A DNA stretch of 34,585 bases, taken from contig PBTO01000110.1 of assembly GCA_002726595.1 (NCBI GenBank), positions 1 to 34,585 of the forward strand, written 5' to 3'. This stretch comes from Gammaproteobacteria bacterium. Lineage in GTDB: Bacteria; Pseudomonadota; Gammaproteobacteria; Pseudomonadales; Pseudohongiellaceae. Positions 1 through 34,585 of this stretch are shown here, piece after piece; position 1 is the first letter of the stretch; every line of letters starts with the position of its first letter. A program made the translations under genes and the position numbers. The notes beneath the pieces were generated by a model, which was not told the origin of the DNA, did not search any database, and was given only the letters and a program-made list of their open reading frames with translations.

Positions 1-205
1 TACTGTACCTTACTCTACCATACTCTACCTTATATTCCTCCTACCATACTACATTACTATTACCATATTACCATACTACCCCACGTGTAGTTGTATCATG
101 TTCAATGGATAGAGTATTATTAAGCAATTCAATTTGGCTATATATATCATCAATATACCCACCTGGGGCGTAATTCACCAAGTCACTCATACATTCTATT
201 GCACG
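1..205. other. Low-complexity/atypical window edge (TACC/TACT-rich, nearly G-free in the first ~80 nt, AT-rich to ~200)
   Basis: tactgtaccttactctaccatactctacc...ccatactacc; the RnfC reading frame stays open but its protein similarity appears to stop near here. Confidence 0.5.
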
Positions 206-868
206 ATTCAGCATTTCTATTGCATCTGGCTTATTGAGTTCAACGCCGATAACAACTTCCTCGGCGTCAAGTTTCTGGCGCACGATTTCTGCCCCTCTAA
301 GAAGGGCCTCCGGCTGTTCCAGCATCACTCGATGATCGTTGGTCAGAAAGGGTTCACACTCAGCGCCATTGATTAACAAGTAGCGAATATTCGCCCCATC
401 AGGGATGGAAAATTTCACGTGGGCAGGAAAGGCCGCACCACCCATGCCCACAATCCCGGCATCCTGTACCGCCTTGACAAAATCTTCTGCAGACATCGAA
501 CTCCAGTCGATTGGATCTCCTACTTCGGCCTGCTGTGAGGCATAGGGATCGGCTTCGATTTCTATTGCCTGGGCAAAGTTGCCATCGTAGGCGCGAAATT
601 CCCCGATCTCACTAACCCGACCGGTAACTGGACTGTGCAGAGAGCTTGAGACAAATCCACCCGGAGTGGCGATTAATTCCCCCCTTCGTACCCGTTGGTT
701 TTTCTCAACCACCGGTTTGCAGGGCACGCCGATATGCTGATTCAGCGGCATAACAAACTTTGTGCCAAAGGGAACCCGTTGAATCGGCAGATTCTGGGTT
801 TGTGCCTTCAGGTGCTGGGGATGGACGCCGTTTTGAAAGCTTTTGCTAAGGAGATTAAAAGGATTCAT
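68..868 (-). CDS. rnfC: RnfC-like electron transport complex subunit C, N-terminal part only (truncated or chimeric at window edge)
   Basis: FGTKFVMPLNQHIGVPCKPVVEKNQRVRRGELIA...SSLHSPVTGRV...GIVGMGGAAFPAHVK...LLINGAECEPFLTNDHRVMLE...VVIGVELNKPDAI are typical RnfC motifs; the expected downstream KYPxGxEKQLI and cysteine motifs are absent. Confidence 0.8.
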   Translation of the reverse strand: MNPFNLLSKSFQNGVHPQHLKAQTQNLPIQRVPFGTKFVMPLNQHIGVPCKPVVEKNQRVRRGELIATPGGFVSSSLHSPVTGRVSEIGEFRAYDGNFAQAIEIEADPYASQQAEVGDPIDWSSMSAEDFVKAVQDAGIVGMGGAAFPAHVKFSIPDGANIRYLLINGAECEPFLTNDHRVMLEQPEALLRGAEIVRQKLDAEEVVIGVELNKPDAIEMLNRAIECMSDLVNYAPGGYIDDIYSQIELLNNTLSIEHDTTTRGVVW

Positions 869-887
869 TTAGCCATATCGAGTTTTG

Positions 888-3800
888 CTAATCCGCCGGT
901 TCCGATCGCGCAGGTGCGTTGCTCACCAGACGCACGAGCTGACTGCGTACTTTTCCCGCCACCTCAGACCTGATACCGTCTCCCTGATCTTTAAGTTGCT
1001 GCTCATATTCCGCTCTGATCGTTGCGATTTCCGCCTCGTGTTCAGTCTGCACCTGCTTCCTGATCCGTTCCTCTACAGCCTCTGTAAATGGCGTAACAAC
1101 ACCTGCCAGTTCCTGCAAAACTTGCCAGGCGTTTGTGGCCGCTTCGGTGGCATTGATCAGTTGTTCATCGACATCCAGTTGAATTTTATCTTCACCCGAC
1201 TCGATGGTGATAAACGCGCTCTTGCCCTTGCGTCCTCTTTCATTCAGGCCGATATATTCAGCGAGTTCGACCCCATCATCCGCGTTGCTTGTCGGTTTAA
1301 AGTGACTGGAAAATCGCGCTTCGGTAGCTGCCCAATGGGCAATGGTGAAAGGCGCATCTTCTTCATCAGAGGGCGAGTCGTTGGCAGAGATGTCCAAACG
1401 GGTACCATGAACACCGGGCAGTTCAGGATTGTAGTTAAAGAGTGGAAATGCCAGGGATTGGGCCGAGAATTTTGCTTGTTGTAGAGTCAGGTATGACTCG
1501 AAGCCATGGCGTGCCGGGCTGGGCGTGTGAACACGGACAAACGCCGGTCCTGAATACTTGATCGCATCGGTAACACTTTGCTGATAATGATCAGGTCTGG
1601 CGATAGAAATCTGGGCTACATAGGCGGTTTGGCATGCCACTGCCATTAATCCGGTGTTCGTGCGACTATCCTGCGGTCGATCAGCCTTGCTTTGCAGGCC
1701 CAGATCGAGGTCCGTGAACGATATTATTTTGATCGGCAGGTCTGAACTCAGCGACCAGAGCAACTGGGCCAGACCGGCACCACCGAGTGTTTCATCATCG
1801 CCAACAATGAGCAGCGGTGGACAGATTTGCCTCTCTTCTTCAGACAGATCCTGCCATGTTAGTTGAGTGATTTCTGCCTTGCCAAACTCTACACCTGGTG
1901 GCTGCTCGATCTCAAGTCGCGCCAGGCGCAGCAGTGCAATGGCCTCGCAGGTCTCGCGCAGATGCCCTTCGAGCAAACCCGCGGCCATTGGCGATGTCTC
2001 ATTGGAAAAATCCACAGTCACTGGAGACTGGAATGCATTGTAGGGGAAGACCGCAGCCCAGGAGGTGATGTTGCCGTTGGCTATGGCCAATCCAAAGCGG
2101 GAACGGCCAAGCCCCTGTCTGCCACTGGTGAGTTGGGTTTGCAGATCTGCCAGACGTCTGGTGAGATCGAGCAAGCTGCTTAGCCGCGCGGTATCAACTG
2201 GAGTGACACCGATACTCGCCTCGACGCTTTTCGCTAGATCGCTCAGCTCAATTATCGGTGACTTGACATCATCGACGCTTTTTTCCAACTGATTCAGATC
2301 CTCGTCACTGATCTCGAGAGCCATCACTTTGCGAATCTCACCGCGAATTTCTTCGATTACACTGGCGATCTCTTCGGAAAAAGCGGTAATTGTTGGTTGC
2401 TGTTGGTATTCGGTAGCAGCAAGAACCATGCGCATAGCGATTTTTTCACCAGAACCAGCCTCTCCCCCATCACCGCCGGACATGCTCAAAAGGCAGTGGC
2501 GGGAAAGATTCAATGCTGCCATGTTATCGACATCATCTGAGCTGAAAACCCGATCGATAGTCTCCGAACTGGTGTCTGGCGTCATCATCCAGGTATTCCA
2601 GGCCTGGCGCGCACTGCTTACAGTCGCTTCATCCTGAATCTGAAACAGGATCGCCTCTTCGGCACAGACCTCCTCGCACAGACCGCAGTCCTTGCAGGAG
2701 TCAGGATTGATTACCAGCGACAAGAGTTCACCGCTGTCCTTGGTCTTGGCTTCGGCCTGTTCAAAGAGTACATCGGTAACGGAAACAGGAAGTGAGCCGA
2801 CTCCATCGCAGACTAAATCCAATGCTTCTTCGACCGCTTCCTGACGTTCCGGGGTAAGGTCCAGTTTTTCACTCAACCAGTCATAAGCCTCACGCAGCAC
2901 AATACCAGCGTTCGCACCCAGGCTCTGTATCCTGGCCTGGCTCAGTATTCGGGATGTCAATTGCTTGGCCAGTTGGCGTAGTGAATCCCCGCCGACTACC
3001 TTGATGCCATGATCGATAAGATTTGCCGGACTGATAGCCACCGGAGCAATAGCGCTGTCGGGACAAGCGGTCCAGCACTCACCACAGCCGGTGCACTTTT
3101 CCGGATCTATCTCTGGAAATCTACCGCGCTGATCGGAAAAATCCCTGAAGGTCGCACTCAGTGGTGCAATGCTGCCGCTAGCCAGATACGGATCTGGTGA
3201 AAAGCGTTCCGAGCTACCGCCTTGGTAGAAAATACCGACCTGATCCCAGAATCGCGGTACGCTATCGAATTGATTATCTTTTGCTGCCAGATGTTGCAGG
3301 GCGGTGGGGGCTGATTTGTTTTGAGCGGCCTGATTATCACCGGTGATTGATGGCAATGAATCAACATCCAGCGGGCTAACATTTTCAAATCCATTTTTGA
3401 ATAACTCGACCCGGGCTTCACGATTTTCTTCGGAAAGTGATTGCAGGGCTACACTGCGGATAGAAAATACCTTGCGCTCTTTCAATGTGGCTAACCCCGA
3501 CTGCACGATAGTGCCCAACACTGCACCTAGGGTAATTTCCTCTATATCGGATTGTGCCATGGAGGCCGGAATCGGAATGGAAAAGAGCTGGAGTGATTTT
3601 TGCTCCAGCACAGCGCTGTATGGCGCAAGCATTTGAGCTAGCTGCTCCCCTGCCACTTCGGGAACAATAATCTTGCCACCAGTGCGCAGCCGCTGGAGTG
3701 TGTCAGCATCGACCGCTACTATTTTCCCGTTACTACCCCGTGTCAGGCAGACAATATCAAGTGCAGCAAGATCGCCGGGATCAACCAGATCCACATTGGA

Positions 3801-5378
3801 ATGCAGCAGGAAGTCGCTACCTTGCTCCCCCCAGGCACCCTGTGACAGCCAGGGGCGAGATCGAACTGTTCCACCGTTTACCTGGTGGAGAATACTCGCT
3901 ACATTCTGTGTGATCTGATCATGGCCGCTTGCACCGCTGCGCAGTATTGCAAGCGAGATTGTTCCTTCAACAACTGCATCCGGCGAGCCGTCTTTTGACC
4001 GTAATCCTGTTTCTGCCACGTTAGGATACGCACGCTTAAGCTGGTCCTGCAAAACCTGTCGTTTCGGGTGCAGGGTATCCGCTTCGAAATCCATACCCAG
4101 ATGCAGGGTTGCAGTTTTTACTTTACTCACTGAAGAGGGTACCAGAGCAAGATCAATCGCACGCAAGGGCGCTCCGCCGATGCCGTATCTAACCGAATGG
4201 AGAACAGACGATAAGGAACCGGGCAACCGACGAAATTCGCGTAACAGTGGGGTCTCGGCACCGGGTGCCGGTAGTAATCGCTCCAACACAACAATGTTGG
4301 CTTTGCCATTGAGAAGAGAAGCCAATTCTTCGGCCGGAAATGGTCTCATGCAGGTCAATCCAATGACTCCGGTTTTGGGTAGAGAATCGGGAAGCGAATC
4401 TGCCACCGCAATAGCCGTTTCAACCGCGGCGCCCTGAGCGACAAAAACCGTCTGCGCACGCTCAAGCTTATTTTGGGTCAGCCGCCCATACTGTCGCCCG
4501 GTGATTTTGTAAAACTCGGCAAAAGTTTGCTCAAGCACTGCAACGAGTGCTTCCTCAAAATATACATTCTTACCGGCTGCACCCATGGCGTAGCTGTCTG
4601 AGTCGAAAGCAGCACCGGTAACTACCGGTCTGTCCACATCATGCCAGCGTGGTACGCTCAATCGCGTGTCGCCGAACAGCAGGCGCTGCGCCTCATTTGG
4701 AACGGGCAGTTCACTACTCGAAGCATCCAGCAAGCGCTTAACCTGTGACGGGCCCAGGATATTCACATCCTGCCATGACAGGGCTGTCTCCTCTGCATCC
4801 ATCGCAACCAGTCCAGGGACTAGCGTTGTCTCGGCAACACGACGGGCAATAAAAGTGAAGTCTGCTGCCTGCTGGGCGTTCTGGGCAAAAAGTGTAAACA
4901 CGCCAGTATCGCAGCTAAGGTGATAACCCTCATGACCACTGCCTGGCGCGATGCCGTGTCCAGACATGGCGTTGTTGGTGAGGTGAATGACGAGTGGTAA
5001 ATGACGACCGCTGGCGGTAAACAGCAGATCCTGAATTGCACCGATATTTTGCCCGGTCACAAATGCTGTTGCCCGTTTGCCTGCCAGCGACAAACCGATT
5101 GCACTGGCAACCGCTTCACGAGCACCTTTGGTTGCTATGGAAGTCAGCGGTTGATTAAAAACGTTTGAACCATTTTTCTCTATCTGTTCGTGCCAGGATT
5201 TTTCCAGATTGACATCCCCACCAAGTACGGCGCTCTCGCTGATAGCTGCCTCAGCGATAACTACCGCCCTGTTGCCGGTAAGAAGAGTGAGGATCTCATC
5301 TTCCGCGCCGTGGGTCGGTTTACTGTATTTCCGATATAGCCGTACAGCTATACCCGACAAACCGGTCAGCTCAGCCAT
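888..5378 (-). CDS. Large NifJ/pyruvate:ferredoxin oxidoreductase-like fusion (alpha-, gamma- and ferredoxin-like domains plus a degenerate beta/TPP-like domain)
   Basis: N-terminal PFOR alpha-like domain (TGNRAVVIAEAAI..., GIAPGSGHEGYHL), gamma-like domain (AILRSGASGHDQITQNVASIL), two 4Fe-4S motifs (CTGCGECWTACP, CKDCGLCEEVC), and a C-terminal beta-like domain lacking canonical catalytic motifs. Confidence 0.8.
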   Translation of the reverse strand: MAELTGLSGIAVRLYRKYSKPTHGAEDEILTLLTGNRAVVIAEAAISESAVLGGDVNLEKSWHEQIEKNGSNVFNQPLTSIATKGAREAVASAIGLSLAGKRATAFVTGQNIGAIQDLLFTASGRHLPLVIHLTNNAMSGHGIAPGSGHEGYHLSCDTGVFTLFAQNAQQAADFTFIARRVAETTLVPGLVAMDAEETALSWQDVNILGPSQVKRLLDASSSELPVPNEAQRLLFGDTRLSVPRWHDVDRPVVTGAAFDSDSYAMGAAGKNVYFEEALVAVLEQTFAEFYKITGRQYGRLTQNKLERAQTVFVAQGAAVETAIAVADSLPDSLPKTGVIGLTCMRPFPAEELASLLNGKANIVVLERLLPAPGAETPLLREFRRLPGSLSSVLHSVRYGIGGAPLRAIDLALVPSSVSKVKTATLHLGMDFEADTLHPKRQVLQDQLKRAYPNVAETGLRSKDGSPDAVVEGTISLAILRSGASGHDQITQNVASILHQVNGGTVRSRPWLSQGAWGEQGSDFLLHSNVDLVDPGDLAALDIVCLTRGSNGKIVAVDADTLQRLRTGGKIIVPEVAGEQLAQMLAPYSAVLEQKSLQLFSIPIPASMAQSDIEEITLGAVLGTIVQSGLATLKERKVFSIRSVALQSLSEENREARVELFKNGFENVSPLDVDSLPSITGDNQAAQNKSAPTALQHLAAKDNQFDSVPRFWDQVGIFYQGGSSERFSPDPYLASGSIAPLSATFRDFSDQRGRFPEIDPEKCTGCGECWTACPDSAIAPVAISPANLIDHGIKVVGGDSLRQLAKQLTSRILSQARIQSLGANAGIVLREAYDWLSEKLDLTPERQEAVEEALDLVCDGVGSLPVSVTDVLFEQAEAKTKDSGELLSLVINPDSCKDCGLCEEVCAEEAILFQIQDEATVSSARQAWNTWMMTPDTSSETIDRVFSSDDVDNMAALNLSRHCLLSMSGGDGGEAGSGEKIAMRMVLAATEYQQQPTITAFSEEIASVIEEIRGEIRKVMALEISDEDLNQLEKSVDDVKSPIIELSDLAKSVEASIGVTPVDTARLSSLLDLTRRLADLQTQLTSGRQGLGRSRFGLAIANGNITSWAAVFPYNAFQSPVTVDFSNETSPMAAGLLEGHLRETCEAIALLRLARLEIEQPPGVEFGKAEITQLTWQDLSEEERQICPPLLIVGDDETLGGAGLAQLLWSLSSDLPIKIISFTDLDLGLQSKADRPQDSRTNTGLMAVACQTAYVAQISIARPDHYQQSVTDAIKYSGPAFVRVHTPSPARHGFESYLTLQQAKFSAQSLAFPLFNYNPELPGVHGTRLDISANDSPSDEEDAPFTIAHWAATEARFSSHFKPTSNADDGVELAEYIGLNERGRKGKSAFITIESGEDKIQLDVDEQLINATEAATNAWQVLQELAGVVTPFTEAVEERIRKQVQTEHEAEIATIRAEYEQQLKDQGDGIRSEVAGKVRSQLVRLVSNAPARSEPAD

Positions 5379-6222
5379 ATCGCTCCCCTCTTACTTCAAG
5401 CTCCTCTTGCTCCTCAAACTGGTCTTTATCCAGCCACTTGATAGTGTTGGTGGCACAGCGAAAAATCACTTCCGGCTCACCTTTAATTGCACTGGCATAG
5501 TCGATAACGGGTAAACCATTCTCCATGGTGATGAGTCCGGGGCTTGCATCGAGGGCACATTTGCCGCAGGCGTCACAGGCGGTGGTACACAAAATAGTCG
5601 CTGCCTCACCTTGTAGTGGTGAGTTGCATTGCACGTAAAGCTTTTGACTGATTGGTAGTAATTCAAACAGATCTTTGGGGCAGGCATCGGTACAGTCCGG
5701 GCAGCCAGTGCAAAGATCGGTGTCGACCTGGGGCAGACCGTTGCTGTTCATGTGAATGGCATCGAAGGTACAGGCCACATCACAATCGCCCAGACCAATA
5801 CATCCCCAGGTACAGCCCTTGCCACCGCCGGATACCATCGCCGCGGCGCGGCATCCTTCGAATCCCTGGTACTCCGCTATCTGGTGTGCCTGTACACTGC
5901 CACCGCCGCACTTCATTCGTGCTACCAGCCGATCGTGCTCGCCGACATCCACGCCAAGATATTCCGCTACATTTTCAACTTCTTCTGCAGTCGATACGGT
6001 GCACTGACTCGGAGAAACCGCGCCCTCCACCAGCTTCTCTGCAAAGGGCAGACACCCCGGTTGACCGCAAGCGCCACAGTTGGTACCAGGCAATAGATTG
6101 TTGGTGCCGTCTATTCTGGGATCTTCATCGACTTTTAAATAACGATAAGAAAAAGCGATGATTACGCCAAAGAAGAGTCCAAGGCCCATCATGATTGCAG
6201 GTGCGATCAATACGCTGTTCAT
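5371..6222 (-). CDS. rnfB: RnfB-like electron transport complex subunit B, long multi-cluster type
   Basis: N-terminal TM segment (MNSVLIAPAIMMGLGLFFGVIIAFSYRYL), NCGACGQPGC...C, CTWGCIGLGDCDVAC, CTGCPDCTDACP, CTTACDACGKC; 8-bp ATGGCTGA overlap with the downstream CDS. Confidence 0.88.
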   Translation of the reverse strand: MNSVLIAPAIMMGLGLFFGVIIAFSYRYLKVDEDPRIDGTNNLLPGTNCGACGQPGCLPFAEKLVEGAVSPSQCTVSTAEEVENVAEYLGVDVGEHDRLVARMKCGGGSVQAHQIAEYQGFEGCRAAAMVSGGGKGCTWGCIGLGDCDVACTFDAIHMNSNGLPQVDTDLCTGCPDCTDACPKDLFELLPISQKLYVQCNSPLQGEAATILCTTACDACGKCALDASPGLITMENGLPVIDYASAIKGEPEVIFRCATNTIKWLDKDQFEEQEELEVRGERYG

Positions 6223-8654
6223 TAGTTAAAAGGCTCAGCCCGAGCGATCAGATCTTCCAGATCAGGCTCAGAGGAATCGAGTGGTTTGCCCGGATGAATG
6301 CATCGTGCCGGGCACATTTCCGCCGCCTCAACCATTTCAGCAAACGTCCCTGCTTTGGTATCGGCAATTATGGCCTGGCGATTGTCGTTGTACACGAACA
6401 TTTGTTTGTTGAGGTTCAGGCAGTCATCACAGGTAGTACAGAAGATTGAATCGATCCAGGGCTCATCAAAACTGACGTCGTCGTCATCCTCTTCTGTTGC
6501 AACCTCAGGTACTGCTTCTGGCTGGTCGGTGACCTCAGTCTCTGCTTTTGCAGTAACCGGTGGGGCGCTGGTTGTAGCTGGTGCCGGGGAGGTTGCTATT
6601 AGCGAATCGCTGGACAGATCAAGACCTACCAGCACATTGGTGAGCTTCGCCATGACCTCCGTGGTGGATTCTGTCTGGATCTGTTGCACAGTTTCCTCAT
6701 AGGCTTTTATAAGCTCTTCCCTCTCGCTTGCCGCTAGCTGCTGCTGTTCTTCGCGCGACTTTCTGAAGGCTTCTTCAACGTGAACATTTCTCACGCCTGC
6801 CAGGGATTGCAGCGACTGCCAGAAATTCAGCCGATCACGACAGGCAAAAACAAGCCGTCGGGAAACCACCAGTTTGTGCATTTGCTGGTGCTCATTAACC
6901 GCCCATATATGCGGAACCAGCCGGTTCTGATCTTCTGCACTGGCATTGAGATAGGCATCAACAGATACCAGATCCTCTGTTTCACAGCCATCGGGCACAA
7001 CCCGAAAGTGATCCAGAAGCTCAGGCTTGAGCAAGCAATAGTCTGCAAAGGTGAAGGCAAATTCCTCTTCAACCAACTCTTTTTGCGCGTTGGTGTAACT
7101 AACTGGATTCGAAGCCCAGTCATTTTCTGGACTGGGATTGCCAGAGAAATCCAGCCCGCCGGCATCATCCACCTGGCTCGGATCAAAATTGATATAGGGG
7201 TGGGCACGACTCTCAAGCGCCGCACTCGCCAATAACCATGGGTGAAGACTTTGGGATTCGGTGAAACCGGTGTTGATCAGGTGCAGGCAAGCCTGGTGAC
7301 TGCCGAGTGCTGCAGAAAAACCCGACAGAAGAGACTCCACTTTGGCGGCAGACACCTGATTGATTACTGCGTGTCTGTGACCGATGCCAAGATAGGCCAG
7401 TTCCAGTCGCTGACCGCCCAGAATATCTTCCGTTTGTCCGGGATTGGTGTGCGGATCGGTGTTGATCAGTATATGCACAGGCTTACCTGATCCCAGCAGC
7501 GCCGAAAATGCCTGCATGCCATCAGTTGATACATGCTCTGCAGATTCGAAAGCTATCACCGTGGGAATTAACTGCTTCTCGGCTTCGTCGAAGGCATCGG
7601 CGTCGAAAATCGCAAACCAGGAGTCATGGAATCTTTCGTCATAACTTTCTGTCAGTTCGAGCTCAGCCGTGCGCAGACTCGCAAACAATTTCGCTAAACC
7701 GTTGGCACTCTGTTCATGTATTTCCAGCGCTTTGGTGCAGGGATCATCAGACTCAATAATCGTTAATGCGCTGGCATCTTCAATTGAAAAACTGCCGGGT
7801 CTTGTAACCAGATGCAGGGCATTTTCCTCAATCTTAAATTTCCCGAGTGCTTTGATGATTGATTTGACCCGTTTGAGCCGCTTCGATTCCATTGGCACAG
7901 AGCCTTTGCCCCGGTGATTGACAACATCCGCCATGGAGGAATTGTTAAAAAACCGCGAAGCCTCACCGACAATTTCACCCTGCCCTTCCTTTTCGTCCTC
8001 AATCTTGACTAGTTGTTGCAGACCTCTGGTTGCCTTCTCAATGCGTCGGATCAATGTTTCGTGTTGCAACTGTGTTCGCTGACGCACTTTATGTTGCAGC
8101 AGATGCAGGGCGACATTGGGCCCATACGGCAACACGTGGCTTCCCTGCGGAATACCTGCAACGAGCGTGTCAAGATCAGCCTGTAATGTATTCTTGCTCG
8201 ACTCATCGAGGTTGATTTGCTTCTGCAGCGCCTGACCCGCCTCGGCAAGCAGATCTCTGGCCGATGTGGCGTAGTCCTGTCCTGAAACCTGATCTCGGGA
8301 GTAGGTCTCCAGCCAGTTGAGATTATCCCTGAGAATCCGTGCTGCGGTGTCATCCTCGGGTAAAGCGTCAGTTAAAAATTCATCGAGAGGTTTAGCCGCC
8401 AACTCGCCGTCCTCAGCGGGGGAAAGCAACAGGGGATATTCGTAGCGAAAACGGTGCAAATTGCGGAAATTATTTAGCAACAACGGCAGGTAGGCGCCGT
8501 CCGGCAAGGTTGTTGACGCAGTCGCCGTGGGTTCGCCAAGGTGAAATCGGCGCAACAAGTTGACAGTTTCCTGCAGCTCCTCGGTATCGAGTTCATCAGC
8601 GGGAGGAATATAAGGCTCATCTGGATTCGGTTGATTATGTACTGGCGAGTCCAT
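6222..8654 (-). CDS. 810-aa protein of unknown function with C-terminal 4Fe-4S ferredoxin domain and possible degenerate PFOR-beta-like region
   Basis: C-terminus CTTCDDCLNLNKQMFVYNDNRQAIIADTKAGTFAEMVEAAEMCPARCIHPGKP; internal SGKPVHILINTDPHTNPGQ...HAVINQVSAAKVESLLSGFSAA resembles PFOR beta; TAATG overlap with rnfB. Confidence 0.75.
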   Translation of the reverse strand: MDSPVHNQPNPDEPYIPPADELDTEELQETVNLLRRFHLGEPTATASTTLPDGAYLPLLLNNFRNLHRFRYEYPLLLSPAEDGELAAKPLDEFLTDALPEDDTAARILRDNLNWLETYSRDQVSGQDYATSARDLLAEAGQALQKQINLDESSKNTLQADLDTLVAGIPQGSHVLPYGPNVALHLLQHKVRQRTQLQHETLIRRIEKATRGLQQLVKIEDEKEGQGEIVGEASRFFNNSSMADVVNHRGKGSVPMESKRLKRVKSIIKALGKFKIEENALHLVTRPGSFSIEDASALTIIESDDPCTKALEIHEQSANGLAKLFASLRTAELELTESYDERFHDSWFAIFDADAFDEAEKQLIPTVIAFESAEHVSTDGMQAFSALLGSGKPVHILINTDPHTNPGQTEDILGGQRLELAYLGIGHRHAVINQVSAAKVESLLSGFSAALGSHQACLHLINTGFTESQSLHPWLLASAALESRAHPYINFDPSQVDDAGGLDFSGNPSPENDWASNPVSYTNAQKELVEEEFAFTFADYCLLKPELLDHFRVVPDGCETEDLVSVDAYLNASAEDQNRLVPHIWAVNEHQQMHKLVVSRRLVFACRDRLNFWQSLQSLAGVRNVHVEEAFRKSREEQQQLAASEREELIKAYEETVQQIQTESTTEVMAKLTNVLVGLDLSSDSLIATSPAPATTSAPPVTAKAETEVTDQPEAVPEVATEEDDDDVSFDEPWIDSIFCTTCDDCLNLNKQMFVYNDNRQAIIADTKAGTFAEMVEAAEMCPARCIHPGKPLDSSEPDLEDLIARAEPFN

Positions 8655-8726
8655 GATTAAGTTATATCCTCAATGGTCGTGTTACGGTTAGTTCCGATTT
8701 GATCCTGCAGCTTCGACATCACAAGC

Positions 8727-9680
8727 CTAGATCAAAAATTTGTCGAGCACTTCGTTGACACCGGCAAGTTTCTCCTCATGGCTCAAATCAAGACCGTTGC
8801 TGGAGATTTCGTTGTACATTCTTGCATCAGGATTTCTGTACAAAAGTCCCACAGGAATCTTGGACAAATCTGTTGCCAGGCCCAACGCCGCAGAGAGATC
8901 ACCTGGATCATGATCCAGCTGATTTTCGAATAACTTTCCAACACCATCTGGCACCGGTATGCCCTGCTCATGATTGAGCAGCAATAATCTGGCCGGATCA
9001 TCCAACATCTCATCATTCATCACATCCATGAAAACAGGGCAGCGCTGTACGATACGAACAAAGCTGGTGCCCTTGTGCTCATGAGCCGCTTTGATGGTCT
9101 CGTACAACAGAGGTGGATTCCAGTCGACCATTTGTGCCACGAAGGAAATATTGGAAACACCGAGAGACACTGTCAGTGGATTAAGTGGCGGCAGGACCGC
9201 ACCACTTGGGTGTGTATTGGTCTGGTATTCCTCAGGTGTTGTCGGCGAGGTTTGTTTCTTGGTCAGGCCATATATCCCGTTGTCAAAGACCAGTACTGTC
9301 ATATCCATGTTGTAGCGAAGTGCATGAACCCAGTGACCTGCGCCAATTGAGAAACAGTCACCATCACCAGTCGCAACCCAGACATCCAGATCTGGTCGCC
9401 TGGATTTAACACCACAGGCTACCGGCAACGCCCGTCCGTGAAGACCGTGAAAACCGTAGGTTTTCATATAGTGAGGCAGTCGGCTGGAGCAGCCTATGCC
9501 AGACACCGATACGGTCTTCTCCGGTAATAATTGTTTCTCCCGGCACACCCGGTGCACTGAAGCCAATATGGCCAGATCGCCACAGCCTGTGCACCACCTG
9601 GGCTCGGCACCTGCGTAGTCATCCAGCGTGAAGTAACGATCATTTGCCTTTACAGACCAATCTGATTTTAGGCCAAACAT
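8727..9680 (-). CDS. korB: 2-oxoacid (2-oxoglutarate-type):ferredoxin oxidoreductase beta subunit
   Basis: RWCTGCGDLAIL, GIGCSSRLPHYMKTYGFHGLHGRALPVACG, VATGDGDCFSIGAGHWVHALRYNMDMTVLVFDNGIYGLTKKQTSPT (intact TPP motif). Confidence 0.93.
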   Translation of the reverse strand: MFGLKSDWSVKANDRYFTLDDYAGAEPRWCTGCGDLAILASVHRVCREKQLLPEKTVSVSGIGCSSRLPHYMKTYGFHGLHGRALPVACGVKSRRPDLDVWVATGDGDCFSIGAGHWVHALRYNMDMTVLVFDNGIYGLTKKQTSPTTPEEYQTNTHPSGAVLPPLNPLTVSLGVSNISFVAQMVDWNPPLLYETIKAAHEHKGTSFVRIVQRCPVFMDVMNDEMLDDPARLLLLNHEQGIPVPDGVGKLFENQLDHDPGDLSAALGLATDLSKIPVGLLYRNPDARMYNEISSNGLDLSHEEKLAGVNEVLDKFLI

Positions 9681-11608
9681 TAATTTTCTCCCTCGATCTG
9701 GATGGCCCGGTCGATAATCACTCGACTGATTTTACCCGGCTGCAGGGGATTACCTGAGACCGTGGACCAGCAATCGATATCCAGCAGTGTGTGCGCTCTG
9801 AGTAGTTGGGCCAGCTGAGAATAGCGACGGGACTCATCAGTAATATAAGGCGAATCGATATCGTCGCTGTAATTCAGCTCGACAGTCATCACTTGCTTGA
9901 AGCGGCTACAGATCTCTCTAAGCCCTGGCTCGAATGGGGACAGGAATCGTAAATGTACAGAAGAGACCTTGTGACCGTTCTCCCTCGCCACGCCGACCGC
10001 TTCCTCAATCGTACCCAGTGTAGAACCCCAACCAACTATCAACAAATCGCCTTCCGGGTCTCCGTGGACTTTCGGTGGTTCCAGTGTTTGCACCATCGCT
10101 GCCAGTTTGCGACTCCGCATGGAACAGCCGGCCTGGTTAGTCGTGGCATCGTAGGCGATTTTCGCGTAGCGATTATGGGCCAAACCAGTAACTACATATT
10201 CTCCACCGCGCATACCTGGAATCGGTCGGGCTGACAGGCCTGTTTCCTCATCCCAATCGTAGGCTGATACCTTCTTATCCCACTCGGATTGATCGATGGG
10301 AGAAGAGAACCAGTCATCGTTAACTTCGGGTCGTTCAAATGGCTGCACACCAGTTGCGAGGTTTGCGTCGGATAACAAGATGACGGGAGTGCGGAACGAC
10401 TCCGCTAATTTGCGTGCGAGGATTACAAAATGAAAACAGTCGCTGATCGTTGCAGCGGCCATGATTATCTTGGGTGAGTCTCCTGGTGCGCCGAACAGTG
10501 TGGCCAACAAATCACTCTGCTCTACCTTGGTAGGTAATCCCGTTGAGGGTCCACCGCGCTGAACATCGATGATAACAAGCGGTATTTCTGCCATGGACGC
10601 CAGGCCGATCATCTCGGTCTTGAGGGCTATTCCGGGTCCCGAGGTAATGGTACAGGCCGTTTTTCCTGCGTAGGATGCGCCGATGGAAAATCCGGCGGCA
10701 GCGATTTCATCTTCGGCCTGATGGACGAAGCCACCAACACGCTGAAACTCATCGGCAAGAAAATGGGATGCAGATGTAGCCGGTGTAATGGGGTACATGG
10801 CGACGAGTTCCATCCCGGAAGCCATAATTCCCAGTCCCACTGCCTGATTGCCGTTCATGACCACCATGCGTTTGTCGGGCTCGGAATGGCTTGCAATTTC
10901 ATAGTGGATATCGATGCTGTCATAGGCAAATTTGTATCCGGCCTTGAACAGTGCGTGATTAGTCGATATGACCTTCTCGCCTTTACGGGCGAAGATGCTT
11001 GAAATCTCAGCGAGTGCTTTCTCCGTATCGCGGCTGTACATGTGAGCCAGCATGCCCAGGACAAACATATTCTTGCCTTTCCGGGGATCTGGAACCACTT
11101 TCAGGCATTCTTCCTGAATCGGCAGTTCAATCACTTCCAGACCGTATTCAGCAAATTCAAGCAGCGCGTCGGCATATTGCTGACGGATTTTCTCGTCTCG
11201 ATCGCTTGCCCACATGTTGTCCAGCAGAACTACGGTTTTTTCATCGTAGGCGTTACTGGCGATTCTTGAGCGCAGAACCTGCTCATTAAATGCAACCACC
11301 AGATTGGCATCGTTACCCATGTTGGTCATAAGAGAGTCGCCGAGGCGGATTCGAATACCACTGGCCCCGTCTGGTGTGCGGGCTGGAGGCTGGATTTCGG
11401 CTGGAATAATCTCTACCGTCCAGACGCCATTGCCCATTCTTGCGCTAACTATTCCAAAAGTCTGTCCGCACTTCTGTGCGCCTTCGCCGGAATCACTTAC
11501 TATTTCAACAATATGCTCACCAATTGATGTTGCCGAATCACGAACCTGCAGTTCTTCGACAACACCATCAATTTGCTTTACGGCTATTAGTTCAGCTGGA
11601 TCGTTCAT
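9680..11608 (-). CDS. korA: 2-oxoacid (2-oxoglutarate-type):ferredoxin oxidoreductase, fused gamma-alpha subunit
   Basis: GNQAVGLGIMASGMELVAMYPITPATSASHFLAD, HQAEDEIAAAGFSIGASYAGKTACTITSGPGIALKTEMIGLA; TAATG 1-bp overlap with korB. Confidence 0.92.
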   Translation of the reverse strand: MNDPAELIAVKQIDGVVEELQVRDSATSIGEHIVEIVSDSGEGAQKCGQTFGIVSARMGNGVWTVEIIPAEIQPPARTPDGASGIRIRLGDSLMTNMGNDANLVVAFNEQVLRSRIASNAYDEKTVVLLDNMWASDRDEKIRQQYADALLEFAEYGLEVIELPIQEECLKVVPDPRKGKNMFVLGMLAHMYSRDTEKALAEISSIFARKGEKVISTNHALFKAGYKFAYDSIDIHYEIASHSEPDKRMVVMNGNQAVGLGIMASGMELVAMYPITPATSASHFLADEFQRVGGFVHQAEDEIAAAGFSIGASYAGKTACTITSGPGIALKTEMIGLASMAEIPLVIIDVQRGGPSTGLPTKVEQSDLLATLFGAPGDSPKIIMAAATISDCFHFVILARKLAESFRTPVILLSDANLATGVQPFERPEVNDDWFSSPIDQSEWDKKVSAYDWDEETGLSARPIPGMRGGEYVVTGLAHNRYAKIAYDATTNQAGCSMRSRKLAAMVQTLEPPKVHGDPEGDLLIVGWGSTLGTIEEAVGVARENGHKVSSVHLRFLSPFEPGLREICSRFKQVMTVELNYSDDIDSPYITDESRRYSQLAQLLRAHTLLDIDCWSTVSGNPLQPGKISRVIIDRAIQIEGEN

Positions 11609-12012
11609 TGGTTTTCCTGATCATTGACTGCTACAGCGAGGATGCATCACGTATCGATTACCACTGAAATCGCGAGAGACTCACTCACACCCATCTCGTT
11701 CATACAAACCCTACGATTATACAGGAAGATTAGAGGCTATGCTCTGTTTACGTCCAGTTTCTGTTACACAGAATTCAGCTTTCATCTCTCGAATACCCCC
11801 ATAAACCCTAGGGATTAGCCCAATCGGGCGCCTGCTATAAGCGCTGTGGCGTCCTGGCAGAGGTCCCAAGCTGGCCAACCACTCCCACTGCCATTCATGG
11901 CAGCGATTTCTAATTATCGCGTGGATTTTGAGTGATCAGATAGCTGGATTTGGACGCCGCCGGGAGGTATTGGCGGCCATACTTGCCAGAACAGTGGGGT
12001 AGTGATTCTCAA

Positions 12013-12239
12013 CTAGGGAGCCTCTGATTAATTATTCAATGTCTCTGCGTGACCTGAAACGTGCTTCTGCTAGGCGCAATCCGCATTTAAAGCTTCCGCT
12101 CCTAGCTCACGCCCCTCACCTACATCCATGTAGGCGATGGCCTTAGTCCTTAACAAGGATTGCAACAACGCAGAAGAGCGCTTCAGGCCGCGCCCGCAGG
12201 GGCCTTCAGAGGAGCCGCATCTCCGCGTTGGCTCCCTAG
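12013..12239. mobile_element. MITE-like non-autonomous element, ~227 bp
   Basis: Perfect 10-bp terminal inverted repeats CTAGGGAGCC (12013-12022) and GGCTCCCTAG (12230-12239); internal palindrome cctacatccatgtagg; no convincing ORF. Confidence 0.65.
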
Positions 12240-13609
12240 CCTTTAAACTCCGCAACCATTCCCATTACGCTCTCTTTCGCATCGCCAAATAGCATCCGAG
12301 TGTTATCCCCGTAGAATAAAGCATTATCAAGGCCGGCAAATCCCGTCGCCATGGACCGCTTCAAGACGATGACAGTACCTGCCTCATGCACGTGGATTAT
12401 AGGCATCCCGTAAATAGGGCTGGATTCTTGATCGAGTGCCGCCGGATTAACCACATCATTGGCGCCGATTACTATGGCCACATCGATACCACCCATCTGC
12501 GGGTTAATATCATCCATTTCCACCAGTTGATCATAGGGTACATTGGCCTCCGCGAGCAGTACGTTCATATGACCCGGCATCCGCCCGGCCACAGGATGAA
12601 CAGCAAAGCGCACCTCACAGCCATTTTCCTCCAACTGTTCTGCCAACTCCTGCACCGCATGCTGGGCCTGGGCTACAGCCATGCCGTAGCCTGGCACGAT
12701 GGCTACGCTTGAGGCGGCCTCCAGAATCAGGTAGGCATCCGCTGCCACCACGGGTTTCACTTCACCCTCGATTGCATCAGCCTGTTGGGTAACTGCACCG
12801 AAGCCACTAAACAGCACATTGCCCAATGAGCGATTCATGGCTTTACACATGATGTTGGTGAGGATCATGCCGCTGGCACCCACTAATGAGCCGGCTACGA
12901 TCAGCAGATTGTTGTTCAACACGAAACCGGCCGCGCACGCTGCTAGACCTGAATAGGAATTCAACAGCGAGATAACCACCGGCATGTCGGCACCGCCGAT
13001 GGGAATAACCACCATAATACCGAGCAAAAAGGACAGGCCTATTACTACCCAGAAGGCATTAGAGCCTGACGTAGTATCGGGATTCAGGCTGAAAATCACG
13101 GCGGCAACAATAATACTTAGCAATATGGCACCGTTTACCACCCTTTGCCCCGCAAACAATACCGCCTTGCTGGGGATGGTTTCGCTCAGCTTGCCATAAG
13201 CGACCAGGCTGCCGGTGAAAGTGACACTACCGATCAAAATCGACAGTATGATGGTAGCCGCCAATCCCGTGCTCACCTCACTACCAAAAAGTGCCGCACA
13301 AGCTACAGTGACACTTGCCAGCCCGCCGAAGCCGTTAAACAACGCTACCAACTCCGGCATGCTGGTCATTTCTACCCGGCGTGCTGCGATGGAACCAATG
13401 GCGGAGCCGACAACCAGGCCGACAATAATCCAGGTGAAATCGACAATATTCTGATCGAAAAGCGTTACCACTATGGCTATCAGCATACCGATAGCTGAGA
13501 GCCTGTTGCCCTGCCGGGCCGTGGCCGGTGAGGTCAACATTTTCAGGCCGTAGATAAAGAGCCCGGCAGACAGGATGTAAATAAGGTTTATTACTAATTG
13601 CCCTGACAC
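12236..13609 (-). CDS. pntB: NAD(P) transhydrogenase subunit beta
   Basis: MSGQLVINLIYILSAGLFIYGLKMLTSPATARQGN...GYGMAVAQAQHAVQELAEQL...HPVAGRMPGHMNVLLAEANVPYD...VIVLKRSMATGFAGLDNALFY. Confidence 0.96.
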   Translation of the reverse strand: MSGQLVINLIYILSAGLFIYGLKMLTSPATARQGNRLSAIGMLIAIVVTLFDQNIVDFTWIIVGLVVGSAIGSIAARRVEMTSMPELVALFNGFGGLASVTVACAALFGSEVSTGLAATIILSILIGSVTFTGSLVAYGKLSETIPSKAVLFAGQRVVNGAILLSIIVAAVIFSLNPDTTSGSNAFWVVIGLSFLLGIMVVIPIGGADMPVVISLLNSYSGLAACAAGFVLNNNLLIVAGSLVGASGMILTNIMCKAMNRSLGNVLFSGFGAVTQQADAIEGEVKPVVAADAYLILEAASSVAIVPGYGMAVAQAQHAVQELAEQLEENGCEVRFAVHPVAGRMPGHMNVLLAEANVPYDQLVEMDDINPQMGGIDVAIVIGANDVVNPAALDQESSPIYGMPIIHVHEAGTVIVLKRSMATGFAGLDNALFYGDNTRMLFGDAKESVMGMVAEFKG

Positions 13610-13619
13610 TTTTTAGCTC

Positions 13620-13898
13620 CTAGTGTTTTTTCTTGAACATGGCCAACATGCGATCTGTCACCATGTAGCCACCAACCACATTGATGGTTGCGAGTGTTAC
13701 GGCCGCAGTTCCCAGAATGGTCGCAGTGGTTTCCTGATCAGCTCCAGCTGCTACCAGTGCACCGACCACAGTGATACCGGAAATTGCATTAGCACCAGAC
13801 ATCAGCGGTGTATGCAGGGTAGAGGGGACCTTGGAGATCAATTCAAAGCCCAGGAAAATCGCCAGAACCAAAATAAAACTGAGATATACTATTTCCAT
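13620..13898 (-). CDS. pntA2: NAD(P) transhydrogenase subunit alpha part 2 (membrane domain)
   Basis: 92 aa; GFELISKVPSTLHTPLMSGANAISGITVVGAL; located between pntB and the soluble alpha subunit. Confidence 0.94.
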   Translation of the reverse strand: MEIVYLSFILVLAIFLGFELISKVPSTLHTPLMSGANAISGITVVGALVAAGADQETTATILGTAAVTLATINVVGGYMVTDRMLAMFKKKH

Positions 13899-13913
13899 TT
13901 CAGGCCTCTTAAT

Positions 13914-15053
13914 TTATGCATTCTTTCTCGCGTTAAGAATCATGTCGTTAACCAGCTCACCGGCATGGGTAATCACGCAGCCCTTCAAAATTTCGTCTGC
14001 TAAATCAAATTCAAAACTCTTGTTCTCTGCGCTCCAGAAATCCAGCACCAGATTCAACAAATTGGCCGAATACATCTGGCTGGCGTGTTTGCATACCCGT
14101 CCGGGCAAGGCCCCCAGGCCTACGAGCCGTACGCCGTTGACTTCGATTTCCTCGTCCAGTTTGGAGCCCTCGACATTACCGCCGGTTTCTACCGCCATGT
14201 CGATAATGACGCTACCCGTTTTCATTGCCTCAACCATGTCGGCGGTAACAATGCGCGGTGCAGCGCGTCCGAATACCTGCGCGGTAGTGATTACGATGTC
14301 TGACTGTGCCATTACTTTTTTCATGCCCAGGCGCTGTAGTTCCAACTGTTCTTCGGTTAACTGTTTGGCGTAACCACCCTCAGTTTCTCCGGTATCACCC
14401 AGGTCAATCTGCACAAATTTAGCCCCCAGGGATTCCACTTGTTCTGCGACCACCGGCCGGGTATCAAATGCTTCAACACGGGCGCCCAGGCGTTTGGCGG
14501 TGGCGATAGCCTGCAAGCCGGCAACACCCACACCGATAATAAACACGCGGGCCGGAGAGATAGTGCCAGCGGCTGTCATCATCATCGGCAGACTTAAATC
14601 CAGTCGATCAGCCGCGAGAATTACCGCCGCGTAGCCGCCCAGATTGGCCTGGGAACTCAATGCATCCATTTTCTGGGCACGGGTTATTCTTGGGATCATC
14701 TCCATACTGATCGCCGTGACATTGGCAGCGGCAAAGGCATCGACCAGCTCGTGTTCGTTAAAAGGATCCAGATAGGAGACGTGGATGCTGCCGGTCTTTA
14801 AGGACTTTATCTCTTTGAGTGAAGGTTTGTGCAGCCGCAGAATAATGTCTGACTGTTTTAATAAATTATGGCCCGATCTCTGGATGCTTGCACCGACTTT
14901 TTCGTAGTCCTGGTCGGTGAAGCCACAAGCTTCACCCATACCCGTTTCAATATGAATTTCCGCTCCCTGCTTCACCAGTTTGTTCACCGAATCCGGTATC
15001 AGAGGCACCCGCCTATCCGTCGGATTTGATTCCTTGGGAACGCCTATGATCAT
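13914..15053 (-). CDS. pntA1: NAD(P) transhydrogenase subunit alpha part 1 (soluble NAD-binding)
   Basis: MIIGVPKESNPTDRRVPLIPDSVNKLVKQGAEI...GVGVAGLQAIATAKRLGARVEAFDTRP. Confidence 0.95.
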   Translation of the reverse strand: MIIGVPKESNPTDRRVPLIPDSVNKLVKQGAEIHIETGMGEACGFTDQDYEKVGASIQRSGHNLLKQSDIILRLHKPSLKEIKSLKTGSIHVSYLDPFNEHELVDAFAAANVTAISMEMIPRITRAQKMDALSSQANLGGYAAVILAADRLDLSLPMMMTAAGTISPARVFIIGVGVAGLQAIATAKRLGARVEAFDTRPVVAEQVESLGAKFVQIDLGDTGETEGGYAKQLTEEQLELQRLGMKKVMAQSDIVITTAQVFGRAAPRIVTADMVEAMKTGSVIIDMAVETGGNVEGSKLDEEIEVNGVRLVGLGALPGRVCKHASQMYSANLLNLVLDFWSAENKSFEFDLADEILKGCVITHAGELVNDMILNARKNA

Positions 15054-15204
15054 GGTAATCTCCTTCCGCCAGCGGATATTGGTTTCATTATCGTTGCTAC
15101 AAATTAATGACTAAATATTCGTTCGCCGTTGCCCGGATGGCCAAAAAGCTCGGGGCGAAGTGTATAGGAAGATAAGAGCTTATCCCAGCGAAATTTTAGA
15201 GGAC

Positions 15205-15249
15205 AAAAGGGGATGGAGGCATTAAATATAAATGCCTCCATCCCCTTTT
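15205..15249. terminator. Hairpin of the GGGGAYGGAGG family (copy 1), terminator position downstream of the 15293-16639 gene
   Basis: AAAAGGGGATGGAGGCATT / AATGCCTCCATCCCCTTTT, perfect 19-bp stem, 7-nt loop, T-tract on both strands. Confidence 0.8.
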
Positions 15250-15292
15250 TTGAGTCGTGGAAATCAGGGCTTGCTAGACCCGATCCTTAATA

Positions 15293-16639
15293 TTAGACGT
15301 TGCGTACTGCCGCCGCCATGGCATCAAACACTTCTTGCAATACACGTCGTGACGAGGCGATGTTCATACGCATATGTCCTTCACCACCGGTACCGTAACT
15401 ACTGCCAGGATTCAGGTAGACACCGGACTTCTCGGTTAGCCAATCCTGGAAGTAGGACTCTGCGGAATTTTTGCCATGAACCTGGGCCAGTTCTTCTGCG
15501 CCGATAGCATCCAGGACCTTGCTGAAGTCCAGGAAGGTCATGAACGTACCTTCGTTACGGGTATAACCGACGTTGGGGATGTGCTCTTTGATGTAGTTCT
15601 CGACAAAAGTATGGCTTTCATCCATATAGGTATTTGCCTGGTCGAACCACTCGGCACCGTATTGATAGGCTGCCTCATTGGCCACCACGCCCAGCGTGCT
15701 GAGCTCGGCGCGGTGGAACTGATTCACCTGTGCCAATAGCCTGGGATTCTTGGAATAGAAATAGGCGTTCTTCATCGCTGCCAGGTTGAAGGTCTTGCTG
15801 ATAGCGTTGAAGGACACGGAATTATTAACCACTGCTTCATCCCGCAAGCTGCCGAAAGGCACATATTTATGCGCGGCGCGAATCACGTCGGAATGAATCT
15901 CATCAGCCAGTACGACAATCTCGTGATCCAGAGCCAGGCGGCCAATGCGTAACAGTTCTTCTTCGGTCCACACATTACCGGTCGGGTTCTGTGGGTTGCA
16001 GACAATCATCGCTCGCACATCTGCCGTCATCTTCGACTCCAGATCCTCCCAATCGATTTCGTAGCGACCGTTTACGTAGCGCATTTGACTGTCAATGGTG
16101 TCCACGCGCGCGGCGCGGGCCATGGAGTAAAAACCGGAATAACAAGGTGACGTCAACAGCACTTTATTGCCGATCGGGACGAATGACCGCAAGGCGGCAA
16201 TAATGCCCGGGTAGACACCGTCGGAAAGAGTGATTGATGCAGGATCGAGATCGACGCCGTGGCGCTCACCGTTCCACTTCACGATGCCTTCTCTAAGCGG
16301 CTCGGTGGTGCTGATGTAGCCCCAGTTGTGGTGCTGCACGCGTTCTGTCAGTGCTTCGGTAATACAGGGCGCACACTCAAAATCCATCGATGCCACACCC
16401 ATGCCGTACTTGAATACACCCTCGGGGTATCTGCGTGCGGGGGAATCCCAGCGAGAGCAATTGGTGCCAACACGATTGTATGGCGTGTCAAAGTCATATC
16501 TGCCGCCTGCCAGTATTGGAATACTGGTTGAGCTCTGGGCAGAGGCCGTGTTGGTAACCGCCCCTGCGGCACCAACCAGCGCAGTCATGCCTGCGCTTTT
16601 GATGAAGGTTCTTCTATTCAGTCCGACAATCTTTGACAT
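15293..16639 (-). CDS. Tat-signal PLP-dependent aminotransferase, MalY/PatB (cystathionine beta-lyase)-like
   Basis: Tat leader NRRTFIKSAGMTALVGAAGAVTNTASA; CNPQNPTGNVWTEEEL, LADEIHSDVI, SFNAISKTFNLAAMKNAY (PLP lysine). Confidence 0.88.
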   Translation of the reverse strand: MSKIVGLNRRTFIKSAGMTALVGAAGAVTNTASAQSSTSIPILAGGRYDFDTPYNRVGTNCSRWDSPARRYPEGVFKYGMGVASMDFECAPCITEALTERVQHHNWGYISTTEPLREGIVKWNGERHGVDLDPASITLSDGVYPGIIAALRSFVPIGNKVLLTSPCYSGFYSMARAARVDTIDSQMRYVNGRYEIDWEDLESKMTADVRAMIVCNPQNPTGNVWTEEELLRIGRLALDHEIVVLADEIHSDVIRAAHKYVPFGSLRDEAVVNNSVSFNAISKTFNLAAMKNAYFYSKNPRLLAQVNQFHRAELSTLGVVANEAAYQYGAEWFDQANTYMDESHTFVENYIKEHIPNVGYTRNEGTFMTFLDFSKVLDAIGAEELAQVHGKNSAESYFQDWLTEKSGVYLNPGSSYGTGGEGHMRMNIASSRRVLQEVFDAMAAAVRNV

Positions 16640-16735
16640 CGTTGTCCTCCTTTTTATTGTGTAAGCTGTTATGGAGCCCGCGCGGTGCCAGGTTTTCTTC
16701 TCAGCAAGATAAACCTGGCTCTACTGTTATGGGTT

Positions 16736-17884
16736 TCAAGATAAAACTTTTCTAAATACTTCTACTGCTATTTCCATCTCTTCTCTGCTACCGAGCGAAA
16801 TGCGGCAGTGTGTTTGCTCCAGTGGTGGGAAGTCCCGGCCCACTAGCACTTTCTGCTCCAGACATGCTGCGCGGAACTCGCTTGCCGGACGCCTGATATT
16901 CACAAAGATGTGGTTGGTGTTGGAGTCCCCAACCTCGAAGCCCATCTCGCGGAAAGTGCCGACTACCATGTTGCGAATCTCGGCATTCTCCTGTGCTTCC
17001 CATGCAATGTGTTCTTTGTCCTCCAGTGCTGTGAGTGCAGCTATGGCTCCAAGCATGTTCACATCGCCCATGCCCCAGGCACTACGGATCTTGGCCAGGG
17101 TCTGTTCCTGTGCCAGTGCGTAGCCGATGCGCAGGCCGGCCAAGCCATGGGCCTTGGAGAACGATCGGGTAATGAAAACATTTTCAAACTCCAGAGCTAG
17201 CGGCAGCGCTGTTTCTATTGCACCGGGTCTGGCGTAGTTGATGTAGGCCTCGTCGATATGAACCATGGTGCCCGGTGCTTCCCGCATCACACGACGTACG
17301 AAGCGCTCAACAGCTTCAGGGCCATGGGCTGTCCCAGTGGGGTTGTTTGGATTACAGAGATAGAGAAGACCTGCTCCCGGGGCGGCACTGGCCAGGGCAT
17401 CGAGATCGACACTTAATGAACTGTCGAGCGACTGCTCCTCTGTGGCAGCACCGATTTGGCGCGCCGTGCCCAAACTGGTTGAGTAAGTAGGCATCGGAGT
17501 CACAAACTTTTTATCGGCAGAACAGAATGCCCTTACCGATCCCTGTAACAATGGCGTGGAGCCGGTGGCCAGTTGCACATTGGCGGTTTCCACGTCGTAA
17601 TAGTTGGCGATGCCTGCGCGCAGCTCGTTGACATGATCGGGCGAATAACCGCGGCCGACCCGCTTGTTAACATGGGCATGCAGTGCCGACATGGTTTTCG
17701 GGCCAGGGCCGCGAGCACTCTCGTTCTGGTTGAGCTGAATGATGCCATTGTCATAGACGCCTGACTTCGATTGAGCCCGGGTCTGCGCCCTGGCACGCTT
17801 GCTTGTTAAGGATGTGCCTGCCAGTACGCTGGCAGCAGTGCCGAGCGCGATTGTACTTACAAATCCGCGACGTGTTGTTTTCAT
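16736..17884 (-). CDS. Tat-signal PLP-dependent aminotransferase, histidinol-phosphate aminotransferase-like (start reassigned to 17884)
   Basis: MKTTRRGFVSTIALGTAASVLAGTSLTSKRARA leader; CNPNNPTGTAHG, HIDEAYINY, TRSFSKAHGLAGLRIGYA; GGAG upstream of the internal ATG. Confidence 0.88.
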   Translation of the reverse strand: MKTTRRGFVSTIALGTAASVLAGTSLTSKRARAQTRAQSKSGVYDNGIIQLNQNESARGPGPKTMSALHAHVNKRVGRGYSPDHVNELRAGIANYYDVETANVQLATGSTPLLQGSVRAFCSADKKFVTPMPTYSTSLGTARQIGAATEEQSLDSSLSVDLDALASAAPGAGLLYLCNPNNPTGTAHGPEAVERFVRRVMREAPGTMVHIDEAYINYARPGAIETALPLALEFENVFITRSFSKAHGLAGLRIGYALAQEQTLAKIRSAWGMGDVNMLGAIAALTALEDKEHIAWEAQENAEIRNMVVGTFREMGFEVGDSNTNHIFVNIRRPASEFRAACLEQKVLVGRDFPPLEQTHCRISLGSREEMEIAVEVFRKVLS

Positions 17885-18060
17885 GCGATTCTCCGATAGC
17901 CGAGTACGGCACTGAGTTAGACTTTGTGTTCTTGTTATTGGTTGTATGTTTTGTGTGAAGCAGTTATTTACAGATCCACGCATATTAACGCTAGCTCATT
18001 ACAAAATACAGCGGATTCTGGACAGATTTGAGCTATTTTTGTAGCAGCTGAAGTAGGGAG

Positions 18061-18103
18061 AAAGGGGACGGAGGGATTAAATTTTAATCCCTCCGTCCCC
18101 TTT
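18061..18103. terminator. Hairpin of the GGGGACGGAGG family (copy 2), downstream of the serine hydrolase gene
   Basis: AAAGGGGACGGAGGGATTAA / TTAATCCCTCCGTCCCCTTT, perfect 20-bp stem, 3-nt loop, 12 nt from the stop codon. Confidence 0.8.
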
Positions 18104-18115
18104 TTACCTTTTTAG

Positions 18116-19369
18116 CTAAAAATTAGTTGCCCGGATTTTGTAGTTGGGACGGTCTTGCCAGCTTTTTGTAATCGATTGCATGCTCAGGCCGCCAAAAATT
18201 TCACGATAGCGCAGATGACTATAGGGCCTTAGCTGAATCATGATAATCGACAGCATGTCTTCTTCGGGGTTGAGAAAAAACATGGTCCCGTACGCCCCGC
18301 CCCAACTGGCTGTGCCTTTCGAATTGGGCTCCCTGCTGATACCGACATCAGTAACCATTGTGTAACCCAGTCCAAATCCGTAGCCCGCACCCTTTAATGT
18401 AACCAGGTTGTCACCGATGTGATTAGAGATCATCAAGTTGATAGTCGTTGGGCTCAAATAACGCCTGCCGTCCAGTTCTCCCCCATTGAGGATCATCTGC
18501 TGTAGGCGATAGTAGTCATGGATGGTGGAAGACAGGCCACCGGAACCGGAAAAATATTGAGTTGGAGGACTGAATGTGGGTGGGGATGCTAATTGATAGT
18601 CATAGTTTTCATCGGGCGAGTAAATGGCCGCTACCCGGTCCAGTTTTTCTTCCGGAACATTGAAGTGGGTGTCCACCATACCCAACGGTTCAAACAATCT
18701 CTCGCGCAGGAAATCATCCAGTGTCATACCGGAAATTTTCTCCACCAGCACACCGACCTGATTGGTTGCACTACGGTAGTACCAGGCATCTCCTGGATGA
18801 TCATCCAGCGGTCTGCCGGCAATAATATTAACCTGCTCTTCGATCGTGGCCGGCCTTTCCACTATGTTATTATCGAAGGCTACGCTGTGGGTCATGATGT
18901 GCCGCACGGTGATAGGACGTGCCGCAGGAACCAGTCGCTCATTCCCCTGCTCATCCGTCTCCCGCACCATCATGTTTTCATAAGCGGGTAGCCATTTGGA
19001 GATGGGTTCATCGAGTTGGAAATGACCCTCTTCCCATAGCATGAGCAGAGCAATACTGGCTACCGGTTTGGTCATGGATGCCAGACGAAAAATCGCATCC
19101 TCGCGCATGGGGATATTAGCCTCTTCGTAAAGCCAGCCATGGGTCTGAAGGTGCACAACCTTGCCGCCACGGGCTACCAGCGTCACGCCACCGGCAAAAT
19201 CCTTGTTTTCGATACTGCTTTCCATCCAGTCACTTATGCGTTCCAGGCGCTGGGCGGACATGTCGACTTCCGCTGGATCCGAAACCTTCAGCTTTTCCGC
19301 GTTGCTGACAGACGTGCTAATAAGGAAGAAACAGCTTATGTATAGCAATTTGGCGAGTGTGAATTTCAT
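18116..19369 (-). CDS. Secreted serine hydrolase, class C beta-lactamase family
   Basis: Signal peptide MKFTLAKLLYISCFFLISTSVSNA; SMTKP (SxxK) motif, GSGGLSSTIHDYYRLQQMILNGGELDG; AAGGAG upstream of the chosen start. Confidence 0.88.
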   Translation of the reverse strand: MKFTLAKLLYISCFFLISTSVSNAEKLKVSDPAEVDMSAQRLERISDWMESSIENKDFAGGVTLVARGGKVVHLQTHGWLYEEANIPMREDAIFRLASMTKPVASIALLMLWEEGHFQLDEPISKWLPAYENMMVRETDEQGNERLVPAARPITVRHIMTHSVAFDNNIVERPATIEEQVNIIAGRPLDDHPGDAWYYRSATNQVGVLVEKISGMTLDDFLRERLFEPLGMVDTHFNVPEEKLDRVAAIYSPDENYDYQLASPPTFSPPTQYFSGSGGLSSTIHDYYRLQQMILNGGELDGRRYLSPTTINLMISNHIGDNLVTLKGAGYGFGLGYTMVTDVGISREPNSKGTASWGGAYGTMFFLNPEEDMLSIIMIQLRPYSHLRYREIFGGLSMQSITKSWQDRPNYKIRATNF

Positions 19370-19511
19370 GATGGAAGCTCCTTGTTTATAGGTCGACATG
19401 GGCTAGGAAGTGTCATGGTAGCAGAATAAGCCGAGCATCCAGAGAATGGGATAAATAAAAACTCTGCTGGCCCGGGCAAAGAACAAAAAAAGTTGATCTA
19501 TCCCCATTTAG

Positions 19512-19691
19512 CTAAAACTACTGTATTTTTACTCTGATCCCAATTATCTAGGAAACAGGCCGAGCAGCCAGCAGGCCGTCTTCTTTGCATTGGATGACGC
19601 CGAGCTGACTATCTATTTTGCTTATTCTCTTCCCGGTCCCGATGTATTGGTTTACAGCTCAACACCCGTGCAGGTCAACATCACACCGTAA
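19512..19691 (+). pseudogene. Possible C-terminal remnant of an unidentified gene
   Basis: Open frame ending ...SSQQAVFFALDDAELTIYFAYSLPGPDVLVYSSTPVQVNITP*, protein-like composition, no start codon, preceded by an in-frame TAG. Confidence 0.35.
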
Positions 19692-19778
19692 AAAAGGGGA
19701 CGGAGGCATTAAATTTTTTAAGTTCGGGGCACCAAATTTTGTAATAGGAAAAAATTTAATGCCTCCGTCCCCTTTTTT
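19690..19778. repeat. Long-loop hairpin of the GGGGACGGAGG family (copy 3), between a + remnant and the minus-strand DUF305 gene
   Basis: AAAAAAGGGGACGGAGGCATTAAATTTTTT (19690-19719) and exact reverse complement (19749-19778), 29-nt loop. Confidence 0.85.
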
Positions 19779-19791
19779 TCATCCCCTTCTT

Positions 19792-22308
19792 TTAGCGCAA
19801 ACGCTCGGCAATATCTTCTACCGTATTAGCCAGCGCAAGGTATCTGCTGCGTGTTGTGCCGCTCTGTCCGTTTCCCGCCTGCTCGAGCGATTCTGCAAGG
19901 GTTTCGAGTTGGGTGGCTGCTGCGCTATCGCTGCCATTGCCGTTTGTCAGCAGGTCAGCGGCGCGATCGAGTGCTGAGGTGAGTGCCTGGGCTTGTGCTG
20001 TTGAAATGACATCACTGCGCAGCAATTGGTCCAGATAGGCTCTGGCTACCACAGGTTCGGCTGGCCAGGTTTGCTGTTGTTGTTGTTGAGCGTTGAGAAT
20101 GAAGTCAGCTTCCTGAAATGATGCCGCCGCAATTTCATTTGCCGTCAGGTAATCGCTGGGAGTCAAAGCGAATACATCCAGGCCGCGGGCAATTTCGGTG
20201 GCATAGATCTGGCCACCAAACCAGTAAGCAGACCAGTATCCTCCCATGACGAGCTCCTCCTCATGGATAGGGCCGCGGTCAAAAAAGGCAATCTCAGTTG
20301 GGTTGGAGGAGTCGGTAAAGTCAATGACAGAAATGCCACCCTGATACCAGGCCTGCACAAAAATATCTCGACCAGGCACCGGCACCAACGAGCCGTTATG
20401 AGCCACGCAGTTTTCCTCTTCGGTCTGTGGTGCCGCCATTTTGTAATGGCTGCGAAATTCCAGCTTGCCGTCGACGATGTCATAGAAAGCATCGGCACCC
20501 CAATCTATCGGGTCGAATGCCCGACAACGTGGCCGTGAGCCACCACCCCATTCATCGGTGAATATCACCTTGGTGCCATCGTTGTTAAAGGTGGCCGAAT
20601 GCCAGAAGGCGAAACCGGTATCGATCACCTCATCCAAACGAACGGGATTCACTGGATCGGATATGTCGAGCAGTATGCCATTGCCAGAGCAGGCCCCGGC
20701 AGCCAGACCAATCTCGGGAAACGAAGTAATATCGTGACATTGACTGGTTCTACTTGTTCTCTGGGTTTCATCTCCGTGATCACCGCCGTCCCACAAACCC
20801 GCAATGACTCCTGACTCGGGATCGGTGAAAATTCGGGGGCGATTAACGACACGCGCATCCTGCGGCCTTGCTACCGGAATCTGGATCACATCGATACTGT
20901 ACAACGCAGATTCAGGATTCTCGAAGGGCGAATCGTCTGTGCAGCCTTCCAGTTCATCGTCGGAACGCACGGAGCTTGTACCCGACCCGTAAACGTAGAC
21001 ATTTCCTGCATCGTCCGGGTCGGTTACCACGGTATGGGTATGGGATCCACGACAGGTTTGCACCGCCCCAACTTGTCTCGGCATGCGAAAGTCGCTGATG
21101 TCGAATATGCGGATACCGCGGAACCTCTCTTGGCTTTCCTCTTCGGCTACCCCTTGCAGACCGCAATCGAGTCTACCCCGTGTATCCTGGACCGACAGGA
21201 CGAGGAGATCTCCAACCACAGACACATCACCCTGCCCACCCGGGCATACCACAGAACTGAGCAATTCAGGTGCGCTGCGATTGCCAATATCATAGGCGTT
21301 AAATCCGTGATAGTTGCCAGCGATAAGTACGTCTCCGGAGAAAGTTAAGTCCGTATTAGAAAAGGCTAGAATGCCCGACCGTGGCTCACCATCGTCGTCC
21401 TCATCTTCTTCATCGTCTGTTACCGGTACCTCTGCCACGGTATTGAGTGCAGCCTCATCGGCTACAGTATCCCCATCGGTTGGTTCATCAGAATCTGGTT
21501 CCAGGATTTCTTCTTCGGCATCACTTTCTCTGCTCATCGGCAGCCCCTGCGGATTCGCCGGATCGAAAAAACCATCGGGTTTTGGCAATGCAGCAACCAG
21601 TTCCATGTTGAGCGAAGCCTGACCGGCATCGTTGAAACCAGCCTGTAGATTGACCCGTGGATCGGGGGAGAATCCGGTTAACATGGCATTCATGCGCTCG
21701 ATTTCGGCGCTTTGGTCAGAGGTGACATCTGATGTAAACGCGTAGAGCACCGCATCCTGCGCCGCTCCCCTTTGATCCAACAGATTCTCTACCATGGTCA
21801 ACGCGCCGTCATGATGTTTGATCATGAGTTCGAGAAAAAGCGTGTCAAACTCAAAGCCCTCAGATTGCTCAAGTTGCGCCATTTCTTCACCCGTTAACAT
21901 GCCCGGCATTGGTTCGAAATCTGCTGTGTGATGAGTCTCCAGGTCGGGGATCTCAAGGTCCCTGTCACCCAACCAGTCCTGCATCATGGAAATTTCGTCT
22001 TCCTGTGAGAGCGTTATACGCTGGGACATGAGTTCCATGGCCTCCCGGTTGCTGCGCGACTCAACCAGTGCAGCCATTTCCATAGCCTGGGCGTGGTGAG
22101 AGATCATCCCCTGCATAAACAGCACATCGGCTTCGGAGAATTGAATACCCGCCAGGTTGGATGCTTCCTCCACCGAGATCTGTCGACTCGGTTGCCCCGG
22201 TGCTCCAGGTTGAATAATCGGTGTCTGGGCCAGACTTTCCATGACGATGACGAAGCTGATCGCTACCGCTGCGATCAGGCGATAGGCAATGGATGATGGG
22301 AAATTCAT
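19792..22308 (-). CDS. Exported DUF305 + LVIVD-repeat-like protein
   Basis: Signal peptide; ADVLFMQGMISHHAQAMEMAALV and FLELMIKHHDGALTMVENLL (DUF305-type HH motifs); GIRIFDISDFRMPRQVGAV-like repeats; acidic linker and QQQQQQ run. Confidence 0.82.
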   Translation of the reverse strand: MNFPSSIAYRLIAAVAISFVIVMESLAQTPIIQPGAPGQPSRQISVEEASNLAGIQFSEADVLFMQGMISHHAQAMEMAALVESRSNREAMELMSQRITLSQEDEISMMQDWLGDRDLEIPDLETHHTADFEPMPGMLTGEEMAQLEQSEGFEFDTLFLELMIKHHDGALTMVENLLDQRGAAQDAVLYAFTSDVTSDQSAEIERMNAMLTGFSPDPRVNLQAGFNDAGQASLNMELVAALPKPDGFFDPANPQGLPMSRESDAEEEILEPDSDEPTDGDTVADEAALNTVAEVPVTDDEEDEDDDGEPRSGILAFSNTDLTFSGDVLIAGNYHGFNAYDIGNRSAPELLSSVVCPGGQGDVSVVGDLLVLSVQDTRGRLDCGLQGVAEEESQERFRGIRIFDISDFRMPRQVGAVQTCRGSHTHTVVTDPDDAGNVYVYGSGTSSVRSDDELEGCTDDSPFENPESALYSIDVIQIPVARPQDARVVNRPRIFTDPESGVIAGLWDGGDHGDETQRTSRTSQCHDITSFPEIGLAAGACSGNGILLDISDPVNPVRLDEVIDTGFAFWHSATFNNDGTKVIFTDEWGGGSRPRCRAFDPIDWGADAFYDIVDGKLEFRSHYKMAAPQTEEENCVAHNGSLVPVPGRDIFVQAWYQGGISVIDFTDSSNPTEIAFFDRGPIHEEELVMGGYWSAYWFGGQIYATEIARGLDVFALTPSDYLTANEIAAASFQEADFILNAQQQQQQTWPAEPVVARAYLDQLLRSDVISTAQAQALTSALDRAADLLTNGNGSDSAAATQLETLAESLEQAGNGQSGTTRSRYLALANTVEDIAERLR

Positions 22309-22446
22309 TTGATTCTCTCCAGTTAGTGACGCTGTGCTGCGGCAATGCTAAAGCTGCATAGTACAGCTTTTTGGGGAAATTGGGGATAGACCACGTTTAG
22401 GCAATAATCTGCGGTATGGACCTGCCTCAAAGGGATTTGGATTGAT

Positions 22447-24630
22447 TTAAGAACTTGCCCCGTCCCCGGCTTTCTTCTCGATTCGTCTGGCGTGAAGCCT
22501 AGGCTCTGTATAGCCATTTGGCTGCCTTGTACCATCGAATACCAGGTCACAGGCCGCCTGGAAGGCGATGGAATTTTCCAGGTCCAGCGCCATCGGCTGA
22601 TAAAGTGGATCGCCTGCATTTTGCGTATCGACAACTCCGGCCATGCGTTGCAGTGTTTCATCAAGCTGGTCGCGGGTGCACACGCCATGCAGAAGCCAGT
22701 TGGCAATGTGTTGCGAGGAGATACGCAATGTGGCCCTGTCTTCCATCAAGCCAATATTATGAATGTCAGGTACTTTCGAGCAGCCCACACCCTGGTCGAT
22801 CCAGCGCACCACATAACCGAGAATGCCCTGAGCATTGTTATCCAGCTCCTGTTGAATTTTTTCTGCTGTGAGCTTCGACCAGTCAGCCAGAATGGGTAGG
22901 GTTAAAATTTCAGCCAACTTCGCTGGCGACCGGGACTTGATTGCATCCTGCCGCTCCAGCACGTTCACCTGATGATAGTGCATCGCATGGAGAACTGCCG
23001 CGGTGGGCGAAGGAACCCAGGCGGTATTCGCGCCAGACTGTGGGTGTCCAATTTTTTCTTCCAGCATGCGTGCCATTAGATCCGGCATAGCCCACATGCC
23101 CTTACCGATCTGAGCCTTGCCCTGCAAACCACAGGCAAGTCCGACATCCACATTGTTGTCCTCATAGGCTTTAATCCACTTGGAGCCTTTCATTTCGGTT
23201 TTGGGAATCATGGCACCGGCTTGCATGCTGGTATGAATTTCATCACCAGTGCGATCGAGGAAGCCGGTGTTAATAAAAACAACCCGATCCCTGGCGGCAC
23301 GAATGCACTCTTTTAGATTGAGTGTAGTGCGACGCTCCTCATCCATGATGCCAACTTTAAGCGTAGCGTTTTCCAGCCCGAGCAGTTGTTCCACCTGCGA
23401 AAATAAGTCACAGGTGAAACGCACTTCATCCGGACCATGCATTTTTGGTTTAACAATATAGATACTGCCTGTGCGTGAATTTCTCAATGTATTCTGGTTT
23501 CGAACATCAATGACACCAACAGCGCTGGTAATAACAGCATCCAGAATGCCTTCGAATATTTCATCGCCATTGCTATCGAGAATGGCCGGGTTGCGCATGA
23601 GATGACCGACGTTGCGCACCAGCAGCAAACTTCGCCCCGGGATACTCAGCTCACCTCCAGTTGGCTTCTGGAACACCCGATCAGGATTTAGTGTCCGCGT
23701 TAGTGGCTGCCCACCCTTGATAAAAGTTTCCGCAAGATCACCGACGATTAATCCTAGCCAGTTACGGTAAATCTGCACCTTGTCCTCGGCATCTACTGCC
23801 GCTACGGAGTCCTCACAGTCTTGAATCGTAGTAAGTGCAGCTTCGAGTATTACATCCTTCACGTTGGCCTGGTCGATTTGGCCGATGTCTGAGTTGACAT
23901 CGATCTGAATTTCGATATGCAGGCCATTGTTCTTCAGCAGCACCGACGCCGGAGCGTCTACATCGCCGGTAAATCCTTGCAGTTGTGACTCATCGGCTAG
24001 CGTAGTTACCGAGTTGTCTATTCCAACCATTAGTTGCCCGTTGGTGATTGTATATTTTGTTGCGTCGGCGTGATTGCCTCCAACTAACGGACAAGCCTGG
24101 TCTAAAAATTGCCGTGCATAAGCGATTACTTTGTCGCCTCGGGCCGGGTTATAGCCCCCAGCCCTTTCAGCACCCCCATCTTCAGGAATAGCATCGGTGC
24201 CATATAACGCATCGTATAAACTTCCCCAACGTGCATTGGCGGCGTTCAAGGCGAAGCGCGCATTACTAATCGGTACGACCAATTGGGGACCGGCTGTTAA
24301 GGCCATCTCCTCGTCCGTATCTCCTGTGGTTATCTCGAAATCAGGGCCTTCCTCAACCAGGTAACCGAGTTCGCGCAGAAACTGCTCATACGTAGCTGGA
24401 TCATGCTGCGCTGAGCTGGTTTGCTCATGCCAGGCATCGATCTTCGCCTGCATGTCATCGCGAATCTGGAGGAGTTGTTGATTGCGTGGTGTAAGACTGG
24501 TTAGCAGCGCTTCAAATTCTTGCCAGAATTGAGCCTGCTCCAGCTTGATCTCTGGTAATAGCTCCCCGTTAACAAAATCTGCTAACTCCGAAGCGACTTG
24601 TAATCCGCCGATTTGAACGTACTTGGTCAT
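22447..24630 (-). CDS. glcB: Malate synthase G
   Basis: 727 aa; [97 protein letters not shown]. Confidence 0.96.
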
Positions 24631-24660
24631 GGCGAGAGAGTATCGTGAAAAGAATAAAAA

Positions 24661-24700
24661 AGGGACAGATTTATTTTCTTAAGAAAATAAATCTGTCCCT
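24661..24700. terminator. 40-nt perfect palindrome, GGGACAGATTTATTTTC type (copy 4), downstream of the VOC gene
   Basis: AGGGACAGATTTATTTTCTT / AAGAAAATAAATCTGTCCCT, zero loop. Confidence 0.75.
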
Positions 24701-24729
24701 CCAGTCGCCCCGTTATTATCCCGCGCTTC

Positions 24730-25536
24730 TTACGGCATATCCCCCTGCCGCTGTACCAATTCTACATTTGCGCCATGTGGCCCTTCGATATAGAAAAACT
24801 CGATCACGCCATTGGGCAGTGTCATCTCCCGCGGTTGGACAGATACGACTGCGCCACGGCCAACCAACTCAGCCATGGTGTCTTCCATCACCGGGGCACG
24901 CCAGCCGATGTGGTCGATGGTACCCTCGGTGCTGGGAAAGGTGTCTCCCTCAGAAACCAGCAGCCATACATTGCCGGGATAAAGCAATCCGGGCAATCGG
25001 CCTTTAAGGTTCAAGCGTACACCGCCAAACATGTTTTCGTACCAGTCCAGCGCCTCAGCCGGGTTCGGGTCTCTGAGATGAATATGATGTAATCCCAGAT
25101 GTTGATCATCCTCGATCAACTCCAATCTAGTTCCCCAGGGATCGACCACGAAGGCAAGCTTGAACAGGCCTGGAATATCCCGTATTTCGCCCTGCAGGGT
25201 GGCGCCGGCAGCAACCAGTTGTTCTACCTTGGCATTCAGATTTGTGAAGGAAAAACCAATGTGGTCCACCACGCTGCCCTGGCTGGGCTTGCGGGTATTG
25301 CCGCGATTGGAAAGCCACATAACCCGGGTCCGGCTGTATAAGAGACGATCATCGCGACCATCGACCCTGTCACCGCCTATATTATCCAGGTACCAGGTTG
25401 CCGATTCCTGGGGATTTGGCACTGACATGTGAATGTGATCATACAGCTTGCTGGGGGACTGTGCTGACAGACTGCTGGCAAAAAAGCCGATTATCAACAA
25501 CAGGGCAATTCGAAATTTGCTATTAATGCTGGTCAT
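24730..25536 (-). CDS. Exported double VOC/glyoxalase-like domain protein
   Basis: Signal peptide MTSINSKFRIALLLIIGFFASSLSAQ; YDHIHMSVPNPQESATWYLDNIGG...VDHIGFSF and LHHIHLRDPNPAEALDWYENMFGG...IDHIGWRA...FFYIEGPHGANVELVQ. Confidence 0.88.
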   Translation of the reverse strand: MTSINSKFRIALLLIIGFFASSLSAQSPSKLYDHIHMSVPNPQESATWYLDNIGGDRVDGRDDRLLYSRTRVMWLSNRGNTRKPSQGSVVDHIGFSFTNLNAKVEQLVAAGATLQGEIRDIPGLFKLAFVVDPWGTRLELIEDDQHLGLHHIHLRDPNPAEALDWYENMFGGVRLNLKGRLPGLLYPGNVWLLVSEGDTFPSTEGTIDHIGWRAPVMEDTMAELVGRGAVVSVQPREMTLPNGVIEFFYIEGPHGANVELVQRQGDMP

Positions 25537-25755
25537 GATGACTCCTCAGAATATTGTGGTCTGGTCTGGTCTGATCTTTTTCTATGGTTTCGGGACTCTT
25601 ACTAACTTTAGCCCTCATGTCAATCGGAATCTGGCTTTCAGCCACTCTATGCTGGATTCCGGCGCCCTCTTACTTGATAAATCTGAACAATAGTTTATGG
25701 TATTGCACAAGTTCACTGTTATTTATTTAGCATGCTAATTTGGAAAGGAAAGCAT

Positions 25756-26757
25756 ATGAAAAGCACCCTAACAGTTTGCAGCTCAATCCTGATCCTCATG
25801 TTGGCAGGCCAGGCGATAGCCCAGGCTGACAGCGACTGGCAGTTATCCCGAACAATTGATGGTCATCCCGATTTTCAGGGTGTCTGGGAGAACAACACCA
25901 TTACGCCAGTCGAGCGACCCGATGTGTTCGGCGACAAAGAAATACTCACCGATGAAGATGTGGCTTTTCTACAGCGGCGAATTACAGAAATCACCGCCGA
26001 ATCAAGCGATGCCCTGTTCGGTGGAGGGGTGCTGGAAGCTGCCTTTAGCGGCGAAGTGAAATCCTACGATCCAACGACTGGTAATTATGACCAGCAATGG
26101 ATGGCAGAGCGCACGGTACACCGACGCACTTCCCAGATCACCGATCCACCCAATGGCAAGTTTCCGCCACGAACCGAGCAAGCCATCGCTATGGGCAGGG
26201 AAAGAGCCCAGCGCCGAGAAGATCACCCGGCTGATTCCTGGACCGATCGCTCCCTCGGTGAACGCTGTCTGTCTTTCGGCGCACCTCGCCTGGGATCCGG
26301 CTACAACAGTTACTGGCAGATTGTGCAATCACGGGACACGGTAGCCATTATTCAGGAAATGGCCCACGACGTGCGCATAATTCCCATCGTGGACAAGCCC
26401 CACATTGATGAAGACATCAAACTATGGCACGGTGATTCCCGCGGCTATTGGGATGGTGACACACTGGTCATCGAAACCACCAACTACTCCGATAAGAGCA
26501 GCGGAGGCCCAAACACGTCAGCAAAGATCAATGTCGAACGGCTGACCCGAATCAGTGCCTCAGCGCTGCAGTACCAATTCACCTCCATTGACCCTGGCAC
26601 TTATACGGCACCTTACACGCGAGAGATTATTTTCGACCATACCCCGGATGCCATTTATGAATATGCCTGCCATGAAGGTAATTACGGCATGGAGAATATA
26701 CTTGCGGGCCATCGGATGGAGGAAAGACTGGCACGGGAAGCGGCCGGGGAGAATTAA
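25756..26757 (+). CDS. Exported protein of uncharacterised family, tandem paralogue A
   Basis: Signal peptide MKSTLTVCSSILILMLAGQAIAQA; GHPDFQGVWENNTITPVERP, LWHGDSRGYWDGDTLVIETTNY, YEYACHEGNYGMENIL; AAAGGA upstream of the ATG at 25756. Confidence 0.85.
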   Translation: MKSTLTVCSSILILMLAGQAIAQADSDWQLSRTIDGHPDFQGVWENNTITPVERPDVFGDKEILTDEDVAFLQRRITEITAESSDALFGGGVLEAAFSGEVKSYDPTTGNYDQQWMAERTVHRRTSQITDPPNGKFPPRTEQAIAMGRERAQRREDHPADSWTDRSLGERCLSFGAPRLGSGYNSYWQIVQSRDTVAIIQEMAHDVRIIPIVDKPHIDEDIKLWHGDSRGYWDGDTLVIETTNYSDKSSGGPNTSAKINVERLTRISASALQYQFTSIDPGTYTAPYTREIIFDHTPDAIYEYACHEGNYGMENILAGHRMEERLAREAAGEN

Positions 26758-26787
26758 TTAATCCTTAGGAATTGCTTTAAACGGGGT

Positions 26788-26821
26788 GAAGGGATCATTG
26801 CGATCCCTTCGTCTATTTTTT
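26788..26821 (+). terminator. Intrinsic terminator downstream of paralogue A
   Basis: GAAGGGATC-attgc-GATCCCTTC followed by gtctatttttt. Confidence 0.8.
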
Positions 26822-26905
26822 AACTAAGAAAACTCTGATCTGGAACTGCATTACCACGGGATTGATCTATATCGTGGCCTGTCACCCTTATCTGACGGGG
26901 GCATC

Positions 26906-27910
26906 ATGAAAAATATAAACCTGTTGATTTTACTCGTAGCTACCTGCTCGATTTCCCTTGTTGGCTTTGCCGCCGATAATTTTGTCACTCCGCGTACCGA
27001 GTGGGGACAACCGGACCTGCAAGGGGTCTGGAACTTCTCTTCCAATACACCGATGCAGCGACCCCAACGCTTTGGTGAAAGGCAATTCCTCACCGCCGAA
27101 GAGGCGGCAGAGGCACGGGCGCAACAGGTTGCCGCCGATGCGGCTTCAGATGCCGCCATACCAAATGCGGGGGTCGACGCCTCGTACAATGATTTCTGGG
27201 TTGAGAGCGCGGGCATTGGCAACGATATGCGTACCTCCCTCATCACCTATCCGGCAGATGGCCGCATTCCAGAGCGGCGCGAAGGTGTTGCAGTGGCCTT
27301 CCCCGGAGTAGGACCGAGTGTTTCCGGGGAGCGGCCGGTGCGATTTATCGTTGGTGGTATTGGTACTGATGGGCCGGAGGACCGGGGTCTTTCTGAGCGC
27401 TGCCTGGTGGGCTTTAATGCAGGACCACCCTTCACTCCCAGTCTTTACAATAACAATGTGCAGATTTTTCAGAGCAGGGATCACGCTGTGATCATGACTG
27501 AAATGATTCATGATGCCCGTATCGTACCAATTAGCCCTGCCGATGCTCAGAACAATAGCCCTCCTATCGACGAATCGATCGGACTCTGGTCTGGTGATTC
27601 ACGGGGTCACTGGGATGGCGACACTCTGGTGGTCGTCACGCGTAATTTCAACGGCTTGACCCAGAGTTTTAGCGCTTTCGGCAATTCTGCGGACAAAGTC
27701 CTGACCGAGCGATTTACTCGCGTGGGTCCCTATACCATCGTCTATGAATTCACCGTCGATGATCCCTCAACTTTTACCGATAAATTTACCGCTATCGTGC
27801 CCATGACCAAGGTAGGCGGACAGCTCTACGAGTACGCCTGCCATGAAGGCAACTACGGCATGTTGAACATTCTCCGTGGCGCGCGGACTGAAGAATCACT
27901 TGCAAACTAG
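26906..27910 (+). CDS. Exported protein of uncharacterised family, tandem paralogue B
   Basis: Signal peptide MKNINLLILLVATCSISLVGFA; WGQPDLQGVWNFSSNTPMQRP, LWSGDSRGHWDGDTLVVVTRNF, YEYACHEGNYGMLNIL. Confidence 0.85.
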   Translation: MKNINLLILLVATCSISLVGFAADNFVTPRTEWGQPDLQGVWNFSSNTPMQRPQRFGERQFLTAEEAAEARAQQVAADAASDAAIPNAGVDASYNDFWVESAGIGNDMRTSLITYPADGRIPERREGVAVAFPGVGPSVSGERPVRFIVGGIGTDGPEDRGLSERCLVGFNAGPPFTPSLYNNNVQIFQSRDHAVIMTEMIHDARIVPISPADAQNNSPPIDESIGLWSGDSRGHWDGDTLVVVTRNFNGLTQSFSAFGNSADKVLTERFTRVGPYTIVYEFTVDDPSTFTDKFTAIVPMTKVGGQLYEYACHEGNYGMLNILRGARTEESLAN

Positions 27911-28003
27911 GAATCCGGGAATCGATGGGATGATTGAATCGATCAGTATTTCCTGACCGACTGATCGCAATCAGATCTCTGCGCATCGTTTTGAAAATTT
28001 AGC

Positions 28004-28037
28004 AAACAGGGGACAGACAATGGTCCGCCCCCTGTTT
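28004..28037. terminator. Bidirectional hairpin (GGGGACAGAC type, copy 5) between convergent genes
   Basis: AAACAGGGGACAGAC-aatg-GTCCGCCCCCTGTTT; 15-bp stem with two non-Watson-Crick positions. Confidence 0.65.
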
Positions 28038-28048
28038 GTTTACCTCGT

Positions 28049-30205
28049 TTAAGGCAGTCTCAGCGCTACCAGCCCTGCCGGATCGTCTGTTCGGGAACTG
28101 CCAATCTGTACCACGATATACTGCCTGCCCTCGTGCATGTAGGTCATCATCCCGTATTGAGCCGGTGCCGGTAATGACGTGCTTGCGAGGATTTCGCCGG
28201 TCAGCTTGTCCCTGGCGTGCAACTCCAACGGCGCATCGGGGATGTTCTGTATGCCACCCTCGCTGAGCGATCGGGTTTGCACAAGAATATCGCCCATCGC
28301 CATCTGGATGGAAAAGCCCACTCCTCCCGAATCGGGAATATCGATCCCTGCTAGCTGAGGATTGCTGGTGATTCGGTTGAGCGTCGGACCAACCGGCAGA
28401 GACCAGGAATGACGGCCCACATTCATATTGTATCCAGTGAGTTCGTTATCCATCGGTTTGAACAACCTAAGACCGTCGATGGTTGGCAAACCGCCACCGC
28501 CGCCGCCTGGTAACCAGGCCGCTACCGTGGTGCCCGTGGTAGGCGTGCTATTTGGCGTCACGCCACCATCGCCGGGCGTTGCGTAGTTGGGGTTGTCCCT
28601 GTCTTGCCCATCGGTAGGACTCATGTAACCGGGGGCAAAGCAGTTGCGGTGGTGAGAAACGAACATCATGCCGGTGCTGGGATCGGCCGCCGGTGGATGG
28701 GAAATCACATTGCCCCCGCCGATACAGCCAATATTATTGGCATAATCATTCTCGTGGTTGAAGGGCAACGCCGGCACATAGAGACCGCCGACATTGTAGC
28801 CATTCAGTATTACCATGGCCTGTTCTTTCAGTTCCGGGGTGTAATCGATGACATATTCTTCGGTTAACCCGTTGGTCACAATTCCGTCCACCGGCTCTGG
28901 CAGGGTGGGGAAAGGCTGAGTTGCCGCCGTGTAATTACCAGGGACTTGCGTCTGGAATACCGGGCGCTCCTCTATTGGCCAGATGGGCTCACCTGTCTCG
29001 CGATTGAAAGCAAAGACAAGACCCTGCTTGGTATTCTGGACCACCGCTGGAATGGTCTGCCCGTCCACCGTCAGATCCATCAACATCGGCGGGGTGGGAA
29101 GATCATAGTTCCACTGGTCGCTGTGGTGAATCTGGAAATGCCACCGGCGCTCACCGGTCTGTACATCCAATGCCAGGAGACTGCCGCCGAAGAGGTTGTG
29201 ACCCGGCCTATGGCCGGCATAGGACTGAACAGTCGACGCATTCGTGACCATGTACACCAGTCCCAGTTCCGGGTCGGCAGATGCCGGTGCCCAGGTGGAG
29301 ATATCACCTGACCAACGCCAGGCATCGTTTTCCCAGGTCTCGTTACCAACCTCTCCAGGCCGGGGTATGGAGTGGAACTTCCAGAGGAACTCGCCGGTTT
29401 CAGCATCGAAACCCATGATATCACCGGGCACATTTTCAATGCGGGTCTGGCCGTAACTGGGTTGATGGCCAACAAGTACCACCACCACGCCGTTAACTAC
29501 AATAGGTGGCGCCGAGGCAGTGACCATACCCAACTCCCGCGGAATCCCGTAGTTAGGATCGTAGGTGCCACCGGCAACAACATAGTCTTGCCAGGGTCCC
29601 CAATCTTCCACCAGCCTTGGAATCAGATCTACGGAACCACTATCGCCAAATCCATCTAATGGAGCCGGAGACCCCCAGTTTTCCAGTGGCAGGCCAGTCT
29701 TGGCATCGAGTGCCCACAGAAAGAAGGCTGGGGTACTGATATAGATTACGCCGCGTCCATTCACCTCGGCGTAGGCAACGCCCTTGCCATAGGCTTGCCT
29801 GGGAGAACGTTGATGGCGGATGGTCTGGGGCTCGCGAAAGGTCCACAGGTTCTCACCCGTGGCCGGATCCATCGCAACCACCTGTCGACGCGGAGTGGCT
29901 ACTGAATAGAGCATGCCGTCAACGTAGATCGGTGTGGAGCGGGAGAAGTAATCCAGGTTAGGACCGAAATTATCGCTGCGCCAGCGCCACACCTGCTCCA
30001 GTTCCGCAAAGTTATCGCGATTGATCTGGTCCAGAGGGGAGTAGCGTGTGTGACCGGCATCGCCGCCTAAATAGCGCCATTCGCCGTTCTCAGTCCCGGG
30101 CAGCCGCTGCGCGAAAGTGGTTGTTACCGTCAGCATCAAACCTGCGAAGGCAAAGCCGAGCAGGAGGTTCTGTGTTCGAAGGAATCTAATTTCTACTTTC
30201 ATCAT
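28049..30205 (-). CDS. PQQ-dependent (quinoprotein) dehydrogenase-like, exported
   Basis: LPGTENGEWRYLGGDAGHTRYSPLDQINRDNFAELEQVWRW; PQQ beta-propeller repeats (MDPATGENLWTF, LDVQTGERRWHFQIHHSDQWNYDLP); N-terminal signal/TM segment. Confidence 0.9.
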   Translation of the reverse strand: MMKVEIRFLRTQNLLLGFAFAGLMLTVTTTFAQRLPGTENGEWRYLGGDAGHTRYSPLDQINRDNFAELEQVWRWRSDNFGPNLDYFSRSTPIYVDGMLYSVATPRRQVVAMDPATGENLWTFREPQTIRHQRSPRQAYGKGVAYAEVNGRGVIYISTPAFFLWALDAKTGLPLENWGSPAPLDGFGDSGSVDLIPRLVEDWGPWQDYVVAGGTYDPNYGIPRELGMVTASAPPIVVNGVVVVLVGHQPSYGQTRIENVPGDIMGFDAETGEFLWKFHSIPRPGEVGNETWENDAWRWSGDISTWAPASADPELGLVYMVTNASTVQSYAGHRPGHNLFGGSLLALDVQTGERRWHFQIHHSDQWNYDLPTPPMLMDLTVDGQTIPAVVQNTKQGLVFAFNRETGEPIWPIEERPVFQTQVPGNYTAATQPFPTLPEPVDGIVTNGLTEEYVIDYTPELKEQAMVILNGYNVGGLYVPALPFNHENDYANNIGCIGGGNVISHPPAADPSTGMMFVSHHRNCFAPGYMSPTDGQDRDNPNYATPGDGGVTPNSTPTTGTTVAAWLPGGGGGGLPTIDGLRLFKPMDNELTGYNMNVGRHSWSLPVGPTLNRITSNPQLAGIDIPDSGGVGFSIQMAMGDILVQTRSLSEGGIQNIPDAPLELHARDKLTGEILASTSLPAPAQYGMMTYMHEGRQYIVVQIGSSRTDDPAGLVALRLP

Positions 30206-30508
30206 CCCTATCCCTTGTGCGTTAGTTTAATTATCAGGCTGGAGGCTCAACTTTAGGTGGCTCTCCTGAATATTCAATTATGCCAGATCAAGATTAAAAG
30301 CTATCAACTAAGAAGTCTATCTTTCATCCCGGGGTCCGGTCTTTATCAGCTCGGATTTAAAGATGAAAGTCGCGGAGTGCGGGGGAAAGTAACCTTTTAC
30401 GCCAAGTATTAGTCAAAGAGATTAAACAGCACTATTAGTATCAGGTGTTTCAGCCGAATTACAACGGATTCAGACTTGGCCCATGACTTGCGCGTAAGTG
30501 CTGAATAG

Positions 30509-30745
30509 GTGCAAATGACAGAGGGCAGAAACGCTTTTGGAAAAAATCTGTCTCGCGGCATGATTCAGCGAGTGGTATTGGCGAAAACCCTGATACCCGA
30601 ACCCAGGATATTACTCCTTGATGAACCGGCCAGCAGTATGGACCCACTGGCGCGGATAAATCTTAAAAACATACTGCTCAACCTAAGCAAGCAGGGCCTG
30701 GACAGAGATTTCCAGCGCCTTTGTAAAATATGCGGGTCTGCCTAA
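30509..30745 (+). pseudogene. Remnant of an ABC transporter ATP-binding protein (signature + Walker B only)
   Basis: GKNLSRGMIQRVVLAKTLIPEPRILLLDEPASSMDPLARINLKNILLNLSKQG; no Walker A; in-frame stop just upstream. Confidence 0.7.
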
Positions 30746-31272
30746 TTTTCAGCTTCAGCGACAAGCTTCAGGCGCTCCACAACTGATTGTGTTTCCCGCT
30801 TATATATTCGGCGCAACAAAAAGTAAACTATGGGGCTCAAGCCACCCCTGAAACTTACTTCATGAGTGAATGTGGTGCCGCCGGTATTATTCATTTCGAA
30901 ATACCTCCGCTGATCTATCACTTGATATAAGGGTAATTTTAGCTGTACGAGAAAAGACTCTGCCTCGTTCACTTCGCGAATTTCAAACCGGGTACGTGGC
31001 GCACCTTCCGCTTTCAGATAACCGACTGCACCCTCGGCAAAGCCAATACCTTCATTGAGTGAGGAATACTCAAGCAAGGTATCGAATTTCTTCCAGTTCT
31101 CCACATCGGTCCACAGCCGCCAGATTGTGCTTTTACTGGCGCTGGTTGTAGTGGAGTATTTGAAAGAACGGCCCGGCAGATCGATGACTTCGCCAGTTTC
31201 TACTTGTGCCGTCAACAGCCCCGGCAGTAAGAGGATTGCCCGAGTCAGGTATAGTAGCTTTGATTTACCCAT
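30742..31272 (-). CDS. SRPBCC (START/polyketide cyclase-like) family protein with putative signal peptide
   Basis: LLYLTRAILLLPGLLTAQ; SKSTIWRLWTDVENWKKFDTLLEYSSLNEG...GTTFTHEVSFRGGLSPIVYFLL. Confidence 0.75.
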   Translation of the reverse strand: MGKSKLLYLTRAILLLPGLLTAQVETGEVIDLPGRSFKYSTTTSASKSTIWRLWTDVENWKKFDTLLEYSSLNEGIGFAEGAVGYLKAEGAPRTRFEIREVNEAESFLVQLKLPLYQVIDQRRYFEMNNTGGTTFTHEVSFRGGLSPIVYFLLRRIYKRETQSVVERLKLVAEAEN

Positions 31273-31280
31273 GAGAGAAA

Positions 31281-31316
31281 GGAGACGGAGGCATTAAAAA
31301 CAATGCCTCCGTCCCC
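31281..31316. terminator. Hairpin of the GGGGACGGAGG family (copy 6), downstream of the second serine hydrolase gene
   Basis: GGAGACGGAGGCATT-aaaaac-AATGCCTCCGTCCCC, 15-bp stem with one mismatch. Confidence 0.7.
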
Positions 31317-31324
31317 TGTGTTGA

Positions 31325-32560
31325 TCATTTACTCATTGCGTCGTAAACAAGCTGCTGTGCCACATTATTGTTAAAGGGCGCACCACGGGGTCCACCGCGC
31401 TTCTGCTCCATATAAATCATGTAGAAGTCGTTGCTAGGGTCCACAATAAAAATAGTGCCACCGATACCACGCCAGCCAAAATTATGGGGGCCATTGGCAT
31501 TGTTGCCATCGGTTGGCTGGAGATGAAATCCCAATCCCCAGTCACCACGCTCACCGTAGAAGAAGAACTCTCTGGACACCTCACTGCCGATGTGTTTTTC
31601 GGTCATCTGCGCCAGGGTGTCTTCTTCAATAATGCGAGCACCATGATACACGCCTCCGTTTAGTAGCATGTTGGCAAAACGCACATAATTCTCGGCTGAT
31701 GAATTGAGGCCGCCACCACCAGAGAGCATGGGCCTGACAATCGTGTTATCGCTCATCTGACCGTGGATAGGCTCCGCTATACGATAGGCATCCCCAGGTG
31801 CAACGAAGAACGAAGTGTCGTCCATGCCCAGCGGGTCGAAGATTCGCTCCTCAAGGAGTGCATCCAGTGGTTTTCCTGCTGCAACCTCGATTACCGCGCC
31901 TAACACGTCAGTCGAACGCCCGTAATGCCACTTGGTCCCCGGCTCGAAAAACACCGGGAGTTTGCCAATAGCCTGCGCCACTTCCAGTGCTGTATTGCCG
32001 TTAGTCGAGACATTTTCCCCGTAGAGTTTGCCCAGCCTGCTGTCTCGAGAGAAAAGCTCCTGAATCAGACCAGATTCATGGGTCAATAGATTCTCAACTG
32101 TCATCGTATTATTCGCTGGGGCGATTTCTCCGGTGGCCTCGTCCATGACCTGCAAATTGCCAAACTCCGGAATGAACTTGGCAACCGGGTCATCGAGCTG
32201 TAACAGACCATCTTCCACTAGGGACATCGTGGCCACGCTGATAACAGGCTTGGTCATGGAATATATTCTGAATAGTGTGTCTCTGTTGACCGGTGTGGGA
32301 TCATCCGGGCCCTGTGAGCCCACTGTTTCTACAAAGCCTACCCCGTCGTCATTGCCAACCATTAGCAAGGCGCCCGGAATAAAGTCGCCATCCACTGCGG
32401 CCTTCATCTGCATCTTGATTTCATTGAGTTCGCTCTGGTCGATGCCAAAGTTGCTTGGATGTATCATCTTGATAGAGTTGATTGGTGGTTCGGCATTGCC
32501 CGCTGTAGCAAACAGCAGCAGATAACCGGCAGCACCAAGTCGAAGAAGAATCTTATTCAT
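31325..32560 (-). CDS. Secreted serine hydrolase, class C beta-lactamase family (second copy)
   Basis: Signal peptide MNKILLRLGAAGYLLLFATAGNA; YSMTKPVISVATMSLVEDG, KWHYGRSTDVLGAVIEVAAGKPLDALL, GGGGLNSSAENYVRFANMLLNGG. Confidence 0.88.
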   Translation of the reverse strand: MNKILLRLGAAGYLLLFATAGNAEPPINSIKMIHPSNFGIDQSELNEIKMQMKAAVDGDFIPGALLMVGNDDGVGFVETVGSQGPDDPTPVNRDTLFRIYSMTKPVISVATMSLVEDGLLQLDDPVAKFIPEFGNLQVMDEATGEIAPANNTMTVENLLTHESGLIQELFSRDSRLGKLYGENVSTNGNTALEVAQAIGKLPVFFEPGTKWHYGRSTDVLGAVIEVAAGKPLDALLEERIFDPLGMDDTSFFVAPGDAYRIAEPIHGQMSDNTIVRPMLSGGGGLNSSAENYVRFANMLLNGGVYHGARIIEEDTLAQMTEKHIGSEVSREFFFYGERGDWGLGFHLQPTDGNNANGPHNFGWRGIGGTIFIVDPSNDFYMIYMEQKRGGPRGAPFNNNVAQQLVYDAMSK

Positions 32561-32662
32561 AATATCTCTCTTTCCTGAATTGCTCAGTTTGTAAAACTCG
32601 GGTACTCGAAAAATGCCATTATCACCTTTTTGGCCCACAACAAACCAGTACTTCGACCAGGG

Positions 32663-33751
32663 TTAAGTTTCGGGTGCAGCGTTGCGCAGAGACAATCTCT
32701 GCATCCCTCTAAAGGATCCGGCGATATAGAGATTACCCTTTGAGTCGGTGGCAATCTGATGACCACTGCCGATCATCCCCTCCACTTCAATGGTACCCAC
32801 TGTTTCCATGGCCAGGCGGTCGACAACAACAATTCCGTTGCCGCCGCCAACGTACAAATACTGCTGCGCCGAATCGCTGGACAACTCGAGATTACGCGCG
32901 AAGGGAATGTCGTGTCGTATTAATTGCTGCATAAACTGTCCATCCCGTGAGAACACCTGCACCCGGCGATTCTCCCGATCGGCCACATATACCAGACCGT
33001 CAGCGCTGATACGTATTGCATGAACAATGCTGAATTGATCGGGACCTTGCCCATCAGGAACACTCGCCAGGGCCGGAGGTGGGCACTGGTCAAGATCCCG
33101 TGGCTGATTGCCAAACGCACCCCACAGCCGTTTAAACTCCCCACTGTTTGCATCGAACACAATCACTCGATGATTGCCGTAGCCATCGGCGACATATAAT
33201 TCATCGGTTGCCGGATCCACCATGACGTCCGCCGGTTGATGCAGATTAGACATATCGTCATTTCCTCCACTGCCATTGCTGCGACCGATCTGCAGCAGCA
33301 ATTCTCCCTCTGGAGAAAACTTCAGAATCTGATCATCGTTCTCTGCCTGTAAGCGCGGCAGGTTTCTGTCCGGGCAATAATTTCCCCCAATCCAGACAAA
33401 TCCCTGATAGTCGACATGGATGAAATGCTCTCTTTGTGGCCACTGATAGCCTGATCCACTGCCGCCCCAGGCATTGATCACCTCGCCTGTGGTATTGAAT
33501 GCGATAACTGGCGGCGCCGCCGAGGGATAATCTTCATCGGACAGGGTTTTTGGTCGATGCACGAGCCACACATTATCATCTGCATCGACTGCGAAACTGG
33601 AAGGATCGCCCAACTTCCATTCCACCGGCAATTGTGGCCACTCGGTATCGACTTCATATTGCGGAAGCGGGGTGATAGTTTCGGCAGCATTGCTGAGCAA
33701 CATCAAACTTGACGCTAACACCAGGACCAGGCCCTGTAAGCTACGTTGCAA
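32663..33751 (-). CDS. Exported NHL-repeat / six-bladed beta-propeller protein
   Basis: Signal peptide MQRSLQGLVLVLASSLMLLSNA; NLHQPADVMVDPATDELYVADGYGNHRVIVFDANSGEF; VHAIRISADGLVYVADRENRRVQVFSRDGQF. Confidence 0.85.
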   Translation of the reverse strand: MQRSLQGLVLVLASSLMLLSNAAETITPLPQYEVDTEWPQLPVEWKLGDPSSFAVDADDNVWLVHRPKTLSDEDYPSAAPPVIAFNTTGEVINAWGGSGSGYQWPQREHFIHVDYQGFVWIGGNYCPDRNLPRLQAENDDQILKFSPEGELLLQIGRSNGSGGNDDMSNLHQPADVMVDPATDELYVADGYGNHRVIVFDANSGEFKRLWGAFGNQPRDLDQCPPPALASVPDGQGPDQFSIVHAIRISADGLVYVADRENRRVQVFSRDGQFMQQLIRHDIPFARNLELSSDSAQQYLYVGGGNGIVVVDRLAMETVGTIEVEGMIGSGHQIATDSKGNLYIAGSFRGMQRLSLRNAAPET

Positions 33752-33770
33752 TTTAAACTCAACGGTCTAT

Positions 33771-34562
33771 TCAATTACTCGGCAGTGCGAAAACAAACAG
33801 GTTGGTACCCCGGCTCGGGCGCAGCTCCGGCGTCAGATTGACCTGGCCAGCTCCGGTATTGACTGCAATATACTGCTGTCCGTTCACCGAGTACGTAATG
33901 GGATAACCGCTGACCGATGAACCCAGGTTGATTTCCCACAAGACTTCTCCGGTCTCGTGGTCATGGGCTCGAAAGCGACCGTTGGAATCACCTCCAAAGA
34001 TGAGTCCTCCACCGGTCGCTACCAGCGACATCGTGCCGGCCCGCTCTTCAAACAGCCACTCGGTCGCGCCAGTTTCTGCCGATATCGCGCGCACGGTTCC
34101 CAGGTTTTCGGTATCTGGTGCTATCTGGTGCCTGGCGGCGAGTGAGTAGATGGCGAGACCACCCTGCCCCCCCGCAGTCAGTGCCCGCGCCGTATCGGTC
34201 TCGAAGTCTGCTGTAGCCAGCATATTTGCACAGGTATTGCGCAACGGGTAATACATGGTATTGGTTAGCGGGCTGTAGGCTCCGGCTTCCCAGTCCTTGC
34301 CGCCGGTCCAGGTAGGGCACACGAACACAATCTGTTCGGCTTCCCGGAAGATGATCTCCGGATTCTCGGTGACTGCGCCGGCGCCGTCGATGTCTATGAT
34401 GACGTTCTGCTCAACGGTCTCTGTTGCCCATAGGAACTCACCGGTTGCCCTGTCTAATGTGTAAACCACACCGGTCTTGCCGGGAATGCCGGTAATCACT
34501 TTTCTAGTTTCCCCCAATGTCTCGACCTCCCCTGCATAGTAGTGGGATTTCTGAACTTCCAA
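33771..34562 (-). CDS. PQQ-dependent dehydrogenase-like protein, C-terminal part (5' end beyond or disrupted at window edge)
   Basis: GVVYTLDRATGEFLWATETVEQNVI, GGKDWEAGAYSPLTNTMYYPLRNTCANM, AISAETGATEWLFEERAG, HDHETGEVLWEINLGSSVSGYPITYSVNGQQYIAVNTG. Confidence 0.85.
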   Translation of the reverse strand: MEVQKSHYYAGEVETLGETRKVITGIPGKTGVVYTLDRATGEFLWATETVEQNVIIDIDGAGAVTENPEIIFREAEQIVFVCPTWTGGKDWEAGAYSPLTNTMYYPLRNTCANMLATADFETDTARALTAGGQGGLAIYSLAARHQIAPDTENLGTVRAISAETGATEWLFEERAGTMSLVATGGGLIFGGDSNGRFRAHDHETGEVLWEINLGSSVSGYPITYSVNGQQYIAVNTGAGQVNLTPELRPSRGTNLFVFALPSN

Positions 34563-34585
34563 TCCCCCCTCTTTTGTAATTCCCC

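Follow-up and report, generated by a model that had tools for sequence, protein, structure and literature searches.

What does a protein with the fold and ferredoxin clusters of a PFOR do once its active sites are gone, and why is it encoded in one operon with KorAB, which is intact, and an Rnf complex? Here, we describe P0001, a pseudo-PFOR encoded by a contig from a gammaproteobacterium of the Pseudohongiellaceae (PBTO01000110.1, positions 1 to 34,585, referred to as the window), its family, and a second dead copy, P0003, encoded nearby (Table 1). An earlier note on this DNA gave the 1496-aa open reading frame at 888-5378; its size and position are retained and its strand, minus, is added.

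Table 1. Features of the pseudo-PFOR, korAB and rnf genes in the window
Feature	Position	Strand
RnfC, truncated by contig end	68..868	-
P0001, pseudo-PFOR, 1496 aa: alpha, gamma, dicluster ferredoxin, dead beta, helical tail	888..5378	-
P0001 C-terminal tail, mostly helical	891..1166	-
P0001 dead beta region (PFOR domain VI)	1359..2576	-
VGDDETLGG, former GGDGAMYDIG TPP/Mg motif	1779..1805	-
IANGNITSW, former NATGC, Cys lost	2058..2084	-
P0001 former proximal-cluster loop SGGDGGEAGSGEK, Cys replaced by E973 and S976	2442..2480	-
P0001 two-cluster ferredoxin, C762/765/768/772 and C895/898/901/905	2619..3116	-
P0001 gamma-like region, residues about 470-690	3309..3971	-
P0001 alpha part, PFOR domains I/II, residues 1-420; YPITPS and catalytic Glu lost	4119..5378	-
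RnfB, long type, 283 aa, many Cys	5371..6222	-
P0003, 810 aa, second pseudo-PFOR half: dead ferredoxin-beta region and C-terminal ferredoxin	6222..8654	-
P0003 single-cluster ferredoxin domain, 4 Cys in 45/45 aligned relatives	6285..6458	-
KorB, beta subunit, TPP and [4Fe-4S] intact	8727..9680	-
KorA, alpha/gamma subunit, intact	9680..11608	-

Active sites and ferredoxin clusters of P0001

P0001 has the domain order (alpha, gamma, dicluster ferredoxin, beta), the beta fold and the ferredoxin cysteines of PFOR/NifJ enzymes (6cin, 1b0p, 7plm), all eight of these cysteines being in place as first reported, and differs from them in having lost the four proximal-cluster ligands, most of the TPP/Mg site and the alpha-domain active site. 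Pfam matches were obtained to POR_N (6.7e-15), PFOR_II (2.1e-9) and 4Fe-4S domains; TPP_enzyme_C, for which KorB scores 1.6e-26, was not found in P0001 by Pfam. An AlphaFold2 model of residues 690-1496 (pLDDT 85.7) has PFOR crystal structures as its best matches (E 8e-15), which bears out the PFOR-like scaffold that had been noticed around the beta region. On NCBIfam TIGR02176 (PFOR), P0001 scores 106.6 bits, below the cut-off of 911.35, a cut-off that is not decisive alone, since one protein of the intact sister clade T2 (described below) also falls under it (403.9).

Motif alignments originally made by eye were reproduced in MAFFT and, independently of it, when profile was aligned with profile (E=7e-117). 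At the proximal cluster the aligned pair is CGDGACLGCGEK and GGDGGEAGSGEK; elsewhere, with the intact motif first, NATGCTSVWG aligns with NGNITSWAA, GGDGAMYDIG with GDDETLGGAG, and DTQVYSNTGGQ with TDLDLGLQSKA. The reported cysteine losses at the proximal [4Fe-4S] cluster are real, and a fourth (S1287) is added to the list, so that E973, S976, N1103 and S1287 stand in the places of all four ligands. Replacement of the TPP/Mg motif was mostly upheld, but the Asp of GDG remains (D1195), one residue of that site. The alpha domain is recognisable as PFOR, as the earlier note said, but its active site is dead too, with both YPITPS and the catalytic Glu gone. That P0001 is a catalytically dead enzyme, predicted to lack pyruvate oxidation, is well supported by these comparisons.

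The T1 family, its sister clade and a second dead copy

Full-length relatives of P0001 from sulfur-oxidising and related Gammaproteobacteria (T1; 65 aligned) share the losses throughout. The proximal-cluster positions hold E in 65/65, S in 64/65 and, at the fourth site, S in 64/65, and the residues listed at the third site include no Cys. The family lacks the TPP/Mg motif of PFORs (GDG...NTGGQ): the Mg-ligand Asn is kept in 0/65, the second Gly of GDG in 2/65 and its Asp in 44/65. In the alpha domain the catalytic Glu has been replaced, in most cases by P or A. All eight dicluster cysteines are present in every one of the 65 proteins, and the former active-site loop is strictly conserved as GGDxxExGSG, with G968, G969, D970, E973 and G977 invariant or nearly so; the gamma-like region is missing from four relatives (L057, L058, L061, L150). 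T1 is evolving under purifying selection, dN/dS being 0.05-0.21 and much the same in the dead alpha part as in the dead beta part. Two isolates, Thiorhodococcus minor DSM 11518 and T. mannitoliphagus DSM 18266, carry T1 loci.

T1 forms a single clade (support 100) whose sister is T2, PFORs of ~1650 aa with a C-terminal ferredoxin that are encoded in rnfB-PFOR-rnfC operons and keep every motif (YPITPS/Glu in 14/14); ppsA lies near the T2 gene in 3/15. T2 proteins share with P0001 the backbone and the place between rnfB and rnfC, and differ in their intact motifs, in holding both ferredoxin domains in one polypeptide and in having no adjoining korAB. The helical tail of P0001 stands where T2 proteins carry the C-terminal ferredoxin. 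On this phylogeny P0001 is descended from an Rnf-linked PFOR, so that it was probably linked to Rnf before it became linked to KorAB. In general, P0001 is unlikely to work alongside the T2 enzyme: when G219 and G102 were searched for P0003, only the T1 locus came up and no T2 protein.

P0003 matches the T2 profile (E=2e-99) and spans the ferredoxin-beta-ferredoxin half of the ancestor that it has in common with P0001. Its internal dicluster cysteines, proximal cluster and GDG are all lost. Decay of the two copies is complementary, with the internal two-cluster ferredoxin retained in P0001 and the C-terminal one-cluster ferredoxin in P0003, as an electron-transfer role predicts; read from their sequences, the two are complementary dead derivatives of one Rnf-linked PFOR. 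An orthologue of P0003 is present in 19/19 T1 genomes checked. The first reading of the sequence had overlooked P0003 as a second dead copy. No fusion genes joining parts of KorAB, P0003, RnfB and P0001 were found, and a 1091-aa 'P810' ORF in L137 that was considered as a fusion has a wrong upstream start.

KorAB, Rnf and the shared operon

KorA and KorB are intact homologues of the Magnetococcus marinus KorAB (6n2n/6n2o), and the best PDB match of both is the 2-oxoglutarate enzyme 6n2n; 2-oxoglutarate is probably the substrate here as well. Their TPP and cluster motifs are intact, as previously claimed: WCxGCG, GIGC, GDGD and the fourth Cys occur in 42/42 KorB relatives, and YPITPA and AEDE in 43/43 KorA relatives. 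RnfA, B, C, D, E and G are all present across contigs C110 and C71, the latter overlapping the window at 100% identity and carrying (L051) an intact 446-aa RnfC followed by RnfD, G, E and A. The complex has the six subunits of RnfABCDGE and differs from it in its long multi-Cys RnfB and in the pseudo-PFOR lying between rnfB and rnfC. Besides the long RnfB, genomes usually encode a short one elsewhere, and this Rnf is therefore a second, dedicated one. To our knowledge, a 2-oxoglutarate:ferredoxin oxidoreductase KorAB with a pseudo-PFOR pair or an Rnf of its own has no previous description.

The gene order korA-korB-P0003-rnfB-P0001-rnfCDGEA recurs, and the T1-type KorA subfamily occurs together with P0001 in 11 genomes of a 369-genome sample, with one exception each way (p=4e-19). 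Six loci lack korAB adjacency, all in genomes still carrying T1-type KorA. KorAB-P0003 and RnfB-P0001 can be located apart, as in Thiorhodococcus, and one genome has KorAB and a P0003-like protein with neither P0001 nor the long RnfB.

A putative electron relay and its alternatives

Taken together, P0001 and P0003 are likely to be an adaptor that carries electrons between intact KorAB and the dedicated Rnf, in a direction leaning reductive. The earlier note had proposed a relay from KorAB to RnfB/RnfC, in favour of which stand the dead active sites, the invariant ferredoxin cysteines, the shared operon and the co-occurrence with KorA; P0003 must be included in it, and the stated direction is not established. 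Within a complex of these proteins, electrons would pass between the [4Fe-4S] cluster of KorB and the one-cluster ferredoxin of P0003, between that ferredoxin and the two-cluster ferredoxin of P0001, between the latter and RnfB, and between RnfB and the ion- and NADH-coupled Rnf. Against the adaptor count the separate location of the two gene pairs in Thiorhodococcus, the genome with KorAB but neither P0001 nor the long RnfB, and the failure to find fusion genes.

As to direction, the balance is nearly even and tips slightly toward reductive 2-oxoglutarate synthesis, for which Rnf would draw on NADH and on the ion gradient and so generate electrons of low potential. Genes for an NADH-type fumarate reductase, sucCD and mdh are present in some T1 operons, the first two hinting at 2-oxoglutarate synthesis; sucCD is found in 12/62 loci and FrdA in 13/38 only. 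ATP-citrate lyase is absent from 16/19 T1 genomes (present in 3/19), which leaves the complete reductive TCA cycle unsupported as the general setting. Simple replacement of OGDH by KorAB is not general either, SucA being present in most T1 genomes.

The same adaptor working oxidatively, with KorAB oxidising 2-oxoglutarate and P0003/P0001 passing the electrons to Rnf for NADH and ion pumping, which would save energy otherwise lost through OGDH, seems to us rather unlikely, though a serious contender. It matches the usual direction of Rnf, which is oxidative (making NADH and pumping ions), and neither ATP-citrate lyase nor RuBisCO was found in the genome that holds the window or in its closest relative; against it are the OGDH retained by most T1 genomes and the NADH-type fumarate reductase and sucCD of several operons, which suit a reductive branch. 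When sulfide is limiting, dimeric korAB and a 'PFOR-like' gene of the Riftia symbiont drop together while the rTCA cluster moves the other way (PMC11636981), a pattern that favours oxidation, but nirB and glnL among the co-varying genes suit 2-oxoglutarate supply for nitrogen assimilation.

On the reductive side, we tentatively propose a membrane-anchored, ion-gradient-driven 2-oxoglutarate synthase (NADH to Rnf to a wire of two dead PFORs to KorAB) that might fix CO2 without free ferredoxin and have arisen by a catalytic-module swap in a T2-like Rnf-PFOR. The bacteria concerned live with oxygen or nitrate. For tubeworm symbiont korABCD with Flx-Hdr, direct electron delivery to 2-oxoglutarate:ferredoxin oxidoreductase has been proposed (PMC6315080); the KorAB relay would share this direct delivery, whereas that enzyme has four subunits and another electron module, and P0001-type proteins are not described there. 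A search of open-access PMC found no pseudo-PFOR.

It is improbable that P0001 and P0003 are instead a structural or regulatory scaffold docking KorAB on Rnf, with clusters that carry no catalytic electrons: purifying selection on the dead alpha and beta parts and the conserved ex-active-site loop would fit, but the ferredoxin cysteines are invariant in both proteins and split between them without overlap, and a scaffold would need none. Less probable still is that P0001 has come to catalyse another reaction or bind a ligand, without TPP, in its remodelled beta pocket, since the (nearly) invariant loop residues and the frequent GDG Asp that suggest it are joined, beyond the loop, by no recognised conserved metal-binding or nucleophile set, and neighbouring TPP positions are mostly variable. 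Sequencing error, frameshift or a local pseudogene in one genome, which the assembly fork at the contig end might suggest, is ruled out for practical purposes by the second contig, identical where the two overlap, an uninterrupted homologue (74% identical), the same losses in 65 relatives and low dN/dS; homologues with canonical motifs, which the earlier note took as a sign of local errors, form the sister clade T2, and the losses are family-wide in T1.

If the adaptor is real, it would show clearly how duplication followed by complementary loss can make an electron wire out of a metabolic enzyme, and would suggest that Rnf can be wired directly into 2-oxoacid oxidoreductases and not fed by diffusing ferredoxin. 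It bears on how sulfur-oxidising bacteria that respire oxygen or nitrate supply very-low-potential electrons to 2-oxoglutarate synthase. In genomes of this kind, 'PFOR' annotations, including those in symbiont expression studies, can lead to a dead protein being scored under pyruvate metabolism. A second lead is offered by the intact T2 operons, and the strict conservation of the GGDxxExGSG loop may point to an additional role.

A PFOR scaffold without its active site

The open reading frame of P0001, the 1496-aa PFOR-like protein, is genuine at 1496 codons, and its position and those of its neighbors are listed in the table. The earlier note had aligned the motifs of P0001 by eye with those of PFOR, and these alignments hold in MAFFT and hhalign (E=7e-117). 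An AlphaFold2 model of residues 690-1496 (pLDDT 85.7, pTM 0.83) has PFOR crystal structures as its best structural matches (E 8e-15), and since it does, the scaffold of P0001 as modeled is that of PFOR.

Genes of the korAB-Rnf operon in the window, all on the same strand
Feature	Position	Strand
korA	9680-11608	-
korB	8727-9680	-
P0003, 810 aa	6222-8654	-
long rnfB	5371-6222	-
P0001, 1496 aa	888-5378	-
rnfC, cut by contig end	68-868	-

The apparent 266-aa RnfC of the window is probably an assembly artefact, because positions 206-2682 match the end of C71, another contig of the same genome, at 100% identity while positions 1-205 do not match it, forming a contig-end fork. On contig C71, RnfC is intact at 446 aa, and RnfD, G, E and A come after it.

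Homologues were searched for in 369 genomes of the class and in a named genome collection (80 loci), which yielded two families, T1 (the type of the window) and T2. Motif conservation, counted over 65 T1 and 14 T2 sequences, shows the losses first described for P0001 to be common to its T1 relatives, with the motifs intact in T2. The four Cys positions of the proximal cluster, the catalytic [4Fe-4S] cluster, are Glu (65/65), Ser (64/65), mostly Ser or Thr, and Ser (64/65) in T1, versus Cys in 14/14 T2 sequences, and the Mg-ligand Asn is found in 0/65 T1 versus 14/14 T2. In the TPP/Mg motif GDG, the second Gly is present in 2/65 T1 sequences and the Asp is retained in 44/65, including the window protein; the catalytic alpha Glu is also substituted in T1. 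All eight ferredoxin Cys are intact in 65/65. Pairwise dN/dS over the whole of P0001 is 0.05-0.21, about equal in the dead alpha and beta parts (by a simple counting method, with dS saturated in some pairs), and P0001 is therefore kept. P0001 is almost certainly a dead PFOR maintained by selection. Four relatives (L057, L058, L061, L150) are entirely without the gamma region, which binds CoA in PFOR.

Distribution and relatives

T1 proteins occur in Woeseiaceae, Thiomargarita, Beggiatoa-like bacteria, Thioploca, Sedimenticola, Thiosymbion, Thiorhodococcus, Achromatium, a few others, and symbionts of tubeworms and lucinids. They form a single clade (support 100) with a divergent protein of genome G332 (L042) at its base, and this clade is sister to T2, a 1635-1697-aa protein that keeps every PFOR motif and is sited between rnfB and rnfC. 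T2 loci, which are possibly an Rnf-driven pyruvate synthase, include L037-L041, L048 and L062-L070, where the intact PFOR has an extra C-terminal ferredoxin; PEP synthase is encoded close to T2 in L062, L064 and L070. Two-subunit PFOR-like proteins (about 655 and 520 aa; L043-L047) are an outgroup to T1 and T2, with canonical motifs as read in L046, where no flanking Rnf genes were recognized.

Under sulfide limitation, Riftia symbionts show a joint drop in korAB, nirB, glnL and a 'PFOR-like' gene (PMC11636981), and we infer that the last of these encodes a T1 protein. The rTCA cluster of tubeworm symbionts holds Rnf and a four-subunit KorABCD (PMC6315080), which is distinct from the KorAB of the window.

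Operon partners and a second dead copy

The motifs of KorAB, read as intact in the earlier note, are so in relatives of both subunits (KorA 43/43, KorB 42/42), and the closest solved relative of KorA/KorB is the Magnetococcus 2-oxoglutarate enzyme. This KorA subfamily (at least 56% identity) occurs together with P0001 in 11/369 genomes (p=4e-19, an indicative value, the genomes being related); the exceptions are a single genome in either direction, G343, whose assembly is fragmentary, and G213. Where flanks suffice, T1 genes are neighbored by P0003 in 54/57 loci, rnfB in 66/72, korA in 39/45 and rnfC in 49/57; at loci without an adjoining korA, this gene is located elsewhere in the same genome. 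An additional, separate short RnfB is usual in these genomes. KorA is apparently divided between two adjoining ORFs at G034:C1:2172460-2174035.

P0003 aligns to T2 from residue 721 through its end (E=2e-99) and has the fold of a PFOR beta domain plus a C-terminal ferredoxin, whose four Cys are retained in 45/45. P0003 no longer has GDG, the proximal cluster or the Cys of the internal dicluster. P0001 is its mirror image, having kept the internal dicluster and lost the C-terminal ferredoxin, and this complementary loss after duplication is, at the level of sequence, the strongest argument for a putative role in electron transfer. One sampled genome, G213, has KorAB and a P0003-like protein without P0001 and without the long RnfB; there (L151:13152-16070), the P0003-like protein comes after KorA and KorB, is 972 aa long and carries three single-cluster ferredoxin domains in tandem.

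A proposed electron relay and its direction

The earlier note had proposed P0001 as an electron relay from KorAB to Rnf. A dead PFOR with its ferredoxin Cys kept fits this proposal, but the path lacked P0003, the second dead copy. With P0003 included, electrons would pass along KorB <-> P0003 <-> P0001 <-> RnfB, and P0001 and P0003 are fairly likely to be an adaptor joining KorAB and Rnf by such a relay. Given that adaptor, we lean slightly toward a reductive direction. In its favor, some operons also encode sucCD, mdh and a TfrA/FrdA-like flavoprotein accompanied by a NuoF-family protein, PEP synthase adjoins some T2 loci, and OGDH is present in any case. The rival, oxidative use of the relay draws on the usual direction of Rnf and on the window genome, which shows neither RuBisCO nor ATP-citrate lyase.

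Elsewhere in the window, two adjoining aminotransferase-like proteins (15293-16639 and 16736-17983, minus strand) begin with apparent Tat-type signal sequences, and a PQQ-dehydrogenase-like protein (28049-30205) and a second, partial one (33771-34562) are encoded on the minus strand.
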